Positions 1 through 60,051 of a DNA stretch of 60,051 nt are shown here, in pieces. The notes beneath the pieces were generated by a model that did no database searches, was not told the DNA's origin, and was given only the letters and a program-made list of their open reading frames with translations. Every line of letters begins with the position of its first letter. The first letter of the stretch is position 1. The stretch is from assembly GCA_030017955.1 (NCBI GenBank), contig JASEGR010000007.1:1-60051 (forward strand), in the 5' to 3' direction. The DNA comes from Candidatus Eisenbacteria bacterium (GTDB lineage Bacteria > Eisenbacteria > RBG-16-71-46 > JASEGR01). The position numbers and the translations under genes are program-made.

Positions 1-333
1 CAAAAGTCCGGTTTTGAACCTTAAATAGTCCGGTTTTCAACTTTCCCTAACAGAAGTTTCTAATTGAATAGGATTTGCCCAAGCTCTTGCCGCAATATTA
101 TGTAGTATCTGAAACTCAGATGCGAACAATTGCGGGCATCCTGGAAGGCAAGAAACCCCAAATACGTAAACCTTAGATGGGGAGTCTTTCAAGCAACCCA
201 ACCCTGTTGATCGGACACGACAACTTGAGTTCCGCAAATCCATCTCTCGATTTGGCCCACCATCCACTTGTGTCATCCGCGTTTGATCGACCTTCGTCAA
301 GAGGTCCAATCAGTTGGACAAGAATTCCTTCCC
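1..333. other. Window edge, no recognisable gene
   Basis: I see no convincing coding sequence here. A 15-bp direct repeat, AGTCCGGTTTT(G/C)AAC, occurs at 5-19 and 27-41 with one mismatch and a 22-bp period. Such spaced repeats near an end resemble the terminal repeats of some insertion sequences, but no transposase is present, so this is only a suggestion that the contig breaks in a multicopy element. Confidence 0.4.
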
Positions 334-990
334 TCACCTGAGATGAGAAGCACAGGGGCAGTCCTTCCTGACTGCGCACTTGCCGCAGAGCGGAGTTCTC
401 GCCTTGCAGATGCTTCTTCCATGAAGCACGAGAACGTCGGCTATTTTTATCCAATCCTTTTTCGGGAAAAGCAGCATTAGATCCTGCTCGATCTTCACGG
501 GGTCCTTCTGTGTCGAGAGCCTGAGTCTGTTTGAGAGCCGGTGGACGTGCGTGTCCACCACGACTCCCTCCGCGATTCCGAAGCCGTTTCCGAGAACGAC
601 ATTTGCCGTCTTTCTGGCGACACCCGGCAGTGTCAGCAATTCCTCCATTGTTGACGGCACTTTGCCGCCGAATCTCTCAACGATGGCTTTTGACGATCCG
701 ATTACGCTCTTTGTTTTGTTCCTGAAGAATCCGGTGGACTTGATGATCTTCTCCATCTCTCCTGGAGCGGCCTTCGCCATTTCGTCGGGCCCCGGGAATT
801 TCCTGAAGAGAACCGGCGTGACCGTATTCACTCTTTCATCAGTGCACTGGGCGGACAGAATCGTGGCCACAAGGAGCTGAAAGGGATTCTCATGCCTGAG
901 CGCAGTTCCGGCCTCAGGATAAAGCCGTGAAAGGGTACGCAGAATCTTTGATGTCCTCGTCCGCCTCGACTTTTTTGACTCACGTGCCAT
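334..990 (-). CDS. nth: Endonuclease III (DNA glycosylase/AP lyase)
   Basis: Base-excision repair enzyme that removes oxidised pyrimidines and nicks the abasic site. The 218-aa protein has the helix-hairpin-helix LPGVARKTANVVL with the catalytic Lys, the catalytic Asp in VVVDTHV, and a C-terminal [4Fe-4S] ligand set C-x6-C-x2-C-x5-C. The start is placed at the ATG before ARESKKSRR. The frame stays open a further 39 codons upstream, but those codons translate a palindromic intergenic repeat and are not homologous to the family. Length and motifs are normal, so the call is firm. The gene stands alone on the minus strand, divergent from the zinc peptidase gene. Confidence 0.95.
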   Translation of the reverse strand: MARESKKSRRTRTSKILRTLSRLYPEAGTALRHENPFQLLVATILSAQCTDERVNTVTPVLFRKFPGPDEMAKAAPGEMEKIIKSTGFFRNKTKSVIGSSKAIVERFGGKVPSTMEELLTLPGVARKTANVVLGNGFGIAEGVVVDTHVHRLSNRLRLSTQKDPVKIEQDLMLLFPKKDWIKIADVLVLHGRSICKARTPLCGKCAVRKDCPCASHLR

Positions 991-1010
991 GCGCTCCCCC
1001 TCACCCCAAT

Positions 1011-1059
1011 CCCCCTCACCTTTATCCTCTCCCCTTGGGGAGAGGGTAGGGTGAGGGGG
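1011..1059. repeat. Palindromic intergenic repeat, copy A
   Basis: Imperfect palindrome of the family CCCCTCACC…CCTCTCCCC-GGGGAGAGG…GGTGAGGGG. A second, shorter palindrome of the same core lies at 1074-1099. It sits between the divergent nth and zinc-peptidase genes. Confidence 0.85.
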
Positions 1060-1218
1060 CACGATTCCCTCCAAACCTCTCCTCCTGGGGAGAGGTTTCA
1101 AAGACAATCCGGCAACCTTGACAGGCAGTTAACCCGTAACCTAACATATCACAGTAGGCGAAAAGCTGGAACTTTTCCTCTGCATTTGCTGTTGTAAGAC
1201 GCCAGGAGGTGAAAAATA

Positions 1219-1905
1219 ATGTTTCCTTTTTTCTATGACCCTACGATGGTGCTGCTGATACCGGCTCTCATTCTTGGAATCTACGCCCAATACAAAGTCA
1301 GAGCAACCTATGAAAAATTCTCCAAGGTTCCGTCCATGAAGGGGAAGACGGGGCGGGAGATCGCAACACTGATTCTTCACAACAACCAGATAACCGATGT
1401 CAAGGTCGAAAAGTCGCAGGGATTCCTTTCTGATCACTTTGATCCCAAGAAGGGAGTCATAAGGCTCTCTCCCAACATCTTTGACTCGTCCTCGGTTGCT
1501 GCCATAGGAGTTGCTGCCCATGAAGCGGGTCACGCCATTCAGCACAGCGAACGGTATTTCCCGCTTGTTGCAAGGCATGCAATTTTTCCTGTCGTGAGCA
1601 TCGGAAACTGGCTTGCCGTGCCGCTGGTTATCCTGGGATTCATTTTGGGTCAGATGCAGCTCATTGACCTCGGGATTCTGATCTTCTCGATTGTTGTTCT
1701 TTTCCAGGTTATTACCCTGCCTGTCGAGTTTAACGCGAGCCGGAGAGCTCTCTTGCAGCTCGAAAACGGAGGGTATCTTATTGAGGGCGAGTTAGGTTCT
1801 GCAAAGAAGGTTCTGAATGCTGCTGCCCTGACCTATGTTGCCGCAGCAGTTGCAGCCATCCTCAATCTCCTGCGGCTTCTTGCTTTGAGGCAGAGTCGCA
1901 ACTAG
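1219..1905 (+). CDS. Zinc metallopeptidase, YugP-like (Zn_peptidase_2)
   Basis: Integral-membrane putative zinc protease of 228 aa. The N-terminal membrane segment (about residues 7-22) is followed by the metal-binding motif AAHEAGHAIQH (HExxH) near residue 95, then two or three hydrophobic helices (about 120-175) and a C-terminal helix rich in Ala and Leu. This order is typical of the YugP family, whose substrates are not well known. An AGGAGG site lies 9 nt before the ATG. The gene is convergent with hup, and the hairpin at 1961-1993 lies between them. Confidence 0.9.
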   Translation: MFPFFYDPTMVLLIPALILGIYAQYKVRATYEKFSKVPSMKGKTGREIATLILHNNQITDVKVEKSQGFLSDHFDPKKGVIRLSPNIFDSSSVAAIGVAAHEAGHAIQHSERYFPLVARHAIFPVVSIGNWLAVPLVILGFILGQMQLIDLGILIFSIVVLFQVITLPVEFNASRRALLQLENGGYLIEGELGSAKKVLNAAALTYVAAAVAAILNLLRLLALRQSRN

Positions 1906-1960
1906 GACGTGCAAGGCAGGAAGGCCTGCGGGCCTCTGCCGGGGAATTTCAAGACAAGAA

Positions 1961-1993
1961 AAGACTCTCCGGGTTCTCGGCCCGGAGAGTCTT
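1961..1993 (-). terminator. Hairpin terminator of hup
   Basis: A perfect 13-bp stem (AAGACTCTCCGGG with its complement) and a 7-nt loop. Read on the minus strand it is followed by TTCTTGTCTT, so it mainly ends hup. It may also stop the convergent zinc-peptidase transcript. Confidence 0.75.
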
Positions 1994-2011
1994 GACTTAT
2001 CCGCAGTCGTG

Positions 2012-2290
2012 CTAGCTGCCTGCAACCTCGGTTTTGAGCTCTTTCGAAAATCTGAAATTCGGAACTTTTCTCTGAGGCACGGGAACCGACTCGCCCGTTC
2101 TAGGATTCCTGGCAAGCCTCTCTTTTCTATCCTTCACCTTGAAAGTCCCGAAGCCCCTTATCTCGATGTGATCCCCATCGACCAATGCTTTCTTCACCAC
2201 CTCAAGAAATCCGTCAATTGTATCCGCTACATCCTTCTTGGGGAGGCCTGTCTTCTCAGAAATGCGGTCAACAATGTCTCCCTTCGTCAT
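2012..2290 (-). CDS. hup: HU family DNA-binding protein
   Basis: Histone-like nucleoid protein of 92 aa. It begins MTKGDIVDRISEKTGL and contains the family signature GFGTFKVKDRKERLARNPRTG, whose Arg/Pro-rich arm intercalates in the DNA minor groove, then a basic C-terminal strand. The ATG at 2290 has a GAGGGGG site 7 nt upstream; the longer open frame upstream is untranslated leader. It is transcribed alone and ends at a strong hairpin. It could equally be an IHF-type subunit, but the sequence reads as a homodimeric HU. Confidence 0.95.
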   Translation of the reverse strand: MTKGDIVDRISEKTGLPKKDVADTIDGFLEVVKKALVDGDHIEIRGFGTFKVKDRKERLARNPRTGESVPVPQRKVPNFRFSKELKTEVAGS

Positions 2291-2390
2291 ACCAAAACCC
2301 CCTCTCTCAATCTTGAAATTTCCCTGGCTCTTGTCTGAATCAAGAGAGCAACTTCCGGTATTCCAGTAGAGCATGGATTTACGAACGGAC

Positions 2391-2419
2391 AAACTACCAC
2401 CCGCCCCGGAGCAAGTCAA
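2391..2419 (-). promoter_or_regulatory. Probable sigma-70 promoter of hup
   Basis: On the minus strand TTGACT, a 17-nt spacer and TAGTTT, about 100 nt before the hup start. The -35 is good and the -10 only fair. Confidence 0.45.
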
Positions 2420-2470
2420 TTCTTTTTTCCACGAGAAGTTAGGAGCGCTACGCCCTGCTCGCAGCCCGGC

Positions 2471-3130
2471 CTACTTTCTCTTCTCGATGGGGACTCTCAC
2501 CTTCACTCTATCGGGAGTACAGAGGATATGTCTTCCCTCAAGATTGATGGCGATTTCCTTTGAAACTGCCTCATCTCTTCCGGATATGTCAACCGGCTCG
2601 GTCATGACCGAGACAATTCGCCTGACGACTTCTGCGGGTCCGGCTACAGTGACAGTGTCGGGCTGGACATCGGGTTTACGCGAAACCCAGAATCCTCCTG
2701 CCGCCTCGCCGGTAATGACAGGCTCCACAACGATTCGTCTCTCCACCCGGACATCCAGGTCGAGTGCAATAGTCTTCGGTGAAACAATCTCCGTCACGAC
2801 AGCTCTTGACCCTGACGGGAGAAGAACATCGTCCGTGGCAAGCGTTCTCTGAAAAGCCCCTTTTCTTGCTTGAGACAAATCCAGCAGAATTAGCGCCCTC
2901 TTAATCTTGAGTCTCAGGAGCTGTTTGCCGCTGCTCCTGACCTTTACTCTCACGTTCTCCGGGACATACCCTGAATAGCTCAGCCACTGAGGAAGCTGCT
3001 CAATCCTGACGGGTACGCCCAGTTCGTATTCGTGTTCGGCTTCACCGTACACATGGAGGTAGACAAGAAGGGCGATAAGAATGGATGCGATCTTGATCGA
3101 GAGATTTTCGGTAAGAGCTTTTCTCAACAT
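2471..3130 (-). CDS. YbbR-like domain protein
   Basis: 219-aa protein with one N-terminal membrane helix (about residues 9-27) and an extracytoplasmic part built of YbbR-type beta modules (for example PVRIEQLP, PENVRVKVRSSGKQL, and the later VTVAGPAEVV). YbbR proteins are best known as CdaR, a regulator of the di-adenylate cyclase CdaA, usually encoded next to it. No cdaA gene lies in this window, so that partner is not shown. The gene is divergent from the flippase gene, and their 5' ends lie about 120 bp apart. Confidence 0.85.
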   Translation of the reverse strand: MLRKALTENLSIKIASILIALLVYLHVYGEAEHEYELGVPVRIEQLPQWLSYSGYVPENVRVKVRSSGKQLLRLKIKRALILLDLSQARKGAFQRTLATDDVLLPSGSRAVVTEIVSPKTIALDLDVRVERRIVVEPVITGEAAGGFWVSRKPDVQPDTVTVAGPAEVVRRIVSVMTEPVDISGRDEAVSKEIAINLEGRHILCTPDRVKVRVPIEKRK

Positions 3131-3251
3131 GATCCCAGAGTCTATTCACTGGCAACGCCCAAGTCAAGGAATCATGCTGGAACCTGACGCACGTCGGCCT
3201 CTTCTCAAAAACTGGACATTAGTCGGGCCTGAATATATTCTAGCGGGCCAG

Positions 3252-4694
3252 ATGAAAAAAGAGACTGTCAGGCAATTTCTCACTTATTCATTCGGGAGCA
3301 TCTCTCAGTCTGTTCTTTCCTTCATTCTCCTTCCGCTTTATTTGAATCTCCTCACTCCGTCTGAATACGGTATTATTTCACTCTCTCTTACGCTGAATGT
3401 CTTTCTCACAGTCGTTGCAAATGTCGGCCTCGTGAGCGGACTCTACAGGCTCTACTATGAAAAAACCGCGGAGGAGAGGAAAGCGCTTCTCGGAACACTC
3501 TGGGGATGGCATCTCTTTGCAAGCGCCATTCTCTGTCTGGCTCTCATCATCTTCTCGACCCCGGTCGCGATACACATCTTCAAGACGACCAGATGGGTGG
3601 GAACTCCGCGCCTGCTCGGCATTTTCCTTGTCCTGTATGTTCTGAAAGATGTCCCCTTTCACATGCTCAGGCTTGAGAAGAAAGCCGCACTTTACGTCTT
3701 CTTCTCTCTCATGACCTTTGTTCTCGATTTCTCGTTCAAGCTTATCTTTGTCGGCGTCCTGAGAAGAGGCGTAAACGGTTACTTCGAGTCGTCAATACTC
3801 GCTTACCTCATCACCGTTACCGGTCTTTTCGTGTACTCAAAGAAATACGTATCGTTTTCGTTCGATAAGTCCTGCCTGGGCGAGCTCTTCCGCCTGGGTT
3901 TCCCGTACGTTTTCTCCACTCTCTCCTTCATCGTGCTTGATTCGTTTGACAAGTTCACGCTCAATCATTATCTGGGAACTGAGGCCGTCGGCGTCTATTC
4001 TCTTGCCTTCAGGTTCGCGAATCTGCTCAACATTGTGCTCCTGACGCCGATCGGGCTCTACTGGACGCCGCTTTCATTCTCATTTGCGGCCGAAAGAAAA
4101 AATGACGAAGAACTCAAGAACTTCTACGCAAAGTCCCTGCTCTATTTCTTCCTGGCAGGAGGAATTCTTGCGGCATTTGTCTCCACCGGAAGCTTCGAAG
4201 TTATCAGGGCAATGACACACAACGCTACCTTCTGGAAGGCCGGAAAAATCGTCCCGCTTCTCGTTGTGGCCCCGTTCCTCTATCTCGTGTCCCACCCGGC
4301 CGGGAATGTGATGCTGCAAGTGAAGAAAACCGGATTCGTTGCGCCCGCATGTCTCGCAACTGCGGCGATCAACATAGTTCTCAATCTCATCCTGATACCG
4401 AGATTGCACGCCTACGGTGCTGCGCTGGCACTGATTTCTGCGCATCTTTTTCTCGCGGTCTCTTATCACATAAAGGCAAGAAGTCTCTTCCCGATCAACT
4501 ATACATGGGGAAAATACCTCCTCGCCTTTGCCGTCTGCCTGATCGCATTCGGGGCATCCTCTCTCGTTCCGCCTCTTTCCCCAATTCCTTCGCTGATCCT
4601 GAAGTTCGCCATTGTCACGATCATCTGCGCTCCGCTTGTATCCGTCAGTGGCGTCCTCAAAGGACTCAAGATTCCCGGCATTCGGGGAGACTAG
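3252..4694 (+). CDS. Polysaccharide/lipid flippase (MATE/Wzx-like)
   Basis: 480-aa polytopic membrane protein with about 12-14 hydrophobic helices. The N-terminal part (TYSFGSISQSVLSFILLPLYLNLLTPSEYGI) is typical of the polysaccharide biosynthesis (Wzx/RfbX) branch, which moves lipid-linked sugars across the inner membrane. The start is put at the ATG before KKETVRQFL because upstream codons overlap the divergent ybbR gene and do not resemble the family. The stop is directly followed by the ATG of a diguanylate cyclase, so the two are probably translated together. No glycosyltransferase neighbours reveal the substrate. Confidence 0.85.
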   Translation: MKKETVRQFLTYSFGSISQSVLSFILLPLYLNLLTPSEYGIISLSLTLNVFLTVVANVGLVSGLYRLYYEKTAEERKALLGTLWGWHLFASAILCLALIIFSTPVAIHIFKTTRWVGTPRLLGIFLVLYVLKDVPFHMLRLEKKAALYVFFSLMTFVLDFSFKLIFVGVLRRGVNGYFESSILAYLITVTGLFVYSKKYVSFSFDKSCLGELFRLGFPYVFSTLSFIVLDSFDKFTLNHYLGTEAVGVYSLAFRFANLLNIVLLTPIGLYWTPLSFSFAAERKNDEELKNFYAKSLLYFFLAGGILAAFVSTGSFEVIRAMTHNATFWKAGKIVPLLVVAPFLYLVSHPAGNVMLQVKKTGFVAPACLATAAINIVLNLILIPRLHAYGAALALISAHLFLAVSYHIKARSLFPINYTWGKYLLAFAVCLIAFGASSLVPPLSPIPSLILKFAIVTIICAPLVSVSGVLKGLKIPGIRGD

Positions 4695-5549
4695 ATGGCA
4701 TCGCTTCTGAGCGTTCACAAGGTCAGCAAAACTGATCGCATCATCTGGATTATGTGCGCAGCGGTAATGATGCCCGTGATCGGTGCCCTGGATTACTACA
4801 CGGGGCCTGATGTCACATTTTCTCTCCTCTATCTCATCCCCGTCTCCATAACCGCCTGGTTTGTAGGTAGGATGGCAGGCATCGGGATCTCGGCAATCAA
4901 CGCGGGGATTTGGCTCTACGTTGATTTCGCAGCCGGACGAGTCGGCCCGGGCCTGCTCGTCTATTCGTGGAATTTCTTCTCCCGGCTGGTCTTTCTGATC
5001 ATCGTCTCAGTCCTGATATCGGCTCTCAGGCGTGCCCTTCAGCATCAATACCAACTGGCCCGGATCGATCCTCTGACCCGCGGGCTCAATTCACTTGCCT
5101 TCGGAGAGATTGCCGAGGCCGAGATCAGCCGTTCCGAACGCTACCATCATCCTTTGAGCATTGCCTATCTTGATATTGATAATTTCAAGGAGGTCAACGA
5201 CACTCACGGCCACAGAGTCGGGGACAAGCTACTTATGGCGCTCGTCGGCACGATTCGCAAGAACATCAGGAAGACCGATTCTGTGGCCCGCCTCGGCGGC
5301 GACGAGTTCGCAATGTTGTTTCCTGAAGCCGATCAGGCGGCGGCGCGAGCCATTGTTGCCAAGGTCCAGAACCGCCTGACCAATATCTTCCACCGAAAGC
5401 ATTGGCCGGTGAGTCTCAGTATAGGCGTAGTGACCTACATCAAGATGCCGCCTTCGGTGGACAAGATGATCGAGGATGCGGACAAGCTTATGTATTCGGT
5501 AAAAGGAACATCCAAGAACGCCGTAAGTTTTATGGAATACACCGGCTGA
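4695..5549 (+). CDS. Membrane diguanylate cyclase (GGDEF)
   Basis: 284-aa c-di-GMP synthase. Three or four membrane helices fill residues 14-112 and a GGDEF domain fills 122-280. The active site motif GGDEF is at 201-205, substrate-binding DIDNFKEVND at about 160-169, and an inhibitory I-site RxxD (RKTD, 192-195) lies five residues upstream, so product inhibition is expected. The ATG abuts the stop codon of the flippase gene, which suggests that c-di-GMP made here is linked to envelope polysaccharide export. That link is inferred from position only. Confidence 0.93.
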   Translation: MASLLSVHKVSKTDRIIWIMCAAVMMPVIGALDYYTGPDVTFSLLYLIPVSITAWFVGRMAGIGISAINAGIWLYVDFAAGRVGPGLLVYSWNFFSRLVFLIIVSVLISALRRALQHQYQLARIDPLTRGLNSLAFGEIAEAEISRSERYHHPLSIAYLDIDNFKEVNDTHGHRVGDKLLMALVGTIRKNIRKTDSVARLGGDEFAMLFPEADQAAARAIVAKVQNRLTNIFHRKHWPVSLSIGVVTYIKMPPSVDKMIEDADKLMYSVKGTSKNAVSFMEYTG

Positions 5550-5684
5550 TTTTAGGTAAGGAGTCCGGCCAACCTCCTCCTATTGAAGAGAAAGCACTAC
5601 AGCCCTTAACGTTCCAACCAGGAAACATTACCCCCCAGCCCACCTCAGCCGAACACTTCTTGAAGTGCCGCTACGGCAAATGCC

Positions 5685-6125
5685 TTATCGCACCACAAGC
5701 ATCTTCTTAACGCTCACGTATGATGTCCCTGATTCTCCCGGCCCAGGAGCCGTCGTGAGCCGGTACGTGTAGATTCCACTTGGCAGATTGGCCGCATCGA
5801 ACACCACAGATTTGAAGCCAGGGTCCTCCACTCTATCCCCAAGTGTTGCGACTTGCTGACCAAGCATATTGAAGACTCTGATCGTGACATGCTGCCTTTC
5901 GGGAAGGGCATAGCTTATGACAGTCGTCCGCCCAAAAGGATTGGGGTAGTTTCCGTGGAAACCCAGTTCAACGGGTATGCTATTGGCTCCAGCTACACCC
6001 ACAAGGGGCATGTCATGAAGGACGCGTTGGGCATAGATATCCCAGTTCGTGCCGCTCCGGTAATCCTGCCAGGCGATTATCGCTCCCCCGCATCCGTCCT
6101 CGACCATGACGGGGTAGTACTGTAG
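5685..6125 (-). pseudogene. 3' remnant of a secreted protein with C-terminal sorting domain
   Basis: The reading frame from the IS end encodes part of one beta-propeller-like repeat (AIIAWQDYRSGTNWDIYAQRV) and then a complete C-terminal sorting domain (GNYPNPFGRTTVISYALP, VFNMLGQQVATL, GIYTYRLTT, KKMLVVR) of the kind recognised by type IX secretion. The repeat is very like those in the protein at 34431-36308. The 5' part of the gene is missing: the frame continues only into the end of the IS3-type element. No signal peptide or start can be assigned, so this is a remnant. Confidence 0.8.
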
Positions 6126-6823
6126 TGCTCCCCGAAAAGCGAGACACTTTGTTGTGATTCTTGGTTTGGACTTTTTCATCGCTTAGGCCGCGTCTTTCAA
6201 ACTCTGAAGTCTCAAGTACACCGCCAGGAATTCCGTCGGAATTTTGTATCCAAGCGCCGAGTGGCAGTACTCGTTGTTGTAAAACTTCAGTCCAGCCTCG
6301 CTCGTCTCTTTTGCCTCCTCAAGGGTCCTGAACTCATATGGCCAAATCGCTTCCTCCTTGACGGTCCGGATGAGACGCTCAGTATCGGCATTCTCCTTGG
6401 GATTGTCATAGGTCGTAAAAATCTGCTCGATCCCCAAGACCTGGCACTCGGCCATGCAATCGGACGCCGACCTCGGCTTCTTCCTCAACGGCCGTTCAGG
6501 CTTAAAGCATTTCTCTCTCCCCAGGAGATCGGCTTTCCTCATCGGCCGATAAACACGCTTCCGCTTCAACTCCTCGTCCGCACTCCCAAGCTTCCCCGCC
6601 AGCGCCCGCTTCCCGCCCTCCAGGAACTGATCCCTTCACCGATAAAACAACGCATCTGAAATCCCGTGCCTGCGACACAACTCGGCAATGGATGTCCCGC
6701 TCTTCAGACCTTCCAGCACTACCGATATCTTCGTCTCTTCCGAATACTTGCTCTTGGGCATGACCCCTCCTGTCTTGAGTCTCCATACTCTACTATCCCC
6801 GTGTCTCACTCAAGAGGGGAGCA
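6126..6823 (-). mobile_element. Decayed IS3-family insertion sequence
   Basis: The ends are related inverted repeats beginning TGCTCCCC and sharing GAGACAC about 8 nt further in, giving the TG…CA ends of IS3 elements. At 698 bp it is about half the usual size, because the middle of the transposase (most of OrfB including the catalytic core) is deleted. No exact target duplication is visible (flanks TAG and GTA). It truncates the secreted-protein gene to its left and lies directly before the nuo promoter. Confidence 0.75.
6183..6761 (-). pseudogene. IS3 transposase, OrfA-OrfB deletion remnant
   Basis: The frame opens with an IS3 OrfA helix-turn-helix (MPKSKYSEETKISVVLEGL, SIAELCRRHGISDALFYR). 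At the normally conserved Trp after FYR there is an in-frame TGA (6636-6638). After the stop the same frame continues through RDQFLEGGKRALAG and then jumps to the C-terminal end of OrfB (TTYDNPKENADTERLIRTVKEE, FYNNEYCHSALGYKIP). The DDE core is lost, so it cannot transpose by itself. Confidence 0.8.
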
Positions 6824-6920
6824 GTATAATACCTACCAACAAAAGGCAAAAGAAGCACCAACAGCTCGAACATGAAAAGCGGACATTTCTAGATTGGCTG
6901 TACAACCTCCTCCTGATTCG

Positions 6921-6949
6921 TTGACAATGCATTTTGTGTGTGATAATTT
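6921..6949 (+). promoter_or_regulatory. Probable promoter of the nuo operon
   Basis: TTGACA at 6921-6926 with a -10 region TGATAATTT (TAATTT at 17 nt, or the better match GATAAT at 15 nt). It lies about 45 nt before the nuoA ribosome-binding site, between the IS remnant and nuoA. Confidence 0.55.
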
Positions 6950-6993
6950 CCACTGCCTGTGAAGTCAATCACAGGTCTCTGAGGAGGTTACAG

Positions 6994-7365
6994 GTGGCAG
7001 TTGCACATGACTACTTCCCGATTCTGGTTTTTTCGCTGATACTCCTCGCATTTGCCATTATCTGCATTATTTTCGCGAGATTCCTGGGCCCGAGGCGCGT
7101 TACGCAGGCCAAGCTCTCCCCGTACGAATGCGGACTCGATCCGGTCGGAGACACAAGGGGGAGAATCTCGGTAAAGTTCTATATCACTGCCCTCCTTTTC
7201 ATCATCCTTGATGTCGAAGTCGTCTTTTTCTATCCGTGGGCTCTTGTCTTCCGGAAGGTCGCCCCGTTTGCATTCTGGGAAATGCTCTTTTTTGCTTTTG
7301 TCCTTATCGTTGGCTATCTGTATGCTCTGAGGAGAAGAGGGCTTGAGTGGTCTGAGCCCTTTTGA
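6994..7365 (+). CDS. nuoA: NADH-quinone oxidoreductase subunit A
   Basis: Membrane subunit of complex I, 123 aa with three helices and the diagnostic loop SPYECGLDP between the first and second, plus DVEVVFFYPWA in the second. The start is the GTG at 6994, because GAGGAGG lies 6 nt before it; an ATG 20 codons upstream has no such site and adds non-homologous residues. First gene of a co-directional run of eight complex I genes; the usual next gene, nuoB, is absent. Confidence 0.95.
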   Translation: MAVAHDYFPILVFSLILLAFAIICIIFARFLGPRRVTQAKLSPYECGLDPVGDTRGRISVKFYITALLFIILDVEVVFFYPWALVFRKVAPFAFWEMLFFAFVLIVGYLYALRRRGLEWSEPF

Positions 7366-7433
7366 GATCTTGGTGGGATCTCGCATTCTCCTCCGCAGGC
7401 ATTCCTTTGGACTCTGTTTGAGGGGAAAAAGCT

Positions 7434-7898
7434 GTGCTGTCTGAGAAACTCATCAACGAGGTCAAAGTCCTCATCGCAAGATATCCCGAGAAGAGGTCTG
7501 CCCTCATTCCTGCTCTTCATGCAGTTCATGCCGAACAGGGCCACGTGTCCGACGATTCCGTGAAGGAAGTTGCAGCCGTTTTCGAGCTGACCCCCGCACA
7601 GGTTTATGAGGTCCTTTCATTCTACAGCATGTTCGAAAGGAAGCCGGCGGGAAGGCACATCATAACCGTGTGCAGAAATCTCTCGTGTTCCCTTCTGGGC
7701 GCCGAATCGATCATCGAGTTTCTCGAATCTCTTCTTGGGGTCAAAGTCGGGGAGACAACCCCGGATTTGAAATTCTCTTTGAGAACGGCGGAGTGCCTGG
7801 GTTCATGTGACACGGCGCCGGTGATGCAGATAGATGACGAGTATTACGAAAGCCTGACTCCCGAAAAGGTTAAGAAGATCATTGAGGAATTGAAATAG
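7434..7898 (+). CDS. nuoE: NADH-quinone oxidoreductase subunit E
   Basis: Thioredoxin-fold [2Fe-2S] subunit of the NADH-oxidising module, 154 aa. The N-terminal helical bundle (residues 1-75) is followed by the cluster ligands: CRNLSC (C-x4-C) and CLGSC (C-x3-C). The start is GTG with GAGGGGA 7 nt upstream. It is the only peripheral-arm subunit in this operon and its usual partners nuoF and nuoG are not adjacent, which is unusual. It could also be the HoxE/HydC-like subunit of another NAD-linked enzyme, but position favours complex I. Confidence 0.9.
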   Translation: MLSEKLINEVKVLIARYPEKRSALIPALHAVHAEQGHVSDDSVKEVAAVFELTPAQVYEVLSFYSMFERKPAGRHIITVCRNLSCSLLGAESIIEFLESLLGVKVGETTPDLKFSLRTAECLGSCDTAPVMQIDDEYYESLTPEKVKKIIEELK

Positions 7899-7908
7899 CC
7901 ACTCGCCT

Positions 7909-8877
7909 ATGAACGCCACAATACTCTTTTTGGCTGTCCTTCTTCTGAAGTGCCTAATCCTTATTGGAGTCGTCCTGGGCGGCATGGCCTACATGACCTT
8001 GGTCGAAAGAAAACTCATCGGGCGTTTTCAATACAGGTATGGCCCGAACCGGGTCGGCCCATACGGACTTCTTCAGCCGATCGCGGACGGTTTGAAGCTC
8101 CTTTTCAAGGAAGACATCTTTCCATCGCAGGCGGATAAATTTCTTCACCTGCTTGCACCAGTGATTGCATTTATCACCGCTCTGTTGACGTTCGCTGTTG
8201 TGCCTTTCGGCCCGAGCCTCTACCTCACAGATATAAACGTGGCGATACTCTATGTGCTGGCAGTGACTTCTCTCGGGGTGTATGCGATCGTACTTGCAGG
8301 CTGGTCGTCGAACAGCAAGTATCCGCTCCTGGGCGGACTGAGGTCGTCTGCACAGATGGTCAGCTACGAGCTGTCCGTTGGCCTGGCGGTAGTAGTCGTC
8401 GTGCTCCTGAGCGGGAGCTTCAGTCTTGTCGAAATCGTCAAGTCACAGGAAAACATGTGGTTCGCATTCAAGCAGCCCGTCGCCTTTGCCCTGTTTCTTA
8501 TTTCAAGCATCGCTGAGATAAACAGGGTGCCGTTCGACCTGCCTGAAGCGGAATCAGAGCTTGTTTCGGGATTCCACACCGAATACAGCGGCCTCAGGTT
8601 TGCCATGTTCTACATCGCAGAATACACGAACATGATAGCCGCAGCCTGTATAGCTACGACTCTTTTCCTGGGCGGCTGGCTGGGACCTTTCCTCCCGGCG
8701 CCTTTCTGGTTCGGGATAAAGGTCTTGTTCCTTCTCGTTGTTTTTGTCTGGATCCGGGCGACACTTCCGAGACTCAGATACGATCAGCTTATGAAATTCG
8801 GCTGGAAGGTGCTTTTCCCTATCGGGGTACTCAACGTCATTGCGACCGCGTTCTTTCTAGCGGGAAGAGGACAATAA
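7909..8877 (+). CDS. nuoH: NADH-quinone oxidoreductase subunit H
   Basis: 322-aa membrane subunit with about eight helices that forms the quinone chamber at the junction of both arms. The conserved loops are intact: ERKLIGRFQYRYGPNRVGPYG near residue 33, LLQPIADGLKLLFKE, and EINRVPFDLPEAESELVSG with the acidic cluster. It starts 10 nt after nuoE. In most operons nuoI follows nuoH; here nuoJ follows at once, with no trace of nuoI. Confidence 0.96.
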   Translation: MNATILFLAVLLLKCLILIGVVLGGMAYMTLVERKLIGRFQYRYGPNRVGPYGLLQPIADGLKLLFKEDIFPSQADKFLHLLAPVIAFITALLTFAVVPFGPSLYLTDINVAILYVLAVTSLGVYAIVLAGWSSNSKYPLLGGLRSSAQMVSYELSVGLAVVVVVLLSGSFSLVEIVKSQENMWFAFKQPVAFALFLISSIAEINRVPFDLPEAESELVSGFHTEYSGLRFAMFYIAEYTNMIAAACIATTLFLGGWLGPFLPAPFWFGIKVLFLLVVFVWIRATLPRLRYDQLMKFGWKVLFPIGVLNVIATAFFLAGRGQ

Positions 8878-8878
8878 T

Positions 8879-9370
8879 TTGGAGCTCCTGATCTTCATCG
8901 TCGTTGCCGGTCTTTCGATTCTGTCTGCACTGATGGTCATCGTGCAGAGAAATCCCGTCTACAGCGCACTCTCGCTCATAGCAACTCTCTTTCTTGTTGC
9001 CGTCGTCTTCCTGCTTCTTGACGCGCCGTTCGTTGCCGTCCTTCAGTTGATAGTGTACGCAGGCGCGATAATGGTGCTTTTCCTTTTTGTGATCATGCTC
9101 CTCAGCGTGAGAGAACAGAAAAAGGGGAGAATCTATCACCAGCTTCTTGTCGCTGTTCCGGTCGTGCTCCTGGTGTGTCTCGAACTTCTTGCGGCCGGAA
9201 AGATAGTCACAAGAGGGCAATCGCTGTCTGCCGGCTGCGGATCGGAAAGTATTGAAGTGCTTTCCACGAAGCTCATCACTCAGTACTTCCTTCCGTTTGA
9301 GATTGCCTCCGTGCTTCTTCTCGCTGCAATTGTTGGAGCAGTGGTCGTAGTTAAGAAAGAGGGATCATGA
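8879..9370 (+). CDS. nuoJ: NADH-quinone oxidoreductase subunit J
   Basis: 163-aa membrane subunit with five predicted helices. The conserved third helix VLQLIVYAGAIMVLFLFVIML, with its pi-bulge Tyr, is present. The start is a TTG one nucleotide after the nuoH stop, preceded by GGAAGAGGA inside the end of nuoH, which implies translational coupling. The C-terminal half is less conserved, as usual for this subunit. Confidence 0.94.
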   Translation: MELLIFIVVAGLSILSALMVIVQRNPVYSALSLIATLFLVAVVFLLLDAPFVAVLQLIVYAGAIMVLFLFVIMLLSVREQKKGRIYHQLLVAVPVVLLVCLELLAAGKIVTRGQSLSAGCGSESIEVLSTKLITQYFLPFEIASVLLLAAIVGAVVVVKKEGS

Positions 9371-9411
9371 TTGCCGCGCCAGTTGTGTTCAGGAAGGAAG
9401 AGGGATAGACA

Positions 9412-9714
9412 ATGGTGCCGACCGAATATTACCTTATCCTGAGCGCAGCCCTGTTCTCGCTGGGCGTTCTTGGCTTTCTTGTCAGGAGAAACGCAATCGT
9501 CGTGTTTATGGCAGTCGAATTGATGCTGAATGCAGTCAACATTGCGCTCGTCGCATTCTCAAGACACTTCGGAGTATCCGACGGCCAGATCATAGTTCTC
9601 TTCGTTATGGTCGTGGCTGCGGCCGAGGCTGCCCTTGGACTTGCAATAATAGTCGTTCTCTTCAGGAGAAGACGGACTGTGGACGTTGACTCTGCGAGCG
9701 AGATGAAATGGTGA
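9412..9714 (+). CDS. nuoK: NADH-quinone oxidoreductase subunit K
   Basis: 100 aa, three helices, the normal size. The two membrane glutamates of the proton path are present, in [15 protein letters not shown] (helix 2) and [11 protein letters not shown] (helix 3). GGAAGAGGGA lies just before the ATG. The 3' end overlaps nuoL by 7 nt. Confidence 0.95.
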
Positions 9715-11627
9715 CAACCGCGACCTTTCAGCTTGCCTGGGCAGTCCTCCTTCTTCCCCTCCTCGGCGTGCTTCTTAACGGTGTTTTCGTGAGGAGCCCG
9801 AAGAAACGCGTAATCGATATCATCGGATGCGGCTCGGTCGGCCTCTCATTCCTGTTCTCTCTGATTTTGCTCAAGCAGCTCCTTACGCTTCCGCCTGACG
9901 GACGATCAGTCGAGCTTGTGCTTTACAACTGGATCAGGTCGGGAGAGCTTTCGTCGGCTTTCGGACTTCTGATTGACCCGCTTTCCATTGTGATGATTCT
10001 TATCGTGTCCGGCGTCGGTTTTCTGATTCACGTTTATTCCACCGGCTACATGGAAGGAGACCCGGGGTACAGAAGGTTCTTCGTTTGCCTGAACCTTTTC
10101 ATCTTCTCGATGCTTCTGCTTGTCTTGTCCGACAATTTCGCCCTCATGTTCGCGGGCTGGGAGCTGGTCGGCTTATGTTCCTATCTCCTGGTAGGGTTCT
10201 GGTTCGAGAAGAAGAGCGCTGCGGATGCCGGAAAGAAAGCATTCATTGTGAACCGGATCGGCGATTTTGGCTTCACGCTAGGAATGATCGCCATCTTCTA
10301 TTTCTTCGGCACGCTCAACTTCGGCGAGGTGTTTAAGTTAGCTGGCTCAAGATTCGATGTCGGCTCAGGCATCATGACTGCGATTACGCTTCTCCTTTTC
10401 GTGGGGGCGACGGGGAAATCGGCTCAGATACCGCTATATGTTTGGCTCCCGGATGCCATGGAAGGACCGACGCCGGTGAGCGCTCTCATACATGCTGCCA
10501 CAATGGTGACTGCAGGGGTTTACATGGTGGCAAGATGCCATGTCCTCTATCTCCTCTCGCCGTTTTCCCTTTCAGTGGTGGCGGTGGTTGGCGGTTTCAC
10601 GGCGCTTTTTGCGGCCACAATAGGGCTTGTTCAGAACGACATTAAGAGAGTCCTTGCCTACTCGACCATAAGCCAGATTGGCTACATGTTCCTAGCGTGC
10701 GGAGTGGGTTCCTTCTGTGCAGGCATTTTCCATCTTATGACGCACGCGTTTTTCAAGGCAGTATTGTTTCTTGGAGCCGGCTGTGTGATTCATGCTCTTC
10801 ACTCAGAGCAGGACGTAAGAAGAATGGGCGGCTTGGGAGCTCTCCTTCCGAGAACCTATGTGAGCTTTCTTTCGGCGTCTCTGGCCATTTCAGGAATCTT
10901 CCCTTTTGCAGGCTTCTTCAGCAAAGATGAGATACTCCTCGCCGCCTGGGAAAAAGGAAATTTCGTCCTTTGGGCAATCGGCCTCTTCACGGCATTCCTG
11001 ACGTCATTCTATATTTTCAGAGTTTTCTACCTCACGTTTGCGGGAAACCTCCGGGGGGGAAGCGGTGCTGAAGAGCACGTGCATGAAGCGCCACGCAGCA
11101 TGACTTTTCCGGTTCTCACGCTTGGTGTCCTTTCGCTCATCGGCGGGTTTGTCGGGCTCCCGTTGATAGAGCACGCAAACGTACTCAAGAACTTTCTGTC
11201 ACCACTTTTCCAGGAACCGTTGGAGGCGGCTAAACCGCTCGTCCACATTGAGGTCTTACTGATGGCAGTCTCTCTTGCCGCAGGAATTGCAGGCATACTC
11301 ATCGCTCACAGGTTCTATGTGAGGTCTCCTCTCGTTCCAGAGAGAATAAAGGAAAGGCTCAAGCCGGCTTATGACCTTGCCTTCAACAAGTACTTCGTTG
11401 ACCAGATCTACGGAGCCGCGATTGTCAAGCCGCTCCTTGGGATGTCAGACTTTTTCTGGAAATTCATAGACAACCGTGTGATTGACGGAATCGTGAATCT
11501 CGTCGGAAGCATTATTGAAGCGTTCAGCAAACTGTTCCGGGTTTTTCAATCCGGCTATGTCCACAGGTATGCACTGTACATGTCCGGCGGAGCGTCGGTC
11601 CTCCTTTGGTATCTGCTAACGAGATGA
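9708..11627 (+). CDS. nuoL: NADH-quinone oxidoreductase subunit L
   Basis: Largest antiporter-like subunit, 639 aa. It has the Glu in [17 protein letters not shown], the central Lys/His region [32 protein letters not shown], the [14 protein letters not shown] segment, THAFFKA, and the C-terminal amphipathic lateral helix followed by a final membrane helix (from about residue 540). Full length. It overlaps nuoK by 7 nt. A 222-bp gap with a large inverted repeat separates it from nuoM. Confidence 0.96.
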
Positions 11628-11667
11628 GAAAAGACGTGACATTGCAGCTTGGCCTTATTCTCGGAGC

Positions 11668-11824
11668 AATGAGCCCTCGTCGGCTCCGCTCCAGGATGAC
11701 CCATCCAGTGGCTAGCCGGGTGGGGAATCCTTGCCCCTCCCAGCCTCTAAAGGGCTGGGTATCCCCACCTTGCTCGCCAGGATGGGTTCCCCATCCTTCC
11801 CGCGAAAGCCGGCTCGTGGCTCAC
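11668..11824. repeat. Large inverted repeat inserted between nuoL and nuoM
   Basis: About 157 bp with outer arms AATGAGCC…CTCGTCGGCT paired with AGCCGGCTCGTGGCTCAC, inner arms around CCATCC/GGATGG and a central hairpin CCCAGCC-TCTAAAG-GGCTGGG. The remaining nuo genes are spaced tightly, so this looks like an inserted REP- or MITE-like element. Confidence 0.65.
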
Positions 11825-11849
11825 TGCCCCGAGATGAGGGACTAGTGCG

Positions 11850-13406
11850 ATGACTTTCCCTATCCTTTCGGTTCTTACGTTCTTTCCGCTTGCGGCCATC
11901 GTGCTTCTTCTTCCGATGGACTCGAAGAAGCCATTCAGGATAAAGACGGCTGCTTTCGCTTTCTCCCTGGCAGAGTTTGTCTTGTCTCTTATTCTCCTCG
12001 CCTATTTCAAACCCTCCATCGGGGGTCCGCAGCTTGTCGAGAGGCTCCCCTGGATTCCCGCGTGGGGAGTAACTTATTTCCTCGGCGTTGACGGCATAAG
12101 CCTTTTTCTCGTTCTCCTCACCACATTCCTCACCTCACTTTCGATTCTCTCCACCTGGACGGCCATCACGGAAAGAGTGAAGGAATTCATGATTGCAATG
12201 CTCCTCCTTGAGGTCGGAATGATTGGCGTTTTTTTCTCGCTTGACCTCTTCCTCTTCTACGTGTTCTGGGAAGTTATGCTCATACCGATGTACCTCATGA
12301 TCGGAATGTGGGGAGGTCCCAGAAGAATCTATGCCGCCGTCAAGTTCATACTTTACACAATGGCCGGCAGCGTGCTCATGCTTGTCGCGATTCTTGCTCT
12401 CCATTTTCTCAACTACTCGCTGACCGGAATCAGGACATTCAGCATTCTTGATCTCTACGGCCTTCCTTTGCCATACGGGGTTGAGTTTTGGCTGTTTCTT
12501 GCCTTCTTCATCGCCTTTGCCATAAAAGTCCCGGTTTTCCCATTTCATACCTGGCTTCCTGATGCGCACGTTGAGGCGCCGACCGCAGGAAGTGTGATTC
12601 TCGCAGGCGTGCTTCTAAAAATGGGGACTTACGGATTCCTCCGCCTGTCTCTGCCGCTTTTCCCGGTTGTTGCTACCAAACTTGCTCCGTTCATCTCGAT
12701 TCTTGGGATAATCGGGATCATCTACGGGGCCCTTGTCGCAACCGTGCAGAAAGATGTGAAAAGGCTGGTGGCGTTTTCAAGCGTGAGTCACCTTGGGTTT
12801 GCCGTTGTTGGAATCTTTGCCCTCAATATTCAGGGCATCGAAGGCTCCATTCTTCAGATGATCAATCACGGAATAGCAACCGGCGCCCTGTTTTTGATCG
12901 TCGGTATGTTCTATGAGAGACGGCACACGAGGATGATTGAAGATTATGGAGGACTGTGGAAGTCAGTTCCCAATCTGGGAGTTCTGTTCCTGATAATCAC
13001 ACTTTCTTCAATCGGCTTGCCGGGCCTTGGGGGATTCGTCAGCGAGTTTCTTATTCTTGTGGGTGTCTTCAAGGCAAGAGTTCTGTTTGCCGTTCTCTCT
13101 GCCACCGGTGTTGTCTTGGCGGCAGTTTACATGCTCTGGATGTTTCAGAGAGTGATGTTCGGCCCAATCACGAAAGACGAGAATCGCCACGTAGCGGATT
13201 TGAACCTGAGAGAGAAGGTTATTCTTATCGCAACCGCCGTCGCCACTCTCTGGGTAGGGATATTTCCGACAACGCTTCTTTCAAGAATCGAGCCGTCGGT
13301 GAGGCTCCTTCTTGAGAGAGTCCAAACGGTCGGCTATGCGGATTCTGCAAGAGAAAATACGGAACTTCTCTCCCGGATAAAGATTGATTCAATGAGGAAA
13401 GACTGA
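11850..13406 (+). CDS. nuoM: NADH-quinone oxidoreductase subunit M
   Basis: Antiporter-like proton-pumping subunit, 518 aa with about 14 helices. Conserved landmarks are FWEVMLIPMYLMIGMWGG (Glu), FPFHTWLPDAHVEAPTAGSVILAGVLLKMGTYG (Lys), DVKRLVAFSSVSHLG and MINHGIATGALF. The start is the ATG 25 nt after the inserted repeat, with GATGAGGGA upstream. The stop overlaps the start of nuoN (TGATG). Confidence 0.96.
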   Translation: MTFPILSVLTFFPLAAIVLLLPMDSKKPFRIKTAAFAFSLAEFVLSLILLAYFKPSIGGPQLVERLPWIPAWGVTYFLGVDGISLFLVLLTTFLTSLSILSTWTAITERVKEFMIAMLLLEVGMIGVFFSLDLFLFYVFWEVMLIPMYLMIGMWGGPRRIYAAVKFILYTMAGSVLMLVAILALHFLNYSLTGIRTFSILDLYGLPLPYGVEFWLFLAFFIAFAIKVPVFPFHTWLPDAHVEAPTAGSVILAGVLLKMGTYGFLRLSLPLFPVVATKLAPFISILGIIGIIYGALVATVQKDVKRLVAFSSVSHLGFAVVGIFALNIQGIEGSILQMINHGIATGALFLIVGMFYERRHTRMIEDYGGLWKSVPNLGVLFLIITLSSIGLPGLGGFVSEFLILVGVFKARVLFAVLSATGVVLAAVYMLWMFQRVMFGPITKDENRHVADLNLREKVILIATAVATLWVGIFPTTLLSRIEPSVRLLLERVQTVGYADSARENTELLSRIKIDSMRKD

Positions 13407-14869
13407 TGCAGGTACTGGAACCGATCCAAATTCAGCTGCTCCTTCCCGAGCTCATACTTGCCCTTGGTGGGATTTTTGTTCTTCTCTGCGTCTTCGCGAG
13501 GAGAGAATCTCCCGATCTCACACTCTATCTGACTCTCTTCACAATCGCCCTGTCCGGGATTTCTCTCTCTCTGGCGAGCGACTTCCGGCTTGTCAGCGGA
13601 GACAGGCTGCCGCTTCTTTTCATGGACAGTTTTTCTACGTACTCGAGGGCTGTCTTTCTTCTCAGCTCTTTCCTGGTTGCAATTTTCTCGAGACCATATG
13701 TTGAAAGGGAGAGAATTCCTTCTCCCGAATACTTCTCGCTCATTCTGTTTTCGACTTGCGGCATGAATCTCCTTGCCTCCGCCAGGGATCTTCTTGTTGT
13801 CTTCATGGGGCTTGAGCTTCTTTCGATTTCGCTGTGGGCACTCACCGCAATTCACAAACGCGACCCGAGATCCAACGAAGCCTCTCTCAAGTTTTTTCTC
13901 CTGAGCGCATTTGCGAGCGGCTTCTTTCTCTACGGAATGGCGTTTGCATTCGGAGCAACCGGGACTTTCTCTTTGGCCGGAGTTCGGGAAGAAACCTTCC
14001 TGGGCGGATTCGGGCAGACCGCTTCCTTTGTCAGTTTCGGACTCATTCTTGTTGGCCTCGGATTCAAAGTTGGATTGGTTCCTTTTCACATGTGGATTCC
14101 CGATGTTTACGAAGGCGCACCGACCCCCGTCACTGCGTTTCTCTCGGCAGGTCCCAAGGTTGCAGGTTTTGCCGCACTTGCAAGAATTCTGGCCTGGATG
14201 TTTCCTGAGCTGCCCTACACCTGGGAGAGTGTTCTGGCAATCCTTGCTCTTGTTACGATGACATTCGGAAACCTCCTGGCGATAGCCCAGGAGGACATAA
14301 AGAGAATGCTTGCGTACTCAAGCATAGCGCACGCGGGGTATATGCTGGTCGGAGTAATCTCGCTCGAAGGCGCAGGAAACGCTCCGCTTCTTTTCTACTT
14401 TCTCGTTTACTCAATTATGAGTATCGGTGCGTTTTCAATTGTGCTCTTGCTTGAAAAAAGGGACATTCCCGCAAATGCTCTCACCGGCTTTTCGGGACTG
14501 TCGAAGACCAATCCGCTGGTCGCATTCTCAATGGCAGTCTTCATGATAGCCCTGTCGGGCATACCGCCTACCGCCGGTTTCGCCGGGAAGTTCTATGTTT
14601 TTGGCGCTGCAGTAAAATCGGGATACGTCTGGCTCGCGGTGGCGGGCGTCCTGAACAGCGTTATCTCAGTGTTCTACTATCTCAGGGTCGTTGTATTAAT
14701 GTATATGAGAGAACCCGCAGAAGGAGCTGCACCTTTCAAAGTAGATTCCTCAATAGGAATGGTAGTCTTCATCTCACTCCTCGGCGTCCTTCTTCTGGGC
14801 TTGTTCCCTCATCTCGGGTCTGAGGCATTCCTGTTCAGGGCATCAGAGATCGTGAGCTTCTTGCGTTAG
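13406..14869 (+). CDS. nuoN: NADH-quinone oxidoreductase subunit N
   Basis: Third antiporter-like subunit, 487 aa. It carries MGLELLSISLWAL, GFKVGLVPFHMWIPDVYEGAPTPVTAFLS, EDIKRMLAYSSIAHAGYML and the late GIPPTAGFAGKFYVF. Its ATG overlaps the nuoM stop by one base. It is the last recognisable complex I gene here. Confidence 0.96.
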   Translation: MQVLEPIQIQLLLPELILALGGIFVLLCVFARRESPDLTLYLTLFTIALSGISLSLASDFRLVSGDRLPLLFMDSFSTYSRAVFLLSSFLVAIFSRPYVERERIPSPEYFSLILFSTCGMNLLASARDLLVVFMGLELLSISLWALTAIHKRDPRSNEASLKFFLLSAFASGFFLYGMAFAFGATGTFSLAGVREETFLGGFGQTASFVSFGLILVGLGFKVGLVPFHMWIPDVYEGAPTPVTAFLSAGPKVAGFAALARILAWMFPELPYTWESVLAILALVTMTFGNLLAIAQEDIKRMLAYSSIAHAGYMLVGVISLEGAGNAPLLFYFLVYSIMSIGAFSIVLLLEKRDIPANALTGFSGLSKTNPLVAFSMAVFMIALSGIPPTAGFAGKFYVFGAAVKSGYVWLAVAGVLNSVISVFYYLRVVVLMYMREPAEGAAPFKVDSSIGMVVFISLLGVLLLGLFPHLGSEAFLFRASEIVSFLR

Positions 14870-14909
14870 CCGCTGTGCCGTCTTCCGCTTCAATGATTGG
14901 GAGACAGTC

Positions 14910-15056
14910 ATGAATGCAGAAGAGAACGAAGCCCTTTCTGGATGGCTGAGCTGGCTCTGCGTGGGGGTGCTCTTCCTCAGCGCAGCCGTTTACCTGGCCC
15001 TGCACAAAGACATTTTCCGGCTGTTTGAACAGCTAGTTATTTCGTTGAGGCGATAG
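14910..15056 (+). CDS. 48-aa single-pass membrane protein
   Basis: A small open frame, MNAEENEALSGW…, with one clear hydrophobic helix (about residues 12-30), an acidic N-terminus and a basic C-terminal tail ending LRR. A GGGAGA site lies 6 nt before its ATG. It follows nuoN by 40 nt and its stop lies 2 nt before the next gene's start, so it looks like a real cistron. I do not recognise a family. It may be an accessory subunit of complex I or of the following membrane protein; both are guesses. Confidence 0.5.
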   Translation: MNAEENEALSGWLSWLCVGVLFLSAAVYLALHKDIFRLFEQLVISLRR

Positions 15057-15058
15057 TC

Positions 15059-17479
15059 TTGTTTCCCCTTGTCAAAGTAGCTGCCGGGACCATTCTGTCT
15101 TTTCTTCCACTTTACCTGGGCTTTCGCAGCCAAATACCGCGCCTGTCTGAGCGGCTTCTGACATCATCTCTAGTGCTGGCGGCCTTGATAACTCTTGTGG
15201 AAATAGCTCTTGGTGTGCCCGGATTCCTCAATCCAATTCCGGTTTTTCTGGGAACGTTCATTCTGTCGGCGTTCATTGGCTTCGCCGCTTACCGGCTGCG
15301 CGCCAGGATTGGTGACCGGAAAACCGTAAAACCGCCTCGCGAACTTCATGCCCTTATTCTCATCTGCCTTGCCGGCCTCGTTTACGTCCTCATTGGCATA
15401 TATGGCTATCTCGTTCCGACCGGGGAGGGCGATGCGAACACGTATCACCTCCCGGCGATTTTCTATTGGGCGCAGGAAGGAAGGATTATCGTGCCGCCGC
15501 TTCCCGGTGCAGCCTTCTACTATCCGATGGGCGGAGAGCTGTTCGGGCTGTGGATTTTTCTACTCGGCGGCAGCGTGAGGCTCCTCAATCTCGTTCAGAT
15601 TCCGTTCACTTTCATGGCCGCGCTGTCCCTGTACGCAGCCGCGTCTCAACTCGGAATGCGGGGCAGGCTTGCAATACCTCTTTTTGTGCTCACTCCCATC
15701 GTAATCCTGCAGTCCGCAACTCCTATGGTGGACTGCATAGTCTCCGCATTCTATCTGACATGTCTCGCTTTTCTCCTTATGTATTTCTCTGAGCCGCGCA
15801 ATCTTTACCTCGTTCTTTCAGGGATTGCCGCCGGCCTCCTCATCGGCTCGAAACCCGGCGCATTCATTTTCTTTCCGCCCCTCTTCCTTGTATTTATGTT
15901 TGGTTTCTTCTCAAGCCGGGAGAGGATACCCGGTCTCATCAAATCGCTGGGTCTAGCCGCACTTCTCGCAATTATCTTCGGAGGATATTGGTATGTGAGA
16001 AATGCCGTACAGACTGGAAACCCCATCTTTCCGTACTCAATCTCGCTAGGAAAGTCTGTGCTTGTTCAGGGAATCGAGCAGGTCTCAACGCCTGAAAACC
16101 TGGTCGGGATGTTCGTTGCGACAAAACTTGGATGGTTTGCGTTTCCTTTCAGGGAGAGTATCCGCGGCCTCGGCACATACTCAGCTCACAATGGATTCGG
16201 AATCCAGTTCCTTCTTGCTTACGTGAGCATTCCGTTTGCACTTGCTCTTTCATTGAAGAAAAGAAACTGGCTTCTTCTGTCCGTCATCCTTTCATTCTTT
16301 CTTGCTTTTCTCCTCTTTGTGGCAATCCATCCGATAGTTCATCCAAGGTTTGTCATTTTCCTCGTCGGAATAGCATACCTTTCGTTTCTGTATGTAGTTT
16401 CAAACCTCAAGAAAGGCGCAAGATGTACGGCCATCGGACTAGCCTCGATCGCCATACTCATCTCCTGCCTATTCTCCATGCCGGATATCTTCATGAGATT
16501 CAAGACTGCCCTGGATGCGAGAAATGAAAACGGAGGTTCCTGGAATTACTCCGGTTACAAGGAGTTTGGAGCAGTCGGACAGGCGGTCGAGTGGATAAGC
16601 AGGAATGCGCCGTCCGGAGCCGGAATCACCTTCTGCCAGCCGGAATTTATTGCTCCGCTCTTCGGAGAGAGAGCAGAGAACAGGGTTTTCTACGTTTCCC
16701 CCCGCCGGACCTGGTATCCCAACGTTCCGCACGCGGAGACTTTCTTCGGTTGGATGGGCGAACTCAGGGAGAGAAAAGCAGACTATATTCTGCTCTGGCC
16801 ATACTATGCGGCTTACGACTACCGTGAGATTGCATGGATGAACGAGCATCCGGAGTTTTTCAATCTTGAGAAGAGTTGGGGTGAACTCAATGCAGGTGGT
16901 GTTGCGGTTTACCGCATCGTTGACCAAGCTCTTCCCGTCCCCGACCTAGACCACGAAGACTACTTTTCATCTCCCTCTGAGTGGTTTTTATTCGAAAGAG
17001 TCGGGGCAGGAGCGGCTATCCACAGGAATTATGCAGAAAAGAGCTTCACTGTGGATTTTTCCTTTGAGGAAGGGAAGGAACAATACTTCGAGATCGGGAG
17101 ATACCTCAAATGGGATTCTCTCAGTCCGTACCGGAAACTCACGTTCACAATTTCGGGGGACCTGAGCGACCTCAAGCTCGACGTGTATTTGAAGGCGGAG
17201 AACCCAAAGCAGTACCAGAAGCAAACGGTGGAGATGGTCTCAATCGGCGCGCAGCAGACGGAAATGCCGTCAGGTGTCCGATCACCGGGGCAGGCCGTCC
17301 AATCTCAGACCACTGGCTCTGCCCAGCGTGTATGCTCAGTTGACATCACTAACCCCGACTTCAGAACTAAGCGCTTCTCCCTCAAGGATGCTGATTCGAT
17401 TGTCCTGGTGGCGGCGCCGCGCCCGGGCGGAAAGAGCAATGGCTCACTCACCTTCAAGAGTTTCAAGCTGGAGAACTAG
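15059..17479 (+). CDS. GT-C type membrane glycosyltransferase-like protein
   Basis: 806-aa protein. About 12 membrane helices fill residues 1-490. The first long periplasmic loop holds GEGDANTYH (residues 122-130) with the acidic residue expected of GT-C (GT39/ArnT-like) enzymes that use polyprenyl-phosphate sugars. A soluble middle part (GQAVEWISRNAPSGAGI…) and a beta-rich C-terminal domain of about 170 residues follow. The start is TTG, 2 nt after the 48-aa ORF. The substrate is unknown. It may share the nuo transcript by readthrough. Confidence 0.7.
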   Translation: MFPLVKVAAGTILSFLPLYLGFRSQIPRLSERLLTSSLVLAALITLVEIALGVPGFLNPIPVFLGTFILSAFIGFAAYRLRARIGDRKTVKPPRELHALILICLAGLVYVLIGIYGYLVPTGEGDANTYHLPAIFYWAQEGRIIVPPLPGAAFYYPMGGELFGLWIFLLGGSVRLLNLVQIPFTFMAALSLYAAASQLGMRGRLAIPLFVLTPIVILQSATPMVDCIVSAFYLTCLAFLLMYFSEPRNLYLVLSGIAAGLLIGSKPGAFIFFPPLFLVFMFGFFSSRERIPGLIKSLGLAALLAIIFGGYWYVRNAVQTGNPIFPYSISLGKSVLVQGIEQVSTPENLVGMFVATKLGWFAFPFRESIRGLGTYSAHNGFGIQFLLAYVSIPFALALSLKKRNWLLLSVILSFFLAFLLFVAIHPIVHPRFVIFLVGIAYLSFLYVVSNLKKGARCTAIGLASIAILISCLFSMPDIFMRFKTALDARNENGGSWNYSGYKEFGAVGQAVEWISRNAPSGAGITFCQPEFIAPLFGERAENRVFYVSPRRTWYPNVPHAETFFGWMGELRERKADYILLWPYYAAYDYREIAWMNEHPEFFNLEKSWGELNAGGVAVYRIVDQALPVPDLDHEDYFSSPSEWFLFERVGAGAAIHRNYAEKSFTVDFSFEEGKEQYFEIGRYLKWDSLSPYRKLTFTISGDLSDLKLDVYLKAENPKQYQKQTVEMVSIGAQQTEMPSGVRSPGQAVQSQTTGSAQRVCSVDITNPDFRTKRFSLKDADSIVLVAAPRPGGKSNGSLTFKSFKLEN

Positions 17480-17488
17480 CTGCCGGGA

Positions 17489-18964
17489 CTAACGTTGACC
17501 TTGCCACTCATAGGCTCCCATGTCTATTTTGCCACCGACAACTCTTGGCTTGCCATCAAGATCAAGGAGGAGCTTTCCGAGTCTCTTTTTCAATTCAGGG
17601 GATAAGCTGCCAACGTTGATGCAAGGCGAATCGGCGAGCAGGTGCAAATCACCGCTCTCCGCGTTAACGAATTTCGGATCACCCATGATGTTGTTGTGGC
17701 CATAATCCGCTGCTCCCGCGAGGTAGTTGAGGAGACAAAAATCTATGTCTATGTTGGATGTCGCCGCAATATCATTGTCTTCTGCAGCAGCAACATTCTT
17801 GTAGAAAACACTGTTGATGACACTACCTCCACCTTCAATTCCACCTCCCTTGTCTTCCGCCTTGTTGTCACAAAAAGTACAGTTGATGAAGGTTGCGCTA
17901 CCGCTCGCCGCTCCTCCGTGATCAGCTGAATTACGCGCGAAGGCACAGGAAACAAAAAACCCATCACCCTTCGCTGCGCCACCCATGCCAACGTACTTCT
18001 CGCCCAGTCCAAGACCTGTTCCGGCCTCAACTTGCTTTGCGCCAGAAGCCGAGTTGTTCTTGAAGACGCAACGCGTAAAAGTTCCACTCCCAGACACCGC
18101 ACCACCGAAACCTGCCGAATTCCCAACGAATGTGCAGTTCGCATAAGTCCCATCGCCGTCCACAGCACCACCGTAGTGCTCCGCCGAATTCTTCCAAAAC
18201 ATGCAGTCAGTGAAACTCGCGCTCCCTTCAACCGCACCACCACTCCCAAGTTGCATGTAGGCTAGCGCTCGAGTTGAGAGATCAAGCTTAGAGCCTGTAA
18301 CGGAGTTGTAGTCAAAAGAACAGTTAATGAAAACAGTCGGTGTCACGCTCACTGTCTTCACTGCCCCTCCACTGCCATCTCTGAAGGTCAGGTTCTCTAG
18401 AATCACTTTCCCTCTGTGAATCGACTCAGATATGGTAAGAATTCTATTTTCTCCACCTTTCCCCTGAAGAACTGTAGTTCCCGCATCCTTGGTTGCCTCT
18501 CTGAAGGTTTCATCCCACCCGCCCGAGATTCTGATCCCATGCTGCCAAACCTTGTTTTCTGGAACAAGAAGCCCTGTCCCCCCGTAGACTCCGCGCTCAA
18601 CTCTTATCTCATCCCCGTCTTGTGCCGCATTCAACGCCATCTGGATTCCCTCGAAGCCATTGAAGGTTCCGTGCTCCCCAACAGTGAGGATTCTCCCAAC
18701 TTTGACATTAACTTTTCCCGAAGTTGTTCTTCCTGCGCCACGAGTATCCGCCAGATGGAGGGTCAATCTCAATATGCCGGATTCGGTGGGCTTTCCTTCA
18801 ATACTGCCCGTGCTATGGTTCCGGGCAAATCCGGGAGGAAAGGTACCCGACGCACAAGTGATTCTGCATGGAGCTTTGGCACCCATAGGGGTTACCAGAG
18901 CCCCCCAGCCGAGAGAGAAGCACAGAAGGAAAGTTACAGTCGTGACGAGTAGTGTTCGGATCAT
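17489..18964 (-). CDS. Secreted right-handed beta-helix protein
   Basis: 491 aa with a signal peptide (hydrophobic residues about 5-22). From about residue 90 it has a parallel beta-helix built of repeated turns such as GGAVEGSASFTDCMFWKNSA, GGAVDGDGTYANCTFVGNSA and GGGIEGGGSVINSVFYKN, resembling polymorphic outer-membrane protein repeats. The C-terminal DGKPRVVGGKIDMGAYE is the typical end of such choice-of-anchor proteins. No sorting domain of the NPFNP type is present. Its ATG overlaps the stop codon of hepT (ATGA), so it appears to be translationally coupled to a toxin-antitoxin pair, which is odd. The ligand is unknown. Confidence 0.8.
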   Translation of the reverse strand: MIRTLLVTTVTFLLCFSLGWGALVTPMGAKAPCRITCASGTFPPGFARNHSTGSIEGKPTESGILRLTLHLADTRGAGRTTSGKVNVKVGRILTVGEHGTFNGFEGIQMALNAAQDGDEIRVERGVYGGTGLLVPENKVWQHGIRISGGWDETFREATKDAGTTVLQGKGGENRILTISESIHRGKVILENLTFRDGSGGAVKTVSVTPTVFINCSFDYNSVTGSKLDLSTRALAYMQLGSGGAVEGSASFTDCMFWKNSAEHYGGAVDGDGTYANCTFVGNSAGFGGAVSGSGTFTRCVFKNNSASGAKQVEAGTGLGLGEKYVGMGGAAKGDGFFVSCAFARNSADHGGAASGSATFINCTFCDNKAEDKGGGIEGGGSVINSVFYKNVAAAEDNDIAATSNIDIDFCLLNYLAGAADYGHNNIMGDPKFVNAESGDLHLLADSPCINVGSLSPELKKRLGKLLLDLDGKPRVVGGKIDMGAYEWQGQR

Positions 18965-19302
18965 ACCCCATAACTCCTGCCGATATTTTCAATCTGCTCC
19001 TTTAGCCTGGGCAGTTTGTTTTTGATTACATCCCAGACAATGTCCAATTTCACACCGAAATATTGATGTATCAGCTTGTCTCTCAGACCAGCTAGCGCTC
19101 GCCATTCGATCTCCGAATGAGTTTTCGCAAAATCAGGAGAGACATTCTTGGCCGCCTCTCCAATCACTTCCAGACTTCTCAAAAACGCTCTCTTCAGAGT
19201 TTCGTCTCTCAGGAGAACTTCGTATTCCAAGTTCTTACTCTTTTCCAAAATGAAGTCCACTTCTTCAAGTATGTGCTTTACGAAGACCTCGTCATGTTTC
19301 AA
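18961..19302 (-). CDS. hepT: HepT-like RNase toxin (DUF86)
   Basis: 113-aa all-alpha protein of the HEPN superfamily. The catalytic RX4HXY motif is intact as RDKLIHQY at residues 74-81. In characterised pairs HepT is an mRNA ribonuclease that the partner MntA silences by adding AMP to the motif Tyr. The start overlaps the end of mntA by 11 nt, the usual tight arrangement. The stop overlaps the start of the beta-helix gene by 4 nt. Confidence 0.9.
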   Translation of the reverse strand: MKHDEVFVKHILEEVDFILEKSKNLEYEVLLRDETLKRAFLRSLEVIGEAAKNVSPDFAKTHSEIEWRALAGLRDKLIHQYFGVKLDIVWDVIKNKLPRLKEQIENIGRSYGV

Positions 19303-19594
19303 TTCGTTCTGCCTCCTTTTTCACGTAAGGCTCGATGTAGGGACTCAACCCGCCCTCAAGAATCAAATTCACGTCTTTCCCGAACAGTTCTTCCAAAGAG
19401 AAAACAAGATTAATGAAATTGTCATAGGTTGGTTCTTTGAGCTCTACAAGGAGGTCTATGTCACTGTCCTCTCTCTGCTCGTTTCTGACATAGGAACCAA
19501 AGAGCGCAATAGATTCCACCTTGTATCTTTTCAGGACCTCTTTATTTGCTGACAAAATCCGCTTGATCTCTTCCTTTGTCATTCTCACACGCAT
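19292..19594 (-). CDS. mntA: MntA-like nucleotidyltransferase antitoxin
   Basis: 100-aa minimal nucleotidyltransferase. It has the GSX10DXD motif (GSYVRNEQREDSDIDLLVE, starting at residue 33), the signature of the MNT antitoxins that AMPylate HepT. The start is either the ATG at 19594 or a second ATG four codons in; neither has a strong ribosome-binding site. It is the first gene of a three-gene run with hepT and the beta-helix protein. Confidence 0.9.
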   Translation of the reverse strand: MRVRMTKEEIKRILSANKEVLKRYKVESIALFGSYVRNEQREDSDIDLLVELKEPTYDNFINLVFSLEELFGKDVNLILEGGLSPYIEPYVKKEAERIET

Positions 19595-19767
19595 ATCAAC
19601 ACTCTGAATCGAGCCTCCATGGCTTCACTGCATTCTGGACACAAGGTGCCAACGTTGCAGAAACTCCCACTGGATTGTAACCAGCGATTTGCCTACTAGC
19701 AACTTTCTTGTTTTCTCCAGCGGGGTGTTGTCTCGCTTACTGTGGTTGCTCCCGGGATTGTGGCTAA

Positions 19768-20724
19768 TCAGCCACGTTTCTTCAGCGCAAGCAGGGGTTT
19801 GAGCCAGAACTTCTTTCTGTCAAAGACAAAGTAGGAGTAGGGTTTCCCGCCGAAGCTCTCCTTGAAGCTTCTCAATCCGCGAGCCTCGGGTGGAGATGCC
19901 CCGAAATTGAAAAGTCTCACCTTCCTCGAAATCAGGTCTTGAAGGACAGCATCGTACATAAGGTTGAGTGGTCTGTTCCACAAGAATTTGTTGTCTCCGC
20001 CGGCAATCCAGGCGACCGCCATTTCCTTTCCCGCAATCACAACAACGCAGCTTGCCGGTTCACCGCCGACTCTCACCAGATAGAAGCATGCAGTTCCGCT
20101 GGGGCCCAATTCCCTGAGAAGCCGTTTGAAGAAATCCAGCGAGAATGCCTCCGCCTTTTTCCTTGTCATAAGACTCGCATGAAGTGTGTGAAACTCTTTC
20201 AACTCATCTTCGCTTGACACTCTGTGGACCGCGCAATCTCTTCTCCTTGCCTGTCTCTGTGTCTCCCTCTGTGTCTTGTCGTAAACTTTCTCCCAGAGGT
20301 TTTCATAATTTTCGGGAAGTTCGATAAGGTGCGTGATTAGCTCCTGTCTCACGAAATTCGGGACTTGCGGCAGGCGATTCCAGAAATCTACTAGGTACAC
20401 GCGGTGCGTATTGGCTGTTCCGAGGAGGGAAAGCATCGCCCACAGGTCATCCGCGCCGGCCGGCTCAAGGAACAACGGACTCCCATAGGTTCCCCAGGGG
20501 AGTGAATAGCTGAACCTGAATGGCCCGACTTTTCTTCTGAGAGAGGGGATCACGCTCATCGGCTTGCCGTCCTTCAGGAATGTAAACACCTCCAACGACG
20601 AACCGGGGAAACTTTCTGAGGCAAACTTCAGCCATTCTACCGAGTGGAAGACAGTGGCTTTGGGGTCGGCGAGAAATTGACTGTATGTCTCGAAGTCTTT
20701 CTCAACCTTGAGTTCAATCATCAT
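19768..20724 (-). CDS. FemAB-like / GNAT-fold acyltransferase
   Basis: 318 aa, a double GNAT fold. Features of the FemAB/BioF2-like group: the N-terminal FHSVEWLKFASESFP, the central YDKTQRETQRQARRR linker, and the C-terminal CVVVIAGKEMAVAWIAGG…NLMYDAVLQDLISRKVRLFNFGASP. Relatives add amino acids to peptidoglycan precursors or make acylated surface molecules; the substrate here is unknown. Its ATG overlaps the lpd stop (ATGA), so it is the last gene of an operon reading fixC-fixX-lpd-femAB. Confidence 0.75.
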   Translation of the reverse strand: MMIELKVEKDFETYSQFLADPKATVFHSVEWLKFASESFPGSSLEVFTFLKDGKPMSVIPSLRRKVGPFRFSYSLPWGTYGSPLFLEPAGADDLWAMLSLLGTANTHRVYLVDFWNRLPQVPNFVRQELITHLIELPENYENLWEKVYDKTQRETQRQARRRDCAVHRVSSEDELKEFHTLHASLMTRKKAEAFSLDFFKRLLRELGPSGTACFYLVRVGGEPASCVVVIAGKEMAVAWIAGGDNKFLWNRPLNLMYDAVLQDLISRKVRLFNFGASPPEARGLRSFKESFGGKPYSYFVFDRKKFWLKPLLALKKRG

Positions 20725-22160
20725 TTCCTCTCCCCCTTGGGGAGAGGACCAAGGCGAGGGGCAGGCTTGTGGATTGCATCACCGGACACGTCGAGGCACG
20801 CCTCCATCAAGACCTCCGAGAAAGTCGGATGAGCGTGGACGGTCTCGCCAAGTTCTTTCGCAGTCATACCACATTTCATCGCGACTGCTGCTTCGTGAAT
20901 GAATTCCGACGCTCTGGACGAAGCCACGTGAACTCCAAGGATTTTCCCGGTCTTCCTGTCGGATAAGACCTTGACAAAACCCGAGAGTTCACCGTCTGCA
21001 TGGGCTCTTCCCAGTCCCCTGGTCAGAAAGCGGCCCGGGATCGTCTGAAAACCCTTTGCAGCGGCTTCATCTTCTGTCATTCCGACGGCTGCAATCTCCG
21101 GCTCCATGAAAATGCAGTTTGGCACAAGCGAGTAGTCGAGCTCTCTTTTCTTGCCGGCAATATTCTCAACGGCGCAGATGGCTTCCATTGAAGCAGCATG
21201 TGCAAGCATCGCTCGTCCAATGCAGTCGCCCGCCGCGAAAACACCTTCGCCTGCCGTCTCGAATCTTTCATCTACCCTGATCTCTCCTTTTCCTCCAAAG
21301 GATATTCCTTTTTCCTCAAGCCCGATCCCACGGCCAAGTATTTGCCTTCCGAGAGCAAGAAGCACTTTCTTCGCCTTGATTTTTTTCCCGCTTGTAAACT
21401 TGGAGACGATGTTATCTCCCTCTCTTGAAGTCTTTTCCAATTTTTCGCCCAGCAGGAGCTCCACATTTCTCTTCTTCATCTCCCTCTCGGTGAGCTCAGA
21501 AAGCTCTTTATCCATTCCCGGAAGAAGGTTCTTCATCATCTCTGCCAGATAAACCTTCGAGCCGAATGCCGAGAACATCTGTGCAAACTCGCAGCCGATT
21601 GCTCCCCCACCCACTATAAGAATCTCACCGGGGATTTCAAACTTATCCAAAAGCATCTCGGCGGAGACAATTTCTTTCCCGTCAAAAGGCGCCGCGGGGA
21701 GCCCCATGGAGGTTGAACCTACTGCAAGAAGAATCTTCCCACCCTGGATTTCAGCTTCAGAGCTTCCTTCCTTGCCGGAACCTCCTGATATGTGAAGTCT
21801 CCTGCCTGGAAGAAGCGTTCCCCTTCCTCTTATTACCTCCACGCCCGAGTTCCTGAGAAGATTTTCGACTCCGGTTACGACTCCCTTCACGACGGTTTCT
21901 TTTCGTGACCTGAGCTTCATGAGATCTATTTGTGCTTCAATCCGGCCAGAAATCCCGAAGCGTTCGGCTTCCTTCAGATGCGACAGGACTCTTGCCGTGG
22001 CAAGAAGTGTCTTCGTGGGTATGCATCCCTGATTGAGACACACGCCGCCGATTTGCCTTTCTTCGACCAGCACAGTCTTCATGCCGAGTCTCGAAGCTCT
22101 GAGGGCACCAACGTAGCCGGCCGGCCCGCCACCCACAACGACCAGATCAAATTCTTTCAG
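20721..22160 (-). CDS. lpdA: Dihydrolipoyl dehydrogenase
   Basis: FAD-dependent disulfide oxidoreductase of 2-oxoacid dehydrogenase or glycine-cleavage complexes. The redox pair is in GGVCLNQGCIPTK, the NAD-binding motif is ILIVGGGAIGCEFA, and the catalytic His is in VHAHPTFSEV. The FAD-binding strand needs the residues KEFDLVVVGGGPAG, but the first ATG/GTG/TTG codon (GTG at 22136) falls inside that motif. GGAGG lies 5 nt before an in-frame CTG at 22160, with no other start before an upstream stop, so I choose CTG (479 aa). The last dozen codons (…RLGPLPKGERK) are written by palindromic repeat B. No E1 or E2 genes are near. Confidence 0.9.
   Translation of the reverse strand: MKEFDLVVVGGGPAGYVGALRASRLGMKTVLVEERQIGGVCLNQGCIPTKTLLATARVLSHLKEAERFGISGRIEAQIDLMKLRSRKETVVKGVVTGVENLLRNSGVEVIRGRGTLLPGRRLHISGGSGKEGSSEAEIQGGKILLAVGSTSMGLPAAPFDGKEIVSAEMLLDKFEIPGEILIVGGGAIGCEFAQMFSAFGSKVYLAEMMKNLLPGMDKELSELTEREMKKRNVELLLGEKLEKTSREGDNIVSKFTSGKKIKAKKVLLALGRQILGRGIGLEEKGISFGGKGEIRVDERFETAGEGVFAAGDCIGRAMLAHAASMEAICAVENIAGKKRELDYSLVPNCIFMEPEIAAVGMTEDEAAAKGFQTIPGRFLTRGLGRAHADGELSGFVKVLSDRKTGKILGVHVASSRASEFIHEAAVAMKCGMTAKELGETVHAHPTFSEVLMEACLDVSGDAIHKPAPRLGPLPKGERK
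20727..20762. repeat. Palindromic intergenic repeat, copy B
   Basis: CCTCTCCCCCTTGGGGAGAGG followed by AAGGCGAGGGGC. It lies inside the 3' end of lpd and supplies its last codons. Confidence 0.8.
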
Positions 22161-22177
22161 GAAAACCTCCTTTGCTT

Positions 22178-22241
22178 CCCCTCACCTTAATCCTCTCCTT
22201 TGAATTCCTCTCCCCCAAGGGGAGAGGGCAGGGTGAGGGGG
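22178..22241. repeat. Palindromic intergenic repeat, copy C
   Basis: Outer arms CCCCTCACC/GGTGAGGGG and core CCTCTCCCC-aag-GGGGAGAGG with an extra CCTCTCC. It fills the gap between fixX and lpd. Confidence 0.8.
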
Positions 22242-22249
22242 TCTTCACA

Positions 22250-22561
22250 TCATCCGAGTCTGAAAAGTACTCCAAACCCACCTCGTGGATATTTCCAATC
22301 TATGTTGTCGAATTTGCACGTCACGCGGCAGGAACCGCATTCAACACACCCCTCCCATGAAAGATTCACCTTTTCATCCTGGAGGGTGTAGTTCTGCACG
22401 GGACACACGTAGAGGCATCCCTGCTCTTTGCAAACCGTTGTGCACACGTTGGAATCGATTATCTTGAGGTGAGGCTCTTTGTCCACCTTGAACTTCACAA
22501 GAAAGAGCTTATCCTCAAGCGTTGATTTCTTTGGCGGCTTCAGGAACTCACCGAAATCCAT
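22250..22561 (-). CDS. fixX: FixX-like ferredoxin
   Basis: 103-aa ferredoxin-like subunit. The Cys-rich half reads CTTVCKEQGCLYVCPV and CVECGSCRVTC, as in FixX/YdiT proteins and the C-terminal domain of ETF-quinone oxidoreductases. It passes electrons between FixC and the quinone pool or ETF. It is paired with fixC upstream, from which copy D of the palindromic repeat separates it. The fixA and fixB (ETF) genes are not in the window. Confidence 0.93.
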   Translation of the reverse strand: MDFGEFLKPPKKSTLEDKLFLVKFKVDKEPHLKIIDSNVCTTVCKEQGCLYVCPVQNYTLQDEKVNLSWEGCVECGSCRVTCKFDNIDWKYPRGGFGVLFRLG

Positions 22562-22580
22562 TCATCCTCCGCTCACTGTG

Positions 22581-22614
22581 CCCCTCACCTCAATCCTCTC
22601 CCCCAGGGGGAGAG
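22581..22614. repeat. Palindromic intergenic repeat, copy D
   Basis: CCCCTCACC then CCTCTCCCCC-a-GGGGGAGAG; the right outer arm is missing. It fills the gap between fixC and fixX. Confidence 0.75.
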
Positions 22615-22631
22615 CGATTCTGCATTGCCCA

Positions 22632-23939
22632 TTACCTGGCTGCCCTCATAAGCTGCCAGAGCTTTCTTCCAAACCTGAGAAGACCAATATTCTTGCGGAA
22701 ACGTCCGACCACATCCTTCTGGACTTCTGACTTAGGCGTTTCGGAAACGGCGAAGAGCTCAGTCAAGAGATCGCCGAAAATGTTCGGATATTTCTGAAAC
22801 AATTCCGGATTCTTGTGACCAAATTCAGGGATTCTGCTGAACTTCTTCAAGTCTTTCATAACAAAACTGCTGTCAAGTTTCTCCTTGTAGAGCTGCATCA
22901 CCGCGTCCGAAAAATCTCCCTTCTTCTTCGCCTCGATGACTGTCTCGGCTGCCATGACACCGGAAGCCATCGCGAGATTTGAGCCTTCATGGTAGAAGGA
23001 AGGATTCACAAATCCGGCGGCATCTCCGACCACCAGGAACCCGGGTGCATGAAGCTTCGTCACATGCTTCACCCCGCCTTCCGGAATCATGTGGGCTGAG
23101 TATTCAAGCAGCTCTCCGCCTCTCAGAAGATTCCTGACACACGGGTGGTTTTTGAAATGCTCGATGAGCTCAAACGGCCTTATGTGCTGTTTCTCAACGG
23201 AGCGGATAGAGCAAGCGATTCCGACTGAAAGACTGTCCTTGTTCGTGTAGATGAATCCTCCTCCAAGACTTCCCTGAACTGCATCTCCGAAGTACGCGTA
23301 GTCACAACCTTCGTCCCCGTCCAGAGCAAACCTGTCTTCGATCACTTCTCTTGGAAGTCCCAGCACCTCTTTCACGCCCACGACCATCTTGTCGCTTTCA
23401 AACTTTGGCCTCAGACCAAGTTTCCGCACGAGAAGTGAGTTCGCCCCCTCGGCACAGATGACGCAATCAGCTCTGAGCTCCCCTCCTTCTCCCCTGCATC
23501 GTACGCCGGCGATTTTTCCATTCTCTGAAATCAGGTCATCCACAACAACGCCAGGAAAAACCATCGCGCCGGCTTCTTCCGCCTTTTTGGCAAACCACTC
23601 ATCAAACTTGCCTCTCAGGACCGTGAATGAGTTGTTGTAGGGAGGGACGTTATATGCCTCGGAACTAAACAGAAATGCCGTCTCGGTCTGGGACCCGAGA
23701 AGAGAAAACTTCTTTCTTACTACATGCCGTTCGACCGGCGCCTCTTTCCAGAATTCAGGCACGAGCTTGTTGAGGATGGTGGAATAGAGAACGCCACCCA
23801 TGACATTTTTCGAGCCGGGGCGTTCTCCCCGTTCGAGGACGACAACCTGAAGCCCCGCCTTTGCAAGGGTGAATGCTGCGGCGATGCCGGCAGGACCTGC
23901 TCCGACGACTATGCAATCGAACTTCTCGTCCACCCTCAC
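22632..23939 (-). CDS. fixC: FixC-like FAD-dependent ETF:quinone oxidoreductase
   Basis: 435 aa. The dinucleotide motif FDCIVVGAGPAGIAAAFTLAKAG with ERG at the second strand end binds FAD. The segments NVMGGVLYS, VLRGKFDEWFAKKAEEAG and FLVVGDAAGFVNPSFYHEGSNLAMASG are diagnostic for the FixC/ETF-QO family. It takes electrons from an electron-transfer flavoprotein to quinone, or takes part in bifurcation with FixAB. Which one cannot be decided without the missing fixAB genes. Confidence 0.93.
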   Translation of the reverse strand: MRVDEKFDCIVVGAGPAGIAAAFTLAKAGLQVVVLERGERPGSKNVMGGVLYSTILNKLVPEFWKEAPVERHVVRKKFSLLGSQTETAFLFSSEAYNVPPYNNSFTVLRGKFDEWFAKKAEEAGAMVFPGVVVDDLISENGKIAGVRCRGEGGELRADCVICAEGANSLLVRKLGLRPKFESDKMVVGVKEVLGLPREVIEDRFALDGDEGCDYAYFGDAVQGSLGGGFIYTNKDSLSVGIACSIRSVEKQHIRPFELIEHFKNHPCVRNLLRGGELLEYSAHMIPEGGVKHVTKLHAPGFLVVGDAAGFVNPSFYHEGSNLAMASGVMAAETVIEAKKKGDFSDAVMQLYKEKLDSSFVMKDLKKFSRIPEFGHKNPELFQKYPNIFGDLLTELFAVSETPKSEVQKDVVGRFRKNIGLLRFGRKLWQLMRAAR

Positions 23940-23967
23940 CTCAGTCCTCTCCCACGAGTGGGAGAGG
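23933..23967. repeat. Palindromic intergenic repeat, copy E
   Basis: CCCTCACC followed by the palindrome CCTCTCCCAC-GTGGGAGAGG. It lies at the 5' end of fixC. Confidence 0.7.
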
Positions 23968-24039
23968 AAGATTAAGGTAGTTCCCTATTAGTAGCCTCAA
24001 CTCTGATCCGCGACAGGAAACTCCTGCCGACTAGATGCC

Positions 24040-24255
24040 TCAGGCCCCGCCCCAGCCAACCTTCACATTTCCTTTTTCGACGATTACCGGGACAAGCCTT
24101 TTCCCGCCCGAGAGCTTGAGAAGTTTGTCGATTTCACGAGGGTTCTCTGTCACGTTTATTTCACTGTATTGAATTCCTCTCTTCTCGAAATCCTCCTTTG
24201 CCGCCTTGCAATAAGGGCAACCGGTTTTTGTGTAGATTACAACTTCGGCGTTCAT
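24040..24255 (-). CDS. Glutaredoxin-like redox protein (possible UXX-star family)
   Basis: 71 aa with a thioredoxin fold. The redox site is TKTGCPYCKAAKEDF at about residue 10, the cis-Pro is in RLVPVIVEKG, and the protein ends GWGGA. The unusual short length and the VPVIVE…GWGG end resemble the UXX-star glutaredoxin-like group, in which some members carry selenocysteine at the first Cys; here it is Cys. That subgroup call is from memory. The ATG overlaps the stop of the radical SAM gene (ATGA), indicating coupling. Confidence 0.8.
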   Translation of the reverse strand: MNAEVVIYTKTGCPYCKAAKEDFEKRGIQYSEINVTENPREIDKLLKLSGGKRLVPVIVEKGNVKVGWGGA

Positions 24256-25466
24256 GATCTCCTCTCCCTTCTTAACGCCAGAGGGTTCGTGCGCAGTTCC
24301 TCCTCTGTCAGGTAACACGCGGGATCCTCAGCCCATACGTCGCCGAAGACCGCCTCGGCCCTCACTCTAAAGTTCCCGTTGCAGATATCAAGGAAAGCAC
24401 AGCTTCCGCACTTTCCTTTCAGCAGATGCTTCCTATCTTTTAGCCCGCGAAGAAGAGGGTCGCTCGTGTCAGTCCAGATATCTCCAAACGTCCTCTTCCT
24501 CACGTTGCCGAGACTGTAGTGTGTCCAGAATTGGTCAGGATGAACATTGCCGAGATAATCGACGTCGGCAACCGCGATGCCGCTGCTGTTCCCTCCATTC
24601 CAGAGGAGAAGCTCATAGACCTCCTCGGCCCTTTCGGGGCTCTCCGAGCAAACTCTCTTAAGGAGGTAAACTCCGTCCGTGTGATTGTCCACTGTCAGGA
24701 GCTCAATCTCCAGCTTTTTGTCACAGAACTCGATGGCCTTGTCAAAGATAAGATTCACTGCTTTCCTCGTCTCATCGTGCGTCAAGTCATCTTCAACAAG
24801 CTTTGAGCCCCTTCCTGCGTAAACAAGATGATAGAAACATGCTCTTGGGATCGACTCCTTTTCCAGGAGTTCGAGAATTCCTCCCAGATCTTTCAAATTG
24901 TGCTTGTTCAATGTGAATCTCAGGCCGACCTTCACCCCTTCGTTCTTCAAGTTCCTTATGCCCTCAAGTGCCTCGTCGAATCCGCCTTTCTTGCCTCTGA
25001 ACTTGTCGTTCGTTGATCTCATCCCGTCAAGACTTACCCCGACATACGAAAACCCTGTCTTTCTTATCGCGGCTGCGACATTACCTGTGATCAACGTTCC
25101 GTTTGTCGAGATAACGACTCTTATCCCTTTCTCGACTGCATGACTGCCAAGTCTGAATATGTCCTTCCTCAGAAGCGGTTCGCCGCCGGAGAACAAGAGG
25201 ACCGGGACTCGGAATTCAGCAAGGTCATTAATGAATTTCTCACCTTCATCTGTCGTGAGCTCGCCCGCATACACCCTATCCTTTGATTCAGAGTAACAGT
25301 GGATGCAATGAAGATTGCACCTATTGGTCATGTTCCAGATGACGATTGGTCTTCTGTCTGCGGAGAACTGCGTAGGACTTAATGGAGAGTCTGCGCTTTT
25401 TCGCCCGTACCTCAGGGTATCCGAAGGTGCGTCTATGCCGCAAAGGAGTCTTGTCACTCCGATCAT
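24252..25466 (-). CDS. ahbC: Radical SAM/SPASM protein, AhbC/NirJ-like
   Basis: 404 aa. The N-terminal segment APSDTLRYGR is characteristic of AhbC/NirJ enzymes, and the radical SAM cluster motif is CNLHCIHC (CxxxCxxC). The TIM-barrel markers FSGGEPLLR and ISTNGTLI follow. The C-terminal SPASM-type cysteines are in CGSCAFLDICNGNFRVRAEA. AhbC removes acetate side chains of didecarboxysirohaem in the alternative haem pathway; NirJ acts in haem d1 synthesis. No other haem genes are near, so the exact reaction is open. Confidence 0.75.
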   Translation of the reverse strand: MIGVTRLLCGIDAPSDTLRYGRKSADSPLSPTQFSADRRPIVIWNMTNRCNLHCIHCYSESKDRVYAGELTTDEGEKFINDLAEFRVPVLLFSGGEPLLRKDIFRLGSHAVEKGIRVVISTNGTLITGNVAAAIRKTGFSYVGVSLDGMRSTNDKFRGKKGGFDEALEGIRNLKNEGVKVGLRFTLNKHNLKDLGGILELLEKESIPRACFYHLVYAGRGSKLVEDDLTHDETRKAVNLIFDKAIEFCDKKLEIELLTVDNHTDGVYLLKRVCSESPERAEEVYELLLWNGGNSSGIAVADVDYLGNVHPDQFWTHYSLGNVRKRTFGDIWTDTSDPLLRGLKDRKHLLKGKCGSCAFLDICNGNFRVRAEAVFGDVWAEDPACYLTEEELRTNPLALRRERRS

Positions 25467-25488
25467 CGTTCGTTACTCGGCTTGACCC

Positions 25489-26976
25489 TCACTTGGACGA
25501 AAGATAGGTAAGGAAAGTCCTCACGCCCACGCCCGAAGGTCCCTTTGAACAAGTGGGTTCGTCTTTCTCCACCCATGAAGGCCCGGCGATATCAAGATGC
25601 ACCCATGGCTTTTCATCCACAAACTCCTTGAGGAAAAGCCCCGCGATCACTGCTCCGCCTTCTCTCCCGCCTGAATTCTTCATGTCAGCAATATCGCTTC
25701 GAAGCGTATCTCTGTATTCCTGCTCAAGCGGAAGCTCCCAGAACTTTTCACCCGCCCGGTCGGCCGCCGAGATGACTCTCTTGAGGAGCGCCTTGTTGTT
25801 TGACATCACACCGGTTATTTGAGGGCCGAGCGCTATTGAGCAGGCCTTCGTCAGAGTTGCGATATCAATCAGCTCATCCGCACCTTCTTTGACTGCATAG
25901 AAAAGGGCGTCGGCCAGTATGAGTCTGCCTTCAGCGTCAGTGTTTACCACTTCGACGGTCTTCCCGTTCATTATGCGTAAGACATCTCCCGGCTTCAACG
26001 CCGAACCAGAAGGCATGTTCTCAGTTGCCGCTATGATCCCAAGAACTTCGTACTTCGGCCTTATCTCTTTGATGGCGCTGAAAACACCGAGCACGGTCGC
26101 AGCACCAGACATATCGTTTTTCATCTTCTCCATGGCATCGGCCGGCTTCAGGGAAAGTCCTCCAGAATCGAAAGTTATGCCTTTCCCGATAAGCGCGACT
26201 TTCTTTGCTGACTTCCCCTTCGGCTTGTAGGAGAGCGCGATGAATCTCGGTTCCTCAACACTTCCCTTCGAGACTCCGATCAGTCCACCCATACCCAGCT
26301 TCTCAATCTCTTTCTTCGTGAGAATGCTGCAAGTCACCCCGGCATCCTGAGCGATCTTCCGGGCAATTGTAGCAAGGTCTGTCGGCGTGAGAGAGGAAGC
26401 CGGCTCATTGGCAAGGTTTCTCGCAAGGCACGTTGCCTTTGAGAATATTTCGCCGAACTTGAGACCATCTTTTGCGCGAACCGCTTTTCTTTTGTCTCTG
26501 TCAACAAGCACCAATTCCTCGGGAAACGAATTCTCATCATTCTCAGTCTTGTACTTTTTGAATGAATAGGTCCCGAGAAGAGCGCCTTCAACAATAGCGT
26601 GAGCACTGTCTCCCGGCCCGAATTTCTCCTGGCCTATGAGAGGAAGCGCAATCTTCTTGAGCTTCAGCGCCTGGGCTTTTCTGGCAAATGTTCCCGCAGC
26701 TCTTCTAACCGTGTCCTTCGTGAACTTCTCGTTGCTGCCCAGACCAAGAACAAGCACTCTCTTTGCTCCAACCTCTCCTCTCATGTGGATAACAAGGACT
26801 TCTCCCTCTTTGCCTTTGAATCCTTCCTCTTTGAGGATCTGTTGGACGAATCCGTTGGATTTCTTATCGACTTCGAGAAAATTCGAATCCGGTTTCTTCC
26901 ATCCCTGAAACAAAGGAAGTCCGATTGCATCGCAAGAAACTTCTGAGACGGATGCCAACTTGAAACTTGTCTTCAT
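25489..26976 (-). CDS. pepA: Leucyl aminopeptidase (M17)
   Basis: 495-aa cytosolic aminopeptidase needing two metal ions. The C-terminal catalytic domain has the signature NTDAEGRLILADAL, the metal ligand segment GKGITFDSGGLSLKP, and MKNDMSGAATVLG. The smaller N-terminal domain (1-170) is normal for the family. The start is the ATG before KTSFKLASV, which has AAGGAGAG about 7 nt upstream; the 13 codons before it lack family similarity. About 390 bp without genes lie between it and the next promoter. Confidence 0.96.
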   Translation of the reverse strand: MKTSFKLASVSEVSCDAIGLPLFQGWKKPDSNFLEVDKKSNGFVQQILKEEGFKGKEGEVLVIHMRGEVGAKRVLVLGLGSNEKFTKDTVRRAAGTFARKAQALKLKKIALPLIGQEKFGPGDSAHAIVEGALLGTYSFKKYKTENDENSFPEELVLVDRDKRKAVRAKDGLKFGEIFSKATCLARNLANEPASSLTPTDLATIARKIAQDAGVTCSILTKKEIEKLGMGGLIGVSKGSVEEPRFIALSYKPKGKSAKKVALIGKGITFDSGGLSLKPADAMEKMKNDMSGAATVLGVFSAIKEIRPKYEVLGIIAATENMPSGSALKPGDVLRIMNGKTVEVVNTDAEGRLILADALFYAVKEGADELIDIATLTKACSIALGPQITGVMSNNKALLKRVISAADRAGEKFWELPLEQEYRDTLRSDIADMKNSGGREGGAVIAGLFLKEFVDEKPWVHLDIAGPSWVEKDEPTCSKGPSGVGVRTFLTYLSSK

Positions 26977-27015
26977 CTGATCTCTCCTTCGCGCGAGTTC
27001 TGCTGGTTGAGCCAA

Positions 27016-27363
27016 CTCTTCAAAGACACGTCAATTCTCGAAAACCAACTCTTGGGGGGGAAAATTCCAGATCGAACTTCGATGCTCAAGCAAGCCTCAT
27101 CACGTTTATCCTGCACTTGCCAACGGAATTTCGAGGCAGGCTTTTCGAAAAGCTAGCGGTTTATTATCCACTCTCCGCTAAGACCTAGTCAAGGACTAAA
27201 AGGAGTGTTAGGCGGTATCTCCTCAACCAAACTTCCCATCAGATTTACTTTTGTGAAATCCCTCGGTACGAGAGACAAGGATCCTTGAGACAGGCTGGGC
27301 ATGCAAGAGTTTCGGACAACCAAACACCGCACAGGGATTGGAAAGACGTATTGAAAACAAATA
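27016..27363. other. Gene-free stretch upstream of the sorting locus
   Basis: I see no gene, RNA gene or clear repeat in this 350-bp AT-richer stretch. It separates minus-strand pepA from the plus-strand promoter at 27364, so it should hold the pepA promoter, but I cannot point to a convincing one. Confidence 0.5.
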
Positions 27364-27392
27364 TTGACGAAAGGACCCTAATATGCTATAAT
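27364..27392 (+). promoter_or_regulatory. Near-consensus sigma-70 promoter
   Basis: TTGACG, exactly 17 nt, then TATAAT, preceded by AACAAATA. It drives the structured leader and probably the small secreted protein gene at 27814. Confidence 0.8.
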
Positions 27393-27397
27393 AAGTT

Positions 27398-27580
27398 ATT
27401 GAAGAATGCTTGATGGGCAGGTAGTCCTGCTGCAGTGTTCCGGAGAGGATATCTCCGATGCGCGCGAGAAAGGTCCTTTGGGGCGGGAGGACAAGAAGAG
27501 CCGGATCTGAGTCGAGCTTTTCTCTCTCCGCAAATCTCTGTCAGAAAGTAAGCCGTGGGCAAATGAGCTCACGGTTTTTT
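27398..27580 (+). ncRNA. Structured leader or small RNA, no family recognised
   Basis: The roughly 180-nt transcript would contain hairpins GCAGG-tagt-CCTGC, CGGAGA-ggata-TCTCCG and GTCCT…AGGAC before a terminator. It could be a riboswitch-like leader of the gene at 27814 or a separate sRNA. I could not match it to a known riboswitch, 6S, SRP or tmRNA pattern. Confidence 0.5.
27551..27580 (+). terminator. Rho-independent terminator or attenuator
   Basis: A 10-bp stem (AGCCGTGGGC with GCTCACGGTT, two G-U pairs), 6-nt loop and a run of six T. It lies between the strong promoter and the gene it should serve. Confidence 0.75.
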
Positions 27581-27813
27581 GTTTCCTGAGGAAATCCAGA
27601 TCATGAAAGTGCGCTTCGCGCCGGGTTCCGAAAAAGAAGGGCGCTGACAGATTCCAGGAGTATCAGAACAACTGGATGGGAGTACATCCAGATGATGCGG
27701 TTCGGCCGCTCCGGTTGGCGGTGACGAGGTACAAGGATGATGAGCATAGACGCTAAGAGCAAGGCACAACTCAAACGGAAGATAGATTCACACAAACACA
27801 AGGAGGTGTAATC

Positions 27814-28182
27814 ATGTCTAGATCAGCAGGAGAATCGGGCATTAGGGCGGCTGTGATGCTGTTGTTTTCTGTTTTTGTCCTGGCTGGTCTGAATATGACG
27901 CAGGCATACGGTCAGCCGCTTGACTCGCCGCTTTACAATCATACAAAGACCGAGGTTGTTGAGTCCATGAATGGTCCCTCTGAAGATGGTCCGGTTAGCC
28001 CTAGCCCTATGGGTACGTATTTACCAAGTTCTTGTTATACTGGTGCTTGTGGCCATCTTACCGATCGAACATGCATTTGCCCGGTGGACGCACCAGTAAT
28101 GTCTCCTCCTGGGGAGACTGTGTTTATCCTTATACTCACTGGCGGGGCATGCTGGGCCATCATCAGAAAAAAACACTCCTGA
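27814..28182 (+). CDS. Small secreted protein with C-terminal sorting anchor (putative exosortase substrate)
   Basis: 122 aa of no family I know. Residues 11-33 form a signal peptide (AAVMLLFSVFVLAGL… ending AYG). The mature part is short, Pro/Ser-rich, and has four Cys in 16 residues (74-89). The C-terminal end is tripartite: a PPGET motif (98-102), a hydrophobic helix (103-117) and a basic tail RKKHS, the layout of proteins processed by exosortases. It differs from the known PEP-CTERM and IPTLxxWG motifs. A strong AAGGAGGTG site lies 6 nt before the ATG. Downstream genes include an exosortase, so I infer it is the dedicated substrate. Confidence 0.6.
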   Translation: MSRSAGESGIRAAVMLLFSVFVLAGLNMTQAYGQPLDSPLYNHTKTEVVESMNGPSEDGPVSPSPMGTYLPSSCYTGACGHLTDRTCICPVDAPVMSPPGETVFILILTGGACWAIIRKKHS

Positions 28183-28204
28183 ATTCAGCTAACACGGGGT
28201 CGAC

Positions 28205-28239
28205 TCAACCAAGGTTGAGATGGGACACGTCAGTGTCCC
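28205..28239 (+). other. Two adjacent hairpins after the small secreted protein gene
   Basis: TCAACC-AA-GGTTGA and GGGACAC-GTCA-GTGTCCC, both perfect. No T-run follows, so these may act in mRNA processing or partial termination before the large membrane genes rather than as a terminator. Confidence 0.5.
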
Positions 28240-28340
28240 AGTCTGATGTTATTGTGCTCATTGGCACTCGGCTGTTAGGGCACATCTATGTGTGATGTTG
28301 ATAGGGGTGCCGCAGATCTTGTTGAGATGCCTTTGAGTCT

Positions 28341-30743
28341 ATGACAGACAAGAGTAGGTCTTTTCCCCCCCATGATGATTTAGCGGTATGCGTAGGAGCA
28401 ACGCTGCTTTGCTACGTTACCCAGTCCCTAGCCAACAGCTGGGGGATTCGCACGAGCGGGCTAAATAACCTGCATATTTTTGTTCTCTCCATAGTTTTCC
28501 TGGCTCTTTACTTTGACCGAAGGATACCTTTGTGGAGTACGCGAAGATTGGCAGGTCTTGCGCTCGCTGCGCTCACTCTAGGCATTGAACTTCGCTGGAA
28601 CGCCCCTGAAAGATTGGTGCTGCTGCCTGTTTTTGTAGTTGCAGCCGGTCTGGTCAGCACAGCAAAACAGGATAAGAATCGGGAGACTGTGTTTATCGTT
28701 CTTTCACTCACCTGTCTCTGCTATTTCCTAATATTTCTGCTGCTCCGGCATCCTTTGGTGAACCAGATTGTCACCAAATCCTGTCTGGATTTCTCCTTTG
28801 AGCTTAGCCGGCTCTTCGCAAAAGAGGTCAGACTTGGGCCCACTTGTCTCGGGCTTTCGACGACACTTTTTTTCCTGTCGTTTTCCTTGATTGCCTTGTT
28901 GTTTACTAGCGGTATGCGCCGCCGTGGCCTGCTTGCTATCTTCGGAGTGGTTGCCACGATACAGATGTTGGCCCTGTGCTTGCGCACCCCTGCGATCTAT
29001 CCGATCTTGTACGGCGTCACATTCGCGATAGTACTGAGCAAAGTCACTGTTGGCCGCCCTCCGCCATCTACGGCCTCGGTTCCCCTTTTGCGAATTGTAC
29101 CCGTCTTCGTGATAACTGTCTTCTTAGTGATTTTGGGATCCGGCGGCGCGCTGCGCACTCATTCGGGCCAGCCGCGCCCCGGCCGCGTTGTAGTTTATGC
29201 CGATGGAGTGCTCCAATGGAAAGACCGCGGCGGGACAACAGAAGGAGAGAAAGAGAAAGCGGCAAGAGACTTTCCTGCTTTTGGAGGGCTAAGCCACTAT
29301 CTGAAACACCTCGGCTATTCGTTTGAGCTTTGCAGTTCTCCGATTCTGCCCTCACAGCTTGATTCAACTCGTATATTCATGGTGATCAACCCGACGCGTA
29401 TGCTGACGCAGGCTGAGCGTGAGGCAATTTGGAAATTTGTCCGTTCAGGCGGTTCCCTGCTTGTGCTTGGAGACCACACAGACATATTCGGCATTCAAAA
29501 GCCACTCAACTTTCTGTTGGAACCTATTGGAATAGCATTTAACTTTGATACGGCGTATCCCCTTGGTCCAAGGATGTCCTGGCAAGGGGCACTTAACTCA
29601 TGGCCGGTCGGATTTGCGCGAGTTGCGGAGGACAAAGATACGAGAATCGACGTTGGAGCTTCCCTGTCCGTCCCAAGGCGCGCCATACCGGTTTTCATAG
29701 GACGTCATTCGTTCTCAGATAGAGGTGACCGACTTAACCAAACCCATGCCTACCTAGGCAACAAACAGCTTGATCCGGGTGAGCAAACGTGTGACCTGGT
29801 GCTGGTTGCACTTGCATTTTCAGGTCATGGGAAGGTTCTCGTTTTTGGAGACACCACACCTTTTCAAACTGCTGTGCTGACGCAAAGTTACGGCTTTGTT
29901 GCCAACGTATTTAACTATCTCAGTGCCCCAGATGGCGTGCCTGACATGGCCCGGTATCCAATCATCCCGGCAATTATCCTCGTCCTGGTCTTTCTATTAC
30001 CAGTCATCGTGAAACTTAAACCCAGCATGCTGGCTGTCCTACTGTTTTCTCTGGCTGCGGGAGCGGCAGCCTTTGTAGCTACTCCGGGCACGCAAGCACC
30101 TGATTCTGTATCTCTTCCATCGCCTCTCGCCTCTTTTGATATGACCCACGGGGCCAACTATGGCCCTTTTGGAGAGGACGATGGACTGGATGAGTTTTTC
30201 GGCTGGCTTTACGAAAAAGGACTGCCTCCGATTCTATCCAACCGGCAACTTGCTGAACAAATGAAGAGCTCTCATGTTGTATTTATGATAGCGCCCGAAT
30301 TGCCAGTTTTAAAAGCTGAGGTCAGGTCGATGCGAACTTTTATTAGGGAAGGCGGATTAGTTGTTATGAGTGCGGGGGCTGACCATGGATATAGTGCCCA
30401 AAGAGCCCTTCTTGAGTTTCAGTATCGAATCGAGGAACGGCCATTAGGCAATGCCCCGGATGCCAAGGCTGTATGGACGTCAGGACCGGTGACCTTTTCT
30501 TCTGCCTGGCCGGTTTACTCCATTGGAGGAGAAGATAAGGTGCTCTGCACAGCCTGGGGATATCCCGTGATAAGGTATCGGCCAATTGGCCAAGGCGGAC
30601 TGCTTGTAATTGGAGACGCGGGGTTTTTTTTCAATAAGAACCTAGAGACCTCGGCCGTCCCGGATTTGCATAGAAACAAAGGCGAGATGTTAGAGTTTAT
30701 TCAGGAACTCTTGGACCGCCGCCCTAAACTTGAGGACAAATAA
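28341..30743 (+). CDS. Giant membrane protein: exosortase-like core plus two DUF4350/GATase-like domains (paralogue 1)
   Basis: 800 aa. Residues 1-265 are a bundle of about eight membrane helices. Within it PTCLGLS (167-173) aligns with the PECTGV Cys motif of the exosortase at 33302, and R215 lies 46 residues later, near the catalytic Arg spacing; no His is found at the expected place. Residues about 280-510 form a Rossmann-like DUF4350/GATase-type domain (INPTRMLTQAEREAIWKFVRSGG, then DHTDIFG). A membrane hairpin (about 540-580) and a second such domain (about 600-790, FMIAPELPVLKAEVRS) follow. The stop directly precedes the next ATG. Function unknown; I infer a pseudo-exosortase partner. 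The exosortase assignment rests on hand alignment. Confidence 0.55.
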   Translation: MTDKSRSFPPHDDLAVCVGATLLCYVTQSLANSWGIRTSGLNNLHIFVLSIVFLALYFDRRIPLWSTRRLAGLALAALTLGIELRWNAPERLVLLPVFVVAAGLVSTAKQDKNRETVFIVLSLTCLCYFLIFLLLRHPLVNQIVTKSCLDFSFELSRLFAKEVRLGPTCLGLSTTLFFLSFSLIALLFTSGMRRRGLLAIFGVVATIQMLALCLRTPAIYPILYGVTFAIVLSKVTVGRPPPSTASVPLLRIVPVFVITVFLVILGSGGALRTHSGQPRPGRVVVYADGVLQWKDRGGTTEGEKEKAARDFPAFGGLSHYLKHLGYSFELCSSPILPSQLDSTRIFMVINPTRMLTQAEREAIWKFVRSGGSLLVLGDHTDIFGIQKPLNFLLEPIGIAFNFDTAYPLGPRMSWQGALNSWPVGFARVAEDKDTRIDVGASLSVPRRAIPVFIGRHSFSDRGDRLNQTHAYLGNKQLDPGEQTCDLVLVALAFSGHGKVLVFGDTTPFQTAVLTQSYGFVANVFNYLSAPDGVPDMARYPIIPAIILVLVFLLPVIVKLKPSMLAVLLFSLAAGAAAFVATPGTQAPDSVSLPSPLASFDMTHGANYGPFGEDDGLDEFFGWLYEKGLPPILSNRQLAEQMKSSHVVFMIAPELPVLKAEVRSMRTFIREGGLVVMSAGADHGYSAQRALLEFQYRIEERPLGNAPDAKAVWTSGPVTFSSAWPVYSIGGEDKVLCTAWGYPVIRYRPIGQGGLLVIGDAGFFFNKNLETSAVPDLHRNKGEMLEFIQELLDRRPKLEDK

Positions 30744-33233
30744 ATGACACGTCTGCTATGGCTTCAGGCTGCTCTGATTGCAACCGCAGGAATGTACACC
30801 GCTTGGGGAACATGGGCTGGCGACTCCGGATTCTCCCTTGCCCTGGCAGCGGCAGTTGTCCTGCCGCTGCTGGTATTTCGTTCCGTTGTAACCGTAAGGA
30901 TAGCTCCATGGGTTTACTGCGCGACCGGCGTAATAGCACTCGTCGGTCTCTTTGTTCCACCGTGCCGCCTCCCATCCGTACTGCTGCTGGCGGGGATGAT
31001 TGCTTTTCTGGTTGCGCGCCATGTGCCTCGGGCTGGGGCTGCGGCCCTCGCTTTTTCGCTCACCGGCCTGATGTTACAGGCGCAGAACATTGCGCTATTT
31101 GCCTACGCGAAGTTCGAGGCTCGCTATCATGCATGGCCAACAACCCGTGCTGCCGTCACATACATCCTTCGACTATGTGGTATACATGCAAGTGTTGATA
31201 CGGAGGGGATTTCAATTCAGGGAGCCGAGCGGACATTGCAGGTGGATGTAAACCCTGAGATGTTGGGGCTCAGGTTCTTTCTGGCCTTTATGGTATGTGG
31301 CCTTGTTCTTGTCTTTTTGTTCAGGCGAGAAAGAAGGGGGCAGACCTTTCTATATCTTCTAATAAGCGGGGCAGCATATATGCTGCTGCGTTTTGCATAT
31401 CTGACATATCTCTATCCCGAAACCTCGTCACTCAAGATCTTCTCTCACCCCGGATGGACCTTTGCTACTTTTCTCCCTTTTGTCGTTGCTGTTGCCCGAC
31501 TTGTCGCGCTTGACAATCCCGGCGACAAGTTGGAACTGGGCATGTCGATGGGTAGCATGCGACCCTCTGTCATACCGTGGGCACTAATTGTCCTGGCAAG
31601 CTACTCGTTGGTGACTGCTCTTTTGTTCGTTGACCCGGGTGAAAAGAAAAACGGGCGCATCCTCATTGATGAGGGACACAGCGATTGGGAGTGGACGACC
31701 ACACCAATGGATACGGTTTCATTCGGGCAAGGATCTACTTACAACTACTTCTGTCTGAAACGGCTACTTGAGCACTATTACCAGGTGAACACAACCAGGC
31801 AGGACCTCAACATAGACCTTCTCTCACGCTACGATATCCTCATTGTGAAGACCCCGACTCGCCACTATTCGCGTGACGAAGCCGATGCGATTGAGGCATT
31901 CGTCCGAAACAGTGGGGGGCTCTTTCTTATTTCGGATCACACGGACGTGTTTGGAATGACGACGTTCATCAATCCGATTGCATCACGTTTCGGCCTAGAA
32001 TTCCAGAGGGATGCCACTTTTGACCTTGACTCAGGAAAGTTTTCCATCTTTCAGCCGTGGATGGCATTGCCACACCCAATCATCCGCGACGTAGCTCCTC
32101 TGGTATTCCTGACAACCTGCACAATTGACTCACCACTAAGGAGTCAGGACGTTATTACTGGACGAGGGCTCGGCACAGAGCGGCCGGACTATTCAACAAG
32201 AAATTTCTTAGGGGACAGCGAGAAAAGGCGGCCAATAAAACCTCAATTTGGTGCGTTTCTCCAGTTGGTGGCCGTTCTATTCGGGCGGGGTCGGGTCGTT
32301 GGCTTTACAGATAGTACTGTCTTCTCCAGCTTCTGTCTCTTCATGCCCGGTAAGAGCGAGCTGTTGCTGAACACTATTGGTTGGCTCAACCGTCGCAATG
32401 TCTATTATTGGGTCCAACCCGTTTTGGGAGGCGTTGGCTTGGTGATGATCTTGCTATTGTTTCCTATAATCTGGAGGCGCATAGCCACAATCACGGTTCC
32501 CGGACTTATTCTGGCAGTATCCTTCGGTCTTGCAGGCGGGTGGCTAACCGCCGACGTGGTAGGGGAAATTTCATATTCTCGTGTGCCAGCAAGAATCCCA
32601 TACGCCAAGGTATGCTTCGAAGTGGCACACTCACCATCTGTAAAGTCAGCGTTCTTCGCTCCGCGGCGGCCCGAACCAGACGGCTACACGACCTTTTATG
32701 CATGGGTGCAGCGGCTGGACTTGACTCCGGCGGTTGCCGATGGTCTTACCGCTTGCGCTGGAGCAGACATGGTTGTCATCTTGGAACCAACACGGCCATT
32801 TGGAGAAGCTGATGTTGAATGGCTCATACGTTATCTTCAAGAAGGAGGAAAGGTGCTGCTGCTCGATGACCCGCGGAACCTCTCTTCCACCGCCGAGACC
32901 CTTCTAAAGAGATTCGGACTTCTGACCACACGTCACCCTGCACGCCGGACCAAGCTACAAATGGTTGGCAGTTCAGAGCAGATTTGTGACGTCAATAGTA
33001 GTCGAACAATCACCGGCGGCGATCCGTGGATCGTCACCACGTCAGGAGATACAGTTGCTGCTGCAATATCTGTGGGACGAGGAAAATTGGCGGCCATGAT
33101 TCAGTCTTCCATTTTTACACAAGCACATATGGGGGAGTACACGGCAAACCCGAATGAAAACCAGCTACGAATCAGCCGTCTTGAGTTCTGGTTATTGAAC
33201 AAGATGTTGGAGGCCGGTCCGAGGGACAATTGA
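30744..33233 (+). CDS. Giant membrane protein: exosortase-like core plus two DUF4350/GATase-like domains (paralogue 2)
   Basis: 829 aa, starting immediately after the stop of paralogue 1. The same architecture repeats: helices to about residue 298, a soluble domain (304-560) with TPTRHYSRDEADAIEAFVRNSGG and SDHTDVFG, two membrane helices, and a second soluble domain (about 620-820). In the exosortase-like core the Cys is replaced by Met (PEMLGL, 171-176), while Arg216 and His235 keep the 19-residue spacing of the canonical enzyme. The shared DHTD(I/V)FG motif shows that both large proteins are paralogues. Arginine codons are mainly CGN, unlike the nuo genes. The role is unknown. Confidence 0.55.
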   Translation: MTRLLWLQAALIATAGMYTAWGTWAGDSGFSLALAAAVVLPLLVFRSVVTVRIAPWVYCATGVIALVGLFVPPCRLPSVLLLAGMIAFLVARHVPRAGAAALAFSLTGLMLQAQNIALFAYAKFEARYHAWPTTRAAVTYILRLCGIHASVDTEGISIQGAERTLQVDVNPEMLGLRFFLAFMVCGLVLVFLFRRERRGQTFLYLLISGAAYMLLRFAYLTYLYPETSSLKIFSHPGWTFATFLPFVVAVARLVALDNPGDKLELGMSMGSMRPSVIPWALIVLASYSLVTALLFVDPGEKKNGRILIDEGHSDWEWTTTPMDTVSFGQGSTYNYFCLKRLLEHYYQVNTTRQDLNIDLLSRYDILIVKTPTRHYSRDEADAIEAFVRNSGGLFLISDHTDVFGMTTFINPIASRFGLEFQRDATFDLDSGKFSIFQPWMALPHPIIRDVAPLVFLTTCTIDSPLRSQDVITGRGLGTERPDYSTRNFLGDSEKRRPIKPQFGAFLQLVAVLFGRGRVVGFTDSTVFSSFCLFMPGKSELLLNTIGWLNRRNVYYWVQPVLGGVGLVMILLLFPIIWRRIATITVPGLILAVSFGLAGGWLTADVVGEISYSRVPARIPYAKVCFEVAHSPSVKSAFFAPRRPEPDGYTTFYAWVQRLDLTPAVADGLTACAGADMVVILEPTRPFGEADVEWLIRYLQEGGKVLLLDDPRNLSSTAETLLKRFGLLTTRHPARRTKLQMVGSSEQICDVNSSRTITGGDPWIVTTSGDTVAAAISVGRGKLAAMIQSSIFTQAHMGEYTANPNENQLRISRLEFWLLNKMLEAGPRDN

Positions 33234-33301
33234 GCACAGTTCGGCTTGGGGGTGAACTCCCGGAAGTTGTCTCTAGGGAGGTCTGATAAGAGCCTGGACC
33301 A

Positions 33302-33856
33302 ATGCGAGCCCGATTTTCCAGCAAAGCGAAGCCGAAGAAGAGAAGCACCTTCTTTCCCCAAGTAGTCCGATTCCTCGTAATTTTCGGCCTCACCTGGGGT
33401 GTGCTTCACTCGCTTACTATCATTTTTCCTGGTGCCCTCCAAAGGCTCTGCGTTTTCCATGCTAGGATTACGTCTGTTGTCATATCCATTTTGGGAGGCT
33501 CGTCGGGAAGCCAAGGCACCCTCATCTTTTTCCCGAAATCTGTACCGGTCGTCAATGTCATTCCCGAGTGCACTGGAGTCTTTGCCATGAATGTGCTGGC
33601 AGCCGCTATTGTGGCTTTTCCTGCAACCTTCCTTGCAAAGGGCGTAGGCATCGGTGTGGGCGCTCTACTGATTTTTGTTCTCAATATCATAAGGCTCCTC
33701 GTGATGTTAGTTGTCATCAGATACTTGCCCAGGTACGAAGAGTTACTCCACGATTATCTCTGGCAATTTATCTTCATCGGTTTTATCGTGCTGACTATGA
33801 AAACCTGGACAGATTGGGCGGGAAAGGTTGAAAAAAAGTCTGAGCTTTCTGGGTAG
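33302..33856 (+). CDS. Exosortase/archaeosortase family transpeptidase
   Basis: 184-aa polytopic membrane protein with the complete exosortase catalytic set: Cys90 in VIPECTGVFAMNVLAAAIVAF, Arg131 in LNIIRLLVML and His150 in ELLHDYLWQ. The family cleaves C-terminal tripartite signals at the outer face of the inner membrane and is thought to transfer the protein to a lipid or glycan. The ECTG…FPA and NIIRL segments recall the exosortase H branch, but the usual IPTLxxWG substrates are not seen. Its 3' end overlaps the next gene by 29 nt. The likely substrate is encoded at 27814. Confidence 0.85.
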   Translation: MRARFSSKAKPKKRSTFFPQVVRFLVIFGLTWGVLHSLTIIFPGALQRLCVFHARITSVVISILGGSSGSQGTLIFFPKSVPVVNVIPECTGVFAMNVLAAAIVAFPATFLAKGVGIGVGALLIFVLNIIRLLVMLVVIRYLPRYEELLHDYLWQFIFIGFIVLTMKTWTDWAGKVEKKSELSG

Positions 33857-34448
33857 ATTCTTTGTCGCGGCGATCCCACTGTTCACCCTGTGGCATTTCG
33901 TTTCGTACTATTATCTAGTTCTCATGGCCAAAACCGCAGGCGTTTTCTTTCATATTCTGGGCTACGACAGTTCAATTCTCGAGGTGTCAAGCAAGACTGT
34001 CTTGATATCCCTGGCTCATGGGGGATTGCGGGCGTCTCTTAACCCGTCTATGACTCTCGACAAACTTCCGCTAAATCTCGTCTTCTTCATTGCCCTGGCA
34101 TTTGCCACCGGGCACAGAAAACTGAAGCGGACTGTAAAAGGAATTTCTTACTCTGTTCCCATTTTCTTTGCGCTGCACGTCCTGACCTACGTGTTATTTA
34201 GTCTCCATTCATTCCACAGCGGAGTCCTGGAGGGAAGTCTCCACCGGGAGACGATTCCACCCTATGTCCTCTTCCCCACCTTGTTTCTGCAAGGTCTGGC
34301 TCCCGTCCTGCCATTCCTGCTCTGGTTTCTTCTGGTGCCGGGAGGTCCCTTGTACGATATGAGGGAGCGGAGACTCAAGATTGCGGCAAGAGATATCGCA
34401 AAGGGGGATAGAAAGAGGTTCAAGAAGACATCATCTCAGAAGAATTAG
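33828..34448 (+). CDS. Exosortase-associated membrane protein
   Basis: 206 aa with about five or six membrane helices and a strongly basic C-terminal tail (KIAARDIAKGDRKRFKKTSSQKN). The segment NPSMTLDKLPLN sits where the active-site motif would be in an exosortase-like fold, but no Cys/Arg pair is present. Its position directly after the exosortase resembles the membrane partner found beside exosortase H. The start is TTG at 33828 with GGGAAAGG just before it, inside the exosortase gene. It overlaps the convergent beta-propeller gene by 18 nt. Confidence 0.6.
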   Translation: MKKSLSFLGRFFVAAIPLFTLWHFVSYYYLVLMAKTAGVFFHILGYDSSILEVSSKTVLISLAHGGLRASLNPSMTLDKLPLNLVFFIALAFATGHRKLKRTVKGISYSVPIFFALHVLTYVLFSLHSFHSGVLEGSLHRETIPPYVLFPTLFLQGLAPVLPFLLWFLLVPGGPLYDMRERRLKIAARDIAKGDRKRFKKTSSQKN

Positions 34449-36308
34449 TCTCCCGGCAGAGCTTCTTCGCTCTCCGTCGAGCACGAAAAAGTAAACACCC
34501 GATTTGACCAGCTTCCCCCGTTCATCCTTCCCGTCCCAGCCAAGATGCCTTCTTCCTCTGGGAAGCCATGAGCTGAGGAGCTTTCTCTTGAGCCGTCCGT
34601 TCGAGTCAAAGAGTGTGAGCGAATAGTATCCGTCTGCGGGAATGTCGAGGATTACATCCAGCGGAAAAGCAGTCAGCGGATTGGACGGAAGGAAAAGACG
34701 GAGTGAGGAGAACGTCTCGCTGATCCGGCTCGGGACGGCATCAACCACGACCGGGCCAAGATAGGAAACCATCGCGTCGTTACGCACAGCGGCGATTCTG
34801 TAGCAGAGTTCGTGTCCCGAGAGAATGCCGGTATCAAGAAACGTGAAAGCTCTCCCATCGCCGGAAGCTTCCCCTACACTGGGGAAGACTGTTCCGATTC
34901 TTGTGAAAGAATCTTCGCCACCTCTCTTCCTTTCGACAGAGAATGAGAGAAAACCGTGCGGCCTTGCCTTCCACGAAAGGAAGACGCCCTCTTCTCTGGA
35001 CGAGACTTCAAAATCCCAGAGGTCAACCGGCGTTATATCTTCCCACCTTCCGACCTTTCCCCAAATCCTCAGTCTGGCATAGGGCGCTTGAGTGCTGCTG
35101 GACCAGACTACCAGAAATCTCCTGTCGTTCCCTGGAAGTTCGACTCCCGAGATAACGGGCCAGAGATCATCGCCGGCTCTGTCAGCGACCAAAACGCCAT
35201 CTGGATCAAGCACGCTCCCAGACTGAGTTACTCTCGCGGCAAGTATGTACGAGTTCTCACCGATGACATTCCGCCACACGATGACGAAGACTGTGCCGTC
35301 AAAAAATATTGATGGCCTCTCGCCACAACCTGCCACGCTCGAGATAACTATTCCATCCCTGTCAAGCACTTCACCCTGCGTAGAAACCCTGGCGCAGCGA
35401 ATTAGCTGGTGTCTCGGATTAGTATCATCCTCCCACACGACGAGAAAGTTTCCGCCTCCGAAAGCAACCTTGGGAGCCCAGTGAGCGCCGGTCCCGGATG
35501 AGATCAGTATTTCGCCAGGGGAAAGAACCTGCCCGGCCGGGCTTACGATCTCTCCTCGAATGTCAGAATCCGCCATCGACCTTTGCTCCTGCCACACAAC
35601 AAGGAAATCCTGTCCGTCAAATGCAAGCCCCGGGTATTGGTGACTCACTGCTCCTGAGCTTATCTGGATTTCGTTGGGATCAAGCACCTGACCCGATTGT
35701 GTCACCCTCTGAAAGAATAGTTGGCTGTGCAAATCTTCTCCCTCGTCTTGCCACACAATTACAAAGTTAGTTCCATCAAAGGCAGCGGCAGGGGGACCGT
35801 GATAGAAACCCGTTGATAAAGGAATGCCATGCGGCGCCAGGACTTCGCCGCCCCGGCTGACCGGCGAGAAATAGAGCTCTCTGGTTCCGGTTCGCTGGTC
35901 TGCCCAAACCGCAAGGAAGCACGAATCGCCTGCGCAGAGACAAGGAACTCCCTGAAAGTCAACTTCTCTTATGATGGGAAGAGCTGTCGAGTCGAGCAGT
36001 TCTCCTGAAACCCCGACTCGGGAAAAATAGACATCCGAATGCGCTCCGTTTCTGTAATCCTGCCACGCTACCAGATAAATGCTTTCACTGAGTGCAATTG
36101 CTGGGAATCTCTCATCGAAACCGGTGCTGTCGGCGCGCGTCGTGTCGACCAGAAATTCTCCCGCAGAAAGAATGGACGCAAATGAAGTTTCAGGAATGAG
36201 GCCGGAACGCATGAGCGGTTGGCTGTAGAGATTAGGGACAACAACTGCGAGGCCGGCGATGATGGTAAGGCAGAGGGCAACTATCGAACGTCTCTCGGCG
36301 CCACGCAT
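34431..36308 (-). CDS. Secreted beta-propeller-like protein with C-terminal sorting domain
   Basis: 625 aa. A signal peptide (RRSIVALCLTIIAGLAVVVP) is followed by six or seven repeats of the type F(L/V)VVWQD…GEILAPDGI(P/L)IS, typical of WD40-like or beta-propeller surface proteins. A fibronectin-like module (about 440-530) and a FlgD-like C-terminal domain ending SGVYFFVLDGERRSSAGRLILLR come next; this end matches type IX secretion cargo. Upstream codons to 36380 belong to the MITE, so the start is the ATG before RGAERRS. The IS-truncated gene at 5685 is a relative. Ligand unknown. Confidence 0.85.
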   Translation of the reverse strand: MRGAERRSIVALCLTIIAGLAVVVPNLYSQPLMRSGLIPETSFASILSAGEFLVDTTRADSTGFDERFPAIALSESIYLVAWQDYRNGAHSDVYFSRVGVSGELLDSTALPIIREVDFQGVPCLCAGDSCFLAVWADQRTGTRELYFSPVSRGGEVLAPHGIPLSTGFYHGPPAAAFDGTNFVIVWQDEGEDLHSQLFFQRVTQSGQVLDPNEIQISSGAVSHQYPGLAFDGQDFLVVWQEQRSMADSDIRGEIVSPAGQVLSPGEILISSGTGAHWAPKVAFGGGNFLVVWEDDTNPRHQLIRCARVSTQGEVLDRDGIVISSVAGCGERPSIFFDGTVFVIVWRNVIGENSYILAARVTQSGSVLDPDGVLVADRAGDDLWPVISGVELPGNDRRFLVVWSSSTQAPYARLRIWGKVGRWEDITPVDLWDFEVSSREEGVFLSWKARPHGFLSFSVERKRGGEDSFTRIGTVFPSVGEASGDGRAFTFLDTGILSGHELCYRIAAVRNDAMVSYLGPVVVDAVPSRISETFSSLRLFLPSNPLTAFPLDVILDIPADGYYSLTLFDSNGRLKRKLLSSWLPRGRRHLGWDGKDERGKLVKSGVYFFVLDGERRSSAGRLILLR

Positions 36309-36322
36309 TGACGTACCCGCTA

Positions 36323-36538
36323 GTGTCGTGTCCCGGAAATTCCTTGTATATGTCTTTGCCCCGGGACACGACACTTTCATAGGCGCTCCTCGCCCCTCTG
36401 ACGCTTCTGGATGCTCCTACTCGTCGCATCCTTACACTGTCACCCCTGAGGGGGTCGGCCACGACCCCCTCATACCCCCTGGCAGTGTGCCTTATGAAAC
36501 ACCCTGCATTTCGTAAAGCTATTTCTGGGACGGCACAC
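36323..36538. mobile_element. 216-bp MITE-like element, copy 1
   Basis: Bounded by GTGTCGTGTCCC and GGGACGGCACAC (imperfect inverted ends) and flanked on both sides by TA, as for IS630/Tc1-type insertion. Inside are a 14-bp hairpin GTGTCGTGTCCCGG/CCGGGACACGACAC and a second one, GAGGGGGTCG/CGACCCCCTC. It is nearly identical to copies at 41275 and 50908. Confidence 0.85.
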
Positions 36539-36565
36539 TAACTCCCTTTGTCAGCCTGGAAAAAG

Positions 36566-36595
36566 TTGACTTTCGCAGGTCTAACGTGGTAGAAT
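36566..36595 (+). promoter_or_regulatory. Probable promoter of the ncRNA
   Basis: TTGACT, 18 nt, TAGAAT, just after MITE copy 1 and about 20 nt before the closing stem of the predicted RNA. Confidence 0.55.
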
Positions 36596-36601
36596 ATCTA
36601 G

Positions 36602-36741
36602 TAGAGAAGCGGAGCCTAGGTTCCCTGCCTTTTTCGCCTCGCTTCCTACTTTGCAGCTCAGCCTATCCAACGCGGGAGCGTTGCCCGACGGGGCAGAAGG
36701 ACGGACGGACGATTTGCAGGCGGGGAACTAGGCAATTTTTT
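36602..36741 (+). ncRNA. Structured small RNA, family unknown
   Basis: About 140 nt. The arms GCCTAGGTTCCCTGCC (36614-36629) and GGCGGGGAACTAGGC (36719-36733) pair to close the whole molecule and are followed by six T. Inside are perfect hairpins CAACGC-GGGA-GCGTTG and GCCC-GACG-GGGC. No protein frame fits. The closed-rod shape recalls 6S RNA, but it is short and I cannot confirm the family. Confidence 0.55.
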
Positions 36742-36778
36742 GTCCCCTCATTTCCTTCTTGTCCCGGGAGACACTCTT

Positions 36779-37489
36779 TCACCCGATGCTTATCAGCCCG
36801 GATATCCTCTGCAATTGATTTGTGAAGATTAGGATTCCCACGACTACAAGAAGCAAACCGCTCACGAGCTCAATGGCTCTGTAGTGCTTCTTCACTGCTC
36901 CAAATATCCGGAAGAACACATTCACAGCAAGTCCCGTTATGAAAAATGGAATTGCAAGGCCGAGAGAATATAGACTCAAGAGATAGATTCCCTGCCAGAC
37001 AGTTTCCTGCGTGCTCGCAATAGCGAGTATGGCGCCCAGGATAGGGCCTATGCACGGCGTCCACGCGAAAGCGAACGAGAAACCGATTATCAGGGAGCCA
37101 AGGAGGCCGAACCGCTTCTCCTTCACCTGGAATTTCTTTTCGTAGTTGAGAAAGGGTATTCGCAGAATCCCCGCCACATGAAGCCCGAAGATCACGACCA
37201 AGACCCCTGCTATCTTTGAGAAAATCGCCTGTTTGGCAAGGAGAAACATTCCGACGAACGTTGCCGAAGCTCCCATGGCAATAAAGACTATTGAAAAGCC
37301 GAGGATGAACAAAATCGAGTTCGCAGTCGTTCGTGTGAAAATCTTTCTCTCGAGAGAGCTCCGCTGCATCTCTTCGAGAGACACCCCCGAGATGAACGAA
37401 ATGTATGCCGGTATCAGCGGAAGCACACACGGCGAGAAAAATGATCCAACACCTGCAAGAAATGATGCGATCAGGTTTACTTTCTCCAT
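36779..37489 (-). CDS. ccdA: CcdA-like thiol-disulfide transporter
   Basis: 236-aa protein with six membrane helices, related to the central domain of DsbD. It carries electrons from cytoplasmic thioredoxin to the periplasm for cytochrome c maturation or disulfide repair. The two redox Cys are in FFSPCVLPLIPAYISF and WTPCIGPILGAILA. It overlaps the end of moeA by 13 nt, so both are expressed together. No cytochrome c assembly genes are adjacent. Confidence 0.93.
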   Translation of the reverse strand: MEKVNLIASFLAGVGSFFSPCVLPLIPAYISFISGVSLEEMQRSSLERKIFTRTTANSILFILGFSIVFIAMGASATFVGMFLLAKQAIFSKIAGVLVVIFGLHVAGILRIPFLNYEKKFQVKEKRFGLLGSLIIGFSFAFAWTPCIGPILGAILAIASTQETVWQGIYLLSLYSLGLAIPFFITGLAVNVFFRIFGAVKKHYRAIELVSGLLLVVVGILIFTNQLQRISGLISIG

Positions 37490-38751
37490 GCAGGAACTCC
37501 TTCAGGGCTGGTTGAAGCGGCCATTAGAGCCGCGCAAGGCCAATTGCTCGAAAGAAGCTTGACTTGAACCTCAGTTCCTCCCGGAAGAGAAACTTTGTCT
37601 TCCGGAATGATTATGAGTCCATCCGCAACCACGAGAGACTTGAGGATCCCGGAGCCCTGCGGGCCGGTCGCGGTCACAAAAAGAGTATCGTTTTCCCTGG
37701 TCAGCTTCCCGCGCACAAACGCCGTCATTTCGGGTTTCTTCTTGATTTCTTTTTTCAACCGGGCCGTGACGATCGGTCTTTCGATATCCGCCCTTCCACA
37801 CATTTTGATAATGGCAGGCCTTACAAGTTGCTCGAAAACAACGACGCACGAGACAGGATTCCCGGGAAGCCCGAAAAAGGGCTTATTGTCTCTCATGCCA
37901 AACACAGTGGGTTTGCCCGGCTGCATGCGGACAGTCTGGAAAACAATCTCTCCAAGCCCTGAGAGAATTTCTTTCACCCAATCATATTTTCCCACTGAGA
38001 CGCCTCCGGATGTAACTACCATGTCGGATAGCTGAAATGCCGTTTCGAGTCTTTCCCTCAGCTCCTCCTTGTTGTCCCTGGCGATCCCGAGATAGACCGG
38101 AATTGAGCCTGTCTCTGCGACCCCTGCAAGAAGCGAGTATCCGTTGGCATTCCTTATCCCGTGAGTAGGAAGGTCATCACCGGGCTCGAAAACCTCATCT
38201 CCGGTGACGATTATTGAGACCTTGGGGCGCCGCGTCACCAGGCAGGAGGTCCTGCCAAGCTCGGCAAGCATCCCTGCGCACGAAGGCGTAAGGAACATTC
38301 CTTCGGGAAGGACTGTCTCTCCCGCCTTCACGTCCTGCCCTCTTTCCCTCACATTATCATTTTTCTCTATGGGTTTCTCGATGAACACGGAGTCCCCGTC
38401 GCGTCTCGTATCTTCAACCATCACGACGGAGTCTGCGCCTTCCGGCACGCACGCCCCTGTCATTATTGCCGCCGCTTCATCCCTCCCAAGGCGAAATCTG
38501 GGGCTCGCCCCTGCCGGGATTTCTTCCACTATCTTAAGTCTTGAGGGCTTATCCCGCGTTGAGTGAAGCGTATCCTCAGATCTGACGGCGTATCCGTCCA
38601 TCGCCGAATTGTCAAAAGACGGGACGTCATGAGACGACTTGATGCTCTCTCTCAAAACCCGGCCCGCGGCTTCGAGGATACTCACTTCTTCCGCATTAAG
38701 ACAGTTCACTCTCCTGAGAATTTCCTCGAGCGCGGTGCCTACTGAGAGCAT
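37477..38751 (-). CDS. moeA: Molybdopterin molybdotransferase
   Basis: 424-aa enzyme that inserts molybdate into adenylylated molybdopterin. Domain III signature VSIIVTGDEVF…GIRNANGYSLLAG and TSGGVSVGKYDW are intact, as are DVPSFDNSAMDGYAVR and PGKPTVFG…FGLPGNPVS. The start is placed at the ATG before LSVGTALEEIL; the further 22 open codons have no family similarity. It overlaps ccdA by 13 nt. No other molybdenum cofactor genes are present. Confidence 0.94.
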   Translation of the reverse strand: MLSVGTALEEILRRVNCLNAEEVSILEAAGRVLRESIKSSHDVPSFDNSAMDGYAVRSEDTLHSTRDKPSRLKIVEEIPAGASPRFRLGRDEAAAIMTGACVPEGADSVVMVEDTRRDGDSVFIEKPIEKNDNVRERGQDVKAGETVLPEGMFLTPSCAGMLAELGRTSCLVTRRPKVSIIVTGDEVFEPGDDLPTHGIRNANGYSLLAGVAETGSIPVYLGIARDNKEELRERLETAFQLSDMVVTSGGVSVGKYDWVKEILSGLGEIVFQTVRMQPGKPTVFGMRDNKPFFGLPGNPVSCVVVFEQLVRPAIIKMCGRADIERPIVTARLKKEIKKKPEMTAFVRGKLTRENDTLFVTATGPQGSGILKSLVVADGLIIIPEDKVSLPGGTEVQVKLLSSNWPCAALMAASTSPEGVPAWRK

Positions 38752-38798
38752 CTCGTGAGATTGCTTCACGGTGTTCAATGTGTCTGTCTCCGTTATGA

Positions 38799-38819
38799 AG
38801 GTGTCCAAAATAGACACCT
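38799..38819. terminator. Hairpin between hflX and moeA
   Basis: A perfect 7-bp stem AGGTGTC-CAAAATA-GACACCT in the gap between the two genes. There is no long T-run, so it may be a weak terminator or REP-like remnant. Confidence 0.35.
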
Positions 38820-38843
38820 GCCCGAAATGTGCCTGTCCCTATT

Positions 38844-39953
38844 TTACGAACCGCTTCTTCTTTTCATGCTTTCAGAAATCATCTCCTTCAACTTCCCGAT
38901 ATTCTCTCCTGTGAGCGCAGAAATCGCAACACTCCCCGGAGTGAGAGTCCTCAAGTGAAGAAGCGTGCTCTCCTCCTCCAGAACGTCAATCTTGTTCAGT
39001 ACAGTAATCACTTCCTTGCCTCTCGCACCAAGGTCCACCAGAATACCATCTACGACTTCAACCTGGTGAGGAGCATCATGGGACGCAGCATCCACCACAT
39101 TGACAAGCAAGTCTGCTTCAGTCACTTCCTCCAGCGTGGCCCGGAACGAGGCAACCAGGTGATGTGGAAGTTTCCTTATGAATCCAACAGTATCAGTGAC
39201 AAGAAAGAAATCATTCTCATTCAAGAAAACTCTTCGTGTCGTTGCATCAAGCGTTGCAAACAGCTTGTCCTCGGTGTACACGGCGGCCTTTGTAAGAGCA
39301 TTGAAAAGCGTTGATTTTCCGGAGTTCGTGTAGCCGACAAGCGCAACTTTGAAGAGGTCCTTTCTTCCTTTTCTCTGAACAGCTCTTTCCTTCTCGACCG
39401 ACGAAAGCTTCTTCTTGAGCGTCTCAATCTTTTCTCTCACTCTTCTTCTATCAACTTCGAGCTGGGTTTCGCCGGGTCCCCTCGTCCCAATCCCGCCGCC
39501 GAGTCTCGAAAGGTGCTCCCACATTCTCGTGAGCCGGGGAAGAGTATACTGAAGCTGTGCAAGCTCAACCTGAAGCCGCGCTTCTCTGGTCTTTGCTCTC
39601 CTTGCGAAGATGTCGAGGATGAGTTCGCTCCTGTCAATGACCCTCACCCCGAGTAGTTTTTCCAGATTTCGAACCTGTGCTGGACTCAAGTCTTCATCGA
39701 AGATAACGAGGTCGGCCGACTGCTCGACGGAAATGGCTTTGACTTCCTCGACTTTGCCCTTGCCAATCAGGGTGGCCGCATTTGGAGTCCGGTGCCGCTG
39801 TCCGACTGTCCCCAGTACCTCTGCACCCGCAGTCTCGGCAAGAAGGGTAAGTTCGCCAAGCGAATCTGCTTCGGGCGCGAATCTGGAATCTCTGTCGAAT
39901 CCAACAAGGATTGCTCTTTCTCTCTTCAGGGATTCTTTTCTGACTTCGTAGAT
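38844..39953 (-). CDS. hflX: GTPase HflX
   Basis: Ribosome-associated GTPase that splits stalled ribosomes. Residues up to about 180 are the HflX N-domain (RERAILVGFDRDS, GQRHRTPNAATLIGKGKVEE, DEDLSPAQVRNLEKLLGVRV, GGIGTRGPGETQLEVDRR). The G domain has GYTNSGKST, DTVGF and NKID. The first conventional start (TTG at 39689) lies in the middle of the N-domain. The same frame is open to a stop near 40019 without ATG, GTG or TTG. AGGAGG lies 5 nt before an ATC codon at 39953; a CTG at 39929 is the alternative. I extend the gene to 39953 on homology. Confidence 0.85.
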   Translation of the reverse strand: MYEVRKESLKRERAILVGFDRDSRFAPEADSLGELTLLAETAGAEVLGTVGQRHRTPNAATLIGKGKVEEVKAISVEQSADLVIFDEDLSPAQVRNLEKLLGVRVIDRSELILDIFARRAKTREARLQVELAQLQYTLPRLTRMWEHLSRLGGGIGTRGPGETQLEVDRRRVREKIETLKKKLSSVEKERAVQRKGRKDLFKVALVGYTNSGKSTLFNALTKAAVYTEDKLFATLDATTRRVFLNENDFFLVTDTVGFIRKLPHHLVASFRATLEEVTEADLLVNVVDAASHDAPHQVEVVDGILVDLGARGKEVITVLNKIDVLEEESTLLHLRTLTPGSVAISALTGENIGKLKEMISESMKRRSGS

Positions 39954-40025
39954 AAATACCTCCTGAGTTGGCCTTCTGCGCTGTCTTAGGGATCGTTGTC
40001 CGGGACTGACCTCGGGCCGTTAGTT

Positions 40026-41258
40026 CTAGCTCTCAGCAACAGGGATCTCAAACTCGTAGGGAAATTCCGACAGATTCCTGAGCTTTCCATCACTTTCGAC
40101 ATAGAAGACGTCTTCTATTCTAACACCTATCTCCTTTGATGGAAAGTAGAGCCCCGGCTCAACGGTGAACACCATTCCCGGAGAGACTCTGTCTTTGTTC
40201 GCAGCAGTGGCGCCGAACGCCGGTGATTCGTGTACCTCAAGTCCTATGCCGTGACCTATGGAATGGACGTAGCCCTCGACTGCCGATTCGTTCTGCCTAA
40301 TAGTCGGATACCCCTTCTTTTCAAAGAATGCGCAGACTTCCTCCTGGCAGACCCTTGTTTCCTTTCCGACATCCATGATCTTCGCCGCATAAAAGAACGT
40401 ATCAAGAACGTCACCGTAGATGCGCTTCACTTCGTCGGACGACTTGCCGAAGACAAGAGTCCTCGTCATGTCAAAGCAATATCCCGAGGCCGTGTCCCTG
40501 GGAAAAATGTCGACAATGATTGTCTTTCCGGGAATCACTTCGTCTTCATCTCTGCCGACATTGTGGGGGACCGCCGAATCCTTTCCCTGGCTGACGATTG
40601 AGCCCCCTCCCTCAAGCAGTCCCCTTTTTGTGAATTCAATCCTCAAGATCGTTCGCATATCGCCTATTCTGAGCGGCGTACCATCAGCTTTGAGAATCTT
40701 TCCTCCTCTTTGTTTGAGAGAGCGGAGATGTTGAACAAGCGCTTTGAGTGAATCGGCAGTCTTCTCTCCGGCCCTTCTGATTTTCTCAACTTCATCTTCC
40801 GATTTTGTTCTTCTGGCAACGTCAAAAAGGCTTTCTTCCTTATCGAAGTCTATCTCTATTCCCTTCACTCGCTTCTTTATTTCTTCCAGAATAGGGAGGA
40901 ATCTGCTCAACTCTGCCTGCCCAAAGAAGATGATTTTCCCTTTTATTGAAAGTCTGTCAAAAAGCTTTTCGTACAGTCTGCCGTAAGCCCGCACCGTGCT
41001 CTTCTCTTCATCAAGCAGGCCTTTCAAGCCAAGGTCGGAGTAGCTCAGACAGGGCAGTCCAGATTTTGCTGCCTCTTCTCTCTCAATCAAACTGTGGACG
41101 AGCAGTTTTTCCCCGTTCTTTTTCTCGATGTAGATCGCGCTAAGAAGCCTCACCCCACCCGTAATATAAAGCATTAGCGGCCCGCACTCCTTGCCACCCT
41201 CGACAACAATCGCGTCAACGCCCCGCTCGGCCACCAGTTTTTGAATGTCGGCCTTCAA
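40026..41258 (-). CDS. Xaa-Pro aminopeptidase / prolidase (M24)
   Basis: 410 aa. The creatinase-like N-terminal domain (1-165) precedes a pita-bread catalytic domain. Its dimetal ligands are visible: IIVDIFPRDTASGYCFDMTRT (two Asp), HSIGHGIGLEVHES (His), FTVEPGLYFP (Glu) and GVRIEDVFYV (Glu). The start is TTG at 41258 with AGGAGG 6 nt upstream; codons further up belong to MITE copy 2, which ends the known upstream region 16 nt before the start. The MITE must therefore supply or displace the promoter. Confidence 0.92.
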   Translation of the reverse strand: MKADIQKLVAERGVDAIVVEGGKECGPLMLYITGGVRLLSAIYIEKKNGEKLLVHSLIEREEAAKSGLPCLSYSDLGLKGLLDEEKSTVRAYGRLYEKLFDRLSIKGKIIFFGQAELSRFLPILEEIKKRVKGIEIDFDKEESLFDVARRTKSEDEVEKIRRAGEKTADSLKALVQHLRSLKQRGGKILKADGTPLRIGDMRTILRIEFTKRGLLEGGGSIVSQGKDSAVPHNVGRDEDEVIPGKTIIVDIFPRDTASGYCFDMTRTLVFGKSSDEVKRIYGDVLDTFFYAAKIMDVGKETRVCQEEVCAFFEKKGYPTIRQNESAVEGYVHSIGHGIGLEVHESPAFGATAANKDRVSPGMVFTVEPGLYFPSKEIGVRIEDVFYVESDGKLRNLSEFPYEFEIPVAES

Positions 41259-41274
41259 GGTTGTCCTCCTTCTA

Positions 41275-41490
41275 GTGTCGTGTCCCGGAAGTTCCTTGTC
41301 TATGTCTTTGCCCCTGGACACGACACTTTCATAGGGGCTTCTCGCCCCTCTGACACTTCAGGATGCTCCTACTCGTCGCATCCCTACGCTGTCACCCCTG
41401 AGGGGGTCGGCCACGACCCCCTCATACCCCCTGGCAGTGTGCCTTATGAAACACCCTGCATTTCGTAAAGTTATTTCTGGGACGGCACAC
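41275..41490. mobile_element. 216-bp MITE-like element, copy 2
   Basis: Same length, ends and hairpins as copy 1, flanked by TA on both sides. It lies 4 nt before the ribosome-binding site of the prolidase gene. The first hairpin has one mismatch (CCTGGACACGACAC). Confidence 0.85.
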
Positions 41491-41554
41491 TAGTAGTCCG
41501 CTTAGTAGTCGGCTGGCGCCCATCCCTTCCCTACCCTGCCTTTCCTGCCCGGCC

Positions 41555-42745
41555 TCACTGCCTGAACATTACTTCTTCATTTGAGAAAAGCCTCACCGCA
41601 ACAAGGAGCGAGAAGAAAGCAAGCACAATCGTACTACCAAGCGTGATGACAATGTGGGCCGGGTTGAAATTGCCGAGAAGGAGCTCTTTCTCAACGAGGC
41701 TGGTATTGAAGATAGGGAGAAGGAAGTATGGATTTCCCACTTCAAACTCCTGGCTCATGGCAGAGATCCCGAGAAGGATGACCGCCATCTGGAGGTAAGC
41801 CGCGTACGTTCCTCCTTCCTTCGCACTCTTGGCAAGACAGCCCATCGCTATCAGCACGCCGCTCAAAAGCGCGGCCACGGGGATAGTCATGAGAAAGACT
41901 GCCGCAGCATTCATTGGCGTCACACCCATCTTGAGATCGCCACTGACTGAGAAAATAGAATATCCCGAGAGAAAGGTTAGAAGGAGACTCACTATGCCTG
42001 AAAATGCCGATGCAAGCGAAGCGCTAAGAACAGCGAGAAATTTTCCGAGAACAAGCTCTGTTCTTTTCGCAGAGCTGACAAGAATCGTCTCAAGTGTTGC
42101 TCTTTCCTTCTCGCCTGCAGTTGCATCGATCGCCGGGTGGGACGCGCCGGCGGCTATGAGAACTATGATCAGATAAGGTATAAGCATTCCAAGAAGGGAT
42201 GCGCCCGCTTCATTTGATGCCCCGATGTTCTTTTTTTCGAATGAGGCGGCTGAAAGGAAATCAGCTCCGACGCCTATCTCTTTGAGCTTCTCCTGTGTAA
42301 CCATTTCCTTGAATTTCGCAAACACGCTTTCCGCTCTCTCGGCTGCGCTCCTCGACCTCGCGTCGGTTTCATCGCAGACAAACGAGATAGTTGATTTTTC
42401 GCCTGCCTTCATCTTCTCTTCAAGGTTCTCTTGAAGAACGAGAATCCCCTGTATGAGCCCGTCCTGGATCTGCTTGCTCGTAGCATTGGTAAGCAGGACT
42501 TCGACTTTTTCCTTTTCCCTTAGAAGGGAGACCAGCCTGGGAGCGCCCGCGGGGTTGGTTACGGCGATAGTCACAACCAGCGTCTTCTCTTTTTCCACCT
42601 GCCTCTGCATCATGAATCCCATGCCTGCGAATATCATGGGATAGAAAATAAATGGCAATACGAACACCAGGAAAAGTGAACGCCTGTCCCTGACAGTCTC
42701 AATGACCTCTTTTTTCCACACGACTCCGATATTCTGAAGTTTCAT
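41555..42745 (-). CDS. ABC-2 type transporter permease (NatB-like)
   Basis: 396 aa. One N-terminal helix (about 24-45), a long extracytoplasmic region (50-180) and five or six C-terminal helices. The motif TAGEKERATLETILVSSAKRTELVLGK is typical of the NatB/YhaP branch of ABC exporters, which have been linked to Na+ or drug export. Its start overlaps the stop of the ATPase gene (ATGA). Substrate unknown. Confidence 0.88.
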   Translation of the reverse strand: MKLQNIGVVWKKEVIETVRDRRSLFLVFVLPFIFYPMIFAGMGFMMQRQVEKEKTLVVTIAVTNPAGAPRLVSLLREKEKVEVLLTNATSKQIQDGLIQGILVLQENLEEKMKAGEKSTISFVCDETDARSRSAAERAESVFAKFKEMVTQEKLKEIGVGADFLSAASFEKKNIGASNEAGASLLGMLIPYLIIVLIAAGASHPAIDATAGEKERATLETILVSSAKRTELVLGKFLAVLSASLASAFSGIVSLLLTFLSGYSIFSVSGDLKMGVTPMNAAAVFLMTIPVAALLSGVLIAMGCLAKSAKEGGTYAAYLQMAVILLGISAMSQEFEVGNPYFLLPIFNTSLVEKELLLGNFNPAHIVITLGSTIVLAFFSLLVAVRLFSNEEVMFRQ

Positions 42746-43494
42746 ATTTGCAGTTCCTTGCTGACTTCTCCCACAAGCTTGACGAAAATCTCTTCCAGGT
42801 CTCTCTCACCTGTCATTTTTCTCAAATCCTCAAGACTACCCGAGCTCAGGATCTTCCCTTTTTCTATGATGGCGATCTCGTCGCACAGTTTCTCGGCTTC
42901 GCTCATTATGTGAGTGGACATAAGGATCGTTTTTCCTTCCGCCTTCATGTTTCTCATGAACTTCTGGACTTCCCGTGCGCCAAGGACATCGAGCCCCTGA
43001 GCTGGTTCATCGAGTACCAGCACGTTCGGGTTGTGGACCATGACCCTTCCAATGGAAACCCGCTGCTTCATGCCGGTAGACATTTTCCCTATTCTTCTGT
43101 CGGCGTATTCCTTCATTCCAAGGGATTCGATCATGTGCTGGGTTCTCTCTCTGGCGCTTTCCTTGGAGAGCCCGTGCAGCCGGCCAAAATACTCAAGGGC
43201 CTCTCTTCCCGAGAGTCTGTCATAGAGCTTTGTGTCGCCCGAAAGATATCCTATGGCTTCTCTGACTTCGTTGGGAGAGTTAACAACGTCATAGCCCTGA
43301 ACTGTCGCCGTCCCCGATGTCGGAGTCAGGATGGTTGCAAGCATCCTCAAGGTCGTGGTCTTGCCTGCGCCATTCCGTCCGAGGAGTCCAAATATCTTGC
43401 CGGGCGCGCAAACAAAAGAGACATTGTTGACTGCTACAACGTTTCCTCTTTTTCCGTCATGGAAAACCTTGGTCAAGCCCTTGACTTCAATCAT
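42742..43494 (-). CDS. ABC transporter ATP-binding protein (NatA-like)
   Basis: 250-aa ATPase. Walker A GRNGAGKTT, signature STGMKQRVSIGR, Walker B VLVLDEPAQGLD and the switch His in MSTHIMSEAEKL are intact. The start is the ATG before IEVKGLTKVF; 16 further open codons upstream are not conserved. It is the partner of the overlapping permease gene. Confidence 0.93.
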   Translation of the reverse strand: MIEVKGLTKVFHDGKRGNVVAVNNVSFVCAPGKIFGLLGRNGAGKTTTLRMLATILTPTSGTATVQGYDVVNSPNEVREAIGYLSGDTKLYDRLSGREALEYFGRLHGLSKESARERTQHMIESLGMKEYADRRIGKMSTGMKQRVSIGRVMVHNPNVLVLDEPAQGLDVLGAREVQKFMRNMKAEGKTILMSTHIMSEAEKLCDEIAIIEKGKILSSGSLEDLRKMTGERDLEEIFVKLVGEVSKELQI

Positions 43495-43687
43495 CAACCT
43501 GTCCCTCTGACCTGCAAGCTTTCTTTGAGCTGTCATCGGCAAAGCGTGGACGAGCCGGACGTGGTGTTGTCATCATCCCGGCATCCCCATGAATCCGTAC
43601 AACTTTTGCATTCTATGAGGAAGGAAGCTTTGCTGTCAACGCGCCGCTGTCACCAGGAGCTCAAGCCGGCATCGGTTGCTCGGCACG

Positions 43688-43722
43688 CCCTCTCCCCTTG
43701 GGGGAGAGGGTAGGGTGAGGGG
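43688..43722. repeat. Palindromic intergenic repeat, copy F
   Basis: CCCTCTCCCCTTGGGGGAGAGGG followed by TAGGGTGAGGGG. It lies just downstream of the methyltransferase gene. Confidence 0.8.
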
Positions 43723-43723
43723 A

Positions 43724-44446
43724 TCAGACACCGCGCGCTCTGCGCCCGATAATCAGAAAGTCATCTGCTGTAAGCGGATGTTCGAATCTCTTCCGGCCCA
43801 GAGCATCTGGCGGTGCCTTCGGAAACCACGGGGCAAGCTTTGAGACCTTGCCGCTTAATATCCTGAGAAGCGTAGGCGGAGACCAGCCAATGAAGTGCGC
43901 GTCGAGTATCTCCACCCCGAGATTCCGGAAGTGCCTTTTCATCTCGCGGTCGGTGATGCGGTAGTGGTGATAACTGAGGCCACGCCCAAAGTAATACTTG
44001 ATCAAGAGCCAACGGAGCGAAAAGTTCATGTTCGGATGCTCCACCCAGACGAGACCTGTTCCGGGTTTTGCCAGCCGGACGTGCTCGGAGATTAACTTCT
44101 GTCTTGTCACGGGATCAGGAAAATGTTCGACAAGTCCCATGGAGAAGACAACGTCGAAGGTCCCGTCGCTTATCGGCATGCTGAGTCCATCAGCCAAAAC
44201 AAAGTTCTCAACTACGCCGGCAGCAGCAGGGTTCAGGTCCGCGCCGAAAGTCACTGCTCCATACTCCTGTTTGAACCACCTGAGCCAGCGGCCGTTGGAG
44301 CACCCGATCTCAAGGACCTTGAGTCCGTCCCGCTTGGGAATCCATCGCTTGATGATGGAGACCAACTCCTGCTCCCACAATTCCGTCAACGCGGGCAGCT
44401 CGCCGAGTCCGAGTATGTAGTCAGTCCAACCAGTATCGCGCTTCAT
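43724..44446 (-). CDS. Class I SAM-dependent methyltransferase
   Basis: 240 aa with a methyltransferase fold: motif I VLEIGCSNGRWLRWF, acidic motif II FGADLNPAAAG, and FDVVFSMGLVEHFPDP (motif IV region), as in the methyltransferase-11/23 group that acts on small molecules or lipids and sugars. The C-terminal 60 residues may bind the substrate. Monocistronic; the neighbours give no clue to the acceptor. Confidence 0.85.
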   Translation of the reverse strand: MKRDTGWTDYILGLGELPALTELWEQELVSIIKRWIPKRDGLKVLEIGCSNGRWLRWFKQEYGAVTFGADLNPAAAGVVENFVLADGLSMPISDGTFDVVFSMGLVEHFPDPVTRQKLISEHVRLAKPGTGLVWVEHPNMNFSLRWLLIKYYFGRGLSYHHYRITDREMKRHFRNLGVEILDAHFIGWSPPTLLRILSGKVSKLAPWFPKAPPDALGRKRFEHPLTADDFLIIGRRARGV

Positions 44447-44562
44447 CTTCGCTCCATGTGATCTGAGTCATCTTGCCCTGCCGGAATTTACATCCTGGGA
44501 GGTCTTACATCAAGGATGAAGCTGGCACAGATTCGCCCTCCAGAAAGGCACGCTCTAAATAT

Positions 44563-44610
44563 GCCCCCTCACCAACCTCTCCCCCTTGGGGAAAGGATCA
44601 AGGTGAGGGG
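44563..44610. repeat. Palindromic intergenic repeat, copy G
   Basis: CCCCCTCACC…CCTCTCCCCCTTGGGGAAAGG…AAGGTGAGGGG, in the 324-bp gap between the methyltransferase and menA genes, which otherwise contains only the menA promoter. Confidence 0.8.
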
Positions 44611-44695
44611 AACCTCCTCCGGGACGTTCTCTATCCGGGAGACAGAACCCACAAGAATCTTAGTGTATTCGCCCCAACGGCGTCTCTTGGTCAGC

Positions 44696-44725
44696 TTGAC
44701 AGAGGCTCGTCTGTCTTGCTATTCT
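44696..44725 (+). promoter_or_regulatory. Probable menA promoter
   Basis: TTGACA, 18 nt, TATTCT, about 45 nt before the menA start. The -35 is perfect, the -10 fair. Confidence 0.5.
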
Positions 44726-44770
44726 TGGGCTCTGAGTTTTCTATGCTTTCGGTCTGGCAGAGGAGGTAAC

Positions 44771-45706
44771 ATGCCGTCTCATATCAAGATCGTTCAAGGT
44801 GTGAAGCTCTGGATTGCTGAAGCAAGAGTCCCATTTCTGACTGCTTCGATTGTCCCGGTTATCCTTGGCTCGGCCATTGCGTGGACCACTGCGGCCAGCT
44901 TCAATTGGGGAGTCTTCTGGCTCACGATGCTTGGCGGAGTGCTTCTTCACGCCGGGACAAACATTGCAAATGATTACTTTGACCACAAGAGTGGGAACGA
45001 TGAGATAAACACCGAATATGTGAGGCCATTCACCGGCGGTTCAAGGATGATTCAACAGAACCTTCTTACTCCGAGACAGGTCATCACCGGCGCGTTTGTC
45101 TGTTTCATCGTCGGCTCGATCATCGGCCTCTATCTTGCGTGGCTCAGAGGGTGGCCGGTTCTCCTTCTCGGCGCAATCGGGGTCTTTTCCGGGTATTTCT
45201 ACACTGCTCCTCCATTCAAGCTCGCTCACAGGGGAGTGGGTGAGATATTCGTTGGGATGAATTTTGGCATCCTTATGACTCTCGGCGCTTACTTCGTCCA
45301 GACCGGGAGTTTCTCGCTCTCTGTTGCGTTTGCCGGAATCCCGGTAAGTCTTCTTATTGCAGCAGTCCTCTACATAAACCAGTTCCCTGATTACAATGCG
45401 GACAAGGCTGTCGGAAAGAACCATCTGGTCGTGAGGCTCGGAAGAGAAAGGGCCGTCAAGGGATATGAAATCCTCATGATGGCAGTCTATGCTTCAATCG
45501 TGATAGGCGTTGTTGGAAGAATTCTTCCGGTGCTCACAGTTCTTGCACTTCTCACGTTCCCGATGGCGATGAAAGCTGTGGGGACTGCGAGGAAGCACTA
45601 CGCGGATTCAGCTCACCTGGCTCCTGCAAATGCGGCGACCGTCCTTGTCCATCTTCTCACGGGTCTCTTGCTTTCGCTGGGATACTTGGTGAAAGGTTTG
45701 CTCTGA
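44771..45706 (+). CDS. menA: 1,4-dihydroxy-2-naphthoate polyprenyltransferase (UbiA family)
   Basis: 311 aa, about nine membrane helices. The two Asp-rich motifs of UbiA enzymes are NIANDYFDHKSGND and NQFPDYNADKAVGK; the ARVPFLTASIVPVILGSA start is typical of MenA. It attaches the isoprenoid chain in menaquinone synthesis, fitting the quinone-linked complex I and FixCX here. AGGAGG stands 4 nt before the ATG; the longer open frame upstream runs through repeat G and the promoter. No other men genes are nearby. Confidence 0.9.
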   Translation: MPSHIKIVQGVKLWIAEARVPFLTASIVPVILGSAIAWTTAASFNWGVFWLTMLGGVLLHAGTNIANDYFDHKSGNDEINTEYVRPFTGGSRMIQQNLLTPRQVITGAFVCFIVGSIIGLYLAWLRGWPVLLLGAIGVFSGYFYTAPPFKLAHRGVGEIFVGMNFGILMTLGAYFVQTGSFSLSVAFAGIPVSLLIAAVLYINQFPDYNADKAVGKNHLVVRLGRERAVKGYEILMMAVYASIVIGVVGRILPVLTVLALLTFPMAMKAVGTARKHYADSAHLAPANAATVLVHLLTGLLLSLGYLVKGLL

Positions 45707-45718
45707 CCGGCGCGGGCG

Positions 45719-47491
45719 CTACGGTCTGGATTTCACTTCCGCTATCCAATCGTTGATGCGTTTTTCCAGAATGTCCAGAGGCAGGCATCCTTCTTCCAGG
45801 AGTTCATCGTGAAAAGCTCTTATGTCAAACTTGTTTCCCAGCTCCTTCTGAGCTTTTTCCCTCAACTCCTTTATCTTGAGCTGGCCGATCTTGTATGAGA
45901 TTGCCTGCCCCGGCCACGCAATGTATCTATCCACTTCCGCGATGATGTTGTGTTCCGACAGGCCGGTGTTCGCCTTGAAGAAATCAATAGCTTGCTCCCT
46001 CGTCCACTTGAAATGATGAATTCCAGGATCCACGACCAGCCGGGTCGCCCTCCAGGCCTGAAGAGTCAGTCTTCCGAAATCAGAGTAAGGATCTGAATAG
46101 AACCCGAGCTCTTTGGGAAGAAACTCGGAATACAGCGCCCATCCTTCACCGAAAACAGTGAACCATTCGAACCTCCTGAACTTCGGCAGATTCTCCATCT
46201 CCTGCTGAATGCATCCCTGGAGATGGTGGCCGGGAATTCCCTCGTGATACGCCAACGCTTCGACAGTGTACTTTGGCCGCATGTTCAAATTCGATGGATT
46301 CACATAGACGTATGCGGGGCGGGAGAAATCTACCGGAGCTGCATAGTAGTAAGCGTCGGGAGCAGCATCGGCCCGGTAGTCCTCAATCTCTTTTACATCC
46401 AATTTTGACTTGGGGAGCCTTCCAAAAAGCTCGGGCATACGCGCGTCCATCTTTCTAAGAATCTGCCTGAATCCGTCAAGGAGAGAATCCTTCGTGCTGT
46501 AGTAGAACTTCGGGCTTGTGCGCAGGTACTGGATGAATTCCGGCAGAGTTCCCTGGAAGCCGACCCGGCTCTTGATTTCATTCATGTCTCTGTGTATCCA
46601 TTCCAGTTCCTTCTTCCCGATGTCGAAGATTTGCTGGGGAGTCAGATCAGTTGTCGTGTTTGCACGCAGCAAGAACTTGTACCATTCGTCTCCACGCGGC
46701 AAGGACCAGATCCCTGCTTCCTTTCTACCTTCGGGAAGATATTCCTTCTCTACGAAGTCGAGAAGTTTCTGATAGGCCGGAACAATGGAATTCCGAATTG
46801 CATCAGAAGTCCGTTTCGTCGTCTCGTCCCTGGCATTCTGCGGGAAATCAGCCGGTATGCGTGCCGCCGGCTTGTAGAATTCGGACTTTGTTGGGTCAGT
46901 GACTATGTGAATTTTAATTTGAGGTATCGTCTCTTCGATATTGATTCTGGCAGGAACCAGTCCTTCGGAAACCCCCTTCTTCATGCCGGCAATGACGTCG
47001 TCTATCTGTTTGGGAAAAGAGTTGAGGCGGGCGATGTAATTCTCGTAGTCCTTTGGCGTATTGAATGGGTGATAGCTGACTATTTCCGGGAACGTTATGT
47101 GAGGTCCTTCCTGCTGCGAAATCGGGAACAAATAGGGTTTGAAGCTTGCTCCTTCAATCCGGTCGCGTAGCACTCTTTGAAAAACCAGGAGACTTGTCCG
47201 GTCACTCTCGGAGAGGGTTTTCGCGTCGATCTTCTCCGATTGGGCAAGATAGTCTTTTACCTTCTCGATGTCCTCGTTAAACGCCCGCTCGGAGGAATCT
47301 TTCAGCTTATCATCATATCTGTGATCTCCGATGTAGGTCGCAAACGTCGGGTCGGATTTCAGTTTGAACTCTGCATATGATTCCATGATTTGATGGAGTT
47401 CCATGGTCTGGTCCTTTTCTTGAGAAATGGGTGCAGCGAGGAGACAGATTCCAAGCAACGCACTCAAGTTTCTTGGATTCATCTGCCGCAT
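45719..47491 (-). CDS. DUF885 family metallopeptidase-like lipoprotein or exported protein
   Basis: 590 aa. A short N-terminal hydrophobic segment (NLSALLGICLLAAPIS) suggests export. The body matches DUF885 proteins: metal-binding ALAYHEGIPGHHLQG, EGWALYSEFLPKELGFY, and the C-terminal WPGQAISYKIGQLKIKELR. The family is related to M32/M3-like peptidases but few members have known substrates. Start: ATG at 47491 or at 47482 (three codons in). Convergent with menA, 12 bp apart. Confidence 0.88.
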   Translation of the reverse strand: MRQMNPRNLSALLGICLLAAPISQEKDQTMELHQIMESYAEFKLKSDPTFATYIGDHRYDDKLKDSSERAFNEDIEKVKDYLAQSEKIDAKTLSESDRTSLLVFQRVLRDRIEGASFKPYLFPISQQEGPHITFPEIVSYHPFNTPKDYENYIARLNSFPKQIDDVIAGMKKGVSEGLVPARINIEETIPQIKIHIVTDPTKSEFYKPAARIPADFPQNARDETTKRTSDAIRNSIVPAYQKLLDFVEKEYLPEGRKEAGIWSLPRGDEWYKFLLRANTTTDLTPQQIFDIGKKELEWIHRDMNEIKSRVGFQGTLPEFIQYLRTSPKFYYSTKDSLLDGFRQILRKMDARMPELFGRLPKSKLDVKEIEDYRADAAPDAYYYAAPVDFSRPAYVYVNPSNLNMRPKYTVEALAYHEGIPGHHLQGCIQQEMENLPKFRRFEWFTVFGEGWALYSEFLPKELGFYSDPYSDFGRLTLQAWRATRLVVDPGIHHFKWTREQAIDFFKANTGLSEHNIIAEVDRYIAWPGQAISYKIGQLKIKELREKAQKELGNKFDIRAFHDELLEEGCLPLDILEKRINDWIAEVKSRP

Positions 47492-47658
47492 GTCCCGGTC
47501 ACTCCTGTGGCACCGGTCTCAGACAATCCACCTTCGTCCCCGCCTGTTTTCCACGAACCGCACGGCCTTCTGCTTCACCGCTGTCTGAGCTTCAACGAAT
47601 CCGCTCTCTCTGTCAACCGTGCACCTGAGTACGAATTCTGGGACATAACGCTTATTTC

Positions 47659-47682
47659 AATTGGGTGATGTGTCCCCGAGTT
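47659..47682. repeat. Left arm of inverted repeat flanking the subtilase gene
   Basis: A 24-bp sequence with core GGTGATGTGTCCCC whose reverse complement recurs at 50765-50788 with 22 of 24 matches. The subtilase gene and its promoter lie between. Confidence 0.7.
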
Positions 47683-47751
47683 GGAAATGTCAGCCTCTCC
47701 AAGATCGTGGGGGGTAAGAGCGGCGAGTGATTTCGGCCCGGTATGGAAAAT

Positions 47752-47780
47752 TTGACAGATGGATCGCTGTGTCGTATAAT
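47752..47780 (+). promoter_or_regulatory. Consensus sigma-70 promoter of the subtilase gene
   Basis: TTGACA, exactly 17 nt, TATAAT. It is the only perfect two-hexamer match I found in the window. Confidence 0.85.
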
Positions 47781-47843
47781 TATTGAGTTGTTAGCTGTGG
47801 AATAGATGCACTAGATCTGTTACAGCTTCTAGTCCATCCGGAA

Positions 47844-47878
47844 GCCCGTCCCCCTTTCGGGGCGGGTTATTGTTTTTT
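47844..47878 (+). terminator. Terminator in the subtilase leader
   Basis: Stem CCCGTCCC/GGGGCGGG with a C-rich loop, followed by TTATTGTTTTTT. It lies between the promoter at 47752 and the subtilase start, so it acts as an attenuator or ends a roughly 90-nt RNA. Confidence 0.75.
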
Positions 47879-47964
47879 CGTAACTCCTGAAAGATTTTCA
47901 TGTTAGGGGCTTCTCTGTATTTAGACAGTCATCTGGCTGCCATTTGGCGCAAAAGGAGGGCATT

Positions 47965-50754
47965 GTGAAAAGATTCTACTGGCTCATGGTGTTAGTCATC
48001 GCTCCGACCCTTGTTTTCGCCCAGGGAGAAATGCATAAGCTTGACGTGGTAGCCAGGAATGTCGCCAGTGATATGCCGATCTCTAAGAGGGTGCTTGTTG
48101 AGAGACCCGGTGTTGGCACGGTCTTGACCTCGTACGTGACGACCACTCTCTCGAGGAGCGAGCTCGAATCGATGGGGATAATTGTTCACTCGCAGTTTGG
48201 CGGCTTGTTTACAGCCGAGATACCTATTGGCCTTCTTCCAAGACTGGCTTCCACTCCAGGAGTGCAGTACATACGTGGAGCAAGACCCGTGAAGAGGTGC
48301 CTTGATGTAAGCCTTCCTGAAACGGGAGGCGATGACGTCCACTACGGGACTCCCCCGAATTATGCGGGTTTTACCGGAAGAGGAGTTGTTGTAGGCAGTG
48401 TTGATACTGGAATCGACAGACTTCACCAGGACTTCAAGAAGGCCGATGGAACTACACGGATCAGATACATCTGGGATCAGAATGTCAGTGGAACCCCGCC
48501 TGCGGGATATGACTACGGAACTGAGTGGGATTCAGCCCAGATAAACGCGGGGGCTTGCACTCAGACTGATGTTATTGGCCACGGGAGTCACACGATTGGA
48601 ATAGCCGCAGGAAACGGGCGTGCGACAGGAAATGGCCAACCTCAATATACGTATGTCGGAGAGGCGCCCGAAGCGAACATTATTTCTGTTAAAACTACAT
48701 TCTACGATACAGCAATTACAGATGGAGTGGCTTATATCTTTGAGAAAGCGCAGGCACTCGGGATGCCCGCAGTTGTCAACCTGAGTCTTGGAAGTCAGTA
48801 TGGGCCTCACGACGGGACCGATCCATTTGATGTTTCAATGAATGCTCTGACCGGCCCCGGTAGAATCATTTGTGCATCTGCGGGAAACGAAGGAACCGAG
48901 AAGAGTCATGCCGAAGTCACTATCGCCGCCAGTTCGAGGGACAGCATGACAATAATCATACCTAGCTACAGCCCGTACGCGGGCAACAACAACGACTGGT
49001 TTGATATTGATGGATGGTATGGCGGGAACGACGGCTTCAGTGTTCTCGTCAGGACTCCACGCGGATATACGGCGGGTCCTTTTGCGGTTGGGACTTCCGG
49101 AGAAGTGGCTACGAACGACGGAAGAATCTATGTTGAGAATGCCATCTCAACACCGACGAACGGCGACAGGGAGTTTTTCATCGAAGTATGGGACGCGAGC
49201 GCCTCGTTCTACCCCAGGGCGGGAACCTGGACGGTCAGGTTCATAAGGACTCAGAATGGCGAAACCGGGGAAATAGATGCGTGGATTGCCTACTATCAGC
49301 TTGGAGCATCGGGTTATGCATATTGGTCCAGAGGTTATGAGGCGGCAGAAGAAATCGGAAGCCCGGCAACCGCTGATTCCCTGATAGCAGTGGGCGCCTA
49401 TACAACAAAGAAATGCTGGACTTCAGTGAATGGCTCGACCTATTGCTACACCGAAAATCCAACTCTCGGAGCCATCGCATCCTTCTCAAGCCGAGGCCCA
49501 AGAAGAGATGGCGTCTTGAAACCCAACATTACGGCTCCAGGCTTTGGAGTTGCATCGGCTCGTTCTGCCCAGAGCACCGTTTCTGACCCTTACGTGGTCC
49601 AGGACGGCGTGCACAGAATCTGGGAGGGAACGAGCATGTCCGCTCCCCATGTTGCAGGAATGTGCGCCGCGGTTCTTCAGAAATTCCCGACATTCACGCC
49701 GTCCCAGATGAAAAGCTGGCTCTACGCAAGGGCAAGAAGCGACGGCTACACGGGTACGGTGCCGAACAATACGTGGGGATACGGGAAGCTGGATGGAAGC
49801 GATAGAATCGCGCCCCAGGTCACAGTCTTGAGACCGAACGTTCATGAGTTTTTCACACCCGGTACAACCGAAACAATAAAATGGGTTGCCTCCGATGATT
49901 TCTTTGGAATTGGCTCGGTGGATATTTACTATTCGACAAATGGCGGGGCAACATATCCGAATGTCATAGCTACCGGGCTGCCGAATAATTCGAAGTATCC
50001 CTGGGTTGTTCCTGCAACTTATTCAGAAACCTGCAGAGTGAAGATTGTTGCGACTGATTCATCTCCTGCAGGAAACCAGGGTTTCGATATGAGTGATAGT
50101 CTCTTCACGATAGTTGCACCGGATACGATATCGCCGAGTGTCGTGGTCATTTCTCCAAACGGCGGTGAAGAGTGGACTGTCGGGGACCAGGATACAATCA
50201 AATGGACTGCCACGGATGCATCGGGAGTGGATTCGGTATCGATATACTACTCGATCGATAACGGCACTTCTTATCCGTCCCTGATCGCTCATGGACTTCC
50301 GAATTTCTCGTTCTATGTATGGACAGTTCCTAACACTCCTTCGGACAGCTGCAAGGTCAAGGTTGTCGCGTATGATGGTTCGACTGGTGCAAACTCCGGG
50401 TTCGATGTGAGTGACAGCATATTCAAGATAAAGTCTCTTGTTGCCGTCCTTGGAAATCCGCGCAACGTGATTCCGGCCAGGTTCTACCTTGCACAGAACC
50501 ATCCGAATCCTTTCAATCCGGTGACCGGAATCTCCTTTGGCCTTCCCGCTCCGGCACGCGTTTCTCTGAAGATCTACTCGGTCACTGGGAAACTCGTCTC
50601 ATCGCTGGTCGAGGCGAACCTGGGAGCAGGCGTGCATGATCTGACGTGGGATGGCAGGGATGATGCGGGGCGCGTTCTTGCCTCCGGAATCTATTTCTTG
50701 AGGCTCGAGGCCGGGAGTTTTGTCCAGACAAGAAAGATGGTAATGTTGAGATAG
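47965..50754 (+). CDS. Subtilisin-like serine protease with C-terminal sorting domain
   Basis: 929 aa. Signal peptide KRFYWLMVLVIAPTLVFA; an S8 domain with catalytic Asp (VVVGSVDTGIDRLHQDF), His (DVIGHGSHTIGIAAG) and Ser (EGTSMSAPHVAGMCAAVLQ), with a large insertion between His and Ser. Two tandem Ig-like modules follow (ETIKWVASDD…YYSTNGGATYP and DTIKWTATDA…YYSIDNGTSYP), then a type IX sorting domain (NHPNPFNPVTGISF, IYSVTGKLVSSL, SGIYFLRLEAG, KMVMLR). The start is GTG with AGGAGG 5 nt upstream, not the earlier TTG. The cassette is flanked by inverted repeats. Confidence 0.94.
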   Translation: MKRFYWLMVLVIAPTLVFAQGEMHKLDVVARNVASDMPISKRVLVERPGVGTVLTSYVTTTLSRSELESMGIIVHSQFGGLFTAEIPIGLLPRLASTPGVQYIRGARPVKRCLDVSLPETGGDDVHYGTPPNYAGFTGRGVVVGSVDTGIDRLHQDFKKADGTTRIRYIWDQNVSGTPPAGYDYGTEWDSAQINAGACTQTDVIGHGSHTIGIAAGNGRATGNGQPQYTYVGEAPEANIISVKTTFYDTAITDGVAYIFEKAQALGMPAVVNLSLGSQYGPHDGTDPFDVSMNALTGPGRIICASAGNEGTEKSHAEVTIAASSRDSMTIIIPSYSPYAGNNNDWFDIDGWYGGNDGFSVLVRTPRGYTAGPFAVGTSGEVATNDGRIYVENAISTPTNGDREFFIEVWDASASFYPRAGTWTVRFIRTQNGETGEIDAWIAYYQLGASGYAYWSRGYEAAEEIGSPATADSLIAVGAYTTKKCWTSVNGSTYCYTENPTLGAIASFSSRGPRRDGVLKPNITAPGFGVASARSAQSTVSDPYVVQDGVHRIWEGTSMSAPHVAGMCAAVLQKFPTFTPSQMKSWLYARARSDGYTGTVPNNTWGYGKLDGSDRIAPQVTVLRPNVHEFFTPGTTETIKWVASDDFFGIGSVDIYYSTNGGATYPNVIATGLPNNSKYPWVVPATYSETCRVKIVATDSSPAGNQGFDMSDSLFTIVAPDTISPSVVVISPNGGEEWTVGDQDTIKWTATDASGVDSVSIYYSIDNGTSYPSLIAHGLPNFSFYVWTVPNTPSDSCKVKVVAYDGSTGANSGFDVSDSIFKIKSLVAVLGNPRNVIPARFYLAQNHPNPFNPVTGISFGLPAPARVSLKIYSVTGKLVSSLVEANLGAGVHDLTWDGRDDAGRVLASGIYFLRLEAGSFVQTRKMVMLR

Positions 50755-50764
50755 CATCACATCA

Positions 50765-50788
50765 AACTGGGGGACACATCACCTAATT
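50765..50788. repeat. Right arm of inverted repeat flanking the subtilase gene
   Basis: Reverse complement of the sequence at 47659-47682 (22 of 24), 10 bp after the subtilase stop codon. Confidence 0.7.
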
Positions 50789-50907
50789 CGGAAGTCGAGA
50801 AGACATATTTCTTGCTCTATAGACGATTAGTCTTGCGGGTCCCCCGCTCTCCTGCCACGGCAGAAGGCGAGTGAGAGTAAAAGTCTCAGGCCTGTGGGGT
50901 GGCACAA

Positions 50908-51123
50908 GTGTCGTGTCCCGGAAATTCCTTGTCTATGTCTTTGCCCCGGGACACGACACTTTCATAAGGGCTTGTCGCCCCTCTGACGCTTCAGGATGCT
51001 CCTACTCGTCGCATTCCTACGCTGTCACCCCTGAGGGGGTCGGCCGCGACCCCCTCATACCCCCCGGCAGTGTGCCTGATGAAACGCGCTACATTTCGTA
51101 AAGTTATTTCTGGGACGGCACAC
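50908..51123. mobile_element. 216-bp MITE-like element, copy 3
   Basis: Same length and hairpins as copies 1 and 2. The flanks are AA and TG instead of TA/TA, so the target duplication has mutated or the right neighbour was rearranged. A truncated peroxiredoxin gene follows 65 bp later. Confidence 0.85.
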
Positions 51124-51188
51124 TGCAATCAGGCAGATTGCCCGGTGGTTTTTCGAAGTAACGAAAAACTTGTCCGGGCTTCTGTCTT

Positions 51189-51416
51189 TTGTTCGGGAAG
51201 AGTCTTGGCGGCCTCTCTTATCCGCTCCTTTCCGATTTCTGGCCGCACGGAGAGGTTGCGCAGAAATACGGTGTGTTTGACAAGAAAGGTTTTTCTGAGA
51301 GAGCCACCTTCATTATCGATGAGAAGGGAATTGTCAGATACAAGAAAGTGAATCCGCTCGATGTTCAGCGAAACAACTTCGACCTTATGAAAGCGCTGGA
51401 CAAGCTCGACTGAATT
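51189..51416 (+). pseudogene. Truncated peroxiredoxin (AhpC/TSA family), C-terminal half
   Basis: The frame reads FGKSLGGLSYPLLSDFWPHGEVAQKYGVF…ERATFIIDEKGIVRYKKV, which is the C-terminal half of an alkyl hydroperoxide reductase/thiol peroxidase-type protein. The N-terminal half with the peroxidatic Cys is missing; only about 65 bp separate it from MITE copy 3. The intervening stretch holds a perfect hairpin GTTTTTCG-AAGTAA-CGAAAAAC. Confidence 0.8.
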
Positions 51417-51519
51417 CATCGGCCTCGGTCGGCGTAAAACTCATTCGCACTGGTCACGGTCCGACGCCAACCTGGTAGAGACTTGCGGCACCAGCGCCCG
51501 TTGAGCAATCTTGATTGGT

Positions 51520-52827
51520 CTAGGTCGAATCTTTTGGACTGTGGTCCGTCCTTGTCACTCTGAAAACGACGTGGGTGCGAGGGGCAGGAAATCCCCCCTG
51601 GCTTGTGATCCAATTGACCGGGACCAGTCTTTCTCTATCTATTCCACGAAAGACAGGGGCCGAAGACAGCTCTTTCTGCCAATCAAGGCTCGTGATGTAG
51701 TCCGCGACATAATCCGGGCGAATTGTATCGATGTATTCAGTCATGCTTCTGGGACCAAAGAGATAAGGCATCAAGTCCTTGCTGTTGGTCATACCATCAA
51801 GATTTATAGTCCGCCGATTTGAGAAGTAGCCAATCACACCTGCGTTGTAGGATGCAATCACTGCCGTCGAGGGAGTATTCTGCTCTAACCATTTTGCCTG
51901 GGCATACATTCCGTCGAGCCCGTACATCGGTGGCAACGGTTCTCTCGTAACAAAATCAACCGACCGATAGCCACGAGCCAAAAATCCTATTGAGAACCAT
52001 ATGGCCAGCGAATAACGGAAAGCTTTGCGAACCATGGACCGTGACAGGATTGTGTCAATATGCCTGATCGCCGCTCCGATGGATAACGAGATGACCACAA
52101 ACCAGTTGGCAAAGTACCAAGTTGTGTAATCCAGGACATAGTCCAGTGCGTAAACAACCGACATCGCGTGAAGAAAGATGGCTACCCAGAAGAAAGCCAA
52201 TATCTTTACTGCTGGCTTGTCATCTGCATCATGTGACTTTCGACTTGAACACATCCAGGCCACTGCCGCAGTCAGCAAAGCACCCATCGTCAGCAGCACC
52301 CTTGCCGCCAATTTGGAAGATCCCGCTTCACTGGACAGGTCAATTGCACCCCATATTGCCCAGAATGGCAGCAAGACCAAAAAGGATCTCTTTAGAAAGA
52401 TGACCGCTGGTTCTCCGCCAGACATTACGGAAGCAGTAGATATCCGGCGCTTGGCGAAACATACAGCCGTGAGCACGGTCAGGATGCCGGCCAAGACTGT
52501 TGCCACAAGAGCCGGACTCACGAGCCAGGACCCTCTACCCAATCCCAGAACGCTGTCCAATGTGCCCAGGCTGTTCGAGGTTACCCACAGGAGTTTCTCA
52601 AATGCTCGCCCCAATGAATGAAGGAGCGCATGGATGCTCAAATACCCTCCCATCTGAGAAGTCACGATATTGAAATTATGTCTCTCCTTCACCAGACCGC
52701 TGACCGGCAGGACTGTGCCGAACTCGATCACGTTCCACAGAACGTAAGGCAAAACCAGCAATCCAGCACCAAAAGCCATGCCAATGCCTGGTCTTATCAT
52801 CGCCCGAAGTCTCTGGGTCCGACTCAT
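51520..52827 (-). CDS. C-terminal part of a split GT-C type membrane protein
   Basis: 435 aa with about eight membrane helices and a C-terminal soluble part (AKWLEQNTPSTAVIASYNAGVIGYFSNRRTINLDG) usual in polyprenyl-sugar dependent glycosyltransferase-like proteins. It is in the same frame as the ORF at 52852-53523; only one TAG codon (52852-52854) and eight sense codons (FLTPHNQK) separate that ORF's end from this Met. Together they would make one protein of about 667 aa. The gene is therefore probably a recent nonsense pseudogene, unless the TAG is read through. Confidence 0.65.
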   Translation of the reverse strand: MSRTQRLRAMIRPGIGMAFGAGLLVLPYVLWNVIEFGTVLPVSGLVKERHNFNIVTSQMGGYLSIHALLHSLGRAFEKLLWVTSNSLGTLDSVLGLGRGSWLVSPALVATVLAGILTVLTAVCFAKRRISTASVMSGGEPAVIFLKRSFLVLLPFWAIWGAIDLSSEAGSSKLAARVLLTMGALLTAAVAWMCSSRKSHDADDKPAVKILAFFWVAIFLHAMSVVYALDYVLDYTTWYFANWFVVISLSIGAAIRHIDTILSRSMVRKAFRYSLAIWFSIGFLARGYRSVDFVTREPLPPMYGLDGMYAQAKWLEQNTPSTAVIASYNAGVIGYFSNRRTINLDGMTNSKDLMPYLFGPRSMTEYIDTIRPDYVADYITSLDWQKELSSAPVFRGIDRERLVPVNWITSQGGFPAPRTHVVFRVTRTDHSPKDST

Positions 52828-52851
52828 TTTTTGGTTGTGCGGTGTGAGAAA

Positions 52852-53523
52852 CTAGCCCATCAGGACAAAGATGCTCGCGACGTAAATGAGATTGTCGACC
52901 CGGCACAAAAAGAGCACACCGCACCCGAGTCCAGTGGCAATGCTTCCCAAACTTGAATACGTTTGCGCGGCAGATTCCTGCATAAGTTTTCGCTTGGCGG
53001 CTACTATGACACGCCACAGCAGGAAGCTGAAAACCAGCCAATTAAGACTGGTCTCCATTCCTGTCAAGGACAGGCTTGGAACAAGCTGCACTGAGGACCA
53101 AATGAGCAGGCAGATCACCGAGAGAGACTGCCCGAGTGCTGCTTCCGAGATCGCACAAATGATGAGCCCGGTTGCAAAGTTGAGCACCGTGCAGAGAATC
53201 AGAGTAAGTCTCAGCAAATCTTCCTTTGAAGGCGTTATCGTTGCAAGGGCAGTAAGCAGCAGTTGCCACGCAGGTGGAAAGCCGTTGGTCCGGTTGATTC
53301 CGTCAAAGGTGAACCCCTGCCCATGTGCCGCGCGATGGGCTATTTCGAGGTAGTAGAATGTATCGTCGTTGACAACATGAGCAAGCAGATAGTTGAGGGG
53401 AAGCTGTGTTACGAAGAGCTGAAAAAGCACCGTGGCCAACAATATTGCGGCAGCCCAAATCCTTGGTGATTTGTGACTCAGATTTCTCCTGCCTAGCGAG
53501 ATTCCCGGTTGTTGTGCGGGCAT
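52852..53523 (-). CDS. N-terminal part of a split GT-C type membrane protein
   Basis: 223 aa with about five membrane helices. After the first helix the loop VNDDTFYYLEIAHRAAHGQGFTFDG has the acidic pair (Asp53-Asp54) that GT-C glycosyltransferases use, followed by NRTNGFPPAWQLLL. It ends …RVDNLIYVASIFVLMG at a TAG, after which the same frame continues as the ORF 51520-52827. Its 5' end overlaps dnaE2 by 31 nt on the same strand. A dead or readthrough gene; acceptor unknown. Confidence 0.65.
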   Translation of the reverse strand: MPAQQPGISLGRRNLSHKSPRIWAAAILLATVLFQLFVTQLPLNYLLAHVVNDDTFYYLEIAHRAAHGQGFTFDGINRTNGFPPAWQLLLTALATITPSKEDLLRLTLILCTVLNFATGLIICAISEAALGQSLSVICLLIWSSVQLVPSLSLTGMETSLNWLVFSFLLWRVIVAAKRKLMQESAAQTYSSLGSIATGLGCGVLFLCRVDNLIYVASIFVLMG

Positions 53524-56500
53524 CTCAAGGAAGCTACGCTACGCGCCGCGTGCATGTCCACAGTTTCCTGCAGCTTCCCAACATTTATGGTAAGTGCTCC
53601 GTGCTGCTCTTCGAGCTTGCCTTCCACAAGGAGTAAACCAGTATGCCTAAAAACAGTGGACAATTTCTCGTAGGCCTCCGGGAAAAGGATGCATTCGACA
53701 GTCCCCGTTGAGTCCTCGAGTGTCATGAATGCCATGAGCCTCTTGTCCCTTAATCTCACTCTACGCCGTGCAATGGGAAGTCCCACGATTCGGACAAACG
53801 GGCGCGGGTGGGTCCAGCCCCTCCCTGAAACTTCGGCAGTTCCGGCGGACTGACGGATCGCATTTCCCGCTTGAATTCGATGCTCTGCCTTGCTCGCTGA
53901 GGACCCACTGTCCCCAGTTTCCCGCACACAGAGCCCCACAATACCCCCCCTCACCGATTCCAATTCGTATAGTTCTGCTGCTCTCACGGCACCTTCAGGC
54001 AAAGGTCCAAGCTCACTCGGGTGGCAGACGACGTGCAAGTCTAGGAGTCGCTCTTCCATCGCAACCTGTTCACTCAAAGGCAAATCCTTTCCCTTGAAAC
54101 CAGATGCAGTAGCGTCTTCGACCAGCGCGAGTGAGGTCCCTTGAGCCGTCTTCTTTCTCATCCTCTTGGACAGAACGGCGAGCTCATAGAAAAGCCCGGG
54201 CCTCGTCCGGCCGGTGAAATCAAACGCTCCGCAGAGGATTAGACTTTCGGTTTCATTGAATCCAACGTTCGTTCTCAGGAGAAAATCGGAGACCGAGTTG
54301 AATGGACGTTCTTTTCTGGCAAGAAGGATTGATGAGATAGTTCTTCCAGTCAGGCCGCTCACCTGAGAAAGTCCGACTCTTATGGCGCCGCCATCAATTT
54401 CAAATCCGCGTCCCGAGCAGTTCACACAGGGCAGAAGAACGCGCAAGCCCATCCTCTTTGCCTCATTGACGTGGACCGACCTTTCATACATTCCCTGGTG
54501 ATGGTTCAGAACAGCGGTCATGTACTCAAGCGGAAAATGCGCCTTGAGGTAGAGAGACTGCCACGCGAGCACGCCGTAGCCTGCCGCGTGTGCCCGGGAA
54601 AACGTATAGGAGGAAAACCTTGTTACATCCTTCCACACGGAATTCTGTATTTCTGCCGGCACTCCCTTCTCCCTGCACTTCGCGGAGAAGAACTTCCTTG
54701 CGTTCTTCATATCAGGCTCACTTCGCGCATGTGAGATCGCCCTTCTCAGTGAATCCGCATCTTCGAGAGAGATTCCGGATATTTCACTCAGAACGCCCAT
54801 GACATCTTCTTCGTAGAGCATGATTCCGTGAGTTCTCTCAAGGAGCGACTTGAGACTTTCGTGAACGAATTCTATCTGTTCTTCTCCTCGCGCTCTTTTC
54901 ACAAAGCGTTCTTTCATCCCTGCTGAGGAAGGACCCGGCCTGATAAGCGCGAGCGCATCTATGGTGTCATCCTGAGACGAAGCTTGCAGCATGACGACGA
55001 GATTTCTCATGGCAGGCGACTCTGTTTGAAAGCATCCGAGCGTCTTTCCTCTGCGCAAAAGTTCCCCTGTGAGCTCATCATTCTCGGGAATCTCATCGGG
55101 AGAGAGCCTGAGACCCTTTTCTTTTTCTATGAGGTTCAGCGTCTCCTCGAGCGTCGAAAGCGCTCGATTTCCAAGAAGGTCAATCTTAACGAGGCCGGCT
55201 TTCTCGATGCCCTCCATCTCAAACTGGGTAACAACAATGCCCTTCGCGGCAAGCTCAAGCGGAACGTATTTCGAGAGCTCGCCCGGAGAAACAACGATTC
55301 CTCCACAATGAATTCCAAGATGCCTTGGGAAATTCTCAATCCTCTTTGCCAGACGGCGGGCCTCGGCAAGAAGCTCGAGGTGCTCTCCGATTCTTCCTTT
55401 CTTTGAAAGCGCACTCGCAGGAACGCCGAGCGCCTTTGCTGTCTCAAGAAAGGCCAGCCTTGACCCCATCGTGACATGCGTTGAGATCATGGCCACGCGA
55501 TTGCTTCCGTACTTCTTGTACACATACTCGATTACCTCATCCCTCCTGTGCCAGGAAAGGTCGATATCCAGGTCCGGCCAGTCTTTTCTTGTCTCATTGA
55601 GGAACCTCTCGAAATAGAGGTTGTAGCAAAGCGGATCGACATTCGTGACACCAAGAAGGTAGGCGACAATGGAACTCGCCCCGGACCCACGTCCCGCGAC
55701 GGGAATCCGCTTTTCCCTTGCGAAGCGCACGATGTCGCCGACAACCAGAAAATACTCAGTGAATCCCAGCTTTGAGATGATTTCTATTTCGTGGAGAAGT
55801 CGCTGGCGCGCCCGCCCGTTCGCTTGACCGTATCTTGAAATCAATCTCTCTTGGCAGAGAGAAAGAAGGAACTCCTTTGCTTCCACGCCTGTGGGAAGCG
55901 GAAATCTCGGGAAGACCGCCTCGCCCTGGAAAAGGTCAAAGTCGCATGCCTCCGCGATTTTCCTCGTGTTCGCAAGTGCATCCGGGATATCTTTGAAAAG
56001 TTCGCTCATCTCAAGCGGACTCCCCAGCCGGGCATTCCTGTTCCCTGTCATTCTTTGCCTGGCTTCGAAGATGGAGACATTTTTTCTTATGGCTGAGAGG
56101 AGTTCATGAGTCTCGCAGTCAGATTCATGAAGAAAGCGTACGTCGGTCGTTGCGACAGGTCTCAGGTTGAGTCTCCGCGCAAGCTTCATCAGCTCCATTT
56201 CTCTCGTTGCCGAGGAGCAGGGTCTTTCCATTCCGACGAGAAGGGAATCCTTTGGAACATCTGGCTCAAGCCTTCGGATGAACTCACAATCATTTGCAAT
56301 GATGAATAGGCCTTCGTGATGTTCGAGAAGTGAGTCAAGAAGTGAGAATTTCTCTTTCAGATTCCGCTCAGTCAGAAGTGTGCAGAGGTTAGAGTATCCC
56401 GCTCTGTCTCGCACAATGAGAACGACCTTCTCACCTTCGTACCCAAGCTCACAGCCGAGAATCGGCTTTATTCCTGCTTTCTTTGCAGCTTCAAAGAACC

Positions 56501-56663
56501 TGGGCGCGGCATAGAGGTTATTCGAATCGGTGAGAGCTATCGCATCGAAGCCAAGCTCCAGAGCCCTGGCAATAAGACTCTCCACAGTTGATGTGCCGGA
56601 AAGAAGCGAGTAATTGCTGTGGACATAAAGGGGAACCGGCGTGGACTCTGTTTCGCTACTCAT
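53493..56663 (-). CDS. dnaE2: Error-prone DNA polymerase III alpha subunit (DnaE2-like)
   Basis: 1056 aa. An N-terminal PHP domain (YVHSNYSLLSGTSTVESL) leads to the C-family polymerase with the catalytic PDLDIDLSW, FARE…PVAGRGSGASSIVAYLLG, and the finger/thumb segment LIRPGPSSAGMKERFVKRARG. A tandem helix-hairpin-helix and an OB-fold (LMAFMTLEDSTGTVECILFPEAYEK) close it. Size and context (lexA, dinB on the same strand) fit the SOS-induced translesion DnaE2 rather than the replicative enzyme. ImuA is absent and a catalytic DinB takes the ImuB place. Confidence 0.88.
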   Translation of the reverse strand: MSSETESTPVPLYVHSNYSLLSGTSTVESLIARALELGFDAIALTDSNNLYAAPRFFEAAKKAGIKPILGCELGYEGEKVVLIVRDRAGYSNLCTLLTERNLKEKFSLLDSLLEHHEGLFIIANDCEFIRRLEPDVPKDSLLVGMERPCSSATREMELMKLARRLNLRPVATTDVRFLHESDCETHELLSAIRKNVSIFEARQRMTGNRNARLGSPLEMSELFKDIPDALANTRKIAEACDFDLFQGEAVFPRFPLPTGVEAKEFLLSLCQERLISRYGQANGRARQRLLHEIEIISKLGFTEYFLVVGDIVRFAREKRIPVAGRGSGASSIVAYLLGVTNVDPLCYNLYFERFLNETRKDWPDLDIDLSWHRRDEVIEYVYKKYGSNRVAMISTHVTMGSRLAFLETAKALGVPASALSKKGRIGEHLELLAEARRLAKRIENFPRHLGIHCGGIVVSPGELSKYVPLELAAKGIVVTQFEMEGIEKAGLVKIDLLGNRALSTLEETLNLIEKEKGLRLSPDEIPENDELTGELLRRGKTLGCFQTESPAMRNLVVMLQASSQDDTIDALALIRPGPSSAGMKERFVKRARGEEQIEFVHESLKSLLERTHGIMLYEEDVMGVLSEISGISLEDADSLRRAISHARSEPDMKNARKFFSAKCREKGVPAEIQNSVWKDVTRFSSYTFSRAHAAGYGVLAWQSLYLKAHFPLEYMTAVLNHHQGMYERSVHVNEAKRMGLRVLLPCVNCSGRGFEIDGGAIRVGLSQVSGLTGRTISSILLARKERPFNSVSDFLLRTNVGFNETESLILCGAFDFTGRTRPGLFYELAVLSKRMRKKTAQGTSLALVEDATASGFKGKDLPLSEQVAMEERLLDLHVVCHPSELGPLPEGAVRAAELYELESVRGGIVGLCVRETGDSGSSASKAEHRIQAGNAIRQSAGTAEVSGRGWTHPRPFVRIVGLPIARRRVRLRDKRLMAFMTLEDSTGTVECILFPEAYEKLSTVFRHTGLLLVEGKLEEQHGALTINVGKLQETVDMHAARSVASLRCPHNNRESR

Positions 56664-56668
56664 CTGGG

Positions 56669-56702
56669 TCCCCTCACCCTTCCCTCTCCCCCAGGGGAGA
56701 GG
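56669..56702. repeat. Palindromic intergenic repeat, copy H
   Basis: TCCCCTCACCC…CCTCTCCCCCA-GGGGAGAGG in the gap between dinB and dnaE2. Confidence 0.75.
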
Positions 56703-56786
56703 ATAAACGGATCACAGGTCCCCGCAGGCGGCTGTCCTTGAGACTTCTCCCCTCTGGGGTGGAGGGAGACGCCGTCCCTCTTCCCA

Positions 56787-56822
56787 TCCTCTCCCCCTTG
56801 GGGAGAGGACTGAGGTGAGGGG
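56787..56822. repeat. Palindromic intergenic repeat, copy I
   Basis: TCCTCTCCCCCTTGGGGAGAGGA then TGAGGTGAGGGGC, also between dinB and dnaE2, 85 bp from copy H. Confidence 0.8.
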
Positions 56823-56831
56823 CAACCGCCG

Positions 56832-58034
56832 CTACCTGGTGAGGCATGGTGTTCTCAGAATAAATCCAAATCTATCCTGCTTTAGCTTTCCGAGAAGCTC
56901 GATGGAATTCCCGGCGACGATCGAGGAGTGCCCAAACTTCTGCCTCACCGAGTCAATTCCTTTGTACAGATTCCTCGATTTCTCTTCCTCCTCGTCTTCA
57001 TAGAATCCCATCTGAGACTCGTTCCACCGGGAGAAGCGCGAAAGGGCTATTCCGACCCGAATAACGCTCACTCTTCTCGTCAGCATGCGCACGAGCAAAT
57101 CCCTTGCGCGCGAGAAGAGCTCGTTGTCAAGAGCTGTCGGACTGGGAAGGGCTTCCTGCCTTTCCTCGTGCCGCGAATCCGCGTACGAGACCTTAACCGA
57201 TATCGTGCGAGGGCAGATCGCCAGATCTCTCGCCGCTTTCCCTGCCCTTTCCGTGAGATAGTAGAGCATCGCTTCAATCTCGCTTTGATCCCCGGCCGGT
57301 GTGTGGAAGGCGGTCTCCCGCGAGATTGATTGTGGAAGTTCTCGTTCTTGAACGCGAATTTCCCTCCCCGCCGCCCTTTCGTAGAGGTCGTGTCCGGCCT
57401 TTCCAAACAGCGCCCTAAGCGAATCCCGCGAGAAAGCTCTCAGATCCTGAATGGTGTGCACGCCCAGCTTTTCGAGGACACGCTTCGTTTTCGTCCCCAC
57501 GCCCGGCAATTCACCAACCGGAAAGCCTGCAATGAAGTTCTCCTCCTCACCCATTCTGATCAGTCTCAGTCCATCGGGTTTCACGGTCCGGCCCGCAAAC
57601 TTCGCAATCATCCTGTTTGTGGCAATCCCGACGGTGACGGTGAGTCCAATTTCTCTTCTCACTCTCTCTTTGAGTTCGCGGCCGACTAGAAGAAAATCTT
57701 CGTATAGAAGCTCTGTCCCCGAAAGATCACAGTGGGCTTCGTCAAGGTAGCTCTCGACGGCCGGGGAAATGTCCCGGCAGATATCGAATGTCCGCGACGC
57801 GAAGGAACGGTACGTCTGGCAATGCCCGTCAAGCACCACGGCTTTGGGACAGAGTTTCTTTGCCTCGCGGATTGACATTCCGGCTCTTAGGCCGTATTTC
57901 CTTGCATCATAGGAACAGCTCGCTATGACACCTCTTCCCACGATCACAGGAACGTCTTTCAGGCGGGGGTTCTTGAGCTTTTCAACCGATGCGAAAAAGG
58001 CATCTATATCAACGTGCATTATGACGGGGCGCAT
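56832..58034 (-). CDS. dinB: Y-family translesion DNA polymerase (Pol IV-like)
   Basis: 400 aa. The metal ligands are complete: Asp9 in HVDIDAFFASVE and Asp98-Glu99 in SYLDEAHCD, so it is catalytically competent, unlike ImuB. The steric region GRGVIASCSYDARKYGLRAGM, the helix-hairpin-helix ELPGVGTKTKRVLEKLG and the little-finger domain follow. It lacks an obvious beta-clamp pentapeptide at the C-terminus (none seen). It sits in the lexA-DUF6504-dinB-dnaE2 run. Confidence 0.93.
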   Translation of the reverse strand: MRPVIMHVDIDAFFASVEKLKNPRLKDVPVIVGRGVIASCSYDARKYGLRAGMSIREAKKLCPKAVVLDGHCQTYRSFASRTFDICRDISPAVESYLDEAHCDLSGTELLYEDFLLVGRELKERVRREIGLTVTVGIATNRMIAKFAGRTVKPDGLRLIRMGEEENFIAGFPVGELPGVGTKTKRVLEKLGVHTIQDLRAFSRDSLRALFGKAGHDLYERAAGREIRVQERELPQSISRETAFHTPAGDQSEIEAMLYYLTERAGKAARDLAICPRTISVKVSYADSRHEERQEALPSPTALDNELFSRARDLLVRMLTRRVSVIRVGIALSRFSRWNESQMGFYEDEEEEKSRNLYKGIDSVRQKFGHSSIVAGNSIELLGKLKQDRFGFILRTPCLTR

Positions 58035-58049
58035 GATTGTCGGCCGCTA

Positions 58050-58304
58050 TCACCCTTCCATCATCACAGATTCCAGATACCAGAGCATTTCAGATCCATC
58101 CAGGCAAAGCTCACACACATCACCGGTATCCACGCTCACCGAAAAATAGTAGAGCCTCTTCTGACCTTCCTTCCATTCCCATCTGGCATGGACATCGGTG
58201 ATTTTGTAATTTCTAGTTCCCCGTTTGAAACAAAGGGGCACTATCTGCCCGCCGTGGAAATCAGCTCTCACCTTTACGGCTTGATTTATTCGTTCAACAA
58301 TCAC
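58050..58304 (-). CDS. DUF6504-like small protein
   Basis: 84 aa. It begins MIVERINQAVKVRADFHGGQIVP and contains YKITDVHARWEWKEGQKRLYYFSV followed by CELCLDGSEMLWYLE. This resembles the small DUF6504 domain often encoded beside, or fused to, Y-family/ImuB polymerases; the family name is from memory. Its biochemical role is not known to me. It lies 15 bp before dinB and after repeat J. Confidence 0.7.
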   Translation of the reverse strand: MIVERINQAVKVRADFHGGQIVPLCFKRGTRNYKITDVHARWEWKEGQKRLYYFSVSVDTGDVCELCLDGSEMLWYLESVMMEG

Positions 58305-58308
58305 GACT

Positions 58309-58367
58309 CCCCCTCACCCCCTCACCTTGATCCTCTCCCCCGTGGGGAGAGGGTAGGGTGAGGGGGC
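58309..58367. repeat. Palindromic intergenic repeat, copy J
   Basis: Outer arms CCCCCTCACC/GGTGAGGGGG and core CCTCTCCCCC-g-TGGGGAGAGGG. It fills the gap between lexA and the DUF6504 gene. Confidence 0.85.
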
Positions 58368-58372
58368 GCTCC

Positions 58373-58975
58373 TTACAATTTCCTCACCACTCCGACTACC
58401 TTTCCACAAATCCTGAAAAGAGGATCTCCTTTCTTCACAACTATGGGTTTATAGTTCCTGTTACGTGGTATAAGCTCAATTCCGTTCTGCCTTTTCTTGA
58501 AAACCTTGACCGTAACTTCCTGCTCCTCTCCCAGACAGGCAACAACTGCATCTCCGTCGTGAGCCGTTCCCTGCTCTCTCACAATGCAGTAATCGCCATC
58601 GTAGATACCGGCATCCTTCATGCTGTCGCCTTTGACTCTTACCGCAAAGTGGCGGGTGTCTCCTTTGAAAAGTTCTCCGAGAGAAAGTTTTCCTTCGATC
58701 GATTCAATGGCAAGAATCGGGGCGCCTGCCGGAACCCGACCAATTATGGGCACGCCTTCTCCTCTTCTCGCCTCTTTTGGAACAACGAGCCTTCTTCCAA
58801 GTCTCTTCAAGTACCCCTTTCTAATGAGTGCTTGAAGGTGCTGGCTTATCGTTGCTGGAGAACGAAGCCCGATCCTTGCTCCGAGCTCCCTGTAAGAAGG
58901 GAAATGCCCGGTTTCTTCAATCGAAGAGAGTATGAGCTCAAAGAGCTCTTTCTGCCTGGGGGTTACAAGCCGCAT
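58373..58975 (-). CDS. lexA: LexA SOS repressor
   Basis: 200 aa. A winged helix-turn-helix (1-65; TPRQKELFELILSSIEETG…SPATISQHLQALIRKGYL) is joined to an S24 autoprotease domain. The cleavage site is Ala83-Gly84 (RVPAGAP), and the catalytic dyad is Ser118 (KGDSMKDAGI) and Lys157 (EVTVKVFKK). It heads a cassette with a DUF6504 protein, dinB and dnaE2, and its promoter contains a palindromic operator, so it should repress itself and the whole cassette. Confidence 0.96.
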   Translation of the reverse strand: MRLVTPRQKELFELILSSIEETGHFPSYRELGARIGLRSPATISQHLQALIRKGYLKRLGRRLVVPKEARRGEGVPIIGRVPAGAPILAIESIEGKLSLGELFKGDTRHFAVRVKGDSMKDAGIYDGDYCIVREQGTAHDGDAVVACLGEEQEVTVKVFKKRQNGIELIPRNRNYKPIVVKKGDPLFRICGKVVGVVRKL

Positions 58976-59065
58976 GGTTTCCTCCGGTTCATTTAGCCGT
59001 CGATCCTTTGTATATCAGGCTGCTAGCCACAAGCTGTAAGCTTCCAGCAGGGTGCTCACATCTTC

Positions 59066-59094
59066 AATATACCAAACAATTGTTCGGTAGTCAA
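59066..59094 (-). promoter_or_regulatory. lexA promoter with embedded LexA operator
   Basis: On the minus strand TTGACT, exactly 17 nt, TATATT. The spacer is nearly all a palindrome, CCGAACAATTGTTTGG (59072-59087), close to the Gram-positive-type SOS box CGAAC-N4-GTTyg. Repressor bound there would block RNA polymerase. Confidence 0.8.
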
Positions 59095-59278
59095 GGGAAA
59101 AAATATGGAAGAACTCATATCCGGTGAACGGCTTGTAGAAAACCCTCGAAGAACTTGTTGACGACTTACGCTGGGAGACAGCATCCTACCCGCAACAATG
59201 TGTGAACTCCCGCAGTTTGGACTCGCATTCTTGCAATCGGACGGGGCAGGCTGTTCTTGGCCGCAAAGGAGGGGGAAG
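59095..59278. other. Gap between the lexA promoter and the BNR lipoprotein gene
   Basis: No gene is visible. It must contain the promoter of the lipoprotein gene at 59279, but I see no good hexamer pair. Confidence 0.4.
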
Positions 59279-59836
59279 ATGAGACTCAGTGTAAGTCAAC
59301 TCTATCTGACTGCAGTGTTGCTTGTTGTCACATTCGTGATTGCCGGTTGCCCCGGTTCAGTTGTAGAGCCCCCCAGTATACGCGGCCACTTCTGGTCGTC
59401 AGCAGTGGGACTCCGTGGAGGTGAGGCCACCGCGGCTTATGCAAGGCACAGGTCGTCGGTTTCTGCCGGAGCTCCGGCCGGAGTCTTCCCCTCAGCAATC
59501 ACTGCCGGCTCTGGAGCCGACCTCTTCGTTGGAACTCCAGGCGGAGTTTACCGGTCAACAGATGATGGAACAACGTGGACAAGAGTCATCACCGGAATGA
59601 CAGTCCCTATTATCTCCGCGATTACTTCGAACTCGAGTGGGCATCTTTTTGCCGGAACCCAGGGTGGAGGAGTCTATCGTTCAACGAATAATGGAGATAC
59701 GTGGACGGCAGTCAATAGCGGACTGACAAGTCTGGCTATCACCAGTATTGTTACGAACTCAAGCGGGCACATCTTCGCCGGCACCAACGGCGGCGGAGTC
59801 TTCGTGAGTGCGAACTCGCTGACTTGGGGGCAATAG
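59279..59836 (+). CDS. Short lipoprotein with BNR/sialidase-like repeats
   Basis: 185 aa. The signal LYLTAVLLVVTFVIAGC ends in a lipobox (IAGC), so the protein should be lipidated. Residues about 75-180 hold two full beta-propeller blades with the BNR signature (GGVYRSTDDGTTWTRV, GGGVYRSTNNGDTWTAV) and half of a third, where the frame ends NSLTWGQ-stop. Family members normally have many more blades, so this may be a truncated gene. AAAGGAGGGGG lies 5 nt before the ATG; codons upstream of it are not part of the protein. Confidence 0.75.
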   Translation: MRLSVSQLYLTAVLLVVTFVIAGCPGSVVEPPSIRGHFWSSAVGLRGGEATAAYARHRSSVSAGAPAGVFPSAITAGSGADLFVGTPGGVYRSTDDGTTWTRVITGMTVPIISAITSNSSGHLFAGTQGGGVYRSTNNGDTWTAVNSGLTSLAITSIVTNSSGHIFAGTNGGGVFVSANSLTWGQ

Positions 59837-59886
59837 GGAACACTTCACCCCCAACGATTTCCTACCCCCCCTCCTTCTTTGAAATA

Positions 59887-59915
59887 TTGACGGATATGGC
59901 CCTCTTTGGTATAAT
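59887..59915 (+). promoter_or_regulatory. Near-consensus sigma-70 promoter at window end
   Basis: TTGACG, exactly 17 nt, TATAAT, preceded by AAATA as at 27364. The transcript would run out of the window; no gene is seen in the remaining 135 bp. Confidence 0.7.
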
Positions 59916-60051
59916 TTAACCCTAATATTCCCAGATGTAATGCAGGCTAACAACTACAGTACCGTGCGCGTAAATGACGCCATTCCAATCTCCCATTCAC
60001 AACCTATGGCCAATTACCCGTTAAGACAGTCAGAATGAGCTGATACTTTTG

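Follow-up and report, generated by a model that had tools for sequence, protein, structure and literature searches.

Two homologous giant membrane proteins, here called A and B, and a secreted protein with an N-terminal SPLF motif form a core system of three parts, an association that is strongly supported. A and B share the same topology, are inherited as a pair and are tied to SPLF proteins in many phyla. They were found in the window (the whole stretch of DNA analysed, 60,051 nucleotides long) together with an exosortase; the exosortase itself belongs to a family already known, and the A/B-SPLF system is the new part. We rate this system as categorically new among the databases and literature searched: NCBIfam and Pfam do not represent the A/B-SPLF core as a family, and a literature search (with most subscription papers outside its coverage) found no paper on the A/B pair. 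If our reading is correct, the locus would belong to a widespread surface-protein maturation or assembly system, so far visible in databases solely through its DUF4350 domain. This system would join an exosortase bundle with the GIFT domain known from oligosaccharyltransferase and cilia (a pairing unreported in the accessible literature), would define a new motif by which a class of Cys-repeat surface proteins is recognised at the N-terminus, and would offer testable A/B loci in both domains of life.

The operon in the window

Checking the sequence and its ORFs, we found five co-directional ORFs on the forward strand, all of them where an earlier, sequence-only reading of the window had placed them, downstream of a near-consensus promoter. 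The strong promoter and the structured leader proposed in that reading were both confirmed: the former (27364-27392, +) is of the sigma-70 type (TTGACG-17 bp-TATAAT, with an extended -10 TG) and has 11 of 12 consensus matches, and the latter (27398-27590, +; MFE -74 kcal/mol) folds more stably than 199 of 200 shuffled sequences (z -2.5). From the promoter to the first gene the leader measures about 400 nt, and its structured part ends in a terminator-like hairpin (27550-27577, +; 11 pairs and a T tract), about 240 bases upstream of that gene, which may be an attenuator of the operon or the end of a short or small RNA. A riboswitch was dropped as an explanation because no Rfam family matches the leader, and a genome-wide repeat because no further copies were found in the same genome. 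The readings of the locus as a defence system (no PADLOC match) and as cargo of a mobile element or phage (plasmid and phage sequences gave no match) were likewise dropped.

The first gene (27814-28182, +), with a strong ribosome-binding site (AAGGAGGTG) before its ATG, encodes the putative substrate, a 122-aa secreted protein. As had been proposed, it combines a signal peptide with a C-terminal anchor: the signal peptide is followed by DSPLYNHTKTEVVE (the SPLF-type motif), then by a short stretch with Cys residues and by the anchor PPGETVFILILTGGACWAIIRKKHS, and the tail has, in sequence, a tripartite layout (Pro-rich stretch, TM segment and basic tail). The window version of the SPLFxxSLxxxxxxLE motif is SPLYNHTKTEVVE, and the Cys count is only 5. 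No NCBIfam or Pfam family was found above cut-off for this protein, and its own genome holds no paralogue. Downstream, the start of giant B directly abuts the stop codon of giant A, and the ORFs of the exosortase and its partner overlap by 29 bases.

Convergent to the operon, a long secreted protein with a T9SS/FlgD-like C-terminal end is encoded at 34431-36380 (-); relatives of it are found near three loci with B only (L067, L077 and L091), and the genome encodes 64 T9SS-type tails. Also near the operon (24040-25466, -, and 36779-37489, -) lie genes assigned by eye as glutaredoxin-like, radical SAM/SPASM-like and CcdA-like thiol-redox membrane proteins.

Domain architecture of A and B

Giant A (28341-30743, +; 800 aa) and giant B (30744-33233, +; 829 aa) both exceed the Pfam gathering scores for DUF4350 (PF14258, 45.7 bits for A and 53.9 for B) and IFT52_GIFT (PF23355, 40.3 bits each), and B additionally that for ABC_transp_aux (PF09822, 52.7 bits). 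A consists of an N-terminal membrane bundle, a GIFT/DUF4350 domain (about 282-528), a TM hairpin (541-580) and a second GIFT domain (597-792); B has an exosortase-like membrane domain (1-295), a GIFT domain (305-548), a TM hairpin (557-610) and another GIFT domain (622-822). The structures used are AlphaFold2 models (pLDDT 83.7 for A; pLDDT 91.6 and pTM 0.93 for B). Foldseek and profile searches matched IFT52, OST48, the beta-galactosidase trimerisation domain and ThuA, with IFT52 as the top Foldseek match for the GIFT domains of the giants (for A, Foldseek gave IFT52 and OST48). The two GIFT (DUF4350/GATase-like) domains per protein described in the sequence-only reading are thus borne out by Pfam scores, models and Foldseek. 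HHalign shows A and B to be homologous (100%) along the C-terminal two thirds of both. The positive-inside counts of B alternate cleanly, with the N-terminus inside and both GIFT domains, as well as the loop before the nucleophile helix and the face of the former active site, outside; those of A are consistent with the same plan.

The families that had been suggested for the giants gave a mixed outcome in HMM searches, since DUF4350 was found in both, while the GldG equivalog TIGR03521 (30.6 bits vs a cut-off of 389.85) was not reached and B scored 16.7 bits on the exosortase model TIGR04178, whose cut-off is 23. No NCBIfam equivalog is reached by either protein, and Pfam names the soluble domain only. 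A role as a chryseobasin/RiPP helper, raised by a ChrI match, was dropped, the match being too weak (E 0.05-0.08) and limited to one protein.

Both giants had also been said to contain an exosortase-like bundle, which held for B and, on its own profile, failed for A. In profile-profile alignments (HHalign), B matched an exosortase profile built on a classical reference at 74-83% (E 9e-6 to 3e-5) and one built on the window exosortase at 17-22%, with controls of at most 0.4% for reversed profiles and at most 0.2% for unrelated transporters. In this register, E172-M173-L174-G175 of B falls on the ECTG motif and R216 on the catalytic Arg (R131 of the exosortase); R216 is kept in 78 of the 80 rows with a residue, and the position aligned with the catalytic Cys is M in the window and K in 46 of 83 B proteins. 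Additionally, in the model of B the predicted nucleophile helix is preceded by an amphipathic helix and by a beta segment, as expected from exosortase sequences. A single-HMM search did not rank B above background. Based on profile-profile alignment, topology and motif register, we hold with moderate confidence that the membrane part of B is exosortase-like, and infer that B is a divergent pseudo-exosortase. A reached about 1% (at most 1.5%) against the exosortase profile and has no exosortase family among its NCBIfam matches, so that only its kinship and shared topology with B would make it exosortase-like, and it is solely through this kinship that A may be called a pseudo-exosortase. The Foldseek matches do not bear directly on the membrane domain, since a PDB sequence search found no exosortase structure. 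With the Cys nucleophile lost and the Arg kept, B is probably a binder of substrate or lipid and not a cleaving enzyme, and the loss counts against exosortase-type transpeptidation by B.

Invariant polar residues are found in the first GIFT domain of B (W315, Y333, K369, D398-H399-T400, R517, D523-S524-T525 and S528), and the GDHT motif of A lies at D378-H379-T380. Read from the alignment, the invariant residues of B would argue for a specific ligand or reaction. One candidate reaction is proteolysis, with A and B as a propeptide-processing pair which would recognise the SPLF segment and cut it off through outer-face residues of the GIFT domains or through the exosortase-like core. Invariant H, D, S and T residues would suit such a pair, as would the propeptide-like position of SPLF near the mature N-terminus, followed by variable sequence; nevertheless, the frequent K at the position of the exosortase nucleophile, the lack of any match of A or B to a protease family in NCBIfam and Pfam, and the fact that the GIFT relatives are not proteases make it quite unlikely.

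The recurring A/B pair and its SPLF proteins

GTDB genomes were scanned once with the B alignment, which gave 115 relatives, 80 of them kept. The archaeal relatives belong to Thermoplasmata and other euryarchaea, and the bacterial ones to Thermodesulfobacteriota, Bacillota, Bacteroidota, Planctomycetota, Zixibacteria, Latescibacterota, Eisenbacteria, Bipolaricaulota, Armatimonadota, Verrucomicrobiota, Acidobacteriota, Nitrospirota and Myxococcota (Exilibacterium tricleocarpae is a named isolate among them). A and B stand in tandem in most of 84 loci (83 besides the window), at about 21-35% identity to the window, a recurrence far beyond chance, and A precedes B in nearly all loci showing both (L097 is reversed). 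Distances between A proteins and between B proteins are correlated (r = 0.93 across 57 loci; none of 2000 permutations exceeded 0.205). In the B tree, the archaeal sequences form one group (support 100) and the window B groups with its nearest relative, L058 from a Phycisphaerales bacterium (support 93). The B proteins of L067, L077, L091 and L108 (Zixibacteria, Calditrichota and LCP-89) form a clade and have no recognisable adjacent A; at L077 and L091 the gene upstream of B is asparaginase/GatD-like.

What most often lies next to A/B is a gene for a secreted protein, which in bacteria is usually rich in Cys and built of repeats (TCxGxxTC, TCAxTC, NPMDxxC). Common to these proteins, directly after the signal peptide, is SP[LAIMV][FY] and then an xxSLxxSIxxLE-like pattern (SPLFAVRTQRSI in archaea), a shared N-terminal feature which the earlier reading overlooked. 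Of the 274 secreted ORFs that lie on the same strand as A/B and within 1.5 kb of it, 49 carry this SPLF motif, compared with 5 of 231 opposite-strand ORFs and 17 of 721 far ORFs; as it was discovered on the same loci, these strand and distance controls, and not an independent set, carry the weight. By a profile test, only two among 46 genomes of the phylum have the Cys-repeat protein, both of them with A/B, and the genome of the window is one of the two. The single substrate assumed earlier proved too narrow, since this genome contains another A/B locus, which has two substrates, together with an unlinked Cys-repeat, substrate-like protein on C110. At eleven archaeal loci (L044:13048-13995, L048:14998-16083 and 9 others), the SPLF proteins are followed by a conserved protein of about 350 aa, likewise secreted, for which Pfam gives no significant family.

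Universal helper genes were not found, a Pfam scan of 54 neighbours giving no family in more than three. This bears on the possibility that A/B resembles GldG or arCOG01314 in being a platform for non-covalent assembly or export, which would move or polymerise Cys-rich surface fibres. GldG and DUF4350 relatives, including the arCOG01314 proteins, are predicted members of secretion complexes (PMC5898192), and the substrates, proteins of the cell surface with a repetitive sequence, have SLH or T9SS anchors. Against such a platform, no conserved gene for an ATPase or a pore accompanies A/B, and the system is also present in one-membrane Bacillota and archaea, so that export across an outer membrane is not its common function; we regard the platform as unlikely.

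In relation to the known GIFT/DUF4350 proteins (GldG, IFT52, OST48/Wbp1, arCOG01314), for which sugar binding by the GIFT domain has been proposed (PMC7226087), A and B share the fold of the soluble domain, its extracytoplasmic placement and its membrane anchoring. They differ in having two GIFT domains each and a 9-TM bundle, with invariant GDHT and TDST motifs, and in lacking an ABC transporter, MoxR/vWA partners and an OST. In relation to the exosortase/archaeosortase family (TIGR04178; EpsH/PEP-CTERM), the N-terminal domain of B agrees in topology, in the beta segment that precedes the nucleophile helix and in the conserved Arg. It differs in that the Cys is missing, as for the most part is the His, in its fusion to two GIFT domains and in its pairing with A; moreover, the motif common to the A/B substrates is N-terminal and not C-terminal.

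We infer capture and maturation of SPLF substrates by A/B, and give about even chances to a two-subunit extracytoplasmic membrane complex by which the SPLF segment would be captured and the substrate modified or assembled before anchoring (the likelihoods we attach to maturation, to assembly or export and to proteolysis overlap in part). The substrate would first be exported by Sec, and its SPLF segment, probably an amphipathic helix, would then be captured by A/B on the outward-facing side of the membrane. The GIFT domains would perform or template the maturation, in which most likely a glycan or lipid group would be attached or handled, or the repeat region assembled, while the exosortase-like part of B would hold substrate or lipid. 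In the genome of the window, the matured protein would finally be cut and anchored C-terminally by the adjacent exosortase and its partner; in other hosts, SLH, T9SS-type or other tails would take over the anchoring. Several findings weigh against this maturation model. No GIFT domain has an established enzymatic activity, those of IFT52 and OST48 serving binding or structure. Archaeal SPLF proteins carry the motif without Cys repeats, so the Cys repeat cannot be the modified part in all cases. About half of the A/B loci have no SPLF protein by a strict test (partly because contigs end there), and both the membrane part of A, taken alone, and B in a single-HMM search escape detection as exosortase-like. 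A more specific version can be offered only tentatively: an exosortase-derived, catalytically repurposed heterodimer with four GIFT ectodomains would read the N-terminal SPLF and install a new post-translational modification before host-specific anchoring, in archaea and bacteria.

Exosortase and anchoring across hosts

The exosortase of the window (33302-33856, +; 184 aa) is canonical, as had been claimed, with 48 bits on TIGR04178 (cut-off 23) and the catalytic residues, identified by sequence and also present in a relative, C90 (ECTG), R131 (NIIRL) and H150 (LLHDY). It is the only TIGR04178 match in its genome and belongs to no named subclass, since the nearest ones (ArtB, 65 bits with a cut-off of 150; XrtX, 63; XrtH, 55 with a cut-off of 86) all stay below their own cut-offs. 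The partner membrane protein (33828-34448, +; 206 aa, TTG start) is distantly like the XrtH-associated membrane protein, although below the cut-off of NF041730 (22.2 bits vs 35). The small exosortase directly upstream of a membrane partner recalls the IPTL-CTERM system of XrtH; the window differs in that both proteins fall below these family cut-offs and in that no known CTERM model of NCBIfam or Pfam fits the tail of the substrate. As described in the literature, Myxosortase/MYXO-CTERM and TraA-type Cys-rich surface proteins resemble the substrate in being Cys-containing with a tripartite C-terminal sorting tail, but the membrane enzymes are different and no A/B pair is known there.

The sequence-only reading had taken the locus as a dedicated exosortase sorting machine in which A and B handle the substrate or an acceptor for the exosortase. 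The five genes do stand together in the window and the substrate tail is of the exosortase type; furthermore, the substrates of the window, L058 and L099 all have a hydrophobic stretch and a basic tail, and exosortases are encoded in each of the three genomes. The comparison across loci makes this reading very unlikely, however. None of the other 83 A/B loci examined has an exosortase homologue beside it, and the genome G097 has A/B and no exosortase match. In the related genomes G009 and G013 the pair of exosortase and partner occurs unlinked to A/B (32% and 27% identity, respectively, to the window proteins in G009). The five-gene order was not found in other genomes, only substrate, A and B recurring as a unit, and a conserved five-gene exosortase operon was therefore dropped.

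The substrates elsewhere also carry other ends: some have SLH domains or T9SS-type tails, others end in a short TTWGxxK tail, and the archaeal ones have a TM segment near the end. Such host-dependent anchors make the exosortase an add-on anchoring module, and that of the window is best read as a local anchoring module for the substrate of the system. A TTWGNLKARFK-type C-terminal tail, with no TM segment, is present in four SPLF Cys-repeat proteins (L031:6227-7718, L032:6691-7461, L064:6464-7081 and L089:3716-5131), and is possibly a further sorting signal.
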